From Pantoea eucrina (lineage in GTDB: Bacteria > Pseudomonadota > Gammaproteobacteria > Enterobacterales > Enterobacteriaceae), in the NCBI RefSeq assembly GCF_001691555.1, contig NZ_MAYN01000008.1, positions 2,466,766 to 2,530,765 of the forward strand: DNA of 64,000 bases, given 5' to 3'. The number at the start of each line of letters is the position of its first letter. Within the stretch, counting starts at the first letter, position 1. The notes beneath the pieces were generated by a model that was given only the letters and a program-made list of their open reading frames with translations, was not told the origin of the DNA and did no database searches. Position numbers and translations under genes: made by a program. Positions 1-64,000 of this stretch are shown one piece after another.

Positions 1-79
1 CGGCAATTTGCGGACAAAAAACGCCGAACTGCTTGAAAAGGTCAAAACCTCTTATGAAATTCAAAATGAACAAAAATAG
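1..79 (+). CDS. lptC: LPS transport protein LptC, C-terminal end only
   Basis: Only the last 25 codons are in the window; the reading frame starts at base 2 and stops with TAG at 77-79. The residues (ending NAELLEKVKTSYEIQNEQK) closely resemble the C terminus of E. coli LptC, the bitopic inner-membrane protein that passes lipopolysaccharide from LptB2FG to LptA. The gene overlaps the start of lptA by 26 bases, as expected for translationally coupled lptC-lptA-lptB. The 5' part lies to the left of the window. Confidence 0.85.
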   Translation, partial: GNLRTKNAELLEKVKTSYEIQNEQK

Positions 80-608
80 TGTTAATGCGCTGCTGCTCGG
101 ATCGCTGTTGATTGGCAGCCTGCCCGCCCTGGCTGTCACCGGCGACTCAGAGAAACCGGTCAATATCGACTCGGTTAATCAGGCGCTGGATCTGCAGGGC
201 AACGTGGCGACCTTTACCGGCAACGTTATCGTTACGCAGGGTACGATTAAAATCACGGCCGATAAAGTGGTGGTGACCCGTCCCGGCGGCGACAGCAACA
301 AAACGATTGTCGATGCCTATGGTAACCCGGCCACGTTTTATCAGATGCAGGACAACGGCAAGCCGGTTAAAGGCCATGCCGCTAAGCTGCACTATGAGCT
401 GGCCAACGATTTTGTCGAGCTGACCGGCAACGCTTTCATTGAGCAGCAGGACAGCAATATCAAAGGCGATCGCATCACGTATCTGGTGAAAGAGCAGAAA
501 ATGCAGGCCTATAGTCAGGGTCAGAGCAAACGCGTCACTACGGTACTGGTCCCTTCACAGCTGCAGGATAAAAACGGTTCCGCTGCAAACCCTAAAAAGA
601 GTAACTGA
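54..608 (+). CDS. lptA: LPS transport periplasmic bridge protein LptA
   Basis: Encodes 184 residues. LptA polymerises into the periplasmic bridge that carries lipopolysaccharide from LptC to LptD at the outer membrane. An N-terminal signal peptide is visible (basic MKFKMNK, hydrophobic run, ALA cleavage site near residue 27), followed by the OstA-type beta-jellyroll sequence (VTQGTIKI, ADKVVVTRPGG, ATFYQMQDNGKPV) that is nearly identical to E. coli LptA. I chose the ATG at 54 because E. coli LptA begins MKFK; an in-frame ATG at 33 would add seven residues with no homology. It sits inside the end of lptC and three bases before lptB. Confidence 0.96.
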   Translation: MKFKMNKNSVNALLLGSLLIGSLPALAVTGDSEKPVNIDSVNQALDLQGNVATFTGNVIVTQGTIKITADKVVVTRPGGDSNKTIVDAYGNPATFYQMQDNGKPVKGHAAKLHYELANDFVELTGNAFIEQQDSNIKGDRITYLVKEQKMQAYSQGQSKRVTTVLVPSQLQDKNGSAANPKKSN

Positions 609-611
609 CCG

Positions 612-1337
612 ATGGCAACTTTAGTCGCTGAAAATCTGGCCAAAGCGTATAAAGGCCGCCGCGTAGTGGAAGATGTCAGCCTGCAGGTTAAATCGGGCGA
701 GATTGTCGGACTGCTGGGTCCCAACGGTGCCGGTAAGACCACGACGTTTTATATGGTGGTTGGCATTGTACCGCGCGATGCGGGCCGCATTATTATCGAC
801 GATGAAGATATCAGTATTCTGCCCCTGCATGCGCGGGCGCGGCGTGGTATCGGGTATCTGCCACAGGAAGCCTCTATTTTCCGTCGGCTGAGCGTCTACG
901 ACAATCTGATGGGCGTGCTGCAGATCCGTGACGATCTGACTGAAGAGCAGCGCCAGGATCGCGCCAATGAGCTGATGGAAGAGTTCCATATTGAACATCT
1001 GCGCAACAGCCTGGGCCAGGCGCTCTCCGGTGGCGAACGTCGCCGTGTGGAAATTGCACGCGCGCTGGCGGCCAATCCAAAATTTATTCTGCTGGATGAG
1101 CCGTTCGCCGGGGTTGACCCCATCTCCGTTATCGATATCAAAAAGATCATTGAGCATTTGCGTGACAGCGGCCTCGGTGTCCTGATCACCGATCACAACG
1201 TGCGTGAAACGCTGGCCGTCTGCGAGCGCGCCTATATTGTCAGCCAGGGCAATCTGATTGCACACGGTACGCCAGATGAAATTCTGGCAGATGAGCAGGT
1301 TAAGCGGGTTTATTTGGGCGAAGAGTTCAGACTCTGA
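612..1337 (+). CDS. lptB: LPS export ABC transporter ATPase LptB
   Basis: Encodes a 241-residue cytoplasmic ABC ATPase that powers LptFG to extract lipopolysaccharide from the inner membrane. Walker A GPNGAGKT is at residues 36-43, the LSGGE signature near 138-142, Walker B FILLDEP near 157, and the switch histidine in ITDHN near 195. Length and sequence match E. coli LptB. Three bases separate it from lptA and 48 from rpoN, so it is probably transcribed with both. Confidence 0.97.
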
Positions 1338-1385
1338 TAAGGTGTCGATCAACCCGATATTCGCTTAGGACATTCAAGCCGGATT

Positions 1386-2819
1386 ATGAAGCAAGGTTTG
1401 CAACTCAGGTTCAGCCAACAGCTGGCGATGACCCCCCAGCTGCAACAGGCCATTCGCCTGCTGCAGCTCTCTACGCTTGAACTCCAGCAGGAGCTCCAGC
1501 TGGCGCTGGAGAGCAATCCGCTGCTTGAGCAGACCGATATTCATGATGAAGTGGACGCACGCGAAACGCAGGAAAGCGATACGTTAGATACCCGTGAGGC
1601 GCTGGAACAGAAAGAGATGCCTGACGAGCTGCCGCTGGATGCGTCATGGGATGAAATTTACACCGCCGGTACCCCTTCCGGCACCGGAACTGATTATCAG
1701 GATGATGAGCTGCCGGTGTACCAGGGAGAAACCACGCAGTCGCTGCAGGATTACCTGATGTGGCAGGTGGAGCTGACACCGTTTACCGATACCGACCGCG
1801 CTATTGCGACATCCATTGTTGATGCGATCGACACCACCGGTTATCTCACCGTGACGCTGCAGGACATTTGCGACAGTATCGGCGACGATGAGCTGACGCT
1901 GGATGAAGTGGAAGCGGTGCTCAAACGCGTCCAGCGGTTTGACCCGGTTGGTGTAGGCGCGCGCGATCTGCGTGACTGTCTGCTGGTTCAGCTATCGCAA
2001 TATGCGGCGGACGCTCCTATGCTAAAAGAGGCGCGCCTGATTGTCAGTGAACATCTTGATCTGCTGGCTAATCACGACTTCCGCAGCCTGATGCGGGTGA
2101 CCCGCCTGAAGGAAGAGGTGCTGAAAGAGGCGATGCTGCTAATCCAGTCGCTCGATCCGCGCCCCGGGCAATCAATTAATACAGGTGAACCGGAATACGT
2201 TATCCCGGATGTGCTGGTACGCAAAGCGGGTGCACGCTGGGTGGTGGAACTGAACGCTGAAAGCCTGCCGCGCCTGAGAATTAATCAGCACTATGCCGCC
2301 ATGGGCGGTTCAGCGCGCAGCGACAGCGACAGCCAGTTTATTCGGAATAACCTGCAGGAAGCGCGCTGGCTCATCAAAAGCCTGGAGAGTCGTAATGACA
2401 CGCTGCTCAAAGTTACCCGCTGCATCGTTGCTCAGCAGCAGGCGTTTTTCGAGCAGGGCGAAGAGTATATGCGCCCGATGGTGCTGGCAGATATCGCGCA
2501 ACAGGTCGATATGCATGAGTCCACCATCTCACGCGTGACCACGCAAAAATATCTGCACAGTCCGCGTGGCATTTTTGAGCTGAAATATTTTTTTTCCAGC
2601 CATGTCAGCACGGAAGGCGGCGGCGAAGCCTCTTCCACGGCCATTCGTGCGCTGGTAAAAAAACTGGTCGCGGCAGAAAATCCCGCAAAACCCTTGAGCG
2701 ACAGCAAACTGACCGCCATGTTATCTGAACAGGGTATTATGGTAGCGCGACGTACGGTTGCGAAGTATCGCGAGTCTTTATCTATACCGCCATCAAACCA
2801 GCGTAAACAGCTGGTCTGA
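1386..2819 (+). CDS. rpoN: RNA polymerase sigma-54 factor RpoN
   Basis: Encodes 477 residues, the usual length. Sigma-54 directs RNA polymerase to -24/-12 promoters and needs an AAA+ activator. The glutamine- and leucine-rich Region I ([17 protein letters not shown]) is at residues 7-50, an acidic linker follows, then the core-binding domain, the helix-turn-helix region ([16 protein letters not shown]) near 376-391, and the RpoN box [10 protein letters not shown] at 454-463 that reads the -24 element. The gene heads the conserved rpoN-hpf-ptsN-rapZ-npr cluster, which ties nitrogen-PTS signalling to sigma-54 in many proteobacteria. Confidence 0.97.
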
Positions 2820-2840
2820 CTGAACTAAGAAGGAAGACCT

Positions 2841-3128
2841 ATGCAGCTAAACCTTACCGGACTCAATGTCGAAATCACTGACCCGCTGCGTGAATTTGTG
2901 AACAGCAAATTTGCCAAACTTGAACACTATTACGATCGTATTAATCAGGTTTATATTGTTCTGAAAGTGGAGAAAGTGACTCAGATTGCAGAGGCAACTC
3001 TGCATGTTAACGGCGGTGAGCTGCACGCCACAGCAGAAGCGGAAGATATGTACGCGGCCATTGACGGGCTGGTTGATAAGCTGGCACGTCAGCTGACCAA
3101 ACACAAAGACAAACTGAAAAAACACTAA
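2841..3128 (+). CDS. hpf: Ribosome hibernation promoting factor HPF
   Basis: Encodes 95 residues, the short HPF form. HPF binds the 30S mRNA/tRNA channel and, with RMF, dimerises ribosomes to inactive 100S particles in stationary phase. The sequence MQLNLTGLNVEITDPLREFV and the C-terminal basic KHKDKLKKH are diagnostic of E. coli-type HPF. A good ribosome-binding site (AAGGAAG) lies at 2829-2835, six bases before the ATG. A hairpin terminator follows, so hpf may close one transcript while ptsN begins another or relies on readthrough. Confidence 0.96.
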   Translation: MQLNLTGLNVEITDPLREFVNSKFAKLEHYYDRINQVYIVLKVEKVTQIAEATLHVNGGELHATAEAEDMYAAIDGLVDKLARQLTKHKDKLKKH

Positions 3129-3171
3129 CCTTCACGTTTGCAGAGCGCTGACCCGTTCAGTGCTCAGGGAA

Positions 3172-3199
3172 AAATGGGGCGGAAGAGCGCCCCGTTTTA
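3172..3199 (+). terminator. Intrinsic terminator-like hairpin after hpf
   Basis: GGGGCG at 3176-3181 pairs with CGCCCC at 3188-3193 around a six-base loop, followed by GTTTTAT. The U tract is short, so it may only attenuate readthrough into ptsN. Confidence 0.65.
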
Positions 3200-3265
3200 T
3201 CATCTGCGCAAACGCCAGCAGGGCCTTTCGCTCTGTGGCTATGTGAACTCGCAAGTGAAACCACG

Positions 3266-3748
3266 ATGAACAACGATCTGACACTGGAATTGAGCTCGGT
3301 TCTGACGCCTGACTGCACCCGCAGCGGCGTACACTGCCAGAGTAAAAAACGCGCGCTGGAGATAATCAGCGAACTGGCGGCTAAGCAGCTCAATCTGCCG
3401 CACCAGACGCTTTTCGAAGCGATTCTGACCCGGGAGCGTATGGGCAGTACCGGCATTGGCAATGGCATTGCTATTCCGCATGGCAAACTGGAAGAGGATA
3501 CGCTGCGAGCGGTTGGTGTGTTTATCAGCCTCGATCAGCCCATTGCCTTTGATGCGGTGGACAATCAGCCGGTCGACCTGCTGTTCGCTCTGCTGGTGCC
3601 CGCCGATCAGTGTAAGACGCACCTCCATACCCTGTCGCTGGTCGCAAAACGTCTGGCAGATAAGACGGTCTGCCGCCGCCTGCGCGCGGCGCAAAGCGAT
3701 CAGGAGCTCTACGCCATTATCACAGAAGCTCAGGAAGCGCATTCGTAA
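3266..3748 (+). CDS. ptsN: Nitrogen PTS enzyme IIA(Ntr)
   Basis: Encodes 160 residues. EIIA-Ntr is the terminal phosphoacceptor of the PtsP-NPr-PtsN regulatory relay, which affects potassium transport, nitrogen metabolism and envelope stress. The phosphorylated histidine lies in the motif GIAIPHGKLE, at about residue 72, and the whole fold (HTLSLVAKRLADK) is close to E. coli PtsN. It lies between hpf and rapZ as in E. coli. Its phosphodonor NPr is encoded 0.9 kb downstream. Confidence 0.96.
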   Translation: MNNDLTLELSSVLTPDCTRSGVHCQSKKRALEIISELAAKQLNLPHQTLFEAILTRERMGSTGIGNGIAIPHGKLEEDTLRAVGVFISLDQPIAFDAVDNQPVDLLFALLVPADQCKTHLHTLSLVAKRLADKTVCRRLRAAQSDQELYAIITEAQEAHS

Positions 3749-3801
3749 TCAGTACATAGCGTTACCGGTCTGCGAACCGGATAAAACAGGGGAGAATTGT
3801 G

Positions 3802-4656
3802 ATGGTGCTGATGATCGTCAGTGGTCGATCAGGCTCAGGTAAATCAGTTGCGCTGCGTGCTCTGGAAGATATGGGCTTTTACTGTGTCGATAATCTGCCA
3901 GTAGTCCTGCTGCCGGAACTGGCTAATACGCTGACGGAGCGTAATATTTCAGCGGCGGTGAGTATTGATGTCCGTAATATGCCGGAGTCGCAGGAAGTCT
4001 TTGAGCTGGCGTTAAATAATCTGCCTGACTCTTTCTCTCCTCAGCTGCTGTTTCTGGATGCCGATCGCAATACGCTGATCCGGCGCTACAGCGATACCCG
4101 TCGTCTGCATCCGCTTTCCAGCAAAAACCTGTCGCTGGAAAGCGCCATTGATGAAGAGAACGATCTGCTGGAGCCGCTGCGCTCGCGTGCCGATCTGATT
4201 ATTGATACCTCAGAGATGTCTGTGCATGAGCTGGCTGAGATGCTGCGTACGCGCCTGTTGGGCAAGCGCGAACGCGAACTCACGATGGTGTTTGAATCGT
4301 TTGGCTTTAAACACGGTATTCCGATTGACGCCGACTACGTGTTTGACGTGCGCTTTCTGCCTAATCCGCACTGGGATCCTAAGCTGCGTCCGATGACGGG
4401 CCTCGATCGACCGGTGGCGGCGTTCCTGGATCGGCATACGGAAGTGCACAATTTTATCTACCAGACGCGCAGCTATCTTGAGCTGTGGCTGCCGATGCTG
4501 GAAACCAACAACCGCAGCTATCTGACCGTCGCGATAGGCTGTACCGGCGGTAAACATCGCTCTGTGTATATTGCTGAGCAGCTGGCTGACTATTTCCGTT
4601 CGCGCGGTAAAAACGTGCAGTCGCGTCATCGCACACTGGAAAAGCGTAAATCATGA
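3802..4656 (+). CDS. rapZ: RNase adapter protein RapZ
   Basis: Encodes 284 residues. RapZ binds GlmZ/GlmY sRNAs and presents GlmZ to RNase E, adjusting glucosamine-6-phosphate synthesis. The N-terminal P-loop GRSGSGKS is at residues 8-15, and the C-terminal RNA-binding domain ends in the basic [18 protein letters not shown] used the ATG at 3802 ([11 protein letters not shown], as in E. coli) rather than the GTG one codon earlier; GGGGAG at 3789-3794 serves as the ribosome-binding site. Its last four bases overlap npr. Confidence 0.97.
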
Positions 4657-4925
4657 CCGTAAAGCAAACTGTCGAAATCCGTAACAAGCTGGGCATGCAC
4701 GCCCGCCCGGCGATGAAGCTGTTTGAGCTGGTGCAGAGTTTCGACGCTGATGTTCTGCTGCGCAATGAAGCGGGCACCGAGGCTGAGGCCAGCAGCGTCA
4801 TTGCGCTGCTGATGCTGGATTCCGCGAAAGGCGGTCATATCGAAATTGAAGCCAGCGGACCGCAGGAAACAGCGGCGCTGGCCGCCGTCATTGAACTGTT
4901 TGAAGCCGGTTTTGACGAAGAATAA
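4653..4925 (+). CDS. npr: Nitrogen PTS phosphocarrier protein NPr
   Basis: Encodes a 90-residue HPr-family protein that takes phosphate from PtsP and passes it to PtsN. The active-site motif [12 protein letters not shown] places the phosphorylated histidine at residue 16, and the second conserved patch [16 protein letters not shown] is intact. Its ATG overlaps the rapZ stop region (ATGA), indicating translational coupling. It ends five bases before the convergent mtgA stop. Confidence 0.96.
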
Positions 4926-4930
4926 ATGCC

Positions 4931-5653
4931 TTAGTGCAGCTGGTAGCGATTCAGGAACCCCTCTCCTCCCAGCTGGCGCATCTGACGCATAATCCACTGC
5001 TGACGCTGACGGACATAGCCTGAAGGCGCATCCGCACGAAAGCGGATCGGGTTAGGCAATACCGCGGCCAGCAGGGCAGCCTCTGCAATCGTCAGGCGGC
5101 TGGCGGGCTTATGGAAATAGCGCTGCGCGGCAGCTTCAGCGCCAAAAATACCGGGGCCAAATTCAGCAATATTGAGGTAGACCGTAAGTATACGACGCTT
5201 GGTCCAGACGGTCTCAATGCCAACCGTCATGCCCGCTTCCAGCCCTTTACGCAGCCAGCTACGCCCGTCCCACAAAAAGAGATTTTTTGCCGTCTGCTGA
5301 GAAAGCGTTGACGCACCGCGCATACGCTCACCGCTATTGTTGTCCAGCACCTGCTGAATGGCACCGACGTCAAATCCCCAGTGTTCCGGGAATTTCTGGT
5401 CTTCGGCGGCAATTACTGCCAGCGCCATCCACGGAGAGATCTTATCCATGCTGGTCCAGTCTGAATGCGCTACATAATCCGTTTTTCCCTGCAGCCATGC
5501 GCCTGTCTGCCGTTCTGCCATAACAGCGGAAAAGGGCACGGGTAAGAAAGCGAAAATAACAATCCCCCCTATCCAGAGGGCTGCCCATACCAGCAGGCAT
5601 CTGGCGATCAGTGATGTAAACCGGCTGAACCGCTTTCGTTTGTTTTTTTTCAT
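4931..5653 (-). CDS. mtgA: Monofunctional peptidoglycan glycosyltransferase MtgA
   Basis: Encodes 240 residues. MtgA polymerises lipid II into glycan strands at the inner membrane. A basic N terminus and one membrane segment (about residues 13-38) precede a GT51 domain with the catalytic motif [17 protein letters not shown] and the second motif [17 protein letters not shown]. In E. coli the gene follows elbB; here elbB is absent and 760 bases of gene-free DNA lie upstream, so mtgA must use its own promoter. It converges on npr. Confidence 0.95.
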
Positions 5654-6416
5654 AGTCTCTTCCTGTATCCCTTCCCTGTATTAATTAATCACTCTGGTCA
5701 TGATTGCGCCCTGTGCTCATCGTTATACCCGCTTTCATACTGCCAGCCGGTTTCGGAAGATAAAAAAGCGTTCAGAGCGGGCCGAGGTTCTTCTGCTGAT
5801 ACCCTGAAACATCAATGACTTCCATTTATAAGGAATCGGTTCCATGCATAAAAAACACTCAACCTGATCTTCAGGACGCAGTTAACCTGTACTAATAGTC
5901 ATGTAAATCAGACTTTCATTTATCTTAACATTGGCGGGAAATAGCTTAGGCTTTTTTGACTGTCGTCTGTTATGAGATCGGTTTCAGACACATTTTATGC
6001 TGCCCGACGCCGCAATCCCCCGCTAATTCTCCGTAAATCAAATTTTACAGTCTGGCTGGCGTATTTTTCAAAATAGCCGATCTGGAAGTTTACTAACCTG
6101 CTTTCCAAAACGTTTCGGATAAACAGAACATCTGTAGGCTATTTTTATTACAAAACAGAGACATAAACATTATTTACTCTAAAACAATCGGCTATCTTCT
6201 CGCTATCAGTGCTTTCACAGACTCACCTGATTGAGCTGGCGAAAAAACAGTCAAAACGGCTTCATATTGGTTAAATAGCAAACAAATCAGCAGGGAAATT
6301 GATTCCCTGCTTGACAGTGTTATCAAATTAATGTTTTCTGTAGCGGAACGTTGTTCAACATCACACAATTTAATGAATCTTGTCGCGCAGGCTGGCAAAT
6401 TTGCTAAGGTGATTTT
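5654..6416. other. AT-rich gene-free stretch at the place of elbB
   Basis: No reading frame with recognisable coding character is present in 763 bases. In E. coli this position, between mtgA and arcZ/arcB, holds elbB (an isoprenoid biosynthesis-associated protein). A hairpin with arms GCAGGGA and TCCCTGC lies at about 6290-6310. A possible arcZ promoter is at the right end: an extended -10 element TGCTAAGGT near 6402-6410. The mtgA promoter should lie at the left end but I cannot place it. Confidence 0.6.
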
Positions 6417-6540
6417 GTAACGTTAACCAATACCTGACAGCTGCTTTTTACTTCAACTAACCATAACAGCAGCAGTCGCTTTTTCCCTGGTGTTGGCGCA
6501 GTATTCGCGCACCCCGGTTTCGACCGGGGTCATTTTTTTT
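6417..6540 (+). ncRNA. arcZ: Hfq-dependent small RNA ArcZ
   Basis: The 3' part (about 6482-6540) is almost identical to the conserved part of E. coli ArcZ: TTTCCCTGGTGTTGGCGCAG at 6482-6501, then GTATTCGCGC, then a CCCCGGTTTCGACCGGGG terminator stem and eight Ts ending at 6540. This includes the seed by which ArcZ activates rpoS and represses flhD and other targets. The 5' end is an estimate, placed just after an extended -10 (TGCTAAGGT) so that the RNA would be about 120 nt. As in E. coli, the gene lies beside and opposite arcB; in E. coli ArcA represses arcZ. The T tail overlaps the arcB stop codon. Confidence 0.9.
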
Positions 6541-8881
6541 AGTGCTTCTGGTTTTCCCGCTCAGCAACCCATTCGCGCAGAACAGCCACATCCTGGCGCC
6601 ACTCCTGCCTGAGTTCATCGATCCACTCCTGCACGTTGTCCCACCATGCCGGCAATTCCGGCGACTGAATCTGTTTTGCCAGCGCCTGCAGATGCAACAA
6701 GCCTACCGAGCCTGCAGCACCTTTGATTTTATGCCCTTCTTCAGCAATGCCTTTTTGATCGCGCGCCATCATGTTGGAATCAAGAACATCAAGATAACCC
6801 GGCATCATCTGCTCAAACATCGTCAGGCTTTGCGTAATTAAGTCAGGCCCTACCAGCTCGATATACTGCTCCAGCATCGCTACATCCAGCAGCATGCGCG
6901 ACTGCGTATCAGCGACAGGCATATCTGTCTCTTGTGCCTCGCCCTGATAATCCCAGAACTTTTTGATCACTGCCGTCAGCGCCGGTACCGCCAGTGGTTT
7001 ACTTAATACGTCATCCATGCCGGCATCGAGATACTCTTTTTTATCTTTGAGCACGTTAGCCGTCAGCGCGACCAGCGGCGGCAGCTGCACGCCGTTGTGC
7101 TGCTGATGAATAGCGCGCGCAACGTCCAGCCCGGTCATATCCGGCAGCTGGATATCCAGCAGTACCAGGTCAAACTCCTGCGGATCAAACAGGCTCAGTG
7201 CATCATGCCCATTCATTGCGACCTCAACGCTGCAGCCAAGCTTCTCCAGCACTGAGCGGGCAACAATCACGTTAAGTTCAATATCCTCCACCAGCAGGAC
7301 GTGCAGCGCCGGCAGCGGCAGGCTGTCATCCAGATCGGCATCTTCCACTTCATCAGCCACGCGCGGGGCGTTAACTTCAACCACAAAACAGGAGCCCTTA
7401 CCCGGCGCGCTGCTGACGGTGATATCACCGCCCATTGCCTGCGCCAGGCGACGCGATACCGCCAGCCCGATACCGGTGCCGGTTGCGGGCTTACCGCCGT
7501 GCTGATCTTTAACCTGATAATACATGGCAAAGATTTTGTCCTGCTCCTCCTGCGGGATGCCCATTCCTGAGTCCTGAACTTCAAAACGCAGCGTTTCATT
7601 CGCGCTATACGCGACCCGCACGACAATTTCTCCCTCGCGGGTGAATTTCACGGCGTTGCCAATCAGGTTCCACAGGATCTGCCGTAAACGGGTGCCGTCA
7701 GCCAGAATTTTATGCGGCAGCGGCAGCGCAGGCTGCATAACAAATTTCAGATCTTTCGGCTGGGCCAGCAGGCCGGATAAATTTTCGAGATCGGCAAGGA
7801 AACCGGTGAAATCAAGCGGCTGGTTATCCAGCTGGACTTTGCGCCGCTCAATTTTGTCCACCTCAATCACATCGTTAAAAATATTGCCCAGCGTAATAGC
7901 AGAAACGTGGATGGTTTTCAGGTACTTCAGCTGCTCCTGGCTAAGCTCCGTATCCAGCAGGATACGGCTCAGGCCCACAATGCCGTTCAGCGGCGTGCGC
8001 AGCTCGTGACTGATGGTCGAAATAAAGGTGGTTTTCTCCCGGCTGGCGTTCTCCAGCGCGTCCTGATAGCGCTTACGTTCAGTGATATCGCGCCCGAACC
8101 CCATCAGCCCGCTGCGTTTGCCCACCCGATCGTAATAGGGCACTTTGCGGATCTCAAAACAGGCTTTGCGCCCATCCGGGTATTGCAGCCACTGCTCGTA
8201 GGTGAGTGATACATTATGGCGAAACACTTTTTCATCTGTTTCCAGCACTTTAGTTGCTGCTTCATCGTCATAAATATCGCGCGGCGTCAGTCCGATAAGT
8301 TGTTTTTCACTTAACCCGGTCAGCAGCTCCATGGCGCGGTTGCAGCCGGAAAACTGTTTGTCGATATTGCGGTAGAAGACCAGATCGGGCGACGCATCCA
8401 GAAATGAGCGCAGGAATGAGGATTGCTGTTCCAGCTCAATCTGCGCCTGCTCGCGGCGCGCCATCTCTTCACGCAGCTTATCCATCACCTGTTTACGCGC
8501 CTCTTCAGCGCTGATGCGATCGCTGATCTCCTGATTCAGCTGCGTGATGGTCTGTTTCATCTGCTGGTTAAGTTCGAGATCGCGCGTGCGCATCTCTTCC
8601 AGCTTATCAACCAGCTTTGACAGCCGCTGACGCGAATCCTCAAGCTGATCGACCACAACCGACAGGAAATAGACCGCCCAGGGGGTGATAAGCAGGCCGA
8701 AGAAGACCGAGCGCACCACGTCGATACTTTCCACATGCCCGCGCAGTACCATGGTTACCGCCATCTGGACAATCATCGCCAGCACCACCAGCGCTGATGC
8801 CAGGAGCAGTGAAAAGCGTACCAGGCCGAGTTTGACCATCAGGTCGACATAATATTGAGCTAACAGACGAATTTGTTTCAT
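6539..8881 (-). CDS. arcB: Aerobic respiration control hybrid sensor kinase ArcB
   Basis: Encodes 780 residues (E. coli 778). ArcB senses quinone redox state and phosphorylates ArcA. Two membrane segments lie at about 22-47 and 57-77, a coiled coil at 80-150, then a PAS domain. The redox cysteines fall at C180 and C241, the same numbers as in E. coli. The transmitter histidine is H292 (SHELRTPLNG), the receiver aspartate D576 (LLDIQLPDMTG) and the phosphotransfer histidine H717 (EEGHKIKGAAG), so the full phosphorelay is intact. The TAA stop overlaps the ArcZ terminator tail. E. coli has yhcC upstream; here the upstream 887 bases hold no gene. Confidence 0.97.
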   Translation of the reverse strand: MKQIRLLAQYYVDLMVKLGLVRFSLLLASALVVLAMIVQMAVTMVLRGHVESIDVVRSVFFGLLITPWAVYFLSVVVDQLEDSRQRLSKLVDKLEEMRTRDLELNQQMKQTITQLNQEISDRISAEEARKQVMDKLREEMARREQAQIELEQQSSFLRSFLDASPDLVFYRNIDKQFSGCNRAMELLTGLSEKQLIGLTPRDIYDDEAATKVLETDEKVFRHNVSLTYEQWLQYPDGRKACFEIRKVPYYDRVGKRSGLMGFGRDITERKRYQDALENASREKTTFISTISHELRTPLNGIVGLSRILLDTELSQEQLKYLKTIHVSAITLGNIFNDVIEVDKIERRKVQLDNQPLDFTGFLADLENLSGLLAQPKDLKFVMQPALPLPHKILADGTRLRQILWNLIGNAVKFTREGEIVVRVAYSANETLRFEVQDSGMGIPQEEQDKIFAMYYQVKDQHGGKPATGTGIGLAVSRRLAQAMGGDITVSSAPGKGSCFVVEVNAPRVADEVEDADLDDSLPLPALHVLLVEDIELNVIVARSVLEKLGCSVEVAMNGHDALSLFDPQEFDLVLLDIQLPDMTGLDVARAIHQQHNGVQLPPLVALTANVLKDKKEYLDAGMDDVLSKPLAVPALTAVIKKFWDYQGEAQETDMPVADTQSRMLLDVAMLEQYIELVGPDLITQSLTMFEQMMPGYLDVLDSNMMARDQKGIAEEGHKIKGAAGSVGLLHLQALAKQIQSPELPAWWDNVQEWIDELRQEWRQDVAVLREWVAERENQKH

Positions 8882-9768
8882 GGCAGATCCCCTGAACGAA
8901 TGGCGCCATCATAACGTAATTAGCCTGTAACTGCCCGGGCTGACCGGGATATTGCGCCTGTTTCACGCCCCATAATAGTGCATCTGCGTCCGGTTTCTGC
9001 CGCATCTGGCGCACACTGAGTAAAGCACTTGACTAATTTGCACAGGTGAATAATCTGAAAGGCCGTCTGTGCGCAGCTAAGCGTCAGACCTGATTGCTTT
9101 CTTTATCTTGTGGCAGCTGATTCCTCAGCATAGTGCCACCCTCCTTCATTGCATATCAATTCATATTTAATGAACTTTTACTCAATCAATTTCTGATTAA
9201 TTTTACTTATACAGATGTGAATTTAATTCAAAACAGACGCCATAAGAAAAACAGATACATGAAATGCCAGCTTGCACAGTTACGATATTTTATGCTGTCA
9301 TAAGCGATTGTACCAGCAGGGAGAGGTAATATCGCCGCCTGCAGATAGTGAGACGGCTCACACTTAGCAGGGGTTTAATTTAGCGATTATTGACATAAAT
9401 TTACTCTTAAAATCAATAAAATTCATGCAGTTATGCCATTTTTACTGCAGATATATGGCTCAGCGCTGGCTATTTGACCTCTGTGCGCTTTCCCGATAAG
9501 TTGAAATTCCGCTGGATGCTTTCCAGTCGGGACTGTGTCTCGACATATCTATGCAGCAAGAAGACTCCCTCTGGATGCAAGTTATCTCCCGTTAGAGACC
9601 GGATTGAAGAGCAACTCATCAAGGACGTTATACCCGGATCCTGAGAGTCATTGCTCGGTGTTGCGACGCCCGCGCTTAATGCGGAAAAAACCAGTGATAC
9701 AGCACGCGTCAGCGCTCTGTGCCTGAAACAGAACAGGCAATGTCTAAAGCAGTTTAAGGAGACTCTCA
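8882..9768. other. Long gene-free region between arcB and the glutamate synthase-like gene
   Basis: This divergent interval of 887 bases sits where E. coli has yhcC, a radical SAM gene; no trace of it is visible. The middle part (about 9150-9450) is AT-rich. A TTGACA box at 9390-9395 precedes the AT-rich ATCAATAAAATTC, but no good -10 is obvious at standard spacing. The 350 bases from there to the ATG at 9769 would make a long untranslated leader. The only reading frames are short and lack coding character. Confidence 0.5.
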
Positions 9769-12700
9769 ATGTCCACGCAAAAACCTCATTCCTATGGTTT
9801 GTACGATCCGGCCGCAGGCAGCGATAGTTGTGGTGTAGGTTTTATTACCCGCAAGGACGGCGAGCAGACACATGACATTCTGCAGATGGCGCATAGCGCA
9901 CTCTGTACCGTGCCGCATCGCGGCGGGATGTCCGCAGAGGGTGTCGGTGATGGTGCCGGCATTAACGTCGATCTTTCGCTTAACTTTTTCCGTAAATTAA
10001 CCGGTCAGGCGCTGGAAGCTGGCCAGTTTGGCGTCGGCAACTTTTTTGTGCCGAAAGATGCCACGCTGCGGGCTAATGCGGAACGCCTGGTTGAAGAGAC
10101 CCTGGCCGCATGGAATTTCCCGGTGCTGCTGAAGCGCGACATGCCGCTGGATAACAGCGTGACACGCCCTGCCGCCGTGGCTTTTCAGCTGCCGATTGTG
10201 CAGTGGGTTTTTGCCGCACCGCCTGCGTTAACGAATCAGACTGAATTTGAACGGCAGATCTACCGGGCGCTGCTGGATATCGAAGCGCGCGCGTTTACCG
10301 AAAGTGAGTTTGGCGGCCTCTATCCGCTCTCACTCTCTTCACGCACGCAGGTGTTTAAAGCGCGTCTGAACTCCAACGAAGTAATCCCCTACTTCAAAGA
10401 TCTTACCGACAGCGATCACCAGGTGCGCGGGCTCTTTTTCCATACCCGCTTCTCTACCAATACCGATCCCCACACCACTATGGCACAGCCGTTCCGCCTG
10501 ATGGCGCATAACGGAGAGCTGAATACCGATCGTAAAAACCGCATTGCGGAAGCCGCACTGATGCTGGCGCGGGGTAAAAAAATTGTCCGTCCTAAAGGCC
10601 AGTCTGACAGCTCGCGTCTTGACCAGAGCATTCACAGCCGCCTGATGGAAGATGATCTCGACCTGATCACCGCCGTGGTCTCTATGATGCCTCCGGCGTG
10701 GGAGAATGACAGTTCACTCTCCGCTGACGTGCGTGCGATGCTGGAGTACTTTTCACTGTATGAAGAGAAAAATGATGGCCCGGCCGCGCTGATTTTTGGC
10801 AACGGCGAGGTGATTGGTGCACGTCTGGACCGCCTGGGCCTGCGTCCGCTGCGTTCAGTGGAAACCGCTGATTATATCGGCGCCATGTCAGAAGCGGGTC
10901 AGATTGCGTTTTCGCCAGAAAGCGTGCTGCGTCGCGGCCGCATCGAAGCGGGCGGCATGCTCTATTACGATCACAAAGAAAAGCGCGCCTATACCACGAC
11001 TGAAGCGCTGGAAAAACTGGCGGCTGCAAAAGATTACCGTGCCCTGCTGCAGGCGGCACGCGTTGAGCTGCACGAGCTGCCGGAAATTCCGGCCGAGAAG
11101 CTTGGCTCTCCGCTGCGCTATCGCGGCGATCTCAAAACCTATCAGCGTTTTGTTGCTTACTACTACAACCAGGAAAGCTTCAAGTTCATGATGGATCCGA
11201 TGCTGCAAACCGGTGCTGAAAAGATCTCAGCAATGGGTTACGGCAACGCCATCAACGGCCTTTCCGATCATGAAGGCGGCATGGCGCACTACTTCTCGCA
11301 GCGTTTTGCGCAGGTGACTAACCCGCCGCTCGACTCTATCCGTGAAGCGGATGGCATGACGCTGCGCGTGGCGCTGGGGGCTAAACCGCACCTTGGCCGC
11401 AGCAAAGGCCAGCAGATTATTGTTCCCAGTCCGATCCTGACCCACCTTGATATGCTGCGCCTGCGCGAGCAGAACGTGGCGCCCTATGCGCGTTTTGAAA
11501 TGCTCTATGAGCCGGTGACAGGCAAAGATATCGTCAGCCGCGCCGCTAACGCCAGCGCGCTGGAAAAAGCGATCGACAATCTGGCTCAGCAGGTGGTGGA
11601 TTTCGCCCGCGCGCAGGGCGGCATTGCCGTTATCACCGATCGTCATGTTTCAACCACGCATGCCGCCATGCCGATGCTGCTGGTGATCTCTGCCATTAAC
11701 CAGCGTCTGGTGCAGGAAGGGCTGCGTCTGGATGTCTCTCTGGTGGTCGAGAGCGGTCAGAGCATCTCATCGCATCATATCGCCGCCACGCTGGGCTTTG
11801 GTGCTTCCGCCGTCTACCCGCTGGGCGTACAGATGCGCGCAGAAGAGAAATTTGGTGAAGGCGAAGAGGGTAACAAGGCGTTCAGGCGCTATGCCAAAGC
11901 CGCTGAAAAAGCATTGATGAAAACCATGGGCAAAGTGGGCCTCTGCACCGTTGAGAGCTACAGCTGCGGTGAGTTCTTTGAGCCTAATTTTCTCGATACT
12001 GAAGATCCGGTGCTGAAAAAATATTTCCCGAATATCAAAACTCCAGTGGGGGGTGCAGGCTTCCCGGCCATCGCCCAGATGGCAGTAGACTGGCATCAAA
12101 GCGCGCTGAAAATTCAGGGTGAAGCGGAAGTGCCGCTGCTTGGCCTGTTCAAAGAGCGGGCGGAAGGTGCTGGTCACTCCTATGGCACCATCGCCGTGCG
12201 GACCTTCATCGATATGACGGAACAGCCGATCCGCTTTACCGATAAAGCGCGCGAAGAGGATAATTTTATCCGTCTGATGACGCTCGCCAGACTGGAGAAC
12301 GCGTTTGGCATTAAAGCGGACAGCTTTAAAGAGAGCAGCTTTGAGCGCATCCCGAACGCGGTCATCGATACTTTTGCCATCACGCCGGATTACCGCCAGT
12401 TCTCCAGCCTGATGCATGCCGAGCGTAAACGCCGTCCGGCCGCCCTGCGCGACATTCTTGCCCTGCCCTGCGATCTGACTCACGTGGACAGTGAAGCGGA
12501 GTTTGGCCGCAAGCTGGGCCGCTATTCACTGGTTAACAATGGCTTCGCCATCCGTGGCCTGCAGTGTCAGGCCGTCGCGGGCAGCCTGAACCAGTTTGAG
12601 CTGCGCCTGATCGATGCGATTGCCGGTCTGAAACCAGAGCAGGAGCGTCTGGCAGCGCTGGCGCGCGCGCTCAGCACCCGTTTCCGGGATGACATTGAGA

Positions 12701-15300
12701 GCAGCAGAGTAGAAGAGAATGTGCTGCACATTACCGCCTATGGTAAGGCCGCAGAGTATCTGGCAAAAATATTTACGGCGCTGCCTTCGCTGCCGCTGGA
12801 GGAGATCCAGCCGGCACACGAAATCACCCGCACCTTCGCCTCCGGTGCGATGAGCCATGGAGCGCTGGTGGCGCCCGCGCATGAAGCCGTCGCGCACGGC
12901 ACCAACATGGTGGGCGGCATGAGTAACTGTGGTGAAGGCGGTGAGCACTATTCGCGTCACGGTACGATCCGCGCTTCACGCATCAAACAGCTGGCATCAG
13001 GACGTTTTGGCGTCTGGGCGGCCTATCTGGCCGATCCAATGCTGGAAGAGCTGGAGATCAAAATTGGTCAGGGTGCAAAACCTGGTGAGGGCGGTCAGCT
13101 GCCGGCGCCTAAGGTCACGGTAGAGATTGCTGCCGCCCGCGGCGGTACGCCGGGTGTAGAGCTGGTGTCGCCTCCGCCTCATCATGACACCTACTCTATT
13201 GAAGATCTGGCACAGCTGATCCACGACTGCAAAGCTGCGCGCGTGCGCGTTATTGTCAAACTGGTCTCCTCAGAGGGCATCGGCACCATTGCCGTTGGCG
13301 TGGCCAAAGCCGGCGCCGACGTGATTAACGTGGCAGGTAATACCGGCGGAACCGGTGCGGCATCGGTAACCAGCCTGAAATATACCGGCCGCGTGGCGGA
13401 AATCGGTATTGCTGAGGTGCATCAGGCGCTGTGCGCCAATGGCCTGCGCGACAAAGTACAGCTGCGCTGCTCCGGCGCGCAGCAGACCGGCAGCGACGTC
13501 ATCAAGTCTGCGCTGCTGGGCGGCGACAGCTTTGAGTTTGGTACCACGGCCCTGATGATGCTGAAGTGTGTCATGGCGAAGAACTGCAATGTGAAATGCC
13601 CGGCAGGCCTGACCACTAATGCTGAAGCTTTTGATGGCGATCCGCGTCAGCTGGCACAGTACTTCATTAACGTGGCTCAGGAAGTGCGTGAGTTTCTTGC
13701 CCGCCTCGGCCTGCGCTCGCTGCGTGAAGCGCGTGGCCGTGCCGATCTGCTGCACCTGATGGATCACCCGCTGGAAGTGGGCAAACTCGATCTGCGCGCC
13801 ATGCTGACGGTAGTACCGGAACAGAAAATCGCGCATCCGGTCTATCTGGAAAAAGATTTCACGCTCGACGATGGCTGGGTCACAGAAGTGACGTCGCAGC
13901 TGATTGAACAGGCAGGCCGTGAGGTTACCCTGGGCAACGGCGTGACGCTGAACAACCGCAACAAAAGCGTCGGCGGACAGCTGGCTATCGATATTGAGCG
14001 GCTGCTGAACCATACGCTGCCTGCTGAGCAGCGTGCCGTGCTGCCGGCAGTACTGAAAGACGACCGCGGGCGTCACTACCTGGCGCCACGCACCGTGCAC
14101 ATCCATACCCAGGGCGCAGCCGGACAGTCATTCGGAGCGTTCTGCAACGACGGTATGCTGATGCAGCACTATGGCACCTGCAACGATGGCGTAGGCAAAG
14201 GCCAGTGTGGCGGTGAGCTGGTGGTCATGTCACCCGGTGGCGGCGCGCAGGATAGCGACGGCAACGTGCTGATCGGCAACTTTGCGCTGTTTGGCGCAAC
14301 CGGTGGCCGGCTGTTTGTGCAGGGCCAGGCAGGCGATCGCTTCGCGGTACGCAACTCCGGCGCCACTGCCGTAGTGGAAGGCGTGGGCGATTTCTGCTGC
14401 GAATATATGACCAACGGCGCCATCCTTAACCTCGGCACGTTTGGCAAAGGCTTTGGCAACGGCATGAGTGGCGGTTTCGCTTACCAGTATGATCCGTATG
14501 GCAACCTTGCCGGCCATGCGGCGGGAGACTCCGTACTGTTTGGTTCCATTGCGGATGACAACGAGATGGCGCGCGTGCATAAGCAGGCGGTACTGACCAT
14601 GCTGAACTGGCATCTGGAAGCGACGCGTTCACCGCGTGCGGCCTGGCTGCTGGCGAACTGGGAGAGCGAATGCCAGCACTTTGTTTACGTCATGCCGCGT
14701 TCGCTGCTGCTCTACCAGGATGGCGGCGAGATCCTGAAAGCAAAATCACGCAAAGACCTGCTGGAAGAGCTGTCAACCTCGCTGGCTGCGCATCAGGTAG
14801 CCAAATTCAAAGCGGCGTGGCGCAGCGGCAAAACCATTGCTGACGGGGCCGTGCCCGCCTACGGTGCAACCGATACGCAGGAGATGTTTGTCCTGCTTAA
14901 CAACTACACCGTGCTGAGTTTTGCGCAGCAGCTGGCGCTGGGCAAGCTGCCGAAAGGCACCGCAGTGGAAGATCCGGCAGTTGAAAAAGCCGTACGCAAC
15001 CTGCTGATGACTGAGGACTTCTCGCTGGTCAGCAAGCTGCAGCGGCACGCCCGTGCGGCGATTGAGAGCTACAGCGATGATGAGCTGGCAAGCCTGATCG
15101 CGGCAAAACGCATGGCGGATTACAAAGCGGCTTTAACGCAGCGTAATATTCGTTCCATGGATAGTCTGGCGACCTATGGCTGGATCATTTATCAGGATGC
15201 GCGCCATCGCGATGTGCTGGGTCACCTGCCGGACTTTGAAGAGCTGTTTGCGCGTGCGGCGCTCCCGGAAATTGCGGCGGCGGTCGGAAAACTCTCCTGA
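9769..15300 (+). CDS. Long glutamate synthase (GltB)-like protein, 1843 residues
   Basis: Resembles the alpha subunit of glutamate synthase, which makes glutamate from glutamine and 2-oxoglutarate, but is about 330 residues longer than E. coli GltB. A class II amidotransferase domain starts at Cys21 (SDSCGVGF), implying a 20-residue propeptide. The central domain spans about 440-770. The FMN-binding synthase domain covers about 1015-1330 (GQGAKPGEGGQLP, SPPPHHDTYSIEDLAQLI, GNTGGTGAAS), with iron-sulphur cysteines C1267, C1273 and C1277. The GXGXG domain runs from about 1440 to 1600. About 110 extra residues precede the FMN domain and about 190 follow the GXGXG domain. The iron-sulphur spacing is CX5CX3C rather than CX5CX4C of GltB. 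It occupies the gltB position but is followed by a diflavin reductase. The ribosome-binding site is AAGGAG at 9755-9760. Glutamate synthase activity is inferred. Confidence 0.88.
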   Translation: MSTQKPHSYGLYDPAAGSDSCGVGFITRKDGEQTHDILQMAHSALCTVPHRGGMSAEGVGDGAGINVDLSLNFFRKLTGQALEAGQFGVGNFFVPKDATLRANAERLVEETLAAWNFPVLLKRDMPLDNSVTRPAAVAFQLPIVQWVFAAPPALTNQTEFERQIYRALLDIEARAFTESEFGGLYPLSLSSRTQVFKARLNSNEVIPYFKDLTDSDHQVRGLFFHTRFSTNTDPHTTMAQPFRLMAHNGELNTDRKNRIAEAALMLARGKKIVRPKGQSDSSRLDQSIHSRLMEDDLDLITAVVSMMPPAWENDSSLSADVRAMLEYFSLYEEKNDGPAALIFGNGEVIGARLDRLGLRPLRSVETADYIGAMSEAGQIAFSPESVLRRGRIEAGGMLYYDHKEKRAYTTTEALEKLAAAKDYRALLQAARVELHELPEIPAEKLGSPLRYRGDLKTYQRFVAYYYNQESFKFMMDPMLQTGAEKISAMGYGNAINGLSDHEGGMAHYFSQRFAQVTNPPLDSIREADGMTLRVALGAKPHLGRSKGQQIIVPSPILTHLDMLRLREQNVAPYARFEMLYEPVTGKDIVSRAANASALEKAIDNLAQQVVDFARAQGGIAVITDRHVSTTHAAMPMLLVISAINQRLVQEGLRLDVSLVVESGQSISSHHIAATLGFGASAVYPLGVQMRAEEKFGEGEEGNKAFRRYAKAAEKALMKTMGKVGLCTVESYSCGEFFEPNFLDTEDPVLKKYFPNIKTPVGGAGFPAIAQMAVDWHQSALKIQGEAEVPLLGLFKERAEGAGHSYGTIAVRTFIDMTEQPIRFTDKAREEDNFIRLMTLARLENAFGIKADSFKESSFERIPNAVIDTFAITPDYRQFSSLMHAERKRRPAALRDILALPCDLTHVDSEAEFGRKLGRYSLVNNGFAIRGLQCQAVAGSLNQFELRLIDAIAGLKPEQERLAALARALSTRFRDDIESSRVEENVLHITAYGKAAEYLAKIFTALPSLPLEEIQPAHEITRTFASGAMSHGALVAPAHEAVAHGTNMVGGMSNCGEGGEHYSRHGTIRASRIKQLASGRFGVWAAYLADPMLEELEIKIGQGAKPGEGGQLPAPKVTVEIAAARGGTPGVELVSPPPHHDTYSIEDLAQLIHDCKAARVRVIVKLVSSEGIGTIAVGVAKAGADVINVAGNTGGTGAASVTSLKYTGRVAEIGIAEVHQALCANGLRDKVQLRCSGAQQTGSDVIKSALLGGDSFEFGTTALMMLKCVMAKNCNVKCPAGLTTNAEAFDGDPRQLAQYFINVAQEVREFLARLGLRSLREARGRADLLHLMDHPLEVGKLDLRAMLTVVPEQKIAHPVYLEKDFTLDDGWVTEVTSQLIEQAGREVTLGNGVTLNNRNKSVGGQLAIDIERLLNHTLPAEQRAVLPAVLKDDRGRHYLAPRTVHIHTQGAAGQSFGAFCNDGMLMQHYGTCNDGVGKGQCGGELVVMSPGGGAQDSDGNVLIGNFALFGATGGRLFVQGQAGDRFAVRNSGATAVVEGVGDFCCEYMTNGAILNLGTFGKGFGNGMSGGFAYQYDPYGNLAGHAAGDSVLFGSIADDNEMARVHKQAVLTMLNWHLEATRSPRAAWLLANWESECQHFVYVMPRSLLLYQDGGEILKAKSRKDLLEELSTSLAAHQVAKFKAAWRSGKTIADGAVPAYGATDTQEMFVLLNNYTVLSFAQQLALGKLPKGTAVEDPAVEKAVRNLLMTEDFSLVSKLQRHARAAIESYSDDELASLIAAKRMADYKAALTQRNIRSMDSLATYGWIIYQDARHRDVLGHLPDFEELFARAALPEIAAAVGKLS

Positions 15301-15364
15301 TCGCGTCAGCCCGGCATTTGAGCCTTAAGAGTGAACATTACTAACAGGATTGAGTACCCGTATC

Positions 15365-17119
15365 ATGAAGATTCCTTACATTCCTGAAGACGCACCGTTT
15401 AACGGTGAGCAGAAATACTGGCTGGCGGGCTTTCTCGCCGGTCTCCACTCGCGCCTGTTAGTGCTGGACGATAAGCAGACAGCACCTTCCGCCGGCGCCG
15501 GCGCGACCACGCAGCTGCATATTCTGTTCGGCTCTCAGACCGGCAATGCCGAAGCGCTGGCCCAGACTGCAGCCAAAGCAGCGCGTGCCAAAGGTCTGGT
15601 ACCGGTGGTGCAGGCGCTGGGCGAGGTGGATCTTGAAGTCTTCACGACCATGCGTCATGTGCTGATTGTGACCTCAACCTATGGTGAAGGGGAAATGCCT
15701 GACAACGCGCAGCTGTTCTGGCAGGCAATTTCAGCCAGCACCGCGCCGCGCCTGGAGCAGATGCACTTTGCCGTACTGGCAATTGGTGATACCGGCTACG
15801 ACGGTTTCTGCCAGGCGGGTAAATTTATCGATATGCGTCTTGAACAGCTGGGTGCCCGCCGGGTGGTGGATCGCATCGACTGCGATATCGATTTTGAAGA
15901 GCCGTCCGATGCCTGGATTGGCAGCGCGATGCCACAGTTTGCGGCCAGCGCCGGCAGCAGCGGTACCGTGCTGGAAAGCGCACCGGAAGCACCGGTTATT
16001 CCCGGCAGCAATAAACAGAACCCGTTTGCGGCTGCACTGATCACCAATAAACGCCTTTCTGGCGAACAGTCGGCTAAAGATATCCGCCACTTTGAGTTTG
16101 ACCTCAGCGGCAGTGGCCTGAAATATGAAGCGGGCGATGCGCTGGGTATTATCCCGGTCAACGACGCTGCCCTGGTCTCGCTGCTGCTGACTGAGCTGAA
16201 AGCAGATTATGAAACGCCGGTGCCGGGCTTTGATCGCAATCTGGGCGATCTGCTGACCTATCAGTTTGAGATCTCCGAGCCGTCACGCAAGCTGATCGAG
16301 TGGATTGGCCAGCACACCGCCAACCAGGAGCTGCTGCATGTACTGCAGCACGATGATAAAGATACGCTGGCCAACTGGCTGTGGGGTAAAGACAGCCTCG
16401 ATCTGCTGCAGCTGGAGCTGAAGCGCAGCCTGTCGGTGCCGGAATTTGTGGCCATGCTGCGTCCGCTGCAGCACCGCGCTTACTCCATCTCATCCAGCGC
16501 CAAAGCGCATCCCGATCAGGTGCACCTGACCATCGCTTCTGTGCGCTATCACAGCGGCGGACGCGAGCGTAAAGGCGTCTGTTCTACCTATCTGGCTGAG
16601 CGCGTACGTCGCGGCGAGAAACCGGCAATCTTTATTTCGCCTAACAAAGCGTTCCGCGTGCCAGCTGATGGCAATGCGCCGCTGATTATGGTCGGGCCGG
16701 GCACCGGTATTGCACCGTTTCGCGCGTTTCTGCAGGAACGTCAGGCAACGGAAGCGAAAGGTAAAAACTGGCTGTTTTTCGGCGATCAGCATCAGGAACA
16801 TGATTATATCTACAATGATGAGCTGCATGGCTGGCAGCAGAGCGGTCTGCTGACGCACCTCGATCTCGCCTTCTCGCGCGATCAGGAAGAGAAAATTTAT
16901 GTGCAGAACCGGATGCTGGAGAAAGGCGCCGAGCTTTACGCCTGGCTGCAGGAAGGCGCGTACTTTTACGTCTGCGGTGATGCATCGCGTATGGCGAAAG
17001 ATGTCGACGCCGCGCTGTATGAAGTGGTACGTCAATGCGGCGGTCTGTCCGGAGAGCGTGCCGCAGCGTATATCGATCAGCTGAAGAAAGATAAACGCTA
17101 TCTGCGTGACGTCTACTGA
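15365..17119 (+). CDS. CysJ-type NADPH diflavin reductase paired with the GltB-like protein
   Basis: Encodes about 584 residues. It has the cytochrome P450 reductase/CysJ layout: a flavodoxin FMN domain (about 53-195; GSQTGNAEALA, STYGEGEMPDNA), a connecting and FAD domain (RAYSISSS, GVCSTYLAERV), an NADPH domain (GPGTGIAPFRAF, CGDASRMAKDV) and the terminal DVY shared with CysJ. It should move electrons from NADPH through FAD to FMN. It has no cysteine clusters and no likeness to GltD, whose place it takes. It begins 64 bases after the GltB-like gene with no terminator between, so the two are probably co-transcribed. It could be a sulfite reductase subunit by name, but no cysI or cysH is near. 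The start is uncertain; a TTG at 15350 would add five residues. Confidence 0.88.
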   Translation: MKIPYIPEDAPFNGEQKYWLAGFLAGLHSRLLVLDDKQTAPSAGAGATTQLHILFGSQTGNAEALAQTAAKAARAKGLVPVVQALGEVDLEVFTTMRHVLIVTSTYGEGEMPDNAQLFWQAISASTAPRLEQMHFAVLAIGDTGYDGFCQAGKFIDMRLEQLGARRVVDRIDCDIDFEEPSDAWIGSAMPQFAASAGSSGTVLESAPEAPVIPGSNKQNPFAAALITNKRLSGEQSAKDIRHFEFDLSGSGLKYEAGDALGIIPVNDAALVSLLLTELKADYETPVPGFDRNLGDLLTYQFEISEPSRKLIEWIGQHTANQELLHVLQHDDKDTLANWLWGKDSLDLLQLELKRSLSVPEFVAMLRPLQHRAYSISSSAKAHPDQVHLTIASVRYHSGGRERKGVCSTYLAERVRRGEKPAIFISPNKAFRVPADGNAPLIMVGPGTGIAPFRAFLQERQATEAKGKNWLFFGDQHQEHDYIYNDELHGWQQSGLLTHLDLAFSRDQEEKIYVQNRMLEKGAELYAWLQEGAYFYVCGDASRMAKDVDAALYEVVRQCGGLSGERAAAYIDQLKKDKRYLRDVY

Positions 17120-17129
17120 GTCACAGCAT

Positions 17130-17160
17130 AAAAAAACGGGCCATCAGGCCCGTTTTTTTT
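17130..17160. terminator. Bidirectional terminator between the diflavin gene and sspB
   Basis: ACGGGCC at 17136-17142 pairs with GGCCCGT at 17147-17153 around a four-base loop, with As on the left and eight Ts on the right. It can end the diflavin transcript on the plus strand and sspAB on the minus strand. Confidence 0.9.
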
Positions 17161-17171
17161 ACGCAGAGAGA

Positions 17172-17657
17172 TTACTTAACGACGCGCAGTGAAGGACGGC
17201 CGCCGCGCGGCGGTGGTTCGTCGTCAGGAGAATGATCCTCATCCGGCGCATCATCCGGGCGATCGCCATCGATAACCGACATCACCGTCTCTTCGTGACC
17301 CGCTTCCTGATCGTCCATCGCCTGGTCGTAGACCGGTTCCGGTTCGAACATGGTACCTGCGCCATTTTCACGCGCATAGATAGCCATGACCGCTGCCATC
17401 GGCACGGAAACCTGACGCGGCACGCCGCCAAAACGCGCGTTGAAGCGCACTTCGTCATTAGAAAGATCGAGATTGCCTACCGCACGCGGCGCAATATTCA
17501 GCACGATCTGTCCGTCGCGCGCATACTCCAGCGGCACCTGTACACCAGGCAGATTGATATCCACTACCAGATGCGGCGTCAGCTGGTTATCCAGCAGCCA
17601 GTCGTAAAATGCCCGCAGCAGGTAGGGGCGACGCGCGGTGAGTTGCGACATTTCCAT
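17172..17657 (-). CDS. sspB: ClpXP adaptor SspB
   Basis: Encodes 161 residues. SspB binds ssrA-tagged and some other substrates and hands them to ClpXP. The folded substrate-binding domain (SQLTARRPYLLRAFYDWLLDNQ to about residue 112) is nearly identical to E. coli, followed by a flexible acidic linker and the ClpX-binding tail RGGRPSLRVVK. It starts two bases after the sspA stop and is co-transcribed with it. Confidence 0.96.
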   Translation of the reverse strand: MEMSQLTARRPYLLRAFYDWLLDNQLTPHLVVDINLPGVQVPLEYARDGQIVLNIAPRAVGNLDLSNDEVRFNARFGGVPRQVSVPMAAVMAIYARENGAGTMFEPEPVYDQAMDDQEAGHEETVMSVIDGDRPDDAPDEDHSPDDEPPPRGGRPSLRVVK

Positions 17658-17659
17658 AC

Positions 17660-18301
17660 TTAGCCCCGAGCCTGCAGGCGCATTTCCCGTTCAGCTTCCG
17701 TCAGCGAGGCGAGGAAGGAGTCACGTTCAAATACGCGTGTCATATAACCTTTCAGCTCTTTAGAGCCGGCACCGCTCAGATCAACGCCCATCTGCGGCAG
17801 ACGCCACAGCAGCGGCGCCAGGTAGCAATCCACCAGGCTGAACTCTTCGCTCATAAAGAACGGCGTGCGGGCAAACAGCGGCGCAATCGCCAGCAGCTCT
17901 TCGCGCAGCTGTTTGCGCGCAGCATCTGCCTCAGCACCGCTGGTGGTTTCAATAGTGCGCAGCAGGCTATACCAGTCCTGCTCGATGCGATGCATCATCA
18001 GACGGCTTTCGCCACGTGCAACCGGATAAACCGGCATCAGCGGAGGATGCGGAAAACGCTCATCCAGATACTCCATGATGATGCGTGATTCATACAGCGT
18101 CAGTTCACGGTCGACCAGCGTAGGTACAGTGCGATACGGGTTGAGGTCAATCAGATCCTGCGGCAGATTATCTGGTTCAACCTGCTCGATCTCCACGCTG
18201 ACGCCCTTTTCAGCCAGTACGATACGTACCTGATGGCTGAAAATGTCAGTCGGACCAGAAAACAGCGTCATTACCGAACGTTTGTTGGCAGCGACAGCCA
18301 T
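17660..18301 (-). CDS. sspA: Stringent starvation protein A SspA
   Basis: Encodes 213 residues. SspA has a glutathione S-transferase fold without enzyme activity, binds RNA polymerase, and acts in acid tolerance and H-NS control in stationary phase. MAVAANKRSVMTLFSGPTD and the motif YPVARGESRLMMHRIEQDWY match E. coli. I chose the ATG at 18301, preceded by GGAGG, over an in-frame ATG four codons upstream. It is the first gene of sspAB. Confidence 0.96.
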   Translation of the reverse strand: MAVAANKRSVMTLFSGPTDIFSHQVRIVLAEKGVSVEIEQVEPDNLPQDLIDLNPYRTVPTLVDRELTLYESRIIMEYLDERFPHPPLMPVYPVARGESRLMMHRIEQDWYSLLRTIETTSGAEADAARKQLREELLAIAPLFARTPFFMSEEFSLVDCYLAPLLWRLPQMGVDLSGAGSKELKGYMTRVFERDSFLASLTEAEREMRLQARG

Positions 18302-18628
18302 GAAAACCTCCAAGTTTGTTCACAAAAATATACTGCGAATAGCCAACCACACGGCGACTCACCTGCTCATCGGACTCGCACACGGCAGGGCAGCACTGAT
18401 AGCCTGCTCATGTCCGGAGCGGAGCGTCAGTTCAGGCCGCGGCTCGCGGGCGCAAAGTGTCAGTGAGTTTACCAGATTTTAAGCAGCTTGTGGGGCGGGG
18501 TTACGTATTTGCGGGCAAATAGCCGGGAAAGCTCGCGTTTTTACACTGCTTTACCAGCGTAACGGCCAATAAAAAACCCGCCGAAGCGGGTTTTTTGAGC
18601 CAATTGACACTGCCGAAGCAGTAAGCAA
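18302..18628. other. sspA upstream region and rpsI downstream terminator
   Basis: 327 bases without a gene. The left part should carry the sspA promoter, which I cannot place with confidence; the right end carries the rplM-rpsI terminator listed separately. Confidence 0.5.
18570..18597 (-). terminator. Terminator of the rplM-rpsI operon
   Basis: AAAAAACCCGC and GCGGGTTTTTT pair around CGAA at 18571-18596, giving a T tract in either direction. It lies 32 bases after the rpsI stop. Confidence 0.9.
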
Positions 18629-19024
<396 letters not shown>

Positions 19025-19036
19025 CTATAATCCCGA

Positions 19037-19513
<477 letters not shown>

Positions 19514-19703
19514 CTAAGTTAACGATTGAGGCTCACGCGACCATTTCGCCCAGCAAGCCCACCCCCTCAGGTAGAGTTACCGGATCACACAGCTTTCCGG
19601 GAAAAGAAATGCTGTGCTGTAACGTGGGGTCGCAAGATTATAGAGAAGTCAGATTTAAAAATCGAACCTTTTTGCGACAAAATTCACGATTTCTGGCCAG
19701 GCG

Positions 19704-20831
19704 TTACGGCAGATGCGGCAGCCGGAGATACTCCTCGCTCTGCATCTCCTGCAGGCGTGACAGACAGCGCTGATACTCAAACTTCAGCCGGGTTCCCTGA
19801 TAAATTTCAAACAGCGAGGTTTCTGCTGCTACCACCAGCTTGACATGGCGTTCGTAAAATTCATCCACCAGCGCCAGAAAGCGGCGCGCCTGATCTTCGG
19901 TTTTATAAATCATTACCGGCACATCAAACAGCAGTACGCTATGGAAGCGCCGCGACAGCTCGATATAGTCATGCTGGCTGCGCCCCGCCCCGCACAGCGT
20001 CAGAAAATCGATCGCGAGCACGCCTTCATGTACTCCCCGGGTAGGCATCTCCCGATGGTTAATCTCCAGCACCGGTGCATCCTCGGGCGCTCCGCCCGCC
20101 AGCGCACGAAACATGCGCGTCATCTCCGCCTGCGTGGCGTCGTTAAGCGGATGATTCCACAGATGCGCCGACGTCAGCGTACGCAGACGGTAGTCGATGC
20201 CGGCATCCGCGTTCATCACCTCACAGTGCTGTTTGATCTGTTCAATAGCGGGCAGGAAGCGCGCGCGCTGCAGACCGTTGCGGTAGAGATCATCCGGCGG
20301 AATATTGGAGGTGGCGACCAGGGCAATACCGCGTGCAAACAGCGCCTCCATCAGCGTACCCAGCAGCATGGCATCGGTAATGTCAGAGACAAAAAATTCA
20401 TCAAAGCAGAGGATATCGGTCTCCGCTTTAAAACGGTCGGCCACAATCTGCAGCGGATCGCTTTGCCCCTGCAGCTGCGTCAGCTCTTCATGCACCCGCA
20501 GCATAAAGCGATGAAAGTGCAGCCGCAGTTTACGATCGCCAGGAATTGACTGAAAAAACAGGTCCATGACCCAGGTTTTTCCCCGGCCAACGCCGCCCCA
20601 CATATAGAGGCCCCGTACCGGTGCTTCTGGCGCTGCTTTCTCCTTGCTGACCAGCCGGGAGAGGCGTCCCAGCAATCCGCGACTGCTGTTTTCACGCGGC
20701 TGCTGACGGGCAATCAACCCTTGCTGGATAGCGTCCAGGCGGGTAATAGCTTCACGTTGTACGTCGTCCGGGCGGAACTCGCCCTGCGACAGCGCCTGCT
20801 CATAGCGCGCAAGCGGAGATGAGGTTTGCAT
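19704..20831 (-). CDS. zapE: Cell division ATPase ZapE
   Basis: Encodes 375 residues of the AFG1-like AAA+ family. ZapE associates with the Z-ring and affects its stability under stress. Walker A GGVGRGKT is at residues 79-86, Walker B in ILCFDEFFVSD, and arginine-rich sensor segments follow; the C terminus SRLQEMQSEEYLRLPHL resembles E. coli. It is transcribed divergently from zapG, as in E. coli. Confidence 0.95.
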   Translation of the reverse strand: MQTSSPLARYEQALSQGEFRPDDVQREAITRLDAIQQGLIARQQPRENSSRGLLGRLSRLVSKEKAAPEAPVRGLYMWGGVGRGKTWVMDLFFQSIPGDRKLRLHFHRFMLRVHEELTQLQGQSDPLQIVADRFKAETDILCFDEFFVSDITDAMLLGTLMEALFARGIALVATSNIPPDDLYRNGLQRARFLPAIEQIKQHCEVMNADAGIDYRLRTLTSAHLWNHPLNDATQAEMTRMFRALAGGAPEDAPVLEINHREMPTRGVHEGVLAIDFLTLCGAGRSQHDYIELSRRFHSVLLFDVPVMIYKTEDQARRFLALVDEFYERHVKLVVAAETSLFEIYQGTRLKFEYQRCLSRLQEMQSEEYLRLPHLP

Positions 20832-21020
20832 GGTTCTCTCTGAATCCCTGAAAAGTCCGATTCACGTGTCGGTTGCTGAAAATTAGGCCGCTCTACACTA
20901 AGCGATACAGTCCGATAGTTCCACTTCCTGCAGATTAACGGGTATAGTGACTCATAGTGAAACTGAAGTTGAAGTTGAAGCAATGCCCTACGAAGCAACG
21001 GAAATTACACGGGAGTTATT

Positions 21021-21431
21021 ATGACCTGGGAATACGGGCTGATTGGTTTAGTGATTGGCATTATTGTCGGCGCAGTCGCTATGCGTTTTGGCAACAAAAA
21101 ACTGCGGGAACAGCGCAGCATGCAGTATGAGCTGGAAAAATCAAAGGCTGAGCTGGCGGATTATCGTGAAGAGCTCACCAACCACTTTGCCCAGAGCGCA
21201 GAGCTGCTGGATAATATGGCGCGCGACTATCGCCAGCTGTATCAGCATATGGCGAAAGGATCTAACGATCTGCTGCCTAATCTGCCGGGCGAAAAAAATC
21301 CGTTTGCCTATCAGCTGACGGAAGCGGAAGCAGATAACGATCAGGCGCCGGTTCAGATCCCGCGCGACTACTCTGAAGGTGCCTCCGGATTACTGCGCGG
21401 CAGCGAGCGCAATACGCCAACCCGCAATTAA
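21021..21431 (+). CDS. zapG: Z-ring associated protein ZapG (YhcB, DUF1043)
   Basis: Encodes 136 residues. One N-terminal membrane segment (WEYGLIGLVIGIIVGAVAM) is followed by a coiled coil (about residues 30-75) and a conserved C-terminal motif PVQIPRDYSEGASGLLRG. E. coli YhcB takes part in envelope growth and cell division. It is a single gene closed by its own terminator. Confidence 0.95.
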   Translation: MTWEYGLIGLVIGIIVGAVAMRFGNKKLREQRSMQYELEKSKAELADYREELTNHFAQSAELLDNMARDYRQLYQHMAKGSNDLLPNLPGEKNPFAYQLTEAEADNDQAPVQIPRDYSEGASGLLRGSERNTPTRN

Positions 21432-21439
21432 TCTTTTCA

Positions 21440-21468
21440 GGGCACCGCCTCATGCGGTGCCCTTTTTG
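21440..21468 (+). terminator. Terminator after zapG
   Basis: GGGCACCGC at 21440-21448 pairs with GCGGTGCCC at 21454-21462 around CTCAT, followed by TTTTTGTTT. Confidence 0.92.
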
Positions 21469-21540
21469 TTTCGAACACTTGCAGTAAACGATTGTCACAC
21501 TTCCTGTACTCCCCTATTCGCAGCGAGAGCCTGATAACCC

Positions 21541-22911
21541 ATGAAAAAACAAACAAAACTATTAAGCGCACTGGCCCTGAGTATCAGCATGAGCCTGGCC
21601 GCAACGCCAGGGGCGATGGCCACGCTTCCGGCGCAGATTCAGGGCCAGGCACTGCCGAGCCTCGCCCCGATGCTGGAGAAAGTACTGCCGGCGGTGGTCA
21701 GCGTGCATGTAGAGGGCAGCGACAGTGGCCAGCAGGCGCAGGAGATCCCGGAACCGCTGAAGCGCTTTTTCGGCCAGGCACCCGGCCAGTCGCAGCCTCA
21801 GCCGTTTGAAGGTCTGGGTTCAGGTGTCATTATTGATGCGGCAAAAGGCTACATTCTGACGAATAACCACGTCGTGAACGGCGCGGATAAAATCAGCGTC
21901 CAGCTCAGCGACGGCAATGAATATGATGCCAAACTGATTGGTCATGATGAGCAGACAGATATCGCTCTGATTCAGGTCGAAGGGGCTAAAAACCTGACGC
22001 AGGTGAAAATCGCAGATTCTGATGCGCTGAAAGTCGGCGACTTTGCGGTGGCCATCGGTAACCCGTTTGGCCTGGGTCAGACGGCCACCTCCGGGATCAT
22101 CTCTGCACTCGGCCGCAGCGGCCTTAATCTTGAAGGTCTCGAAAACTTTATCCAGACTGATGCGGCAATCAACCGCGGCAACTCCGGTGGCGCGCTGGTT
22201 AACCTGAACGGCGAACTGATCGGTATCAACACCGCGATCCTGGCATCAAGCGGCGGGAATATTGGCATCGGCTTCGCCATCCCCAGTGATATGGCCATCA
22301 ACCTGGCGCAGCAGCTGATTCAGTTCGGCGAAGTGAAGCGCGGTCAGCTGGGGATCAAAGGCACAGAGATGACGGCGGATATTGCGAAAGCGTTCAACGT
22401 TGACGCACAGCGCGGCGCATTTGTCTCTGAGGTATTGCCAAAATCTGCCGCAGAGAAAGCGGGGATAAAGTCGGGCGATATCATCACCTCTATCAACGAC
22501 AAGCCGATCGCCAGCTTCGCCGAGCTGCGCGTTAAAGTAGGCACCACCCCGCCAGGCCAGCAGGTGAAACTCGGCCTGCTGCGCGACGGTAAGCCGGTCA
22601 GCGTGACCGTTACGCTGGAGCAGAGCGCGCAGAGCACCGCCAGTGCGCAGCTGATGTCTCCTGCCCTGCAGGGCGCGCAGCTGAGCGACGGCAACACCAA
22701 AACAGGCGATAAAGGCGTTAAAGTCGATACCATCGAAAAAGGCACGACCGCTGAGCAGGTCGGCCTGCAGAAAGATGATGTGATTATTGGTGTGAACCGT
22801 ACCCGGGTACAGAGCCTCGCCGAGATGCGTAAAGTGCTGGAGGGCAAACCGCCGGTGCTGGCGCTGAATGTTGTGCGCGGCGACGAGAGTATCTATCTGC
22901 TGCTGAGATAA
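21541..22911 (+). CDS. degQ: Periplasmic serine protease DegQ
   Basis: Encodes 456 residues with a signal peptide (MKKQTKLLSALALSISMSLAA). DegQ is an HtrA protease and chaperone of the periplasm. The catalytic triad is H110 (TNNH), D140 (TDIALIQV) and S215 (RGNSGGAL), and two PDZ domains follow from about residue 260. It lies 86 bases before degS, the usual tandem. Confidence 0.96.
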   Translation: MKKQTKLLSALALSISMSLAATPGAMATLPAQIQGQALPSLAPMLEKVLPAVVSVHVEGSDSGQQAQEIPEPLKRFFGQAPGQSQPQPFEGLGSGVIIDAAKGYILTNNHVVNGADKISVQLSDGNEYDAKLIGHDEQTDIALIQVEGAKNLTQVKIADSDALKVGDFAVAIGNPFGLGQTATSGIISALGRSGLNLEGLENFIQTDAAINRGNSGGALVNLNGELIGINTAILASSGGNIGIGFAIPSDMAINLAQQLIQFGEVKRGQLGIKGTEMTADIAKAFNVDAQRGAFVSEVLPKSAAEKAGIKSGDIITSINDKPIASFAELRVKVGTTPPGQQVKLGLLRDGKPVSVTVTLEQSAQSTASAQLMSPALQGAQLSDGNTKTGDKGVKVDTIEKGTTAEQVGLQKDDVIIGVNRTRVQSLAEMRKVLEGKPPVLALNVVRGDESIYLLLR

Positions 22912-22997
22912 TCCCACCGACAGGCGGACAAGCAGGTGTGTGTCCGCCTTTCTCATGTTATTCTGCCCTGCGATCTCACCTGGCTTGAAATAACATC

Positions 22998-24077
22998 ATG
23001 TTTCTTAAACTTTTGCGTGCAGTGGTGATGGGCCTGATCGTAGCAGGCTTGCTGCTTGTTGCGATTCCGGCGCTGCGTATGGGCAGTGACGTCACTTTTG
23101 ATCATGAAAGCAGCGCTGACGAAACCCCTTTCAGTTTTAACCCGGGGGTGCGCCGCGCCGTGCCCGCCGTAGTCAATGTCTACAACCGCAGCGCCCACGG
23201 TAACAATAATCGCGGCATCACCACTCTGGGTTCGGGTGTGATCATGAACGCGAAAGGGTACATCCTGACCAACAAGCACGTTATCAACAACGCCGATCAG
23301 ATCATCGTGGCGCTGCAGGATGGCCGCTTTTTTGAGGCGACCCTGGTAGGCTCCGATGCTATGACCGATTTAGCCGTGCTCAAAATCAGCGCATCAGGCC
23401 TGCCGGTTATCCCCATTAATGCCGCGCGGATAGCACACATTGGTGACGTCGTGATGGCGATTGGCAACCCCTATAATCTCGGGCAGACGGTCACACAGGG
23501 CATTATCAGCGCGACCGGACGCATCGGGCTAAGCTCCTCCGGCCGGCAAAATTTCCTGCAGACCGATGCCTCAATTAATCAGGGCAACTCGGGCGGCGCC
23601 CTGATCAACTCGCTCGGCGAGCTGATGGGTATCAACACGCTGACGTTTGATAAAAGCAACGACGGAGAAACACCGGAAGGTATCGGCTTCGCGATCCCTA
23701 CCGCGCTGGCCGCAAAAATCATGGATAAGCTGATCCGCGACGGCCGGGTGATCCGCGGCTATATCGGCATCACCGGACGTGAACTGCCGCCGCTGCACGG
23801 TCAGGGCAGCAATCTCGATCGCGTACAGGGAATAATTGTTAACAGCGTAGCGCCGGGCGGTCCGGCAGACAGCGCCGGGATCCAGGCCAACGATGTGCTG
23901 CTGCAGGTCAATGGCAAGCCTGCCCTTTCCGCGCAGGAGACGATGGATCAGGTGGCAGAAATCCGCCCCGGTTCAGTGATTGATGTGCAGATCCTGCGTA
24001 ATGAGCAGAAAATGACGCTGCCGGTCACGATTCAGGAGTTTCCGGAAGCTGCCGCGCCCGTGACCACCGCCCAGTAA
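22998..24077 (+). CDS. degS: Site-1 protease DegS of the sigma-E pathway
   Basis: Encodes 359 residues. DegS is anchored by one N-terminal membrane segment (about residues 5-27), senses unfolded porins through its single PDZ domain and makes the first cut in RseA. The triad is H94 (TNKH), D124 (TDLAVLKI) and S198 (QGNSGGAL). The single PDZ and the uncleaved anchor separate it from DegQ. In E. coli mdh follows; here epmA lies tail to tail with it. Confidence 0.96.
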   Translation: MFLKLLRAVVMGLIVAGLLLVAIPALRMGSDVTFDHESSADETPFSFNPGVRRAVPAVVNVYNRSAHGNNNRGITTLGSGVIMNAKGYILTNKHVINNADQIIVALQDGRFFEATLVGSDAMTDLAVLKISASGLPVIPINAARIAHIGDVVMAIGNPYNLGQTVTQGIISATGRIGLSSSGRQNFLQTDASINQGNSGGALINSLGELMGINTLTFDKSNDGETPEGIGFAIPTALAAKIMDKLIRDGRVIRGYIGITGRELPPLHGQGSNLDRVQGIIVNSVAPGGPADSAGIQANDVLLQVNGKPALSAQETMDQVAEIRPGSVIDVQILRNEQKMTLPVTIQEFPEAAAPVTTAQ

Positions 24078-24078
24078 G

Positions 24079-24104
24079 CCGCGGCGCCATCAGGCGCCGC
24101 GCTT
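24079..24104. terminator. Hairpin between degS and epmA
   Basis: GCGGCGCC at 24081-24088 and GGCGCCGC at 24093-24100 form a perfect eight-pair stem with loop ATCA. No strong T tract follows, so termination is inferred from its place between convergent genes. Confidence 0.6.
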
Positions 24105-24116
24105 AACCTAACGTTC

Positions 24117-25094
24117 TCAGCTTCTGTCGACCGGAAACGCGATCACGTCGCTCAGCGCACTGGCTTTCAGCGCCAGCATAATCAGACGATCTACGCCCAG
24201 CGCCACGCCGGAACAGGCTGGCATACCGTGCGCCAGCGCATCCAGCAAATAGTGGTCAATCGGATGCTGCGGCAGTCCGCGTGCCGCGCGACGGCGGTTA
24301 TCCTGTTCAAAACGCTGGCGCTGCTCGCGGCTGTCGGTCAGCTCGCGAAACCCGTTCGCCAGCTCAACCCCTTTGTAATAAACCTCAAAGCGTTCAGCAA
24401 CGCGATGATCTTCGGTACTGATCTCCGCCAGCGCAGCCTGGCTTGCCGGGAAGTGGTAGACAAAGCAGGGTTTGTCATTGCCAATTTTTGGCTCCACGCC
24501 CAGCATAAACAGCAGCTGCAGCAGCGTATCACGGTCATCTTCACGCTGCGCCAGCTCTCCCTCGCCAAGCTTTGTCGCGGCTTCGCGCAGCTGCGTTTTA
24601 TCCGCAGAGAGCGGATCAATCTCCAGATGACGGATAAACGCCTGCTGATAGGAGAGGGATTCTGCGCTGTCACACTCCAGCACCTGCTGCAGCAGATCGT
24701 CCACCTCGTTCATCAGACGATACATATCGTAGTGCGGGCGGTACCACTCCAGCATGGTGAATTCAGGATTGTGATGGCGCCCCGCTTCTTCATTGCGGAA
24801 GCAGCGCCCCATCTGATAAATCGGCCCGCTGCCGGCCGCCAGCAGCCGTTTCATATGATATTCCGGGCTGGTCATCAGCCAGAGATCGCGACCTTCGCTG
24901 GCGCCAGGTCCGACAAAACGCGTCTGAAACGGCACCAGGTGAATATCTGTGATGGTGGCCTGGCTCATTGCCGGGGTATCCACTTCCAGCACGCCGCGAT
25001 CGGCAAAGAAACGCCTGATTTCCGCCAGAATCGCGGCGCGTTTCAACAAATTGGCAATGGGTGCGCTCGGCTGCCAGCTTGCCGTTTCGCTCAT
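24117..25094 (-). CDS. epmA: EF-P lysine ligase EpmA
   Basis: Encodes 325 residues, a lysyl-tRNA synthetase paralogue without the anticodon domain. It attaches (R)-beta-lysine to EF-P. Class II motifs are visible: motif 2 [19 protein letters not shown] and motif 3 [14 protein letters not shown] near the C terminus. It starts [11 protein letters not shown], as in E. coli. Its partner genes ecnB-efp and epmB lie within 2 kb, so the whole modification pathway is grouped. The usual E. coli neighbours frdABCD and mscM-psd are not here. Confidence 0.96.
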
Positions 25095-25200
25095 GGTGAT
25101 GACTCCTCATACGAATAAGGGGTGGAAGTCTACCCGGAACAGAAGCTGCAAACAACGAGGCGTAGCGGAAGAGGATCCGGCAGGTCAGGCGAGAAGAAGA

Positions 25201-25224
25201 GCGGTGCGAAGGCTTTCGCACCGG
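25201..25224 (-). terminator. Hairpin after ecnB
   Basis: GGTGCGAA at 25203-25210 pairs with TTCGCACC at 25215-25222. On the minus strand it is followed by GCTCTTCTT, a modest T-rich tail, a few bases beyond the ecnB stop. Confidence 0.55.
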
Positions 25225-25230
25225 CAGATT

Positions 25231-25365
25231 TTACTGGGTGCTGCGCTGAATTGCCTGACCACCCGCTTCAACATCCTCACCAACGCCGCGCGTGGTGTTA
25301 CAGCCGCTCAGTACTGAAGAGAGCACCAGCACAGAGAAAATTGCGACAATACTTTTCTTAAACAT
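25231..25365 (-). CDS. ecnB: Entericidin B-type small lipoprotein
   Basis: Encodes 44 residues: a basic start MFKKS, a hydrophobic signal, the lipobox LSGC with the lipidated cysteine at residue 22, then [19 protein letters not shown]. This matches E. coli EcnB ([18 protein letters not shown]). Entericidins are tiny outer-membrane-associated lipoproteins; EcnB is reported as the toxin of an antidote-toxin pair with EcnA and is made in stationary phase. The ribosome-binding site AAGGAT is eight bases from the ATG at 25365; an ATG at 25371 lies too close to it. No ecnA is visible between efp and this gene. Confidence 0.92.
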
Positions 25366-25480
25366 AGCCATATCCTTGTTGGTTGCAGTAAAAGTACAGC
25401 TTTTAAAGCATAGCCTGCTTCTGCAGCCCTGGTAGCTGCGCCCCGGAAAAATTCACGCCGCCATCGCGTTTCGCGGCCAT

Positions 25481-25507
25481 AAAAAAAGGCGCATCACTGA
25501 TGCGCCT
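25481..25507 (-). terminator. Terminator of efp
   Basis: GGCGCATCA and TGATGCGCC pair at 25488-25506; seven As to the left give a T tract on the minus strand. It lies just after the efp stop. Confidence 0.92.
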
Positions 25508-25528
25508 GATTGAGTGCTGATGTCGTGC

Positions 25529-26095
25529 TTATTTTACGCGGGAAACGTATTCACCCGAGCGGGTGTCAACTTTCACCACTTCGCCAATCTGAACGAAGAG
25601 TGGCACTTTGATCACTGCGCCGGTAGAGAGGGTCGCTGGCTTGCCGCCGGTACCTGCGGTATCGCCTTTCAGGCCCGGATCGGTTTCAGTGATTTCTGCT
25701 TCGATGAAGTTTGGCGGCTGAACGGCAATCGGTTTATCGTTCCACAGGGTTACGATACACTCTGCGTTGTCCTGCAGCCACTTGGTCACGTCATCCAGTA
25801 CTTTGGCTTCAACCTGGTACTGTTCAAACGACTCAGGGTGCATGAAGTAGAAGAAGTCACCGTCGTTGTAAGAGTACTGCAGCGTCATATCACGAACGTC
25901 TGCGCCTTCGGCAGAGTCGGTAGATTTGAAGGTCTTCTCAACGCGAGAACCGGTCAGCAGACGACGCATTTTAACGCGTGCGAAAGCCTGGCCTTTACCC
26001 GGTTTTACGAATTCACTGGATTCGATGGCATACGGTTCGCCTTCGAACATGATTTTAAGACCGGAACGAAAATCGTTGCTAAGATAAGTCGCCAT
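25529..26095 (-). CDS. efp: Translation elongation factor P
   Basis: Encodes 188 residues. EF-P relieves ribosome stalling at polyproline. The modified lysine is K34 in KPGKGQA, the exact E. coli position, consistent with EpmA and EpmB encoded either side. Three OB-like domains are intact, ending [11 protein letters not shown]. It is divergent from epmB with 40 bases between the start codons. Confidence 0.98.
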
Positions 26096-26135
26096 AAAGG
26101 CCCTCTGTAGATATTAACTGGTAATAGCCAAAAAA

Positions 26136-27164
26136 ATGGCACACATTGTAACCCTAAATTCCCCTGTCAGAGAAGATTGGTTGCAGCAACTTGCTGATGT
26201 TGTCACCGATCCTGCTGAATTACTGCAACTTTTAGGCCTCGAACAGCAGCCGGAACTGGCTGCCGGCCACGCTGCACGCCAGCTTTTTGCCCTGCGCGTG
26301 CCGCGCGCCTTCATTCAGCGCATGCGCCACGGCGATGCCGGCGATCCTCTGCTGCTGCAGGTGCTGACCAGCCGCCAGGAATTTACCGATGCGCCGGGCT
26401 ACACTACCGATCCGCTGGATGAACAGAGCAGCGTGGTGCCGGGCCTGCTGCATAAGTATAAAAACCGCGCGCTGCTGCTGGTCAAAGGGGGATGTGCGGT
26501 TAACTGCCGCTACTGCTTCCGCCGTCACTTCCCTTATCAGGATAATCAGGGCAACAAGCGTAACTGGCAGGCAGCGATTGACTATATTGCTGCACACCCG
26601 GAGCTGGATGAAATTATTTTTTCCGGCGGCGATCCGCTGATGGCTAAAGATCATGAGCTGGCCTGGCTGATTGCGGCGCTGGAGCAGATCCCGCACCTGA
26701 AGCGCCTGCGCATTCACAGCCGCCTGCCGGTAGTGATCCCGGCACGCATTACGGAAACGCTGTGTCAGCTGCTGGCTGACACCCGCCTGCAGGTGCTGCT
26801 GGTAAGCCATATCAATCACGCACAGGAGATTGATGATGCGCTGCGCGCGCGCCTGCAGCTGCTAAAGCGCTCGGGCGTAACGCTGCTGAATCAAAGCGTG
26901 CTGCTGCGCGGCGTCAATGATAATGCGGATACGCTGGCTGAACTGAGCAACGCGCTGTTTGATGCCGGCATTCTGCCCTACTATCTGCACGTGCTCGACA
27001 AAGTTCAGGGCGCTGCCCACTTCTTTGTTTCAGATACGGAAGCGCGCGCGCTGATGCGCCAGCTGCTCAGCCGGGTCTCCGGCTATATGGTCCCCAGACT
27101 GGCGCGTGAGATTGGCGGTGAGCCGAGCAAAACGCCGCTGGACCTGCAGCTGCGTCAGGAATAA
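26136..27164 (+). CDS. epmB: EF-P (R)-beta-lysine 2,3-aminomutase EpmB
   Basis: Encodes 342 residues, a radical SAM and PLP enzyme that converts alpha-lysine to (R)-beta-lysine for EF-P. The iron-sulphur cysteines form CAVNCRYC at C120, C124 and C127; SGGDPL and the C-terminal half match lysine 2,3-aminomutases. It is divergent from efp and very likely shares its control region. Confidence 0.96.
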   Translation: MAHIVTLNSPVREDWLQQLADVVTDPAELLQLLGLEQQPELAAGHAARQLFALRVPRAFIQRMRHGDAGDPLLLQVLTSRQEFTDAPGYTTDPLDEQSSVVPGLLHKYKNRALLLVKGGCAVNCRYCFRRHFPYQDNQGNKRNWQAAIDYIAAHPELDEIIFSGGDPLMAKDHELAWLIAALEQIPHLKRLRIHSRLPVVIPARITETLCQLLADTRLQVLLVSHINHAQEIDDALRARLQLLKRSGVTLLNQSVLLRGVNDNADTLAELSNALFDAGILPYYLHVLDKVQGAAHFFVSDTEARALMRQLLSRVSGYMVPRLAREIGGEPSKTPLDLQLRQE

Positions 27165-27216
27165 CGTGCCCGGTCAGCTACCGGGGATGGCAATCATGCA
27201 GCCACCGAAATCAAAA

Positions 27217-27246
27217 ACAAAAAAAGCCGCATCAGCGGCTTTTTTA
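27217..27246. terminator. Bidirectional terminator between epmB and yjeI
   Basis: AGCCGC and GCGGCT pair around ATCA at 27225-27240, flanked by As at the left and Ts at the right, so it serves both convergent genes. Confidence 0.9.
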
Positions 27247-27257
27247 TCGCGCCGCGT

Positions 27258-27605
27258 TTACGGACACTTGTAAACCTGGCCGGTCATTTTGCTGTCGAGC
27301 GGCGCGAACGCAGAAAGCAGATTCTGCGTCGGGCTGGTGGCACCATAAATAACGTTGCCGCCCATTTCAGCCGCCCGGTTACGCAGATCGTTGGCAGCCC
27401 CGCGTAATGCACTGTTTTCGCCGCCTGCACCGCTCAGCCAGTTGCTCTGTGAGCCGGTGACGTTGCCCAGAAGCTGACATTGACTTGCTGGCTGCTCATC
27501 GACAAACGTGACACGTTCGCCAGCGGCGCTCAGCTGATTTGAGCTGCTGCAACCCGCCAGCAGCATGATGCCCGCTGCCAGTCCGGGCAAGAGGTTAATC
27601 CGCAT
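27258..27605 (-). CDS. yjeI: DUF4156 lipoprotein YjeI
   Basis: Encodes 115 residues. A short signal with lipobox LAGC is followed by SSSNQLSAAGERVTFVDEQPASQCQLLGNVTGSQ and LRNRAAEMGGNVIYG, matching E. coli YjeI. The function is not known. The start at 27605 (MRINLLPG) is supported by GGGGA five bases upstream; longer in-frame starts exist. It lies between groL and epmB as in E. coli. Confidence 0.9.
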   Translation of the reverse strand: MRINLLPGLAAGIMLLAGCSSSNQLSAAGERVTFVDEQPASQCQLLGNVTGSQSNWLSGAGGENSALRGAANDLRNRAAEMGGNVIYGATSPTQNLLSAFAPLDSKMTGQVYKCP

Positions 27606-27743
27606 TGTAATCCCCATTTTATTATCATCAGTGTCGGGCGGCAGCGTAGCAGAAAAGCGCACTTTTTTTCTGAACATTCATTGCCCTGAACCCGCAAAGC
27701 CGAAAGATCGCGTCCCTACTTATACCCTGTTCGCCAGCAAAAG

Positions 27744-27774
27744 AAAAACCCCCGACCGTTTCCGGTCGGGGGTT
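27744..27774 (-). terminator. Terminator of groSL
   Basis: CCCCCGACCG at 27749-27758 pairs with CGGTCGGGGG at 27763-27772; five As to the left give a T tract on the minus strand, about 30 bases beyond the groL stop. Confidence 0.93.
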
Positions 27775-27803
27775 TCGCAGATAGCTTACGCTGTCGGGGG
27801 CAA

Positions 27804-29465
<1,662 letters not shown>

Positions 29466-29499
29466 TTAAATTCGTTTCGTTCAGTGAATTACGCGTAAA

Positions 29500-29793
29500 T
29501 TACGCTTCGACAATCGCCAGGATGTCGCTTTCAGAGATGATCAGAACTTCTTCGTTGTCGATTTTCTCGGTTTTTGCACCGTAGCCTTCGCTGAAAATCA
29601 CCAGATCACCCACTTTCACGTCCAGCGGCTTAATCTCGCCGTTGTCCAGGATGCGGCCATTGCCAACAGCCAGAACTTCACCACGGGTTGATTTGCCTGC
29701 TGCAGAGCCGGTCAGAACGATACCGCCTGCTGATTTAGCTTCAACTTCTTTACGCTTGACGATAACGCGATCGTGCAACGGACGAATTTTCAT
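29500..29793 (-). CDS. groS: Co-chaperonin GroES
   Basis: Encodes 97 residues beginning [14 protein letters not shown]. The mobile loop [15 protein letters not shown] near residues 20-34 binds GroEL. The ATG at 29793 is chosen by homology and by GGAGAG at 29800-29805; an ATG nine codons upstream is not supported. It is the first gene of groSL. Confidence 0.98.
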
Positions 29794-29875
29794 TTGATAG
29801 CTCTCCTTTGAGAAGTCCAATCATTCATTTTTGGGTTGAACGCCGGGCTTGAGGGTTCCGGCCTCGTGCAGGAAG

Positions 29876-29904
29876 AGATAGGGGGCAGACAGGGGACTTT
29901 CAAG
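29876..29904 (-). promoter_or_regulatory. Sigma32 heat-shock promoter of groSL
   Basis: On the minus strand CCTTGAAA (-35, about 29898-29905) is followed after some 12 bases by CCCCCTATCT (-10, 29876-29885). This resembles the sigma32 consensus CTTGAAA / CCCCATNT and the E. coli groE promoter. It lies about 85 bases upstream of the groS start. Confidence 0.85.
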
Positions 29905-29987
29905 GGCAAAAAAATAAAAAATTTTTGTTTGTGCTACAAATGCTTAAAAAGAATACAAATAAGGCGGCTTCCGCCGCCTCGCTTGTT

Positions 29988-30440
29988 TCAGCGATCTTTA
30001 TCGTGACCGATGCGATCCTGATCTTTACGCTCAAATTCACCATCCATCGTTACACCGCTGTCTGGTCCCTGCCCCGGACCGCGCCAGACGCGCAGATGCG
30101 GCATCAGCCTCAGCGTCAGGAGCTTTTGCACCGGCGGCAGCAGCAGCAGCAGGCCGAGAAAATCGGTGAAGAAGCCGGGCAGCAGCAGCAGCACACCAGC
30201 GATGATCAGCGAGACGCTTTTGATCATCTCCGCCGCCGGGCTTTCATTACGCGCCAGCTTCTCCTGCATCAGCATAAAGTTTTTCATGCCCTGATTTTTC
30301 ACCAGCGACACACCGATACAGGAGGTGAAAATCACCAGCAGCATCGTCATCAGCACGCCCAGCGCATGAGCGACCTGGATAAACAGCGTGATCTCAATCC
30401 ACGCCAGGGCAAAAAAGAGTAAAAACGGTAACCAGCGCAC
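29988..30440 (-). CDS. fxsA: Inner-membrane protein FxsA
   Basis: Encodes 150 residues, with about four hydrophobic segments in the first 105 (WLPFLLFFALAWIEITLFI, LGVLMTMLLVIFTSCIG, VSLIIAGVLLLLPGFFTDFLG) and a hydrophilic charged tail. E. coli FxsA, when overproduced, relieves F-plasmid exclusion of phage T7; its normal role is unclear. It is placed between groSL and aspA, as in E. coli, but yjeH is missing here. A GGCGGC/GCCGCC hairpin at about 29962-29978 may terminate it. Confidence 0.92.
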   Translation of the reverse strand: MRWLPFLLFFALAWIEITLFIQVAHALGVLMTMLLVIFTSCIGVSLVKNQGMKNFMLMQEKLARNESPAAEMIKSVSLIIAGVLLLLPGFFTDFLGLLLLLPPVQKLLTLRLMPHLRVWRGPGQGPDSGVTMDGEFERKDQDRIGHDKDR

Positions 30441-30816
30441 CGGTGTCTCCTGTGAGTTGGGCCACCTCGCGATAAGCCAGGCGGCAGAAACAGAGCGATC
30501 GTGACGATCATAGGTTCAGAGATGGGCACCTGCGCGGTGAATTTCAACCGTACCGGCCAAATATTTCCTTTTGACATAAAAGTGAGAGATGCATCACATA
30601 TCGTTATTACCACTCGCCGGGCAAATGTCCGTAAAGTGATCTGTGTACGAGCATTTCTGTCGTGACAGAATATGATCGTGCCCGCCAGCCCGAAGATGGA
30701 TAAAATGTCGGCACTGGTATTCCACGACAATATAATTGCTTCACCTGCGTGTTATTCGCTCTCCATCCATGCCGGATGCGTGGCGGTATCAGAGCAGCAA
30801 TAATAAGAAGGTAATC
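30441..30816. other. Divergent control region between fxsA and aspA
   Basis: 376 bases without a gene. E. coli aspA is controlled by CRP and FNR; here I see only an imperfect dyad GTGA-N8-TCAC at about 30582-30597 and a TTGACA box at 30571-30576 without a good -10. The aspA ribosome-binding site AGAAGG is at 30806-30811. Confidence 0.45.
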
Positions 30817-32253
30817 ATGGCGAACAACATTCGTATCGAAGAAGACCTGTTAGGCATGCGTGAAGTGCCGGCGGATGCTTACTACGGTGTTCATACTCTG
30901 CGTGCGATTGAAAATTTCTATATCAGTAGCAGTAAAATCAGCGACATTCCTGAGTTTGTCCGTGGCATGGTGATGGTTAAAAAAGCAGCCGCGCTGGCCA
31001 ACAAAGAGCTGCAGACGATCCCACGCAACATTGCGAATACCATTATTCAGGCCTGCGATGAGGTGCTGAACAACGGCAAATGCATGGATCAGTTCCCGGT
31101 GGATGTTTACCAGGGCGGCGCCGGCACCTCGGTGAACATGAACACCAACGAAGTGCTGGCGAATATCGGTCTGGAACTGATGGGCCACCAGAAAGGTGAG
31201 TATCAGTACCTCAATCCCAACGACCACGTTAACAAATGCCAGTCAACCAATGATGCCTACCCGACCGGCTTCCGAATCGCGGTTTACGCCTCTATTCTCA
31301 AGCTGCTGGATGCGATTGCGCAACTGAGCGAAGGCTTCCAGCGCAAGGCCGTGGAGTTTGAAAACATCCTGAAAATGGGGCGCACCCAGCTGCAGGATGC
31401 GGTGCCGATGTCACTCGGACAGGAATTCCACGCGTTTAACGTGCTGCTGAACGAAGAGACCCGCAGTATTCTGCGCACCGCCGAGCTGCTGCTGGAAGTC
31501 AACCTTGGCGCAACCGCAATCGGTACCCGCCTCAACACGCCGGATGGCTATCAGCAGCTGGCCGTGCAGCGTCTGGCTGAAGTCAGCAATCTGCCGGTGG
31601 TGCCAGCGGAAGATCTGATTGAAGCAACGTCCGACTGCGGCGCCTACGTGATGGTGCATTCAGCGCTGAAGCGTCTGGCGGTGAAACTGTCAAAAATCTG
31701 CAACGACCTGCGCCTGCTCTCCTCCGGTCCGCGCGCGGGTCTGAACGAAATTAACCTGCCGGAACTGCAGGCGGGCTCCTCGATCATGCCAGCCAAAGTA
31801 AATCCGGTGGTGCCGGAAGTGGTCAATCAGGTCTGTTTTAAGGTTATCGGCAACGATACCACGGTGACCATGGCGTCTGAAGCGGGCCAGCTGCAGCTCA
31901 ACGTGATGGAACCGGTGATTGGCCAGGCGCTGTTTGAATCTGTCAGCATCCTGACCAACGCCTGCTACAACCTGCTGGAAAAATGCGTTAACGGCATCAC
32001 GGCGAATAAAGCGGTCTGCGAAGCCTACGTGTTCAACTCTATCGGTATTGTCACCTACCTCAATCCTTATATCGGCCACCACAACGGCGATATCGTGGGT
32101 AAAGTCTGTGCCGAAACCGGTAAGAGCGTGCGTGAAGTGGTGCTGGAGCGCGGCCTGCTGACCGAGGCGGAGCTGGATGACATCTTCTCCGTTCAGAACC
32201 TGATGCATCCGACCTACAAAGCCAAACGTTATACCGACGAAAACGAACAGTAA
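30817..32253 (+). CDS. aspA: Aspartate ammonia-lyase
   Basis: Encodes 478 residues. Converts aspartate to fumarate and ammonia in the cytoplasm. The fumarase/aspartase signature [11 protein letters not shown] is present, and the whole sequence from [24 protein letters not shown] matches E. coli AspA. I chose this ATG over an upstream in-frame one at 30736. dcuA follows after a terminator, linking aspartate breakdown with C4-dicarboxylate exchange. Confidence 0.97.
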
Positions 32254-32278
32254 CCTGTTTCCGATCACGTCGTCCCGG

Positions 32279-32312
32279 GCACGCCTGTATACAATACGGC
32301 GTGCTTTTTTTA
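32279..32312 (+). terminator. Terminator after aspA
   Basis: GCACGCC at 32279-32285 and GGCGTGC at 32298-32304 form the stem, followed by eight Ts. It may be partial, since dcuA lies 57 bases on. Confidence 0.88.
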
Positions 32313-32368
32313 TATGTGGCGACGACAACATTCAGGGGGCGCGATCTGCAGCCTGAGGAGAGAAACGG

Positions 32369-33670
32369 ATGATAGCAGTGGAATTGGCAGTGGTATTGCT
32401 GGCGATCTGGCTCGGTGCCCGTCTGGGCGGTATCGGTATCGGCTTTGCCGGCGGCCTGGGAGTGCTGGTGCTGACGCTGGTTTGCGGTATGAAGCCAGGC
32501 GCGATCCCGTTTGATGTGATCGAAATCATCATGGCTGTTATCGCGGCGATTGCTGCCATGCAGGTTGCAGGCGGCATGGATTACCTGGTCGGTCTCGCGG
32601 AAAAGCTGCTGCGCCGCCATCCGCGCTATGTGACTTTCCTTGCGCCGCTGGTCACTTACCTGATGACGCTGCTGGCCGGCACCGGCCATACCGCGTTCTC
32701 CACGCTGCCGGTTATCGCTGAAGTTGCCAAAGAACAGGGCGTCAGGCCATCGCGCCCGCTCTCTATCGCGGTGGTGGCCTCTCAGATTGCGATCACCGCC
32801 TCTCCGCTCTCTGCGGCAGTGGTATTTTTTGCCTCCATACTGGAACCCCGCGGCGTCAGCTATCTGGCGCTGCTGGGCGTGGCGCTGCCCTCAACCATGG
32901 CGGCAATCTTCTGCGCCGCGGTGATCACTAACTTTCTCGGTACAGAGCTGAAGGATGATGCTGTCTATCAGACGCGGCTTGCCAGAGGCGATGTCACGCT
33001 GCGCGGTAAAAAAGTCTCTGCAACCCGTCACGGCGCGCGGCGCGCCGTGCTGCTGTTTCTGACCGGCATTGCAGCAGTGGTGCTCTATGCCACCGCCATC
33101 AGCGACAGCGTGGGCCTGATCGCCAGCCCGGTGTTGCCGCGTAACGAAGCGATCGTGGTGTTTATGCTCACGGTCGCGACGCTGATCTGCCTCACCTGCC
33201 GCGTGGACAGCAGTGAGATCCTCAGCGCCAGTACGTTTAAGTCGGGCATGAGCGCCTGTATCTGCGTCATGGGCGTGGCGTGGCTGGGTGACACCTTTGT
33301 CAAAGCGCATCTGAGTGAGATTCAGAGCCTGGCCGGCGACATGCTGCAGCGCTATCCCTGGATGCTGGCGCTGGTGCTGTTTTTTGCCGCCACCCTGCTC
33401 TATTCGCAGGCGGCAACCACCAAAGCGCTCATGCCGGCAGCGCTGATGCTCGGCGTCTCGCCGCTGGCGGCAGTGGCCTCGTTTGCTGCGGTATCAGCAC
33501 TCTTTGTCCTGCCCACTTATCCGACGCTGCTGGCGGCGGTAGAAATGGATGACACCGGTTCGACGCGAATCGGTAAGTTTGTCTTTAACCACTCCTTTAT
33601 CATTCCGGGCGTACTGGCCATCGCCTTCTCGGTTGCGTTTGGCTTTCTGTTTGGCAGTCTGATCCTCTGA
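32369..33670 (+). CDS. dcuA: Anaerobic C4-dicarboxylate exchanger DcuA
   Basis: Encodes 433 residues with 10 or more hydrophobic segments. DcuA exchanges aspartate, fumarate and succinate at the inner membrane. LGARLGGIGIGFAGGLGVLVL, AQIAITASP-like VASQIAITASPLSAAVVFF and LYSQAATTKALMPAALML are DcuA/DcuB family hallmarks, and position after aspA favours DcuA. In E. coli cutA lies between dcuA and dsbD; here only 82 bases do. Confidence 0.94.
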   Translation: MIAVELAVVLLAIWLGARLGGIGIGFAGGLGVLVLTLVCGMKPGAIPFDVIEIIMAVIAAIAAMQVAGGMDYLVGLAEKLLRRHPRYVTFLAPLVTYLMTLLAGTGHTAFSTLPVIAEVAKEQGVRPSRPLSIAVVASQIAITASPLSAAVVFFASILEPRGVSYLALLGVALPSTMAAIFCAAVITNFLGTELKDDAVYQTRLARGDVTLRGKKVSATRHGARRAVLLFLTGIAAVVLYATAISDSVGLIASPVLPRNEAIVVFMLTVATLICLTCRVDSSEILSASTFKSGMSACICVMGVAWLGDTFVKAHLSEIQSLAGDMLQRYPWMLALVLFFAATLLYSQAATTKALMPAALMLGVSPLAAVASFAAVSALFVLPTYPTLLAAVEMDDTGSTRIGKFVFNHSFIIPGVLAIAFSVAFGFLFGSLIL

Positions 33671-33752
33671 CGCCGTTACATTGTGAAATCCTGTGCCGAA
33701 GCGGGCGTGTTATGCTCACCGCTTCTGCACTACCGGAGTTGATTAATCTGTT

Positions 33753-35438
33753 ATGGCTGCATCTCTTTCCCGCCTGCTGACGCTCTGCCTGACGTTACTG
33801 CTGTGCCTGTCGGCTCAGGCCGATCTCTTTGCGCCAAAATCCACCAGCCGCTTTATACCGGTTGATCAGGCTTTTCAGTTTGATTTTTCTCAGCGGGGCT
33901 CAACGCTGACGCTGAACTGGCAGGTCAGGCCCGGCTACTATCTCTATCGTCAGCAGATGAAGATTACGGCTCAGCACGCGCAGCTGGCTCCGCTGACGCT
34001 GCCGCCCGGCGAAGCGCATGAAGATGAGTTTTACGGCAAAAGCGAGATTTATCGCCAGGCCGTGACGCTGCCGGTCACGCTGCAGCGGGCAGATGCGGGT
34101 GCCACGCTGACGGTAACGTATCAGGGCTGTGCCGCAGCCGGCTTCTGCTACCCGCCGGAGAGCCGTACCGTTCCGCTGAGCGCCGTCAGCGGCGGCAGCG
34201 TGCCGGTTACTGAGCCGCCCGCCGCCGCGCCGTTGCCCTTCTCTCCGCTCTGGGCGCTGCTGATCGGGATCGGTGTTGCCTTTACCCCCTGCGTCCTGCC
34301 GATGTACCCGCTGATCTCCGGTATCATCCTTGGCGGCGCACGCCGCTACACTACCGGCCGCCTGCTGGCGCTGGCGCTGGTCTATGTGCAGGGCATGGCG
34401 CTGACCTACACGCTTTTAGGCGTCGTGGTCGCCGCTGCCGGGCTGCGCTTTCAGGCGGCGCTGCAGCATCCGTACGTTCTGGCGGGTCTGTCGCTGCTGT
34501 TTATTCTGCTGGCGCTGTCAATGTTTGGCCTGTTTTCCCTGCAGCTGCCCGCCAGCCTGCAGACGCGGCTCGCGCACTGGAGCAATCAGCAGCGCGGCGG
34601 CTCGCTGCCCGGCGTGTTTATCATGGGTGCGCTGGCCGGACTCATCTGCTCCCCCTGCACCACTGCGCCGCTCAGCGCAATCCTGCTGTATATCGCCCAG
34701 AGCGGAAATTTGTGGGCCGGTGCCGGTACGCTGTGGCTCTACGCCGTGGGAATGGGGCTGCCGCTGATCGCCGTGACGCTTTACGGGCATCGTCTGCTGC
34801 CCAAAAGCGGCCCGTGGATGCAGACGGTGAAAGAGGGCTTCGGGTTTGTCATTCTGGCGCTGCCGGTATTTCTGCTGGAGCGTATTCTCGGTGATACCTG
34901 GGGCCTGCGGCTCTGGAGCCTGCTTGGCGTGGCGTTTTTCGCCTGGGCATTTATTCACAGCATGCATGCGCGCGGCAAGTGGCGCGTTGTGCCGGTGGTG
35001 ATGTTAGGAGCAGCGTTGATTATGGCGCGGCCGCTGCAGGAGTGGGCATTTGGCGCCGCGGCAAGTCAGAGCGTAGCCCATCTGCCGTTTAAGCGCATCA
35101 GCGGCAGCGCGGAGCTTGAGCAGGCGCTGCAGCAGGCGCAGGGGCGCATCACCATGCTCGATCTCTACGCCGACTGGTGTGTCGCCTGTAAAGAGTTTGA
35201 GAAGTATACCTTCAGCGATCCCGCGGTCGGTAGCGCACTCGCTGACGTGCAGCTGCTGCAGGCGGATGTCACTGCGAACAGCGCGCAGGATAACGCCCTG
35301 CTGAAGCAGCTGCAGGTGCCGGGATTACCAACCCTTCTGTTTTTTGATGCGCAGGGCCGCGAGATCCCGGGCTCGCGCATCAGCGGCTTTCTGCGTGCGG
35401 CAGCGTTTCGCGCGCATTTGCAGAATCTGCCGCGTTAA
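33753..35438 (+). CDS. dsbD: Thiol:disulfide interchange protein DsbD
   Basis: Encodes 561 residues. DsbD moves electrons from thioredoxin to periplasmic DsbC, DsbG and CcmG. After a signal peptide the alpha domain has cysteines in [13 protein letters not shown], the eight-helix beta domain has [11 protein letters not shown] and [11 protein letters not shown], and the gamma thioredoxin-like domain has WCVACKEFE. All six redox cysteines are present. yjdC follows after 64 bases. Confidence 0.96.
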
Positions 35439-35502
35439 ACGACACTGGTTCAGCCACCGCCCGCTCATCGACGAGCGGGCCGATATTCCAGAGGAGAGTC
35501 AT

Positions 35503-36081
35503 GTGCAACGCGAACAAATTCTGGAGCATGCGCTGAATGTGCTCGAACAACATGGTCTGGCGGCCACCCTGTCGCTGCCACAGCTGGCAGGTGAAACCGG
35601 ACTCAGCACCGAACAGCTGACCCGCTACTGGCCCGACTGCGATGCGCTGCTCTATGATGCCCTGCGCTATCACGGTCAGCAGATCGACAGCTGGCGACGT
35701 CAGGTGCAGCTGGATGAGCGGCTCAGCCCCGCGCAAAAGCTGATGGCGCGCTATGACGTGCTGGCAGAGTATGTCAGCAAAGGCCGTTTTCCCGGCTGCC
35801 TGTTTATTGCTGCCTGCAGCTTCTATCCGCAGCCTGATCAGCCGGTGCACCAGCTGGCAGAGCAGCAGAAACGCCACTCGTGGCAGTTTACCCATGAGAT
35901 ACTGGTTGAGCTGGCGCTGGATAATCCCGCAATGGTGGCTGACCAGATGGAACTGATCCTTGAAGGCTGCCTGAGCAAACTGCTGGTGAAACGCAACGTA
36001 CAGGATGTGGCAACCGCCCGGCGGCTGGCGGAAGATGTCTTTAGCATTGCGCTCTGTCGTCAGAACGGCGCGCTGGCCTGA
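35503..36081 (+). CDS. yjdC: TetR-family regulator YjdC
   Basis: Encodes 192 residues. An N-terminal helix-turn-helix (about residues 20-45, LSLPQLAGETGLSTEQLTRYWPDCDALLYDALRYH) is followed by a C-terminal ligand domain with YPGCLFIAAC-like FPGCLFIAACSFYPQPDQPVHQLA, close to E. coli YjdC. I chose the GTG at 35503 because E. coli starts MQRE at the same place and GAGGAG sits seven bases upstream. Its target is unknown; the place after dsbD is conserved. Confidence 0.9.
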   Translation: MQREQILEHALNVLEQHGLAATLSLPQLAGETGLSTEQLTRYWPDCDALLYDALRYHGQQIDSWRRQVQLDERLSPAQKLMARYDVLAEYVSKGRFPGCLFIAACSFYPQPDQPVHQLAEQQKRHSWQFTHEILVELALDNPAMVADQMELILEGCLSKLLVKRNVQDVATARRLAEDVFSIALCRQNGALA

Positions 36082-36187
36082 AAACCGGCTGACATGCCTG
36101 AAAAGCAGGCAGTCAGTCACGGATAGCGCGCTTTTTTGCTAAAACCCGTTGACGATATGCGGCCATTAAGGTTTAATGCGCCCCGTT

Positions 36188-36263
36188 GCCCGAATAGCTC
36201 AGTCGGTAGAGCAGCGGATTGAAAATCCGCGTGTCCCTGGTTCGATTCCGGGTTCGGGCACCA
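36188..36263 (+). tRNA. tRNA-Phe(GAA)
   Basis: A 76-base cloverleaf: acceptor GCCCGAA pairs with TTCGGGC, the D arm is GCTC-AGTCGGTA-GAGC, the anticodon loop TTGAAAA carries GAA, the T arm has GGTTCGATTCC, and CCA is encoded. It closely matches E. coli tRNA-Phe and lies next to yjdC like E. coli pheU. Confidence 0.97.
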
Positions 36264-36269
36264 AAATTC

Positions 36270-36299
36270 AGAAAACCCAGCCTTATGGCTGGGTTTTTG
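36270..36299 (+). terminator. Terminator after tRNA-Phe
   Basis: AACCCAGCC and GGCTGGGTT pair around TTAT at 36274-36295, followed by TTTGCTTTTC. Confidence 0.9.
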
Positions 36300-36513
36300 C
36301 TTTTCTGCATTGTTCATTCCGCTTTGCCTGTACTTCCTGCGCACCGTGCCCGGTGCCGTCCTGATGGTTTTACATCAGTAAAACCGTAGAGCGCCCTGAT
36401 GTCTCTTCTTATAGTGGCTGATAAATACACTCTCTGTCTGCCTGGCGTCCTGCATCAGCTTCCGCCTGTCCGGAACAACGCTGGCAGCGGAATCGCGCAG
36501 GAGAAAAGACAGC

Positions 36514-37398
36514 ATGAAAATTGCTTTTGACGTGGACGTTATCCGGGATCTCGGCATTACCCGGATGGTGCATCAGGTAGCAGAATGGGGCTATAAATAC
36601 ATTGAGCAGTCGCCTCATCCGCAGATCAATCCCTTTTATAAACACCCTAAAGCCAGCCGCGAGATCCTGCGCGAATATAAAAATGCGCTGAATGCCACCG
36701 GCACTGAAATCTCTTCATTCATTACGGTTTATCGCTGGTCGGGACCCGACGAACTGCGGCGTCAGGCGGCGGTAAAAAACTGGAAGCGCATGATTGAGAT
36801 TGCGGTTGAAATGGGCGTGCAGGTTATCAACACCGAGCTCTCCGGCAATCCTAATGAGCCAGAAATCTGTGAAGAGATGTTCTACCGCTCAATGGAAGAG
36901 CTGCTGCCGATCGTCGAGCGTGAAGGGATCCGCATTGAAATTCAGGCGCATCCGTGGGATTTCTGCGAAGAGAGCAATGAAACGGCGGATATCGTAAAGT
37001 CATTTCGCAGCGATAACGTGAAGTATATCTACAGCGCCCCTCACACCTTTTATTATGACAAAGGCAAAGGGGATGTGAAAAACATGCTGCAGTATGCCGG
37101 TGACGATCTCTCGCATATGCTGATTGCCGATACCATGAACCATACCAAACACTGCCGCTATATTGTGAATCCGCCCGGCGTGGACGCGACCATTCACCAG
37201 CACGTCGCGGTCGGCGAAGGGGAGGTAAACTTCGACGCGCTGTTTGAAGCGCTGCGCGAAATGGACTTTGCCCGTCGCAGCTTCAAAGTCGGCGGTGAGT
37301 CGATTATCTCAGCAGCCCTCTTTGGCTATCCGGAGAAGATGCGCTATCAGGCGGTGGAAACGCGCGAACTGATTGAGCGCGAGCTGCTGAATCTCTGA
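36514..37398 (+). CDS. IolH-like sugar phosphate isomerase/epimerase
   Basis: Encodes 294 residues, a xylose isomerase-like TIM barrel. It resembles IolH of inositol operons: MKIAFDVDVIRDLGI, NPFYKHPKAS, VYRWSGPDE, RQAAVKNWKRMIEI, RSMEELLPIVEREGIRIEIQAHPWD, YIYSAPHTFYYD and RYIVNPPG. Likely metal ligands are E147 region, the histidine of APHTF and the late E in VGGES, by analogy with the fold. The substrate is not known; IolH itself is poorly characterised. AGGAG lies about 11 bases before the ATG. It converges on an inositol dehydrogenase-like gene. Confidence 0.8.
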   Translation: MKIAFDVDVIRDLGITRMVHQVAEWGYKYIEQSPHPQINPFYKHPKASREILREYKNALNATGTEISSFITVYRWSGPDELRRQAAVKNWKRMIEIAVEMGVQVINTELSGNPNEPEICEEMFYRSMEELLPIVEREGIRIEIQAHPWDFCEESNETADIVKSFRSDNVKYIYSAPHTFYYDKGKGDVKNMLQYAGDDLSHMLIADTMNHTKHCRYIVNPPGVDATIHQHVAVGEGEVNFDALFEALREMDFARRSFKVGGESIISAALFGYPEKMRYQAVETRELIERELLNL

Positions 37399-37415
37399 TT
37401 GCAGCATGGCGGATT

Positions 37416-37444
37416 ACTTCCCCCTGCGCGATGCAGGGGGAAAG
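37416..37444. terminator. Perfect hairpin between convergent genes
   Basis: TTCCCCCTGC at 37418-37427 pairs with GCAGGGGGAA at 37433-37442. There is no separate T tract beyond the two Ts of the stem base, so termination is inferred from position between converging genes. Confidence 0.55.
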
Positions 37445-37451
37445 AGACGGT

Positions 37452-38462
37452 TCAGATCGCTACGTGTTCCACTTCGGTAAAGGTCCCGCGCGTCAGTGAG
37501 AGCTGGGCGGCTTCCGCAATAGCCTGCGCGCGCAGGCCATCCAGTAACCCTGGCAAATCCGCTACCTCTTCTCCGTTGATATGACGGACAAAGGCGTCCA
37601 GATGCGCATAGTAGGTCTCCTGCACGCGACTGAACCAGTCTGCATACAGGCCCGGCTGCCGGATCGTGCTGCCCTGATAAAGCGTGGCCCCGCGCGTAGC
37701 CTGACTCTCTGACGCCAGCATCCCTTCGCTGCCCATCACGCTGAGGCGCTCATCGTAGCCGTAGGCGGTGCGGCGGCTATTATCCAGCTGTGCCAGCGCG
37801 CCCTTCTGCAGCTGCAGCATCACCACTGAAGTATCGACATCAAAGCTGCGGATCTCCGGCATTGCCAGCGCCGCCCCCATCGCCGCCACGCGCGTCACCT
37901 CATCGTCAGTCAGCCAGCGCAGCAGATCAAAAAAGTGAATCGCCTGATCGCGCATCTGTCCGCCTGACGCACGCAGATAGTCAGCGGATGGCAGCACTGA
38001 TGCACGACAGGTCATCTGAATCAGCTCAGCATAACCAATGGTGCCCTCCCGCAACTGTGCCCTGAGCTGCTGATGACTGCGATCGAAACGGCGGTTAAAG
38101 CCCACGGTGACCGGCACCCGCGTGGGCGAAATGCGTCCGACCACATCACGTGCGTGGGCTAAGGAGAGATCGATGGGTTTCTCGCAGTAAACCGCTTTTC
38201 CTGCGCGTACCGCCTGTTCCAGCAGTGCGGCATGCGTTGGCGTGGCGCTGGCAATCAGTACGGCATCAATCCGATCGCTCTCCAGCGCCTGTTCGCTTGT
38301 TACGCTTCTGGCCCCATACTGCCGCGCCACGCTCTCTGCACGCGCCGTGTCGGTATCGCAAACCAGCGTCAGGTCAGTTCCCGGATGGCGGGCGATATTT
38401 GCGGCGTGGACCTGTCCGATAAAACCGCACCCGACTACTGCAAAACGTTGCGGGATCCGCAT
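37452..38462 (-). CDS. Gfo/Idh/MocA-family dehydrogenase, inositol 2-dehydrogenase-like
   Basis: Encodes 336 residues. The N-terminal Rossmann domain has VVGCGFIGQVHAANI and the EKPI motif (CEKPIDLS) near residue 95; the C-terminal alpha/beta domain has GGQMRDQAIHFFDLLRWL with the catalytic-site histidine. These match NAD-dependent myo-inositol or related cyclitol/sugar dehydrogenases, but substrate cannot be read from sequence. It is divergent from a LacI regulator and converges on the IolH-like gene, which suggests one small catabolic unit. Confidence 0.82.
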   Translation of the reverse strand: MRIPQRFAVVGCGFIGQVHAANIARHPGTDLTLVCDTDTARAESVARQYGARSVTSEQALESDRIDAVLIASATPTHAALLEQAVRAGKAVYCEKPIDLSLAHARDVVGRISPTRVPVTVGFNRRFDRSHQQLRAQLREGTIGYAELIQMTCRASVLPSADYLRASGGQMRDQAIHFFDLLRWLTDDEVTRVAAMGAALAMPEIRSFDVDTSVVMLQLQKGALAQLDNSRRTAYGYDERLSVMGSEGMLASESQATRGATLYQGSTIRQPGLYADWFSRVQETYYAHLDAFVRHINGEEVADLPGLLDGLRAQAIAEAAQLSLTRGTFTEVEHVAI

Positions 38463-38515
38463 GTTAACGCTCCTTTAGCTCACACTTCAGAATGCCCTGT
38501 CTTGTCAAAATATCC

Positions 38516-38538
38516 CGTTCTGGCAGGCTGTCAGAACG
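38516..38538. promoter_or_regulatory. Candidate LacI-family operator palindrome
   Basis: CGTTCTG at 38516-38522 and CAGAACG at 38532-38538 are perfect inverted arms around nine bases. It lies between the divergent dehydrogenase and LacI genes, 25 bases before the regulator start, where an autoregulatory operator would be expected. Assignment is by position only. Confidence 0.5.
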
Positions 38539-38562
38539 CAGTTTTTGATGGAATTCACTCAA

Positions 38563-39582
38563 ATGAAAACAACCACGCTGGCCGGACTGGCGAAGCGCGC
38601 AGGCGTTGGCGTCGCAACCGTGGATCGGGTGTTAAACGATCGCGGCGGTGTCTCACCCGCCATGACGCGAAAAGTGCTGCAGGCGGCCCGGGAGGCGGGC
38701 TTAAAACGTATTCTGCCGGAGGAGCATCGTCACAGCTGGCAGATCGAGGTCATCCTGAGCGGCAACGGCTCCTTCTTCTTTCAGCAGCTGGCGCAGGAGT
38801 TTGCCCGTCTGGCGGATGCGCTGGGCTACCGGCGGGTCCGGCTGCATCGCACGCTGATCCCGGAAGATGCCCCGGAAAAACTGGCAGCACACATCGATTC
38901 CGGCAGTAAAAAGCGGGACGGACTCATTGTTTTTGCCCACGCCAGCCCGCTGATCTATCACGCGCTGGCCGCCTGCCAGGCGCGGGGCGTGCCGGTCATC
39001 ACGCTGGTCAGCGATCTGCCTGACGCGGCGCGGCTCTGCCACGTCGGCATCGATCAATACAAAGCGGGACGCACGGCGGGCCTGATGCTGGGCAGTATGG
39101 CGGCCCGTACAGGGGACGTGGTGCTGATCAGCGGTCGTGCTGACTACCTTGCGCATCAGCAGCGTATAGAAGGTTTTCAGCAGGTACTGGCTGAGCGCTT
39201 CCCGGAGCTGCGACTGCGTGAGATCCTCGCCGGTCAGGACGATCGTGAACGCATCAGCCGGCTGCTGGAGAAAACGCTGGCGGGATCGCGCCAGATCGCC
39301 GGACTCTATAACACCGGCATGGGCAATACCCAGATTTATGAAGCGCTGGCGCGCCACCGGCTGTGCGGCAGCACGGTTTATGTGACGCATGAACTCTATG
39401 CGACCACGCGCCAGCTGCTGCAGCAGCGTATTCTGACCCTGACGCTCGATCAGAATACGCAGCGCCACGCCGAACTCGCCCTGACGCTGCTGCTGCGGCA
39501 TCTGGAAGAGCGTGAGCAGCCTGATACTTACGCGCCCGGCAAAGTCGACTTTATGCTCTATACCCAGGAGAACTGTACCTGA
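38563..39582 (+). CDS. LacI-family transcription regulator
   Basis: Encodes 339 residues. The N-terminal LacI helix-turn-helix and hinge (TLAGLAKRAGVGVATVDRVLNDRGGVSPAMTRKVLQAAREAGL) is followed by a periplasmic-binding-protein-like effector domain with HVGIDQYKAGRTAGLMLG, a pattern found in sugar and polyol regulators. I chose the ATG at 38563 (MKTTTLAGLA) over the upstream 38545. It probably controls the divergent inositol dehydrogenase-like gene and perhaps the IolH-like gene. Confidence 0.88.
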   Translation: MKTTTLAGLAKRAGVGVATVDRVLNDRGGVSPAMTRKVLQAAREAGLKRILPEEHRHSWQIEVILSGNGSFFFQQLAQEFARLADALGYRRVRLHRTLIPEDAPEKLAAHIDSGSKKRDGLIVFAHASPLIYHALAACQARGVPVITLVSDLPDAARLCHVGIDQYKAGRTAGLMLGSMAARTGDVVLISGRADYLAHQQRIEGFQQVLAERFPELRLREILAGQDDRERISRLLEKTLAGSRQIAGLYNTGMGNTQIYEALARHRLCGSTVYVTHELYATTRQLLQQRILTLTLDQNTQRHAELALTLLLRHLEEREQPDTYAPGKVDFMLYTQENCT

Positions 39583-39683
39583 TCTGACCGGCACGCTCAC
39601 CGCCAGCGCGGTTAAATGGGTGCGGGATTGCGCTGCTACACTCAGTGGCAGCACAACGCTCACGACCATAAGGTGAAATGACG

Positions 39684-40565
39684 ATGTCAGATAATCAGTA
39701 TCAGCCCGCAAAAGTCTGGACCTGGGAACCGGAAGCCAAAGGCAACGGTGCCAAAACCAACCGCCCCGCCGCTGGCGCCACGCATGAACAGGCGCTGCCG
39801 GTCGGTCAGCATCCGCTGCAGCTCTACTCGCTTGGTACACCAAATGGTCAGAAGGTCACTATTCTGCTGGAGGAGCTGCTGGCGGTGGGTGTGAAAGAGG
39901 CAGAGTATGACGCCTGGCTCATCCGCATCGGCGAAGGCGATCAGTTCTCCAGCGGTTTTGTTGATGTGAACCCTAACTCCAAAATTCCGGCGCTGAGTGA
40001 CCACTCCGTGACGCCACCGCAGCGGGTATTTGAATCGGGTAACATCCTGCTCTATCTGGCAGAAAAGTTTGGCTACTTTATTCCGGAAGATATGGCGGGC
40101 CGCACTGAAACCCTGAACTGGCTCTTCTGGCTGCAGGGCTCTGCGCCCTATCTTGGCGGCGGCTTTGGCCACTTCTACCACTATGCGCCTGAGAAAATTG
40201 AATACGCCATTAACCGCTTTACGCTGGAGGCGAAGCGCCAGCTGGATGTGCTGGATCGTCAGCTGGCTGATCACCGCTTCCTCGCAGGCGACGCCTATAC
40301 CATCGCTGATATCGCAACCTGGCCCTGGTATGGCAACCTGGTGCTGAACGGCCTGTATGGTGCAGCAGAGTTTCTGGATGTGCAGGCTTACACCAACGTG
40401 GTGCGCTGGGCGAAGGAGATCGCGGAACGTCCGGCGGTAGTCCGCGGGCGCAAAGTTAATCGCGCCTTTGGCGCTGAGCCGCAGGATCAGCTGCTGGAGC
40501 GGCATGACGCCAGTGATTTTGAGCACAACACCGAAGATAAACGTCAGGCACGGGGAGAGAAGTAA
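39684..40565 (+). CDS. yghU: Glutathione S-transferase-like disulfide-bond oxidoreductase YghU
   Basis: Encodes 293 residues. YghU is a Nu-class GST with disulfide reductase activity on small substrates. MSDNQYQPAKVWTWEPEAKG, PLQLYSLGTPNGQKVTILLEE, DAWLIRIGEGDQFSSGFV and ERHDASDFE-NTEDKRQ match E. coli YghU closely. The start by homology is 39684; an ATG two codons earlier (39678) has the AAGGTG ribosome-binding site four bases away and is also possible. Its stop shares a base with the next gene start (TAATG). Confidence 0.93.
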   Translation: MSDNQYQPAKVWTWEPEAKGNGAKTNRPAAGATHEQALPVGQHPLQLYSLGTPNGQKVTILLEELLAVGVKEAEYDAWLIRIGEGDQFSSGFVDVNPNSKIPALSDHSVTPPQRVFESGNILLYLAEKFGYFIPEDMAGRTETLNWLFWLQGSAPYLGGGFGHFYHYAPEKIEYAINRFTLEAKRQLDVLDRQLADHRFLAGDAYTIADIATWPWYGNLVLNGLYGAAEFLDVQAYTNVVRWAKEIAERPAVVRGRKVNRAFGAEPQDQLLERHDASDFEHNTEDKRQARGEK

Positions 40566-40855
40566 TGACCGCTTATATGGTAATGATTAAGGATGAGACG
40601 CTGGACAAAGATGAGCTGGCAACCTATTCACAGAAAGCGGGCGACGCGCGGGGCGATCATCAGATCACGCCGCTGGCTTTCTATGGCGAACAGGAAGTGC
40701 TGGAGGGGCGCGATGCCGAAGGCGTTGTCGTTCTGGCGTTTGCGGATATGGACGCCGCGCGCGCCTGGTATCACAGCCCGGCTTATCAGGAAGCGAAAGC
40801 GCACCGCGTGAAAGGCGCTAACTACCGCGTTATCCTGGTTAACGGCGTCGCATAA
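40565..40855 (+). CDS. DUF1330 family protein
   Basis: Encodes 96 residues with the DUF1330 dimeric alpha/beta-barrel pattern: YMVMIKDETLDKDELATYSQ, FADMDAARAWYHSPAYQEAKAHR and a final RVILVNG. The biochemical role of the family is not known. Start overlaps the yghU stop by one base and has a strong upstream GGAGAGAAG, so it is translationally coupled to yghU. Confidence 0.88.
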   Translation: MTAYMVMIKDETLDKDELATYSQKAGDARGDHQITPLAFYGEQEVLEGRDAEGVVVLAFADMDAARAWYHSPAYQEAKAHRVKGANYRVILVNGVA

Positions 40856-40938
40856 CGCGATGCCGACAGGCAGACCGGCACCCTGCTGCCGGTCTGCTGA
40901 TATGCCCGGCGGCGTGATGCTGCTCCGGGCACACTCAT

Positions 40939-42180
40939 CTACACGCCGCTTTCATTCTCCAGCTTTTGCCGTTTGCGCAGATGCGGAAAAAGCGTCATCC
41001 AGACGGCTACCACTACCAGCGTCCCTATTCCGCCCAGCGCAGCCGCCGGTACCGCCCCCAGCCACGCGGCCAGCAGGCCCGATTCAAACTCCCCCAGCTG
41101 GTTAGAGGTATTGATAAAGATAGCGTTGACGGCGTTGACGCGGCCACGCATATCATCCGGCGTATCCAGCTGTACCAGCGCACCGCGGATCACCATGCTG
41201 ACCATATCGAACCCTCCCAGCGCAGCCAGCGCCAGCAGTGAAAGCCAGAGCTGAGTTGAGAGCGCAAACAGCAGCGTCGCCAGACCAAAACCGGCAACCG
41301 AGCCAAACATAATCATACCGACATGCTTTTCCAGTTTATTGCGGCTAAGCCAGACACCCACTACCAGCGCCCCGACTGAAGGTGCACCGCGCAGCATACC
41401 CAGCCCCCACGGCCCGGTATGCAGAACATCCTGCGCAAAAATCGGCAACAGCGCCGTGGCGCCGCCCAGCAGGACGGCAAACAGGTCAAGCGAGATCACG
41501 CCCAGCACATCTTTGCGTTCACGGATAAAGCGCACGCCGGCGAACATATTGGTCAGGTTCATCGGCATACGCGACTGAGGCGGCCGCGCGTAGCGCAGGC
41601 GGCTAATCAGGACAAGTGAGAAGAGATAGAACAGCGCTGAGACGCCATATACCACTTCAGGTCCGGCGACATACAGCAGGCCCCCCAGCGTCGGGCCGAC
41701 GATCACCGCTGCCTGACCCCCCACTGAACTGGCCGCCATGGCGCGGGCCAGAACCGGCGGCGGCACCAGCGCCGGCAGCATTGATGTAATGGCCGGCCAC
41801 TCCAGCGCTTTTGCCACTGAGATCAGAAACACCAGTCCCCAGATCTCTATCCTGCCGGCCCAGTGCAGCAGCGTCAGCGCCACCAGGCCAAGCAGCGCTA
41901 CCCACTCAATCAGCTGGCCCACCAGAACAATACGACGGCGATCGTGCTGATCGGCCAGATGACCGGCCGGCAACGCCAGCAGTACCGAGGGTAAAAACTG
42001 CATTAAACCGATCATGCCCAGCGCCAGCGCACTGTGTGTCAGCGCATAGATTTGCCAGCTGACCGCCACTGAAAACATCTGGAAGCCGAATGACGAGCAG
42101 GTGCGCGCCAGCCAGAAAGCCACAAACGATCGATGCCGCAGCAGTGACGCTTCTGCAGCAGTGCTTTTTAAACCTGTCAT
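40939..42180 (-). CDS. MFS transporter of the MFS_3 (EntS-like) type
   Basis: Encodes 413 residues with about 11-12 hydrophobic segments and the MFS loop motif GHLADQHDRRRIVLVG after the second segment. FRSFVAFWLARTCSSFG-like opening (RHRSFVAFWLARTCSSFGFQM) and LVQLDTPDDMRGRVNAVNAIFINTSNQLGEFESG are typical of the MFS_3 family, which includes EntS and macrolide exporters. Substrate is unknown. The 80 bases beyond its stop hold two GC-rich hairpins (40871-40896 and about 40903-40931). Confidence 0.85.
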   Translation of the reverse strand: MTGLKSTAAEASLLRHRSFVAFWLARTCSSFGFQMFSVAVSWQIYALTHSALALGMIGLMQFLPSVLLALPAGHLADQHDRRRIVLVGQLIEWVALLGLVALTLLHWAGRIEIWGLVFLISVAKALEWPAITSMLPALVPPPVLARAMAASSVGGQAAVIVGPTLGGLLYVAGPEVVYGVSALFYLFSLVLISRLRYARPPQSRMPMNLTNMFAGVRFIRERKDVLGVISLDLFAVLLGGATALLPIFAQDVLHTGPWGLGMLRGAPSVGALVVGVWLSRNKLEKHVGMIMFGSVAGFGLATLLFALSTQLWLSLLALAALGGFDMVSMVIRGALVQLDTPDDMRGRVNAVNAIFINTSNQLGEFESGLLAAWLGAVPAAALGGIGTLVVVAVWMTLFPHLRKRQKLENESGV

Positions 42181-42598
42181 ATGATCCCATCCTGAAATAA
42201 TTAACTGATTAGCGTCATTGCACTAATCTGGTCAGAAGCCAGGCAGCAGCTTCTGTTATCGTTTTGTCTCTCTGAGAGTGCGCGATAACACTCTGGCAGG
42301 CAATGGCGGGTTGTGCGCTTTTGAAACAGCAGGTTAACCGCCTGAGCAATAAACATTGGCCTCTATATATCAGGAAGGTTATTGTTATCGATGGAAAACA
42401 GGTATTAATTTATTGATTACTGAATTAACAGCTTAATTATCCTTTTTAACGCCAGGAATATCTCTGTATCAGAGACAGGTAAAAAAAGGTGATTTGGCAC
42501 TCTCTTTCGATCTATATTAGCCGCCGGTAAATTACAGACATAACACGCATTTATAATAAAACATATCGTTCCGGTTAATAATTTTTTTGCAGAGATAC
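42181..42598. other. AT-rich intergenic region
   Basis: 418 bases without a gene between divergent genes, distinctly richer in A and T than the flanks (for example 42360-42450 and 42540-42590). Promoters for both neighbours should lie here. I see no clear operator. An AT-rich patch like this is a plausible H-NS target, by inference only. Confidence 0.5.
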
Positions 42599-43192
42599 AT
42601 GAAAAACAGTACTTATAATCCTTATGTTACTGAGCGCATTCATCGCTTTGACAACACGCTGTGCGGCGTGTGTTATTCAGCACCCTTTATGCATTGCGAG
42701 CAGGATGCTGATACATTACTTAATGGACATAACATAATTGCTTTGCATAATCAGTTGCCTGACACACCTGAATTAATAATTATTCCGCTGGCGGGAAATA
42801 GCCTGATGGAATTTTTGCGCGCCCCGGAAAATTATCCGATGCTGCAGGCTGCGCACGTCCGTCTGGCAATTGATTATGCAGGGCTGCTACAGGGTGGTGC
42901 TCCCCTGCTTGCCGTTGCGCACCACTTCTCATTCTGGTTGTGCGATCTCGCGCCGCCGGGAACAGAATGGAAAAAAATCGTGGCGTTTCCATTTAGCGGC
43001 GTGGTTTTAGCTGAAGATTTTTTTAACGATAATTATCTCAAGTTCAGCTTTCCGTTTTTAATTGAGTCTCTCAGGGAAAGAGAAGCAGATGTTATATTAC
43101 GTACCGCACAACTGACGCTGAATAGCGAACATTACCAGCGTCTGCAGTTAAGCGGCTGGCAGCAACAGCGCACACCCGGCACGCTTTTTTAG
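42599..43192 (+). CDS. Unrecognised protein in an AT-rich patch
   Basis: Encodes 197 residues that I do not recognise. There is no signal peptide or obvious membrane segment. It has a cysteine-containing N terminus (RFDNTLCGVCYSAPFMHCEQ), a leucine/proline-rich middle (PDTPELIIIPLAGNSLMEFL), and an aromatic central part (HHFSFWLCDLAPPGTEWKKIVAFPFSG). The ATG at 42599 has only a weak upstream purine run (AGAGA); a TTG at 42587 would add four residues. AT-rich codon use separates it from its neighbours and suggests recent acquisition. Its length and steady codon bias support a real gene. Confidence 0.7.
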   Translation: MKNSTYNPYVTERIHRFDNTLCGVCYSAPFMHCEQDADTLLNGHNIIALHNQLPDTPELIIIPLAGNSLMEFLRAPENYPMLQAAHVRLAIDYAGLLQGGAPLLAVAHHFSFWLCDLAPPGTEWKKIVAFPFSGVVLAEDFFNDNYLKFSFPFLIESLREREADVILRTAQLTLNSEHYQRLQLSGWQQQRTPGTLF

Positions 43193-43481
43193 GGTAACCG
43201 TTTACACAATCTGCTACTCCGCGGCGTGGCAACCTGATTTGATCGGAATTAACGCCGCTATTCCCCCATAAAATGTCGCAGGATTTAGCCAGACAGAGTT
43301 AAAACCGCTAAAAAAAGCAAACTCGTTAACGTTTTTAAGATAAAATTTAACGCAAAGGGATCATCTGGCGTCACGGAAGAACGCTGCGTGAACATTTCTG
43401 CTCACTTCGTACTCTATGTCGGGAAACAGCCTGAAGCGTTGTTTCCTTTGTTTTTCTATGGCAAAGAAAGAGGTCAATATT

Positions 43482-45860
43482 ATGGGGAAAGCTTCCTCAT
43501 CTTTTGGCGTAATCCGCTTACTCACGGTGCTGTTCGCACTGCTGACAGGCGCGTTTATGCTGGTTGGTGGCGTTTGGTTAGCTACCATTGGAGGTTCCTG
43601 GTACTACGTTATTGGCGGTGTGATGATGCTGATCACCGCTGTTCTGCTCTGGCGTCGCAGTAGCGCCGCGCTGATGCTGTATGCGCTGCTGCTGCTCGGC
43701 ACGCTGATCTGGGGCGTATGGGAAGTCGGCTTCGACTTCTGGGCGCTGGCACCGCGCACCGATGTGCTGGTGATTTTCGGTATCTGGTTGATCCTGCCTT
43801 TCGTCTGCCGCGCGTTTAATCCTGCCGGCAGAGGCGCGATGCTGGTGGCGCTGATTGCCAGCGTACTGGTTCTGGCGTGGGCCGTTTTCCACGATCCGCA
43901 GGAGCTGAATGGCGAACTGCCTGCTGCAGCGGCCACTTCACAGACTCAGCCTATCAGCAATATTGCTGATGCTGACTGGCCGGCGTATGCGCGCGATCAG
44001 CAGGGCACCCGTTTCTCTCCGCTGAAGCAGATCAACACCAGCAACGTTAAAGAGCTGCAGGTTGCCTGGCAGTTCCAGACCGGCGATCTGAAAAATGCTA
44101 ACGATCCGGGTGAAATCACTGATGAAGTAACGCCGATTAAAATCCGCGACACGCTCTATCTCTGCTCACCGCACCAGATCCTGTTTGCACTGGATGCCAC
44201 AACCGGTAAGCAGAAGTGGAAGTTTGATCCGGCTCTGAAGCAGAATCCGACCTTTCAGCACATCACCTGCCGCGGCGTTTCCTATCATGAAACCCCTGCA
44301 GCAGCGGATAGCGCGGCAACTCAGCCGGCACTCTGCGCGCGTCGCATCTATCTGCCGGTCAACGATGGTCGTCTGTTTGCACTGGATGCGGAAACCGGCG
44401 AACGCTGCCCGTCATTTGGTAACAACGGCGAGCTGGACCTGCAGCACAAGCAGCCGGTTACTACCCCAGGTCAGTATGAACCGACCTCGCCACCGATTAT
44501 CACCGATACCACTATCGTGATCGCCGGTGCCGTAACCGATAACTACTCTACCCGTGAGCCATCGGGTGTGATCCGCGGCTTTGACGTCAACACCGGCAAA
44601 CTGCTGTGGGCATTCGATCCGGGCGCGAAAGATCCTAACGCGATTCCGGAAGATGAGCACACCTATACCCTGAATTCACCGAACTCATGGGCACCGGCGG
44701 TTTACGATCCGAAACTGGATATCGTTTATCTGCCAATGGGCGTGTCTACTCCGGATATCTGGGGCGGCAACCGTACGCCTGAGCAGGAGCATTATGCAAA
44801 CAGCGTTCTGGCGCTGAATGCCACCACCGGTAAGCTGGTCTGGTCTTATCAGACCGTGCATCACGACCTGTGGGATATGGACCTGCCTTCTCAGCCGACG
44901 CTGGCTGATATCACCGACAAAGATGGCAACACCGTTCCGGTGATCTATGCACCGGCGAAAACCGGTAACATCTTTGTGCTGGATCGCCGCAACGGCAAGC
45001 TGGTCGTACCGGCACCGGAAACCCCGGTTCCGCAGGGCGCAGCGAAAGGTGACCACGTATCACCGACGCAGCCTTACTCTGAGCTGACCTACCGTCCTAA
45101 GCAGAATCTGACTGACAAGGATATGTGGGGCGCGACGATGTTTGACCAGCTGGTGTGCCGCGTGATCTTTAAACGCCTGCGCTATGAAGGTCCATTCACG
45201 CCGCCATCTGAACAGGGTACGCTGGTCTTCCCGGGCAACCTCGGCATGTTTGAATGGGGTGGTATAGCCGTTGACCCACATCGTCAGATTGCTATCGCCA
45301 ACCCGATGGCGCTGCCGTTTGTCTCAAAACTGATCCCACGCGGACCGGGCAACCCGGCTGAGCCACCGAAAGGTGCGGAAGGCGGTTCCGGTACTGAAAC
45401 CGGCGTGCAGCCGCAGTATGGCGTGCCGTTTGGCGTTGAGCTGAATCCGTTCCTGTCACCTTTTGGCCTGCCGTGCAAACAGCCAGCCTGGGGTTACATT
45501 TCAGCGGTGGATCTGAAAACCAACGAAACCGTGTGGAAAAAACGCATTGGTACCGTGCGCGACAGCGCGCCACTGCCGCTGCCGTTTAAAATGGGTATGC
45601 CAATGCTGGGCGGCCCAATCACCACGGCGGGACACGTTGCCTTTATCGGCGCAACGGCAGATAACTATCTGCGTGCGTTTGATACCAACACCGGTGAAAT
45701 GCTGTGGCAGGCGCGTCTGCCAGCCGGTGGTCAGGCAACGCCGATGACCTATGAAGCGAACGGCAAGCAGTACGTTGTCATCGCGGCTGGCGGTCACGGC
45801 TCGTTTGGCACCAAACTGGGCGACTACGTGGTTGCCTATGCGCTGCCTGATACGAAATAA
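43482..45860 (+). CDS. gcd: Membrane-bound PQQ-dependent glucose dehydrogenase
   Basis: Encodes 792 residues (E. coli 796). Oxidises periplasmic glucose to gluconolactone and passes electrons to ubiquinone. Five membrane segments fill residues 10-145, then a PQQ beta-propeller with QQ-type signatures: DWPAYARDQQGTRFSPLKQI, PLGVSTPDIWGGNRTPEQ-like LPMGVSTPDIWGG, TVHHDLWDMDLPSQP and PAGGQATPMTYEANGKQYVVIAAGGHG. I chose the ATG at 43482, eight bases after AAGAGG; ATGs at 43458 and 43416 are less supported. PQQ synthesis genes are not in the window. Its product is the substrate of the gluconate dehydrogenase at 53.4-57.3 kb. Confidence 0.96.
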   Translation: MGKASSSFGVIRLLTVLFALLTGAFMLVGGVWLATIGGSWYYVIGGVMMLITAVLLWRRSSAALMLYALLLLGTLIWGVWEVGFDFWALAPRTDVLVIFGIWLILPFVCRAFNPAGRGAMLVALIASVLVLAWAVFHDPQELNGELPAAAATSQTQPISNIADADWPAYARDQQGTRFSPLKQINTSNVKELQVAWQFQTGDLKNANDPGEITDEVTPIKIRDTLYLCSPHQILFALDATTGKQKWKFDPALKQNPTFQHITCRGVSYHETPAAADSAATQPALCARRIYLPVNDGRLFALDAETGERCPSFGNNGELDLQHKQPVTTPGQYEPTSPPIITDTTIVIAGAVTDNYSTREPSGVIRGFDVNTGKLLWAFDPGAKDPNAIPEDEHTYTLNSPNSWAPAVYDPKLDIVYLPMGVSTPDIWGGNRTPEQEHYANSVLALNATTGKLVWSYQTVHHDLWDMDLPSQPTLADITDKDGNTVPVIYAPAKTGNIFVLDRRNGKLVVPAPETPVPQGAAKGDHVSPTQPYSELTYRPKQNLTDKDMWGATMFDQLVCRVIFKRLRYEGPFTPPSEQGTLVFPGNLGMFEWGGIAVDPHRQIAIANPMALPFVSKLIPRGPGNPAEPPKGAEGGSGTETGVQPQYGVPFGVELNPFLSPFGLPCKQPAWGYISAVDLKTNETVWKKRIGTVRDSAPLPLPFKMGMPMLGGPITTAGHVAFIGATADNYLRAFDTNTGEMLWQARLPAGGQATPMTYEANGKQYVVIAAGGHGSFGTKLGDYVVAYALPDTK

Positions 45861-45883
45861 CCTTTCGTAACAGCAGCATAAAT

Positions 45884-45911
45884 CAGGCGGGCCGGTGGCC
45901 CGCCTTTTTTA
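45884..45911. terminator. Terminator between gcd and the convergent exporter
   Basis: GGCGGGCC and GGCCCGCC pair around GGT at about 45886-45904, followed by TTTTTTA. It ends gcd; the T tract overlaps the stop codon of the opposite gene. Confidence 0.88.
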
Positions 45912-47129
45912 TGCCTCCTGTCTCTCCCGCACCACGCTGCGTACCAGCAAAGCACACAGCGCCATCATCAGCGCGGTGATCAGAAACACCGGCTGCATCC
46001 CAACTGCTCCGCTGACGATCCCGCCGCAGAGCGGCCCGGTCACCTGTCCGGCATATTGTGCCGAGGTTGCATAGCCCAGCATTTTTCCCGTCTGCTGCTG
46101 CGGGACATGGTGGCGTATCAGCGCAGTAATACAGGGCAGCAGCCCGCCCAGTGCCATACCCATCAGAAAACGCAGGCCGGTAAGCTGCCATACGTGACTG
46201 ATAAAGGCCTGCGGGATCAGCAGCAGCGCGCTGACTGTCAGCCCGGCAAACAATACACGGCCGTGTCCGATACGATCCGCCAGTCGCCCGGCAAGCGGCG
46301 CAGCGATAATGCTGCCCAGCGCGGCCGCCGCCATCACAATCCCGGCGTTGACGGTTACCGCGTGCTCGCCCTGCACAAACTGCGCAATATAGAGCGTGAT
46401 AATAGGTTCGACAGACATGGTGGCAAACATCATCAGCATCGCCGTCAGCCACATCAGCCGTACCACCCGCAGGTTAGCAGGCTGCTCTGGTGCGATCTGC
46501 CCTGCCTCAGCCGCGCGTTCTGGCTGCCGCGGCGCCTCTTTCAGCAGACACGCCGTGCCGAGAAACGCAAGGAAGATCGCTGCACCCGTCAGCCAGAAGG
46601 TGTGACGGATGCCAATCAGCGGCGGCAGTATTCCGCCCAGCAGCGGCCCCGCGACGTTGCCTGCCATAATGCCCGCTGAGAGAATGCCCAGCGCCCAGCC
46701 GGTGTGGGCTTTCGGCGTCTGTGCGGCGACCAGGATCGTAGAGCCGGAGGCATAACCCCCCAGCAACCCGGCCAGCAGGCGCAGCGCCACCAGCTGCCAG
46801 GGGGCGGTGGCCATACCAATCAGCGACATGGCTATCGCCATGCCCAGACTGGCGCGGATCAGCATCAGTTTGCGTCCATAGCGATCCGCCAGCCGGCCCC
46901 ATAGCGGGGCCGTCAGCGCGGCGCTCAGAAACGTGGCCGCATAGGCGGCACCTGACCAGCGGGCGATCGCCGCCGGCTCCTTAATACCAAGCTGCTGAAC
47001 ATAGATCGGCAGAAACGGCAGCAGCAGCGTCATCGCCACAATGGTAGTAAATGACCCCAGCGTGCAGACCAGCAGGTTGCACTTCCAGTGTTGCTGTTCA
47101 GCTGTTAATGATAATGATGCGTGTGGCAT
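45909..47129 (-). CDS. MdtG-like MFS drug exporter
   Basis: Encodes 406 residues with 12 hydrophobic segments. The motifs PLWGRLADRYGRKLMLIRASLGMAIAMSLIGMA and LAGLLGGYASGSTILVAAQTPKAHTGWALG follow the MdtG pattern of the DHA1 multidrug family; the second half repeats the loop motif (PLAGRLADRIGHGRVL). Substrate cannot be told. A LysR gene ends 109 bases upstream on the same strand and may be co-transcribed or regulate it. Confidence 0.85.
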   Translation of the reverse strand: MPHASLSLTAEQQHWKCNLLVCTLGSFTTIVAMTLLLPFLPIYVQQLGIKEPAAIARWSGAAYAATFLSAALTAPLWGRLADRYGRKLMLIRASLGMAIAMSLIGMATAPWQLVALRLLAGLLGGYASGSTILVAAQTPKAHTGWALGILSAGIMAGNVAGPLLGGILPPLIGIRHTFWLTGAAIFLAFLGTACLLKEAPRQPERAAEAGQIAPEQPANLRVVRLMWLTAMLMMFATMSVEPIITLYIAQFVQGEHAVTVNAGIVMAAAALGSIIAAPLAGRLADRIGHGRVLFAGLTVSALLLIPQAFISHVWQLTGLRFLMGMALGGLLPCITALIRHHVPQQQTGKMLGYATSAQYAGQVTGPLCGGIVSGAVGMQPVFLITALMMALCALLVRSVVRERQEA

Positions 47130-47238
47130 ACCTTCTCCCGCCGGCTGTTTTTTATCAGGCTAACAGCGCAAAACGGCAGAAAACAGGCGGCGCAGAACAG
47201 TTACCTGTCAGCCCGCCACCGTTGCCAGACAGCAACAA

Positions 47239-48129
47239 TCAGGGAGCATGCAGCGCGGTGATAAGCGCATCGCACAGCTGTGTGACCGGCGATGAAGGCT
47301 GCGGCTGCTCTTTCAGCAGCAGATAGCTGTGAAAGCGATCCATCTGCCAGTCGCTCAGCACCGGCTGGATATCGCCGCGCGCCAGCGCCTCACGCGTCAT
47401 ATAGGAAGGCAGATAGGCAATGCCGCCGCCAGCCAGCGCGGCATTGAGCAGCGCCATACTGTTATTGGCGCGGAAGCGGCTGCGTACCTCCAGCGCCAGC
47501 CGCTGCTTGTCACGCCGGAACGGCAGAGCGGCGGTATGTGCCGGACCGTGAAACAGCAGCAGGTTGTGGCGTGTCAGGGTGCGCGGATGATCAATCAGCG
47601 GATGCGCGGTCAGATAGCCGGGCGTAGCGTAAAGGCCCCAGTCGATAGTACTGAGTTCGCGCCAGGCGCCTCCCTGCGGTGCACGGCTGCGGATCGCGAT
47701 AGTGATATCTGCGTCAGGGTGAGGATCGTCGCTGGTGGTGAGGTCCAGATCAACATGCAGATGAATATGGCGGCGAATAAAGGCGTCCACCACCGGCGCC
47801 ACACACTGACAGCCAAATGTCACCGGAGCCTGCAGGCGCAGATTGCCGGCCGGCAGCTGATGCAGCTGCTGCACAAACGTATCCGCCTGATGCAGCTCGT
47901 CCAGCATGCGCAGGCAGAATGGGTAGTACGCCTGACCGTGCCCGGTCAGCGCCACATGACGCGTGGTACGCTGCAGCAGTTTGATCCCCAGCCGCACCTC
48001 CAGCCGGGCAATTTCGCGGCTGACATAGGATTTAGAGACGCCGAGAATGCGCGCGGCTTCGCTGAAACTTTGCCGCTCTGCCACGTGCGCAAACAGCAGC
48101 ATGGCTGTCAGATTATCACCAGGGTTCAT
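47239..48129 (-). CDS. LysR-family transcription regulator
   Basis: Encodes 296 residues. The N-terminal winged helix (LTAMLLFAHVAERQSFSEAARILGVSKSYVSREIARLEVRLGIKLLQRTTRHVALTGHG) is of the CrgA/AaeR-like LysR branch, and the effector domain follows from about residue 90. Its likely target is the MFS exporter gene directly downstream, since it is in the same direction with 109 bases between. The ribosome-binding site at the chosen ATG is weak. Confidence 0.87.
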   Translation of the reverse strand: MNPGDNLTAMLLFAHVAERQSFSEAARILGVSKSYVSREIARLEVRLGIKLLQRTTRHVALTGHGQAYYPFCLRMLDELHQADTFVQQLHQLPAGNLRLQAPVTFGCQCVAPVVDAFIRRHIHLHVDLDLTTSDDPHPDADITIAIRSRAPQGGAWRELSTIDWGLYATPGYLTAHPLIDHPRTLTRHNLLLFHGPAHTAALPFRRDKQRLALEVRSRFRANNSMALLNAALAGGGIAYLPSYMTREALARGDIQPVLSDWQMDRFHSYLLLKEQPQPSSPVTQLCDALITALHAP

Positions 48130-48233
48130 GGGTCCGGCTGTCAGAGAAACATGCCCCGCAGCTTAAAAGGTATTGTGCCGTTCTGCATCCGATTTTCTCT
48201 CCGCCGCAGGCCGGCCGGTACGGGCACCGTCTC

Positions 48234-48602
48234 TTATACGGCGACGGCAAACGGCAGCAGCAGCCGCTCCGGCTCAACGCGACGCTGACGACGCAGCTGT
48301 CCTGGCGTGACGCGAAAGTAATTTTTAAAGGTCCGGGTGTAGGCCTGCTGCGTATCAAAACCGTAGTTCATGGCAACCTGCAAAATGGCGTCGTCACTGT
48401 TGAGCAGCGTTAACGCCGATTCCGTCAGGCGGCGCTGACGGATATACTCAGCCAGTGAAAAACCGGTGTGCTGACGAAACAGGCGCTGCAGGTGCCAGCG
48501 TGAATAGCCCGATCGACGCGCCACCTCATCCAGATGCAGATCGTGGCCTAAGTTATCTTCAATCCACTCCAGTAAACTACGGATAAACTCTCGCTGATTC
48601 AT
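48234..48602 (-). CDS. MarA/SoxS-type AraC regulator
   Basis: Encodes 122 residues, just the two helix-turn-helix DNA-binding domain of the AraC family. SLLEWIEDNLGHDLHLDEVARRSGYSRWHLQRLFRQHTGFSLAEYIRQRRLTESA matches MarA, SoxS and Rob, and FDTQQAYTRTFKNYFRVTPGQLRRQRR is the second recognition unit. Such stand-alone proteins activate efflux and oxidative-stress genes. GGAGGG precedes the ATG at 48602. It is divergent from the two-component pair and lies upstream of a LysR-exporter pair in the same direction. Confidence 0.88.
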   Translation of the reverse strand: MNQREFIRSLLEWIEDNLGHDLHLDEVARRSGYSRWHLQRLFRQHTGFSLAEYIRQRRLTESALTLLNSDDAILQVAMNYGFDTQQAYTRTFKNYFRVTPGQLRRQRRVEPERLLLPFAVAV

Positions 48603-48780
48603 CGCACCCTCCGGCTTAACAGCCTGTTCCTGAGTGGCCACTGTAGCGCAGGAGATTTATCCCTTAATTAGCGAAGAATTAGCGCAGAATTAGCAAAGCG
48701 GGCAGCGGCAAAAATTCAGCGGCGATAATTGTTTGCTAATAAAGCGGCGTTACACTGCCCGACACTGATAAGGAGACTCC

Positions 48781-49440
48781 ATGCGCGTGCTGCTGGTAGA
48801 AGATGATGAAATGATTGGTGCCAACCTGCAGCAGGCGCTGGAAGCTGCAGGCTGGTCGGTAGACTGGGTGCGCGACGGCCGGTTTGCCTCGCACGCCTGG
48901 TCGGAAAGCAATTACACCTGTGTGCTGCTCGACCTTGGCCTGCCGCGTGAGGATGGTCTCGACGTACTGCGGCGCGCCCGCGCGCGCGGTGATATGACGC
49001 CGGTACTGGTGCTGACCGCCAGGGACAGCGTCGCCCAGCGCATTCAGGGGCTGGATAGCGGCGCGGATGATTACCTGCTCAAGCCTTTTGATCTGCAGGA
49101 AGTGTTTGCGCGTATGCGTGCCATCACCCGGCGCCGCCACGGTGCCGCCGACTCGCTGCTCGGCAGCGGCGACGTGCAGCTGGATATGATGACGCGGGAA
49201 GTGCTCTATAAGGGCCAGCGTGAACAGCTCACCGCTCGCGAATATGCCCTGCTCTATGCGTTGCTGGAGCGACCCGGTGCGATCCTCTCACGCGAGCAGC
49301 TGGAGAATCGCATCTATGGCTGGGGCGAAGAAGTCACCAGCAACGCCGTTGATGTGCTGATCCACGGTATGCGGCGCAAACTGGGGAACGAAGCGATCCG
49401 CAACGTTCGCGGCCTTGGCTGGCGGGTACCGGCACAATGA
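48781..49440 (+). CDS. OmpR-family response regulator, QseB/PmrA-like
   Basis: Encodes 219 residues. The receiver domain has phospho-acceptor D51 (LLDLGLPREDG), acidic pocket E7-D8-D9 and lysine in LLKPFDL; the C-terminal winged helix has LTAREYALLYALLERPGAILSREQLENRIYGWGEEVTSNAVDVLIHGMRRKLG, typical of QseB/PmrA. Its kinase overlaps it by four bases (ATGA). The signal is unknown; a QseBC identity is possible but not shown. Confidence 0.9.
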   Translation: MRVLLVEDDEMIGANLQQALEAAGWSVDWVRDGRFASHAWSESNYTCVLLDLGLPREDGLDVLRRARARGDMTPVLVLTARDSVAQRIQGLDSGADDYLLKPFDLQEVFARMRAITRRRHGAADSLLGSGDVQLDMMTREVLYKGQREQLTAREYALLYALLERPGAILSREQLENRIYGWGEEVTSNAVDVLIHGMRRKLGNEAIRNVRGLGWRVPAQ

Positions 49441-50795
49441 AAAATTTTACGTTTCTGCGCTCTCTGCGCAATAAGCTGCTAATGAGCCTGGTGCTGCTGC
49501 ATCTGGCGATGATTGGTGGCGTGACCTGGTACTTCTTTCACTGCTACGGCGACATGATGGGCTCGATGAAAGACGATCAGCTCGCAAAAGTGGCCGACGT
49601 CTGGTCAGCCAGCCAGACAATGCCCGCGCTGATGCCGATGATCCTCGATCAGGACAGGCTTAAAAGCGCTTATATCGTCCAGCTGTGGGATACGCATCAT
49701 CAGCTGCGCGCCAGCTCGTGGCCGGCGCTGCAGGCACCGCTGCAGCCGGTTCACGGCTGGTCCGATTTGCGTCTTGGCGACTGCGGTGACGACTGTGAAT
49801 GGCGCGTCTATACCCGTCCCGGCGAAGCGGGCAGTGAAATCGGCACCGTGCAGGTGCTGCATAATATCGGCTACATGAAAAGCCTGATGGTGAAGCGCGT
49901 GCTGTCGGCGGTGATCCCGCTGATCCTGATGATGCCACTGTCGCTGCTGCTGATCTGGCTGATCGTACGCGCCATTACGCGCAATCTGCTGGTGGCGTCC
50001 AGGCAGATCGCGGCGCAGGAGAGCCTGCATCCGCATACGGTGTCGCCGGATGGCCTGCCTGACGAAGTGCTGCCGCTGGTCGCCGCCTACAATGCGCTGC
50101 TGGACAAACTGCGCGCCGCCTGGTCCGCCCAGCGGCAGTTTCTGGAGGACGCCGCACACGAGCTGCGCACGCCGGTTACCGCCGTTACGCTGCAGCTGGA
50201 GAATCTGCGACAGCATATTCAGCCTGGCGAGGCGCGCCGTCAGTTTGATCAGCTGGAAGCGGGCGTAACCCGCACCCGTCATCTGGTGACACAGCTGCTG
50301 GATGTGTCACGCCAGGAGGATCGCTCCGCGGTTCCGGCAGCGGAAACGATCGAGATCGACGATCTGCTGAAGGAGAGTATTGAACAGCTGATGGTGGTTG
50401 CCGATAAGCGCGGCATCGATATTGGCTATAGCGGCAGCGCACGTTACCGCCTGCAGGCCAGCCGTTCTGAACTGCGCACCCTGTTTGATAACGTTATCGG
50501 TAACGCCATGCTGCATACGCCTGAAGGAAGCCTGGTGGATGTGCTGCTGCACCGCGCAGACGATCGCATTGTGGTGGATATCGTCGATAACGGTTCCGGC
50601 ATGCCGGAGTCGTTTCTGGATCGGGCGTTTGATCGCTTTACCCGTTCGCCGGATGTGCAGGCGCAGGGCAGCGGTCTTGGCCTGTCGATTGTGCGCAGCG
50701 TGGCGCAAAAGCATCAGATGCAGGTGGCGCTGTCTAACTGTCTGACCCCGGAAGGTGAACGCTGCGGACTGCGGGTGCGGGTGACGCTGCCATAG
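49437..50795 (+). CDS. Sensor histidine kinase, QseC-like
   Basis: Encodes 452 residues. Two membrane segments (about 14-34 and 155-178) flank a 120-residue periplasmic domain containing two cysteines (GDCGDDC) that could form a disulfide or bind metal. A HAMP-like linker precedes the HisKA box with H241 (DAAHELRTPVTAV) and the HATPase motifs GNAML, DNGSGMP and GSGLGLSIV. It is translationally coupled to the response regulator. The family resembles QseC/TctE. The gene is followed at once by a 22-bp tandem repeat. Confidence 0.9.
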   Translation: MKNFTFLRSLRNKLLMSLVLLHLAMIGGVTWYFFHCYGDMMGSMKDDQLAKVADVWSASQTMPALMPMILDQDRLKSAYIVQLWDTHHQLRASSWPALQAPLQPVHGWSDLRLGDCGDDCEWRVYTRPGEAGSEIGTVQVLHNIGYMKSLMVKRVLSAVIPLILMMPLSLLLIWLIVRAITRNLLVASRQIAAQESLHPHTVSPDGLPDEVLPLVAAYNALLDKLRAAWSAQRQFLEDAAHELRTPVTAVTLQLENLRQHIQPGEARRQFDQLEAGVTRTRHLVTQLLDVSRQEDRSAVPAAETIEIDDLLKESIEQLMVVADKRGIDIGYSGSARYRLQASRSELRTLFDNVIGNAMLHTPEGSLVDVLLHRADDRIVVDIVDNGSGMPESFLDRAFDRFTRSPDVQAQGSGLGLSIVRSVAQKHQMQVALSNCLTPEGERCGLRVRVTLP

Positions 50796-50799
50796 CACG

Positions 50800-50887
50800 C
50801 GGTGCGCTTAGCCGCACGGAGCGGTGCGCTTAGCCGCGCGGAGCGGTGCGCTTAGCCGCGCGGAGCGGTGCGTTTAGCCGCGCGGGG
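50800..50887. repeat. Tandem array, four copies of a 22-bp unit
   Basis: Unit CGGTGCGCTTAGCCGCGCGG plus AG. Copies start at 50800, 50822, 50844 and 50866. Copies 2 and 3 are identical; copy 1 differs at one base (GCAC for GCGC) and copy 4 at two (TTTAG, and GGGG end). Each contains an imperfect dyad (GCG...CGC). The array starts five bases after the kinase stop. Confidence 0.92.
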
Positions 50888-51486
50888 GCTGTGCGCCTGG
50901 CAGCGCGGGACTCTGAGGGGGTTCCGCCCGCCGGGCTTCTGGCAGTTTCAGCGGCATTACCGCACGCGGACGGGCTAAGGGGCGGGTGGGCGCGCCCCTT
51001 AGCAATCCCCGCCCCGCGCCGTCCTCGCGAATTCCCGGACGCATCCCTCCGGCCTTAACGGACCGCGCGGATTCGCTCCTGCTCACTCCGCGCTCTCGCC
51101 GGCGTCCTGCCGGCTCGCCCTGGCCGTCACGCTGCGCCCGGCGCTGCGGATAGCGCCCCCTCTCCCCGCCTGCAAACCCTTCATTTTGTTTTTTAAAAAT
51201 GTTGTGGTGTGGTCTGAAGCGTTTTCACGAAACCTTCAGCCATAAAAAATTCGAGAAAGAGAAAAAAAGCAGCAGCCGGGGGAAGCGCCATCCGGGTCCG
51301 CCGAGGGAGGGCGCGATTCCGGGATGAGCCGACAGGACGTAGGCGAAAGGGCGCGGTGAGCAGGAGCGAATGGCGGCCGGTCCCCGGGAAGCGGGCATGA
51401 GCGAGGGAACCGCGCAGCGGCGGACGGGGCTGGCGCAGGGCCGGGGAGTGCAGAGGGCGCGGCCTGGCGTCCTCTGCCCGGTCGCC

Positions 51487-51617
51487 GCGCCGGGGCAGAG
51501 GCAGCTGCCGCTGCTGACGGCGAACGGAACCGGTGCCTGTCCCGGAACCGGTGCCTGTCCCGGAACCTCCGCCCCGGGGCACAGGCTGCCGCCGCCGCTG
51601 ACGGCGAACGGAACCGG
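51487..51617. repeat. Nested direct repeats (about 47 bp twice, 18 bp twice)
   Basis: GCTGACGGCGAACGGAACCG plus G occurs exactly at 51513-51533 and 51597-51617; with the imperfectly matching bases to the left (GCGCCGGGGCAGAGGC and GCCCCGGGGCACAGGC) each repeat is about 47 bases. Between them GGAACCGGTGCCTGTCCC is perfectly repeated in tandem at 51526-51543 and 51544-51561, with the start of a third copy. Confidence 0.88.
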
Positions 51618-51696
51618 CGTCCGCGCCCCACTCCCAATCGTATCTCTTCGCGACCACGTAAACGGTTGCGGAGTTCCGTTCGCTGCAGATAGAATA

Positions 51697-51712
51697 TGTG
51701 ACAAGCCTCACA
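51697..51712 (+). promoter_or_regulatory. CRP-type site upstream of tsx
   Basis: TGTGACAAGCCTCACA is a perfect TGTGA-N6-TCACA palindrome, the cAMP-CRP consensus core. E. coli tsx has two CRP sites with CytR binding between them, which supports this assignment. Confidence 0.8.
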
Positions 51713-51748
51713 AAATAACTGAATCCTATTGCAACACTTTTTGACAAA

Positions 51749-51764
51749 TGTGATGAAAATCTAT
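51749..51764 (+). promoter_or_regulatory. Second, weaker CRP-type site of tsx
   Basis: TGTGATGAAAATCTAT matches the left CRP half-site fully and the right half partly (TCTAT for TCACA). Its centre is 52 bases from the first site, leaving room for a CytR site between them. It lies about 150 bases upstream of the tsx start. Confidence 0.55.
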
Positions 51765-51911
51765 TTTCTAACGCTCTGTTACAGGCACATTACGCGGGCC
51801 TGACGGCTGACAGTTCGCACGCGTTACCGCCGCATACTGCTCAATACCCGGGAACGTACTCATCCGATCGTGGCATTTCTGCGGCGATCCTCAGCAAGTG
51901 GTCAAACAATA

Positions 51912-52775
51912 ATGAAATTTAAATCGTTGATAGCAGGTGCATTACTGATTGGTAGCGGAATGGGCGCAGCGCAGGCAGAGAGCGATCCGCAATATCTTTC
52001 TGACTGGTGGCATCAGAGCGTAAACGTGGTGGGCAGTACCCATACCCGTTTCGGACCGCAGTTTAATAATGATGTCTATCTGGAATATGAAGCCTTTACC
52101 AAGCAGGAGTGGTTCGATTTTTACGGCTACATTGATTTGCCGAACTTCTTTGGCGCGGGCAACAGCAACGCAAATGGCATCTTCGATCACGGCACGCCGC
52201 TGTTTATGGAAATTGAGCCGCGCCTGTCACTGGACAAGCTGGCGGGTACCAGCCTGGCGTTCGGTCCGTTTAAAGAGTGGTTCTTTGCCAACAACTATAT
52301 TTACGACATGGGCCGCAACAGCGACAACCGTCAGAACACCTGGTATATGGGCCTCGGTACCGATATTGATACCCACAGCGACGTTGGTCTCTCGCTTAAC
52401 GTCTACGCCAAATATCAGTGGGAAAACTACGGCGCAGCCAACGAGAACAGCTGGGATGGCTACCGCTTCAAGGTAAAATACTTTGTGCCGATTACCGACC
52501 TGTGGGGCGGTAAGCTGAGCTATATCGGTTTTACCAACTTTGACTGGGGCTCCGATCTGCGTGACAAATCTGACCGCTCGCGCACCAGCAACTCGGTGGC
52601 CTCAAGCCATATCTTATCGCTGAACTACGACCACTGGCACGTCTCTGGCGTTGCGCGTTATTTCCATAACGGCGGTCAGTGGGCAGATGGTCAGGAGCTG
52701 AATTTTGGCAAGGGTCCGTTTGAAGTGAAATCAACCGGCTGGGGCTACTACCTGGTGGTGGGTTACAACTTCTGA
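51912..52775 (+). CDS. tsx: Nucleoside-specific outer-membrane channel Tsx
   Basis: Encodes 287 residues with a signal peptide ([22 protein letters not shown]). Tsx is a 12-strand beta barrel for nucleoside uptake and a phage and colicin receptor. [57 protein letters not shown] and the terminal [10 protein letters not shown] (C-terminal Phe for barrel assembly) are Tsx hallmarks. The ATG at 51912 fits E. coli. Two CRP-type sites lie upstream. Confidence 0.95.
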
Positions 52776-52783
52776 TTATGACG

Positions 52784-52820
52784 GGTTCGCCTCTCCGGAC
52801 AGCGCGCCAGAGAGGCGAAA
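52784..52820. terminator. Hairpin between tsx and yjdN
   Basis: TTCGCCTCTC at 52785-52794 and GAGAGGCGAA at 52810-52819 are complementary and lie between converging genes. The following AAAACAG gives no plus-strand T tract, but the minus strand has TTCGCC; termination is likely but not certain. Confidence 0.6.
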
Positions 52821-52829
52821 ACAGAGAAC

Positions 52830-53267
52830 TTAATCCTGCGATTTCACGACGTTAATGCGCCACGGAATGTTGAACTTATCGATAAACATGCCGAAGCCAT
52901 CTGACCAGAACGTTTTCTGCCATTCGGTCGTGATTTTGCCGCCGGCAGAGAGTTTATCAAACCACTCTTTGCCCTCTTTCTCATCGGTAGTTGCCAGACT
53001 TACCGCATAACCGGCATGCTCAGACGCCGGTGGCTTGCTGGTATCACCGTCACTCAGCATCAGCTCGCCCTGACCAATTTGCAGATGTGCATGCATAATT
53101 TTTTCCGGCGGCAGCGGCGGTGCAGACTTGTCGCCCACCTGCTCCCCCTGCTCCGGATTATCACCGAAGGTCATTTTTTGCAGCACTTTGCCGCCGGTGG
53201 CCTGCAGGTAAAATTCAATGGCTTCTTCACAGCGACCATACAGAAACAAATAAGGACTTACTTGCAT
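52830..53267 (-). CDS. yjdN: VOC-family protein YjdN (PhnB-like)
   Basis: Encodes 145 residues. A glyoxalase/bleomycin-resistance fold in two beta-alpha-beta-beta-beta units: YLFLYGRCEEAIEFYLQATGGKVLQKMTFGD and WFDKLSAGGKITTEWQKTFWSDGFGMFIDKFNIPWRIN are characteristic of YjdN/PhnB. The biochemical role is unknown; the older link with phosphonate use is not supported here, since no phn genes are near. Confidence 0.88.
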   Translation of the reverse strand: MQVSPYLFLYGRCEEAIEFYLQATGGKVLQKMTFGDNPEQGEQVGDKSAPPLPPEKIMHAHLQIGQGELMLSDGDTSKPPASEHAGYAVSLATTDEKEGKEWFDKLSAGGKITTEWQKTFWSDGFGMFIDKFNIPWRINVVKSQD

Positions 53268-53379
53268 CGTTCCCTCCGCTTATCAGTTAGTGAGCTTTTT
53301 GCACTCACCACTAAGTGTAGACGATCGCGTGCAACCCGCGTCTGCTCTGCCTTCAGGCGATCTGCACCTGTTTTTTACC

Positions 53380-53408
53380 CATAAAAAATCCGGGCACCAG
53401 GCCCGGAT
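53380..53408 (-). terminator. Terminator of the gluconate dehydrogenase operon
   Basis: ATCCGGGC and GCCCGGAT pair around CTGGT at about 53388-53408 on the minus strand, followed by TTTTTAT. It lies some 20 bases after the cytochrome c gene. Confidence 0.88.
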
Positions 53409-53430
53409 AATTAACGCACTGCAGGCGCGT

Positions 53431-54753
53431 TTACTTCTCTAATGCATGAATATCTGCGCTGCCCTGATAAGGCTGTACCGTTTTATCCTTACGCTGTTTC
53501 GCCACGTCCCCGGCCGTTACGCGGGTGGTGACGCCATTGCCCCAGCTGCTGCGGATAAAATTCACCACGTCCGCAACCTGCTGGTCGCTGAGACGCCAGC
53601 CAAATGCCGGCATGGTGATGGCTGTCGGTGCGCCTTTGACACCTGGCAGCGTACCGCCCACCAGCACAATGTGGATCAGCGAGGCAGGATCCTCAGCCAT
53701 GACAACCGGATTGCCGCGCAGTGCCGGATAGAAGCGCTGATAGCCCGAACCATCCGTTTTATGGCACGCAGCGCAGCTGTCTACGTAGACCGATGCCCCC
53801 GGCTGGCTGTCATCACCGTGCCACAGCGCTTTCGCTACCGTGTCATCCGGGGTAAATACCGCCTGCTGCGGATCTCTTGCGCCCAGCGACTTCAGATACT
53901 TCGCAATCGCGCTGATATCCTCATCGCTGAGGTACTGCAGGCTGTGTTCAACCACCTCGGTCATGCCGCCAAACGCGGCGGTGTGATCGTTACGGCCAAA
54001 GCGCAGGAACTGCTTCAGCTCCTCTTCACTCCAGCGGCCGAGCCCGTCACGGTTGTCGCCTCGCAGATTGCTGGCGGTCCAGCCATCAATCGGGGCGTTA
54101 CTGCCGGCAAGGTAGTCGCTGCCGTCACCGTTGTTCAGCGCTTTCTCCTGCATTGTAATGCTGCGCGGCGTATGACACGCCCCGCAGTGTCCGAGCCCCT
54201 CAACCAGATAGCGGCCGCGCGCCAGCGCCGGATCTTCCTGCGCGGCGGGCTGGAACGCTTTAACGTCTGGTGCAAAGATGCCGCGCCAGATCGCCAGCGG
54301 CCAGCGCATGGAGAGCGGCCAGGGAATGTCGCTCTCTTTGTTCGCCTGGCTGACCGGCGCAACGCCTTGCATGAAATATGCATAGAGCGCTTTCATATCC
54401 TCATCGCTGACCACCGCGTAAGAGGGATAAGGCATGGCCGGATAGAGCGTATCACCATTTTTTGCGACGCCATGACGCACCGCCTTCTGGAAGTCGTCGT
54501 AGCTGTAGTCACCGATGCCGGTCGCTTTATCGGGAGTAATATTGGTGGAGTAGATTGTGCCAATCGGCGTCGCCATTGCCAGTCCGCCGGCAAACGGCTT
54601 GCCGCCTGCGGTGCTATGGCAGGCCACGCAGTCTCCGGCGCGCGCCAGATATTCACCGCGTTTGATCAGCGATTCGCTGGCCGTATCGTCAGCCAGCGCG
54701 CTGAACGTCAGAGTGCCCAGCATCAGGGCCAAAACTGATTTCATCATCGTCAT
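53431..54753 (-). CDS. Gluconate 2-dehydrogenase cytochrome c subunit
   Basis: Encodes 440 residues with a signal peptide (MMKSVLALMLGTLTFSALADD). Three haem c sites CVACH (near residue 44), CGACH (near 190) and CAACH (near 330) mark the three-haem cytochrome of membrane-bound FAD-dependent sugar or gluconate dehydrogenases, which passes electrons to ubiquinone at the periplasmic face. It is the last gene of a three-gene operon, five bases after the flavoprotein. Alcohol or sorbitol dehydrogenases have similar cytochromes, but the partner subunits favour gluconate. Confidence 0.92.
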   Translation of the reverse strand: MTMMKSVLALMLGTLTFSALADDTASESLIKRGEYLARAGDCVACHSTAGGKPFAGGLAMATPIGTIYSTNITPDKATGIGDYSYDDFQKAVRHGVAKNGDTLYPAMPYPSYAVVSDEDMKALYAYFMQGVAPVSQANKESDIPWPLSMRWPLAIWRGIFAPDVKAFQPAAQEDPALARGRYLVEGLGHCGACHTPRSITMQEKALNNGDGSDYLAGSNAPIDGWTASNLRGDNRDGLGRWSEEELKQFLRFGRNDHTAAFGGMTEVVEHSLQYLSDEDISAIAKYLKSLGARDPQQAVFTPDDTVAKALWHGDDSQPGASVYVDSCAACHKTDGSGYQRFYPALRGNPVVMAEDPASLIHIVLVGGTLPGVKGAPTAITMPAFGWRLSDQQVADVVNFIRSSWGNGVTTRVTAGDVAKQRKDKTVQPYQGSADIHALEK

Positions 54754-54758
54754 GTTCC

Positions 54759-56543
54759 TTATGCCTGTACCAGCGGCCCCGGGTTTTTCAGATACTGTTC
54801 GCGGATCGCCTTCGCTGACCAGTAGCTCAGTGCAGCAACCATACCGGTCGGGTTATAGCCCAGCCCCTGCGGGAAGGCGGACGCCCCCGGTACAAAGACG
54901 TTTGGCACATCCCAGCTCTGCAGATAGCGGTTTACCGCGCTGGTCTGCGGATCTTCACCCATGATCGCACCGCCGCTCATATGCGTGGTCTGATAAGAGG
55001 TCGTATCAAAATGGGTACCCGGCGCTTTGGCGGAGCCAATGATGGTTTTCGGGTTCATCGCCTCGGTGATCTTACGCATCTTGCCAATCATAAACTGCGC
55101 CATTTTGATGTCGTTATCCTGCCAGTCAAAGGTCATACGCAGCAGCGGCTGGCCGTAAGCATCTTTGTAGTTAGGATCGAGATCGAGATAGTTAGCGCGA
55201 TAGGACTGGTGCGCGCCGTGCGCATCCATTGAGACGTGGTGCGTATAGGTATCCGCTACCGCTGCTTTCCACTGACTGCCCCAGCCTGGCGTGCCGGCAG
55301 GCGTCGGCACGCCGGAGATAGGCTTGGTGCCAGCCTGGTTTACCCAGAATGGTGAACCGCCCACGAAGCCGTGCGGGCCGTGATCAAAGTTGTCTGCGTT
55401 AAAGTCATCTACCGCAACACCCGCACCGCCTGCACCGATAAACGGGTTAGTGGTGGTGTTTTTATCAAACAGCGCTTTCAGCGTTGAGAGATTCTGATAG
55501 GCGAAGTTGCGCCCTACCACGCCCTCATTAGTGATTGGATTATATGGTTTGCCGATCCCGGACAGCAGCATCAGGTGAACGTTGTGGAACTGGAATGCGG
55601 AGAGGATCACCAGATCGGCTGGCTGCACCACTTCACGTCCCTGACCATCAAGGTAGGTCACACCGGTGGCGCGCTTTTTATCATCGGTCAGATTGACGCG
55701 CAGAACGTACGAATTGTTGCGCAGCTCAAACTTCGGCTCCTGACGCAGTGCCGGCAGGATATTGACGTTGGGTGACGCTTTGGAATACATGTAGCAGGCG
55801 TAGCCGCTGCAGAAGCCGCAGAAGTTGCACGGCCCCATCTGCGCGTCATAGGTATTGGTGTACGGTCCGGAGGTGTTTGCTGACGGCATATCATAAGGGT
55901 GATAGCCAACCGACTCCGCCGCCTGCGCAAACAGCTGCGCAGAGTAAGTACGCTTCTGTGCCGGCAGCGGAAAGTCGCTGGAGCGATCCGGCGCAAACGG
56001 GTTGCCGCCGTGTGCTTTGTTGACCACTTTACCGTTAACTGACCAGGCGCTGCCTGAGGTGCCAAACACCTTTTCGGCTTTGTCGAAGAACGGTTCCAGT
56101 TCATCATAGCTCACGCCAAAATCCTGAATGGTCATGCCTTCCGGGATAAAGCTTTTACCGTAGCGCTGCTCATAGTGGCTGCGCAGATTCAGCTCAACCG
56201 GATCGACGCGGAAATGCACGCCAGACCAGTGCAGGCCCGCACCGCCGGTGCCGGTGCCGGGCAGAAAAGCCGCCAGCTGGCGATAAGGCACTGCGGTCTG
56301 CGACGCATCATGACGGATGGTGACGGTGCTTTTGGAGAGGTCCTGAAACAGCTTTTTGCGGACGTTGTAGGTCAGTTCATCAATTGACTGCGGATAAGAG
56401 CCATCCGGATAGGTGTCGCGATGCGGACCGCGCTCCAGCGCAACGACGTTAAGACCCGCTTCGGTCAGCTCTTTCGCCATGATGGCGCCTGCCCAGCCGA
56501 ACCCCACAATCACTGCATCAACTTTTTTTAGTTCGTTTGCCAC
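54759..56543 (-). CDS. Gluconate 2-dehydrogenase FAD flavoprotein subunit (GMC family)
   Basis: Encodes 594 residues. Oxidises gluconate to 2-ketogluconate at the periplasmic side. The N-terminal FAD motif VDAVIVGFGWAGAIMAKELTEAGLNVVALERG (GXGXXG) and C-terminal GMC signature HMSGGAIMGEDPQTSAVNRYLQSWDVPNVFVPGASAFPQ with a catalytic histidine are present. A cysteine cluster MGPCNFCGFCSGYAC near residue 240 is typical of these enzymes and may hold an iron-sulphur site. Without its own signal it is probably carried out by the Tat signal on the neighbouring small subunit. Confidence 0.92.
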   Translation of the reverse strand: MANELKKVDAVIVGFGWAGAIMAKELTEAGLNVVALERGPHRDTYPDGSYPQSIDELTYNVRKKLFQDLSKSTVTIRHDASQTAVPYRQLAAFLPGTGTGGAGLHWSGVHFRVDPVELNLRSHYEQRYGKSFIPEGMTIQDFGVSYDELEPFFDKAEKVFGTSGSAWSVNGKVVNKAHGGNPFAPDRSSDFPLPAQKRTYSAQLFAQAAESVGYHPYDMPSANTSGPYTNTYDAQMGPCNFCGFCSGYACYMYSKASPNVNILPALRQEPKFELRNNSYVLRVNLTDDKKRATGVTYLDGQGREVVQPADLVILSAFQFHNVHLMLLSGIGKPYNPITNEGVVGRNFAYQNLSTLKALFDKNTTTNPFIGAGGAGVAVDDFNADNFDHGPHGFVGGSPFWVNQAGTKPISGVPTPAGTPGWGSQWKAAVADTYTHHVSMDAHGAHQSYRANYLDLDPNYKDAYGQPLLRMTFDWQDNDIKMAQFMIGKMRKITEAMNPKTIIGSAKAPGTHFDTTSYQTTHMSGGAIMGEDPQTSAVNRYLQSWDVPNVFVPGASAFPQGLGYNPTGMVAALSYWSAKAIREQYLKNPGPLVQA

Positions 56544-56545
56544 GC

Positions 56546-57280
56546 TTACGCCCTCGCTCCGCGAATATCGACTGACGGGAACGGATAACGTTCACCGCGC
56601 TCTACCCAATCCATAAAGTCGGCGCGGGCGCCCGGGAAGCCAATCAGCTTCCAGCCCACCATGCCCTGGTTGCCGCCATGGATCGGATCGCAGAAAAAGC
56701 CTTCGCGGGTATTCTGCAGCAGATAAGAGAAGAAGGTTTTTGCCGGCAGCTGGGCAAACTCAGCCTTACCGGTTTCAAAGGCGCTCAGCAGCGCATCCTG
56801 CTGTTCACCGCTCAGGCTGGCGAACACCTTGCCATGCTGTTTTTCACTCCAGGCGTTGGCATCGGCAATGCCTAAGCGATAGATCTGCTGCGGCACCAGC
56901 GGCAGCTGATAACCCAGCTCTTTCGGCATATCCGGGTGAAAAGGTCCCTGCATATACCAGTTGCTGCCGGTAGCGTAAGGCGTATTCATCTGACGATCGA
57001 TAAATTCCGGTACGCCAGCCTCCAGCGCCCCCGGCCCGCGCTCATCGCTGGGGATCAGCCGCGCCACGGCGGCTGTAATGAAAGCAAACTCTTCGGCGGT
57101 AAACCAGCCTGGCTGATAGTCGCGTGCCGGCTGCGCTGACGCCGGTGCTGCTGTGTCGCGGGCGGCAGCAGGTGCCACCAGCGCGCCCATAGCAGTTGAA
57201 CCTACCGCCACAGCGGGTGCCAGGGTGATTGTCCTCAGCAGGAAATCACGACGTGAATGACCCTTTTTTTGTTCTGACAT
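56546..57280 (-). CDS. Gluconate 2-dehydrogenase small subunit with Tat signal
   Basis: Encodes 244 residues. A twin-arginine signal ([19 protein letters not shown], arginines 10 and 11) is followed by the gluconate dehydrogenase subunit 3 domain ([41 protein letters not shown]). The family partners the flavoprotein and takes it through the Tat pathway. It is first in the operon, two bases before the flavoprotein gene. Confidence 0.92.
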
Positions 57281-57576
57281 GACATTGCCTCAGTACCGCA
57301 TATAATGCGGCATGGAAGGTTAAGTAGTTGCGTTGTAATGGTTTTTATTCTTGACTTAAGGGATACAGCACGTTTGTTACCGGTAACAAGACGACAATTG
57401 TAACACCGAAACGGTAACGAATTTAGTTTTCCGAAACAATTACGCACAAAATACTTAACATTTTCCCGCCCTGATTTACATTCCGGTGGCGGAATTGTCA
57501 TGCTCAGAAACAACCCACTACAGACAGATAAACAGAAATAGCGGTATAAACGTGTCTACACCACAGCGGAGTGCTT
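57281..57576. other. Divergent control region, gluconate dehydrogenase and sbmA
   Basis: 296 bases without a gene. AT-rich around 57320-57470, including a GTTACCGGTAACA palindrome at about 57374-57386 that could be an operator (GTTACC/GGTAAC arms). E. coli sbmA is sigma-E dependent; a GGAATT near 57491 is only a weak match to a sigma-E -35. Confidence 0.5.
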
Positions 57577-58827
57577 ATGTTTAAATCCTTTTTTCCGCGG
57601 CCCGGCGCCTTTTTCAGCTCGGCAGCGATTTGGAGTGTGATTGTTCTCTTTGCCTGGTTTGGCTTCTTCAGCGATCTGCCGGCGCACTGGCCTGCGCTGC
57701 AGGCCGCGATGCAGCAGCCGCTGCCGACCAATGCCAGCCGGTTTATTCACGCCAGCCAGCTCTGGTTTTACGGCTATTACTGGTCAGCCGTCGCCCTGTT
57801 CGCCATCGCGTGGATGATAATCGATCGCCATCCGTGGCAGCGCTGGTCGGTCTGGGGTACAGCACTGATCATCTTTGTCACCTGGTTTAACGTTCAGGTC
57901 AACGTTGCGGTTAACGCCTGGTATGAACCGTTTTACGATCTGATCCAGAAAGCGCTGACCAAAGCGGGTGCCGTACAAATTAACCAGTTTTACAGCGAGA
58001 TCAGCGATTTTCTCGGCATTGCGCTTATCGCTGTAACCATTCTGGTCGCCAACGTCTTTTTCATCAGCCACTGGATTTTTCGCTGGCGTACCGCAATGAA
58101 CAGCTACTACATGCATAACTGGCAGCGGCTGCGGCATGTAGAGGGGGCGGCACAGCGTGTGCAGGAAGATACCATGCGTTTCTCCACCACGCTGGAAGAC
58201 TGGGGAGTCAGCTTTATCAAAGCGATCATGACGCTGGTGGCGTTCCTGCCGGTGCTGCTGGCGCTGTCAAAGCATGTCAAAGATATTCCAGTCCTCGGTT
58301 CAACGCCCTATGGTCTGGTGATTGCCGCTATCCTCTGGTCACTGTTTGGCACCGCACTGCTGGCGCTGGTTGGCATCAAGCTGCCGGGGCTGGAGTTCCG
58401 CAATCAGCGGGTAGAAGCGGCCTACCGTAAAGAGCTGGTGTATGGCGAAGATGATCCGTCGCGCGCATCACCGCCGACGGTGCAGGCCCTGTTCAGCCGG
58501 GTGCGCTACAACTACTTCCGGCTCTACTTCCACTACCTCTACTTTAACGTGACGCGCTTTCTCTATCTGCAGGTAGATAATGTGTTTGGCGTGTTTCTGC
58601 TGTTTCCGGCTATTGTGGCCGGTGCGCTGACGCTGGGCCTGATGAATCAGATCCTCAACGTATTTGACCAGGTGCGCTCCTCCTTCCAGTATCTGATCAC
58701 CTCCTGGTCAACGCTGGTAGAGCTGATGTCGATTTACAAGCGTCTGCGCAGTTTTGAGCAGATCCTGCAGGATATTCCGCATCAGGAGATGCTGCGCGAG
58801 GCGGCTAAAGAACCGGCCGGCGAATAA
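57577..58827 (+). CDS. sbmA: Peptide antibiotic transporter SbmA
   Basis: Encodes 416 residues with about seven to eight hydrophobic segments. SbmA uses the proton gradient to import microcins B17 and J25, bleomycin and proline-rich peptides. [75 protein letters not shown], and [28 protein letters not shown] match E. coli SbmA. The ATG at 57577 fits the E. coli N terminus. It is not followed by yaiW, its usual partner in E. coli. Confidence 0.93.
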
Positions 58828-58850
58828 CGGGCGACAGCGCCCGTCTTCTG
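58826..58850 (+). terminator. Terminator after sbmA
   Basis: ACGGGCG at 58827-58833 and CGCCCGT at 58838-58844 pair around ACAG, followed by CTTCTGTCT; the stem overlaps the sbmA stop codon. Confidence 0.65.
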
Positions 58851-58901
58851 TCTGCTGAGAAGACGGACGCTGCTCCCGGCTGTATCCGTCCGGCGGGCTA
58901 C

Positions 58902-60542
58902 TCAGCCTGCCATTACCTGAAACACTTTTTCTACCGCATACGCACCGGGATCTTTTACCCCATCCAGACTCTGCTGATTGAGATAGGCTGAACGTCCCGC
59001 CTTTGCACTGTTCATCTGTGCCGTGGCCTCTGCACCTTCTGCCGCCGCCTGCGCGGCAGCGGCCAGTGATTCACCCGCCACCAGTTTTTCAAGCGCCGGC
59101 TGCAGCGCGTCAATCAGCGTGCGATCGCCTGGCTCGGCGCCACCATAGTGCTTCATGCGCTCCAGCCCCTGCATTAACGCCTCCGGCAGCGAGCTGCCCT
59201 CTTCCAGATGCTGGCCGGCAGAGGTAAACAGAATCGACATCAGTACGCCGCTGGAACCGCCCATCGCGCCTGCCAGCTGCTCGCCAATCAGCGCGATCAG
59301 CGTTGGCAACTCATTCAGCGGCAGCTGCTTCTCCTGCAGGGGGCGCTGAATACGTTTTGCACCCGCCGCGAACGTGGAGCCGGTATCACCATCACCGACT
59401 TTTGCATCCAGCGCGTTCAGTTCGCTCTCCAGATCGATGAGTGTCTGCGTGACGCGCGTGATCCAGCCCGCCACCTCATCATTTTCTGAGGGATCGAAAT
59501 CGAGCGCGCTGCTGACTTTCTCTGCCGTCTGCAGACTGATGGGCGCAAACTCATAAGGCGCTACCCACCCCTGCACCTGAACCGGTGCCTGCAGCGCCAG
59601 CAGGAATGACTCTTCCAGCGCCAGCACAGAGAGTGAAAAGCCCTTCATATCCAGCGCACTGACCAGCGTAGCGGGACCAATAAGGTGCGTAATACGCGCC
59701 GCCAGCGGCGTGCGCAGCACTTCGCGCGTCAGCAGCGCCAGCTCAAGCTGAGAAAACCCGCCTAAATTGTTGATGAGTAACAGCGCCAGCTTACCGTCCG
59801 GCAGCGCCTGCGCCAGTTTATCCGTCATCAGCGCGGTGATTTTTCCGCTGTCCTGCGTATCCAGCGTAATCACACCCGGCTCGCCGTGGATCCCCATCCC
59901 CAGCTCGCTGTGACCCGGCGCCACGCGCGCATCGCGCTTTTCTCCGGGAAGATGGCAGGTGGCAAACGCCAGGCCAATGGTGGAAGTGGCATCAATCGCC
60001 CGCTGCGCCAGCGCTTTTACCTCCTGCAGTGAATGCCCGTGTTCAGCCGCGTAGCCCGCAATCTTATGCACCAGTGCGGTGCCGGCAAGACCGCGCGGCT
60101 GCGGATTATCCGGCAGCGCAATATCATCCTCCACCATCACCAGCTCAACGTGATAGCCCAGATTTTTGGCTTTTTCGGCGGCCAGACCAAAATTAAGGCG
60201 ATCGCCGGTGTAGTTTTTAACGATCAGCAGACAGCCTGCGTCACCGGTCACGTTGATAATGGCGTTAAGGATCGCTTCCACGCCGGGCGAAGCGAAAATA
60301 TCGCCGCAAACGGCCGCTGTCAGCATGCCTTTACCGACAAACCCGGCGTGCGCCGGCTCATGACCCGATCCGCCGCCTGAGATCAGCGCCACTCTGCTTT
60401 TATCCCAGTCTGAACGCACCACTACGCGCATCTCATCGCCTAAATCGAGACGACGCAGGTTACGCCACGGCGTGCTGAGTAAAATACCTTCAATGGCTTC
60501 GTTAACCAGATCGTTCTTTTCATGCATAAAAAACTGGCTCAT
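58902..60542 (-). CDS. ATP-dependent dihydroxyacetone kinase, fused DhaK-DhaL
   Basis: Encodes 546 residues, the single-chain type of Citrobacter and animals, not the PTS-driven DhaKLM. The K domain has SGGGSGHEPAHAGFVGKGMLTAAVCGD and the substrate-binding histidine in GMGIHGEPG (about residue 220); the L domain has NALDAKVGDGDTGSTFAAGA and MGGSSGVLMSILFTSAGQ for ATP binding. It phosphorylates dihydroxyacetone (or glyceraldehyde). No glycerol dehydrogenase is adjacent, so its substrate source here is unclear. Confidence 0.94.
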   Translation of the reverse strand: MSQFFMHEKNDLVNEAIEGILLSTPWRNLRRLDLGDEMRVVVRSDWDKSRVALISGGGSGHEPAHAGFVGKGMLTAAVCGDIFASPGVEAILNAIINVTGDAGCLLIVKNYTGDRLNFGLAAEKAKNLGYHVELVMVEDDIALPDNPQPRGLAGTALVHKIAGYAAEHGHSLQEVKALAQRAIDATSTIGLAFATCHLPGEKRDARVAPGHSELGMGIHGEPGVITLDTQDSGKITALMTDKLAQALPDGKLALLLINNLGGFSQLELALLTREVLRTPLAARITHLIGPATLVSALDMKGFSLSVLALEESFLLALQAPVQVQGWVAPYEFAPISLQTAEKVSSALDFDPSENDEVAGWITRVTQTLIDLESELNALDAKVGDGDTGSTFAAGAKRIQRPLQEKQLPLNELPTLIALIGEQLAGAMGGSSGVLMSILFTSAGQHLEEGSSLPEALMQGLERMKHYGGAEPGDRTLIDALQPALEKLVAGESLAAAAQAAAEGAEATAQMNSAKAGRSAYLNQQSLDGVKDPGAYAVEKVFQVMAG

Positions 60543-60621
60543 TGCCTCTCTCCCCCTGGTGTAGTTGTCACTAAAGGTAGCGCATCTGTGCAGAAAACCG
60601 GCAAAGCAACGCGCGGAAATG

Positions 60622-60646
60622 CAAAGGGCGGCACACGCCGCCCCTA
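60622..60646 (-). terminator. Terminator-like hairpin after the NepI-like gene
   Basis: GGGCGGC at 60626-60632 and GCCGCCC at 60637-60643 pair around ACAC; the minus strand continues TTTGCATTT. It lies some 30 bases past the stop. Confidence 0.5.
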
Positions 60647-60673
60647 AATCAGAAAAAGCCCTGCCGCAGCACT

Positions 60674-61861
60674 TTAGCCGTGCTGCCTGACGCGCGTATA
60701 GATGGTTATCGCCGCCAGCAGCATCATGACGCCGCTTGCCATAAAGACGCCGCCGGCCCCCTGCAGGTCAAACATCCAGCCGCCCGCCGCCGCGCCCGCC
60801 GTGATCGCCAGCTGAATAGTCGCCACCAGCAGCCCGCCGCCGGACTCTGCATCATCAGGCACGGCACGCGAAATCCATGCCGACCAGCCGGTGGGCATGG
60901 AGCCAAATGCCAGTCCCCACAGCGCCACGCCAGCGCCCACCAGCCACGGCAGCTGCGCCATGGCTGAGAGCACAACGGCCGTCACGCTCATCAGCAGCGC
61001 CATGCCGGTCAGCGTCAGTGAGAGGCTGCGCGTGACCAGCACGCCTGCCAGCGAGGTGCCAAAGAAGTTAGCCACCCCAAACGCCAGCAGCGCAAGCGAC
61101 AGCTGATTAACGTTAAGCTGCGCGCTGCCCTCCAGGTAAGGTCGCAGGTAGGTAAAGAAAGCAAAATGTCCGGTGAACATCAGGATCACCGCCAGCATTC
61201 CCCAGCGCATCACGCCCTGCCGCAGCAGATCAAGCACGCCGCCGCTCTGCGTCCGGTTTTCCGGTGGCATGGCCGGTAGCGTGAAGCACTGCCACAGCAG
61301 CGCCAGCACGCCCAGCAGACCCGTCATGAAAAAGATATTGCGCCAGCCAATCACATCGCCGAGATAGCTGCCGAGCGGTGCTGCAATAATTGTCGCCAGC
61401 GAAATACCGCTAAAGACAATCGACAGCGCGCGCGGTACCTGCTCCGGCGGCACCAGCCGCATGGTGATGGCGGTTGAGAGTGTCCAGAAGCCGCCAATCG
61501 CCATGCCCAGCAGCACCCGTGCCAGCAGGATCATCGGCAGGCTGTCAGCCACGGCCACCAGCAGCGCTGAGGCGATAAGCAGCAGGGTAAACGCCAGCAT
61601 CACCAGGCGACGATCGAACCGCCGCGTCAGGGTACCAATCACCAGGCTGGTGAGCAGCGCGACCAGCGCGGTTACCGTCACCGTCTGTCCCGCCTGACCT
61701 TCGCTGACCTGCAGCGAAGCCGCTATCGGCGTCAGCAGACTGACCGGCAAAAATTCAGCGGTAATCAGGCCAAACACGCCAAATGCCATAGCAAACACGG
61801 CGCCCCACGCAGGTTTTTCTGCCGCCACGCGGGCCGTTGTCAGCTCACTTTCCAGACTCAT
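60674..61861 (-). CDS. NepI-like MFS efflux transporter
   Basis: Encodes 395 residues with 12 hydrophobic segments. GLITAEFLPVSLLTPIAASLQVSEGQAGQTVTVTALVALLTSL and RLVPPEQVPRALSIVFSGISLATIIAAPLGSYLGDVIGWRNIFF resemble E. coli NepI, a purine ribonucleoside exporter of the DHA1 family, and also arabinose-efflux permeases. The substrate is a guess by similarity. It is divergent from an AraC regulator 106 bases away, which probably controls it. Confidence 0.85.
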   Translation of the reverse strand: MSLESELTTARVAAEKPAWGAVFAMAFGVFGLITAEFLPVSLLTPIAASLQVSEGQAGQTVTVTALVALLTSLVIGTLTRRFDRRLVMLAFTLLLIASALLVAVADSLPMILLARVLLGMAIGGFWTLSTAITMRLVPPEQVPRALSIVFSGISLATIIAAPLGSYLGDVIGWRNIFFMTGLLGVLALLWQCFTLPAMPPENRTQSGGVLDLLRQGVMRWGMLAVILMFTGHFAFFTYLRPYLEGSAQLNVNQLSLALLAFGVANFFGTSLAGVLVTRSLSLTLTGMALLMSVTAVVLSAMAQLPWLVGAGVALWGLAFGSMPTGWSAWISRAVPDDAESGGGLLVATIQLAITAGAAAGGWMFDLQGAGGVFMASGVMMLLAAITIYTRVRQHG

Positions 61862-61967
61862 GTGCGATCCCCATCACAAAAAAATAATTTCCGCTAAGGA
61901 TAGAGCGCTGCAGTAAGACGATCTATGATACAGAAAGTTTATTACTTGATAATTCGTCTGGATTGCA

Positions 61968-62924
61968 ATGAGCCGCTATGAAGATCTGACCAGCGAACTG
62001 CTGATGGGCATGCGCCTGTATGGCGTAAAATATCAGCGGATTGCGCTGCATGCGCCTTTTGGCCTGCAGTATGACGAGGCGCCAGGCCGGGCGCAGCTGC
62101 ATTTTGTCGGGCGCGGTACGCTGCTGCTGCGTGCCGCCTCCGGTACGCTCTATCCGCTGCAGGCGGGTGACGCGTTACTGATCCCGCACGGAAAAGCGCA
62201 TGCGCTGATCTCAGATGAGACGGCGCACTGTGAACCGATCGCCACGTTTAACAGTAAGCCCATCTGCCCCAGCGTCTGCGCGATCAACGATGCGGCAGAC
62301 GCCGATCTCTGCCCGGCGGACAGCGATGTGATCCTGTTCAGTGCCTGTATGGCATTTGAACTGGGCGGGATGCAGCCGCTGGTGCACACCATGCCGGATG
62401 TCATGCTGGTCAGTACCCTGCTGGGACAGTATCCGGAGATCCAGCCGATTCTGGATGCGATGGAGCGGGAAACCCGCCAGCGCAAAGCGGGTTTCGCCGG
62501 CATTCTTTCGCGGCTGGCGGATGTGGTGGCCGCGCAGATCGTGCGCGGCTGGGTGGAGAACGGCTGCGGCGCCGGCAGCGGTCTGGTTCAGGCGCTGCGC
62601 GACCCGCGCCTGAGTCTGGCGATGGCGGCGATGCACCGTGCGCCGGGCGAAAACTGGACGGTGGAGCGGCTGGCGCGCGCCTCCGGCAGCTCGCGCTCGG
62701 TATTCGCTGCCCGCTTTCAGAACGCCACCGGCATGACGCCGCTGCGCTATCTCACCGACCTGCGTATGCGGCTGGCGAAAGAGCGTATTGTCGCTCAGGG
62801 CGAGGCGGTGGAGAACGTGGCGTTTGAGCTGGGTTATGGCTCGCTGGCCGCGTTCAGCCGCGCCTTCAAACGGGTAACGGGCACGTCACCCGGCGCACTG
62901 CGCGCCGGGCGGGAAGTGGCGTGA
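61968..62924 (+). CDS. AraC-family regulator with cupin domain
   Basis: Encodes 318 residues. An N-terminal cupin-type ligand domain (PLQAGDALLIPHGKAHALISDE) is followed by a C-terminal AraC helix-turn-helix pair (WTVERLARASGSSRSVFAARFQNATGMTPLRYLTDLRMRLAKERI and VENVAFELGYGSLAAFSRAFKRVTGTSPGALRA). It is divergent from the NepI-like exporter and is its probable regulator. It ends three bases before the convergent aer-like gene. Confidence 0.88.
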   Translation: MSRYEDLTSELLMGMRLYGVKYQRIALHAPFGLQYDEAPGRAQLHFVGRGTLLLRAASGTLYPLQAGDALLIPHGKAHALISDETAHCEPIATFNSKPICPSVCAINDAADADLCPADSDVILFSACMAFELGGMQPLVHTMPDVMLVSTLLGQYPEIQPILDAMERETRQRKAGFAGILSRLADVVAAQIVRGWVENGCGAGSGLVQALRDPRLSLAMAAMHRAPGENWTVERLARASGSSRSVFAARFQNATGMTPLRYLTDLRMRLAKERIVAQGEAVENVAFELGYGSLAAFSRAFKRVTGTSPGALRAGREVA

Positions 62925-62927
62925 GCG

Positions 62928-64000
62928 TTAGCGGAATACGCTAATCGCCTCAACCAGACGGTTCGCCTGATGCGCCATGCGGGTTGATGCTTCTGCGCCT
63001 TCAGCCACGCGCGCGGCGTTCTGGTGGGTGATATCATCCAGATCTTCTACCGCCGTGCTGACCTCGCTCAGTGCCGTGGCCTGCTCGGCGGTGGCGGCGC
63101 TGATCTGCGCAATCAGCGTCGTCACATTTTGCACCTGGCTGACAATATCCTGCATGGTGCGGCCCGCAGCAGCCGCATAGTCGTTGCCTGACGCTACGCG
63201 GCTGGCGCTGGTCTCCACCAGCGTTTTGATTTCGCTGGCGGCTTTTGCGCTGCGCTGCGCGAGATTGCGGACTTCACCCGCGACCACGGCAAAACCTTTG
63301 CCCTGCTCACCGGCACGTGCCGCTTCTACCGCCGCATTAAGCGCGAGGATATTGGTCTGAAACGCGATGCTGTCAATCACGCTGGTGATGCTGGCGATGC
63401 GCTTCGCGCTGTCGGCAATATCACCCATCATGCCTGCCATCTCCTGCATCACCTCGCCACCTTTGATAGCAGCGTGGCTGGTGGTGCCCGACAGCGCATT
63501 CACCTCGCTGGCGGTTTCAGTGTTGCTCTTCACGGTAGCCGTCATCTCATTCATGGTGGCGGCCGTCTGCTGCACGTTAGCAGCTGCCTGTTCAGTCCGG
63601 CGGGAAAGCTCACTGTTGCTGCGCGCCATCGCATCACTGGCGCTGAGTACGTTGATCGCCTGACCACTGACATCATCCACCAGCCAGCGGAACATCAGCC
63701 CCAGCTGACCAATGGCGCGCAGCGTCATGCCGATTTCATCCACGCGGTCGGGCTGATCGACTTTATGGCTGTTACCGGTCGCCACGCTGAGCGCCTGCTG
63801 GCACATCCGCTCCACGGGGCGCGAGATCTGCTGCTCCAGCCAGAGGCTCGCCAGCAGCAGGCAGAGCGCGGTTGCGACGCTGAAGCCGCCGAGCGCCAGC
63901 GCCGTGAGACCTGCCCCCCATGCGCTGCCGGCTAACAGCGGCAGCAGCAGCAGCAGCGTTGAACGAATGCGCCAGCGCAGCGGCAGCGTTTTCAGCAGCG
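62928..64000 (-). CDS. aer: Aer-like aerotaxis receptor, 3' part
   Basis: The last 356 codons of a gene that continues beyond the right edge. From the right: a hydrophobic membrane anchor ([25 protein letters not shown]), a HAMP segment (RPVERMCQQ...[30 protein letters not shown]) and a methyl-accepting signalling domain with the hairpin tip [20 protein letters not shown]. The order and the [17 protein letters not shown] segment match E. coli Aer, which senses redox through an N-terminal FAD-PAS domain not visible here. No classical C-terminal receptor pentapeptide (NWETF type) is present, as in Aer. Confidence 0.9.

Follow-up and report, generated by a model that had tools for sequence, protein, structure and literature searches.

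A dispersed repeat of two inverted modules with conserved base pairing, related to TRIP1 of Escherichia coli, between a sensor kinase gene and tsx in Pantoea eucrina

Dispersed chromosomal repeats that have a conserved fold and no coding capacity, the bcr repeats, occur in the Bacillus cereus group, a different lineage, and in these respects resemble the modules described here. Closer to the present case are the TRIP1 repeats of Escherichia coli (Rudd 1999, as cited by PMC10888264), which are already known. Excerpts of PMC10888264 describe them as GC-rich (62-65%) single units of 146-273 bp that are intergenic, lie 3' of genes, occur in several copies and have a very stable branched RNA fold, the "double Y"; TRIP1a and TRIP1c are reported in both directions, with rearrangements between copies, and it is proposed that TRIP1 is possibly transcribed to ncRNA. 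In the same excerpts, BIME RNAs of E. coli are reported to act by binding protein or nucleoid. REPs are 20-40 bp long and lie mostly between convergent and same-direction genes (excerpts of PMC3733652), and REP/BIME sequences are intergenic and structured, with neighbours often oppositely oriented (excerpts of PMC3733652; see also PMC2817692). TRIP is not mentioned in the excerpted text of PMC2267715, and the literature searched, which mostly excluded subscription papers, described neither a paired form of TRIP1 nor its covariation, and no relatives beyond E. coli.

The window analyzed here is a 64,000-nucleotide stretch of P. eucrina DNA from a genome of 3.94 Mb, whose genus also includes records named Pantoea. 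Between a sensor kinase gene (49437-50795) and the tsx ORF (51870-52775), which point in the same direction and both have Pfam matches, a first-pass annotation of the letters had marked about 0.8 kb (50888-51700) as lacking any believable gene. This absence was borne out, as the five overlapping ORFs of the stretch (70-184 aa) match no Pfam family at E 0.01. Its limits had to be redrawn: the gene-free repeat stretch, with 71% GC, begins with a tandem array four bases past the kinase stop and extends from about 50799 to about 51620. The higher GC content claimed for 50888-51700 was also found (68.5% versus 56.8% for the whole window), as were an exact 21-bp repeat at 51513 and 51597 and an 18-bp perfect tandem, whose positions 51526 and 51544 correspond to the TRF array in a different register. 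When the stretch was simulated 2000 times with a first-order Markov model, neither a repeated 21-mer nor a perfect 18-bp tandem arose in any run.

What fills the stretch is a single copy of a non-coding repeat that is dispersed in the genome; in it, two modules of about 245 nt, L and R, are inverted back to back around an AT-rich core (Table 1). The repeats noted earlier are the frayed module ends of this family, the nature of which is not visible from the window letters alone; the 21-bp repeat stems from the partial second copy of the R end. A 53-nt inverted repeat common to both modules had been missed. By eye, the core contains a hairpin, CTGAAG...CTTCAG, and the element's outer ends, GGTTCCGCCCGCC and GGCGAACGGAACC, are complementary at 11 of 13 positions; they could be read as terminal inverted repeats of a MITE, but L and R, being homologous, would end alike in any case. 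The strand favored by G-U pairs reads outward in both modules, from the core to 50920 in L and to 51525 in R. We built a covariance model, R1, from 41 sequences, 40 from the window's genus and one from Tatumella. Its only matches in the window are module L (50974-51147, minus strand, 104 bits) and module R (51295-51477, plus strand, 100 bits), the sequences of both being in the training set.

Table 1. Features of the window copy and positions of further sites.
Feature	Position	Strand	Basis and remarks
5' tandem array, 22-bp unit x 5.0 (GCGGTGCGCTTAGCCGCGCGGA)	50799..50908	.	TRF; frayed outer end of module L
Module L, ~245 nt	50920..51166	-	nhmmer, profile match ~50920-51157; fold
Inverted-repeat left arm, 53 nt, common to modules L and R	51071..51123	+	81% complementary to 51319-51371
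AT-rich core between modules	51167..51275	.	36% GC over 51177-51275
Module R, ~250 nt, inverted homologue of L	51276..51525	+	nhmmer, profile match ~51282-51530; fold
Inverted-repeat right arm, 53 nt	51319..51371	-	pairs with 51071-51123
3' tandem, 18-bp unit x 2.4 (CGGAACCGGTGCCTGTCC), the tandem of the first-pass annotation	51525..51567	.	TRF, period 18
Partial second copy of module R outer end, 49 nt	51569..51617	.	90% identical to 51485-51533
Further sites in the window's genome	C8:1743553, C8:487047, C8:2088577, C7:213595, C7:314244-315740		own-genome DNA search
Site with flanks common to five genomes	L101:3573-4605, L109:5028-5586, L171:5553-6278, L174:6658-7074, L187:806-1322		

Searching the window's own genome with 50760-51900 returned five more sites with pieces 81-98% identical, and both sites on C7 contain runs of N. 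Within the genus, a DNA search matched 29 of 36 genomes, and the same kind of search matched none of 24 genomes belonging to the order's other families. A 17-mer taken from the left block occurs as an exact match in 15 of 61 genus genomes, with 34 copies in genome G080, and its reversed control in none of the 61. In the loci we fetched, which were picked by exact pattern and best matches, the basic module is about 245 nt long and comes in the subtypes L and R, whose profiles recognize one another. Many of these loci are paired, composites consisting of L and R inverted around a core, and in Pantoea sp. RIT-PI-b (G028), G023, and G004 the loci often have single R modules with no L close by. Neighboring modules point outward in 110 of 118 pairs, inward in 3 and in tandem in 5, a count that includes some loci fetched twice. 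Several loci of Pantoea sp. Mb-10 carry extra copies of the outer 65 nt in tandem, of the same kind as the window's 21-bp repeat, and L052:1906-2143 is, by eye, an apparent R/L chimera. Copies within one genome are far more alike than copies between species, and the cores of composites differ in sequence between species; one core, in L060 (G003:C4), contains AAAACTC repeated many times in tandem. The element also explains assembly breaks in relatives, several of whose contigs stop within or next to it. As to carriers, five Pantoea plasmid records match, with no match among the phage records searched or, in two exact-pattern scans, among viral contigs.

We next consider the fold. Alignment A1, comprising 55 modules of the genus and one of Tatumella, yielded a fold of 67 pairs after gap-filtered folding; with gap columns left in, alifold on all modules was nearly structureless, and the tool folds had 29-40 pairs. 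The Tatumella sequence (L167, the same locus as L227), one of 104 stretches, entered A1, A4, and R1. In A1, 87.4% of cells are paired, against 76.7% in shuffled and 33-41% in slid alignments, and 360 cells show a two-sided change, against 143 in shuffled ones. A covariance analysis had been proposed by the first-pass annotation, and here the covariation score was 0.284 versus 0.133 (SD 0.005), a value reached by none of 500 shuffles; two of the five A1 measures beat shuffling weakly, with 49 of 500 shuffles as high for pairs with two-sided change and 21 of 500 for further pair types. The energy was -118.7 compared with -56.0 (SD 4.9) in 60 column shuffles. The same helices are built from different letters; R, for example, usually has UUC/GAA where L usually has GGC/GCC. 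For 30 sequences outside the training set, with a mean identity of 55.5% and aligned without structure, alifold gave -80.3 versus -22.9 (SD 3.6) in 40 column shuffles. Alignment A5 was fitted to the model and has 38 rows, four of them from E. coli and some from the genus Tatumella; two-sided changes are seen in 41 of its 46 pairs, and covariation is 0.520 versus 0.177. The base pairing is conserved by compensatory change, and to this extent only did the earlier suggestion of a structured RNA hold; the fold would act either as RNA or as DNA. None of 4227 Rfam covariance models matches the stretch at the gathering score, and with E up to 5 there were only four microRNA matches, far under the cut-offs (E 0.79-2.5).

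The DNA searches suggested that the element is restricted to one genus, a notion overturned by R1. With E up to 0.001, R1 matches occur in at least 133 of 392 genomes and at least 57 of 154 genera, own genus included, of a family that we take to be the Enterobacteriaceae of GTDB; no more than 6 candidates were scored in any genome. Two-module loci of other genera are outward in seven of nine cases and tandem in two, with none inward; three of the nine belong to the genus Tatumella, one of them being the training locus. In E. coli K-12, R1 matched TRIP1a (E 5.7e-11) and TRIP1c (E 4.5e-10) over the whole of the model and did not match the internally deleted TRIP1b. Within 100 kb of K-12 holding both loci, TRIP1a and TRIP1c were the top R1 matches (E 9e-10 and 7.1e-9), the third having an E of 0.08. 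A blastn search of E. coli genomes with the window element returned nothing at E 1e-5. Judged by sequence plus structure, TRIP1 is therefore a homologue of the window modules, its primary sequence having diverged to the point that the kinship is invisible to blastn, and because the two best R1 matches in these 100 kb are TRIP1a and TRIP1c, we regard the window element as a paired variant of the TRIP1 kind.

Like TRIP1 as described in the excerpts of PMC10888264, the window element is GC-rich (75-76% in its modules), intergenic near a gene 3' end and present in several copies; a very stable branched fold is common to L, R and, via R1, TRIP1a and TRIP1c; and orientation varies at the same site, with rearrangements between copies. 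In E. coli JCKP02, the lysO-aqpZ module is inverted relative to K-12 and the adjoining sequence is also different, and in E. coli A32 the copy is reversed and internally deleted. The element is nonetheless a variant and not a typical TRIP1 member. Where a TRIP1 site has one unit, at most 273 bp long, the window has two modules, a core and tandem ends, and copy number can exceed that of TRIP1, as seen in the 34 exact left-module tags of G080.

The first-pass annotation had also called for a comparison of the spacer in strains; across the genus, both occupied and module-free kinase-tsx spacers were seen. In 15 other genomes of the genus, compared out of 57 that matched, the matched ends lie 74-413 bp apart versus about 855 bp in the window, and the profiles and R1 found no module in these 15 spacers, one R1 match at E 0.67 being noise. 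In the sister genome G019, the kinase contig and the tsx contig each end in the element's outer-end sequence, and the array after the kinase is shorter than, and different from, that of the window; judging from these contig ends, the element probably occupies the site in G019 as well, the modules being absent from both contigs. In G080, in which the order is rearranged, the kinase and tsx each have a composite of their own, downstream of the former and ahead of the latter. The idea of a hypervariable spacer was thus upheld in part, inasmuch as all 15 spacers are without a module and the array differs between the window's genome and G019. The spacers are too diverged to place the junction or to define a target duplication. 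The kinase-tsx spacer of L194 (G074:C1:83800-84900) has, instead of the element, a 7-bp unit (GAGCCTT) repeated many times over. Upstream of tsx, window positions 51648-51685 hold a conserved ACGTAAACGGTTGCGG, followed in most compared species by GGTTCCGTTCGC (AGTTCCGTTCGC in the window). The GGTTCCGTTCGC-type part is the outer-end motif of the modules and is found in species with and without the element; it may be there by chance or may be a target motif.

In the sample, sites elsewhere in the genus turn over and flip, and few of them recur in more than one species. There are 41 cross-genome site pairs with both flanks in common; the two copies agree in orientation in 29 of these and are flipped in 12. 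Four of the flipped pairs involve one locus, L101, and this count, too, includes some loci fetched twice. G028 (34 entries) and G080 (37) have four sites in common by a shared-flank test that can miss sites with diverged flanks. Some sites are common to the distant species G022, G028, G080, and G034, which could reflect long retention. At one site, whose flanks are common to G080, G023, G028, G004, and G013 (Table 1), the modules in four of the five genomes are low-scoring and diverged, L174 having an ordinary R, and L101 is flipped relative to the others; this is possibly an old retained copy. We also looked at replication polarity. All 12 R tags on G022:C1 oppose the replication fork, with none between 0.44 and 2.68 Mb, but the seven exact left tags of G016, which are confined to the minus strand of the dnaA-dif interval, have the opposite sense to G022, and G069 is mixed. 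Polarity was dropped as a general property; the layout of G064, G006, and G069, in which dif was not found, is taken from dnaA.

We favor, with modest confidence, the view that the repeat is a selfish or near-neutral element whose copying depends on its fold, which survives between gene 3' ends and is reshaped by recombination. The fold of one strand would be needed for copying to new sites, the copying itself being done by a putative trans-acting factor or a recombination route. Most surviving copies would be those in gaps flanked by two gene 3' ends, as insertion there cuts off no promoter, and they would then be flipped, halved, and fused by recombination between copies. Copying is supported by the greater likeness of copies within than between genomes and by the existence of occupied and empty sites, and we infer its dependence on the fold from the covariation. 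Against a selfish repeat, the conserved multi-helix fold is more elaborate than passive spread would require and would suit a functional RNA equally. The two A1 measures that beat shuffling weakly, the sites common to distant species, and the negative results of the transposase, phage and viral-contig searches also count against it.

It is because of this fold that the main rival is attractive, namely that the two modules form a functional structured RNA pair, transcribed outward into RNAs that bind, for example, protein or the nucleoid, as reported for BIME RNAs. The strong covariation, the outward pairing of modules outside the genus as well, and the ncRNA transcription proposed for TRIP1 in the excerpts of PMC10888264 all speak for it, as does an excess of G-U over A-C on the outward strand. 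In helices chosen without G-U pairs, A1 has 131 G-U versus 43 A-C cells (28 versus 13 columns), and 30 sequences from other genera have 45 versus 23 (14 versus 6 columns). The excess leans to the outward strand but is modest; the cells of related sequences are not independent, and in other genera, both strands fold nearly equally well (-80.3 versus -79.2). Moreover, a sigma-70-like promoter was sought in 50700-51950 and none was found, core sequences differ between species, and the sampled sites turn over and flip. We consider a functional RNA pair possible but rather unlikely.

The preference for convergent gaps fits either the tolerance away from promoters assumed by the selfish-element reading or a role at gene ends. 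Under a third explanation, the element would insulate or terminate on both sides where the 3' ends of genes meet, and would be kept for stopping convergent transcription. Of 86 deduplicated genus sites, 55 are convergent, 27 tandem, and 4 divergent, and 26 of 31 single R modules lie in convergent gaps; among 221 gaps that lack the element and measure 60 bp or more, defined with a simple ORF caller, 26 are convergent, 120 tandem, and 75 divergent. The background gaps come from those of loci L086-L189 that span at least 6 kb, and the sites from these and L031-L085; placement p-values are indicative, given the dependence among sites of related genomes. Promoter avoidance alone would give the same placement bias, however, and the 23 loci from other genera comprise 9 convergent, 13 tandem, and 1 divergent. 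The window copy itself lies between same-direction genes, and no terminator-like hairpin with a T-run was found in 50700-51950, where shuffles gave a mean of 1.5. An insulator is accordingly improbable.

Mobilization of a REP/BIME cluster by a RAYT transposase is more doubtful still. Placement is similar to that of REPs (excerpts of PMC3733652), and REP-like palindromes GGTCGCCATNNATGGCG, tagged with GTAG at one end, border the majority of the aligned modules of RIT-PI-b and its relatives. Such palindromes adjoin modules in some Pantoea only, and none was seen at the element ends in the window's genome or in the G022 copies. A REP of 20-40 bp (excerpts of PMC3733652) is also far from a multi-branched module of about 245 nt, and instead of the tagged 20-40 bp end palindromes and RAYT gene of a REPtron, the window copy has tandem arrays at its ends. 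Y1_Tnp (PF01797, RAYT/IS200) occurs in 9 of 61 genus genomes, a survey in which no transposase was identified for the element. It is present in the sister G019 and, broken, in G022. A RAYT/IS200 agent is now very unlikely because Y1_Tnp is absent from six multi-copy genomes (the window's own, G000, and G028, G080, G023, G004, and G013), though G019 has one. At RIT-PI-b loci L066-L071, L089, L175, and others, palindromes GGTCGCCATNNATGGCGACC, GTAG-tagged at one end, bound the modules and also occur in the core.

The first-pass suggestion of a decayed protein gene, which the long minus-strand ORFs (184, 159, and 133 aa) might seem to favor, can be dismissed almost entirely, as there is no Pfam match, the same non-coding sequence recurs at the five further sites of the genome and keeps its pairing in other genera, the pattern of substitution in relatives is that of base pairs, and the module is missing from the spacer of 15 of 15 other genomes.

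We tentatively place the element in a wider frame, which may well prove wrong: a family-wide structured element whose fold of about 245 nt would be selected on one strand, whose positions turn over and flip, and whose outward pair would be either ancestral or active and bound by a putative trans-acting factor, a mobile or regulatory nucleic acid without a gene of its own. If true, this would be a family-wide class so far described only as a few odd repeats of E. coli. TRIP1, treated as a minor E. coli curiosity, is one branch of a structure-conserved repeat that has matches in at least 57 of 154 sampled genera. Function and spread therefore become testable with the covariation data, the high-copy strains, and the pairs of occupied and empty sites.

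Two further observations concern other parts of the window. An ArcZ sRNA lies at 6420-6524 on the plus strand (Rfam RF00081, 70.8 bits, just over the gathering score of 66), and an 11-bp tandem, AATTAGCGAAG x 3, is located at 48666-48698, upstream of the response-regulator gene.
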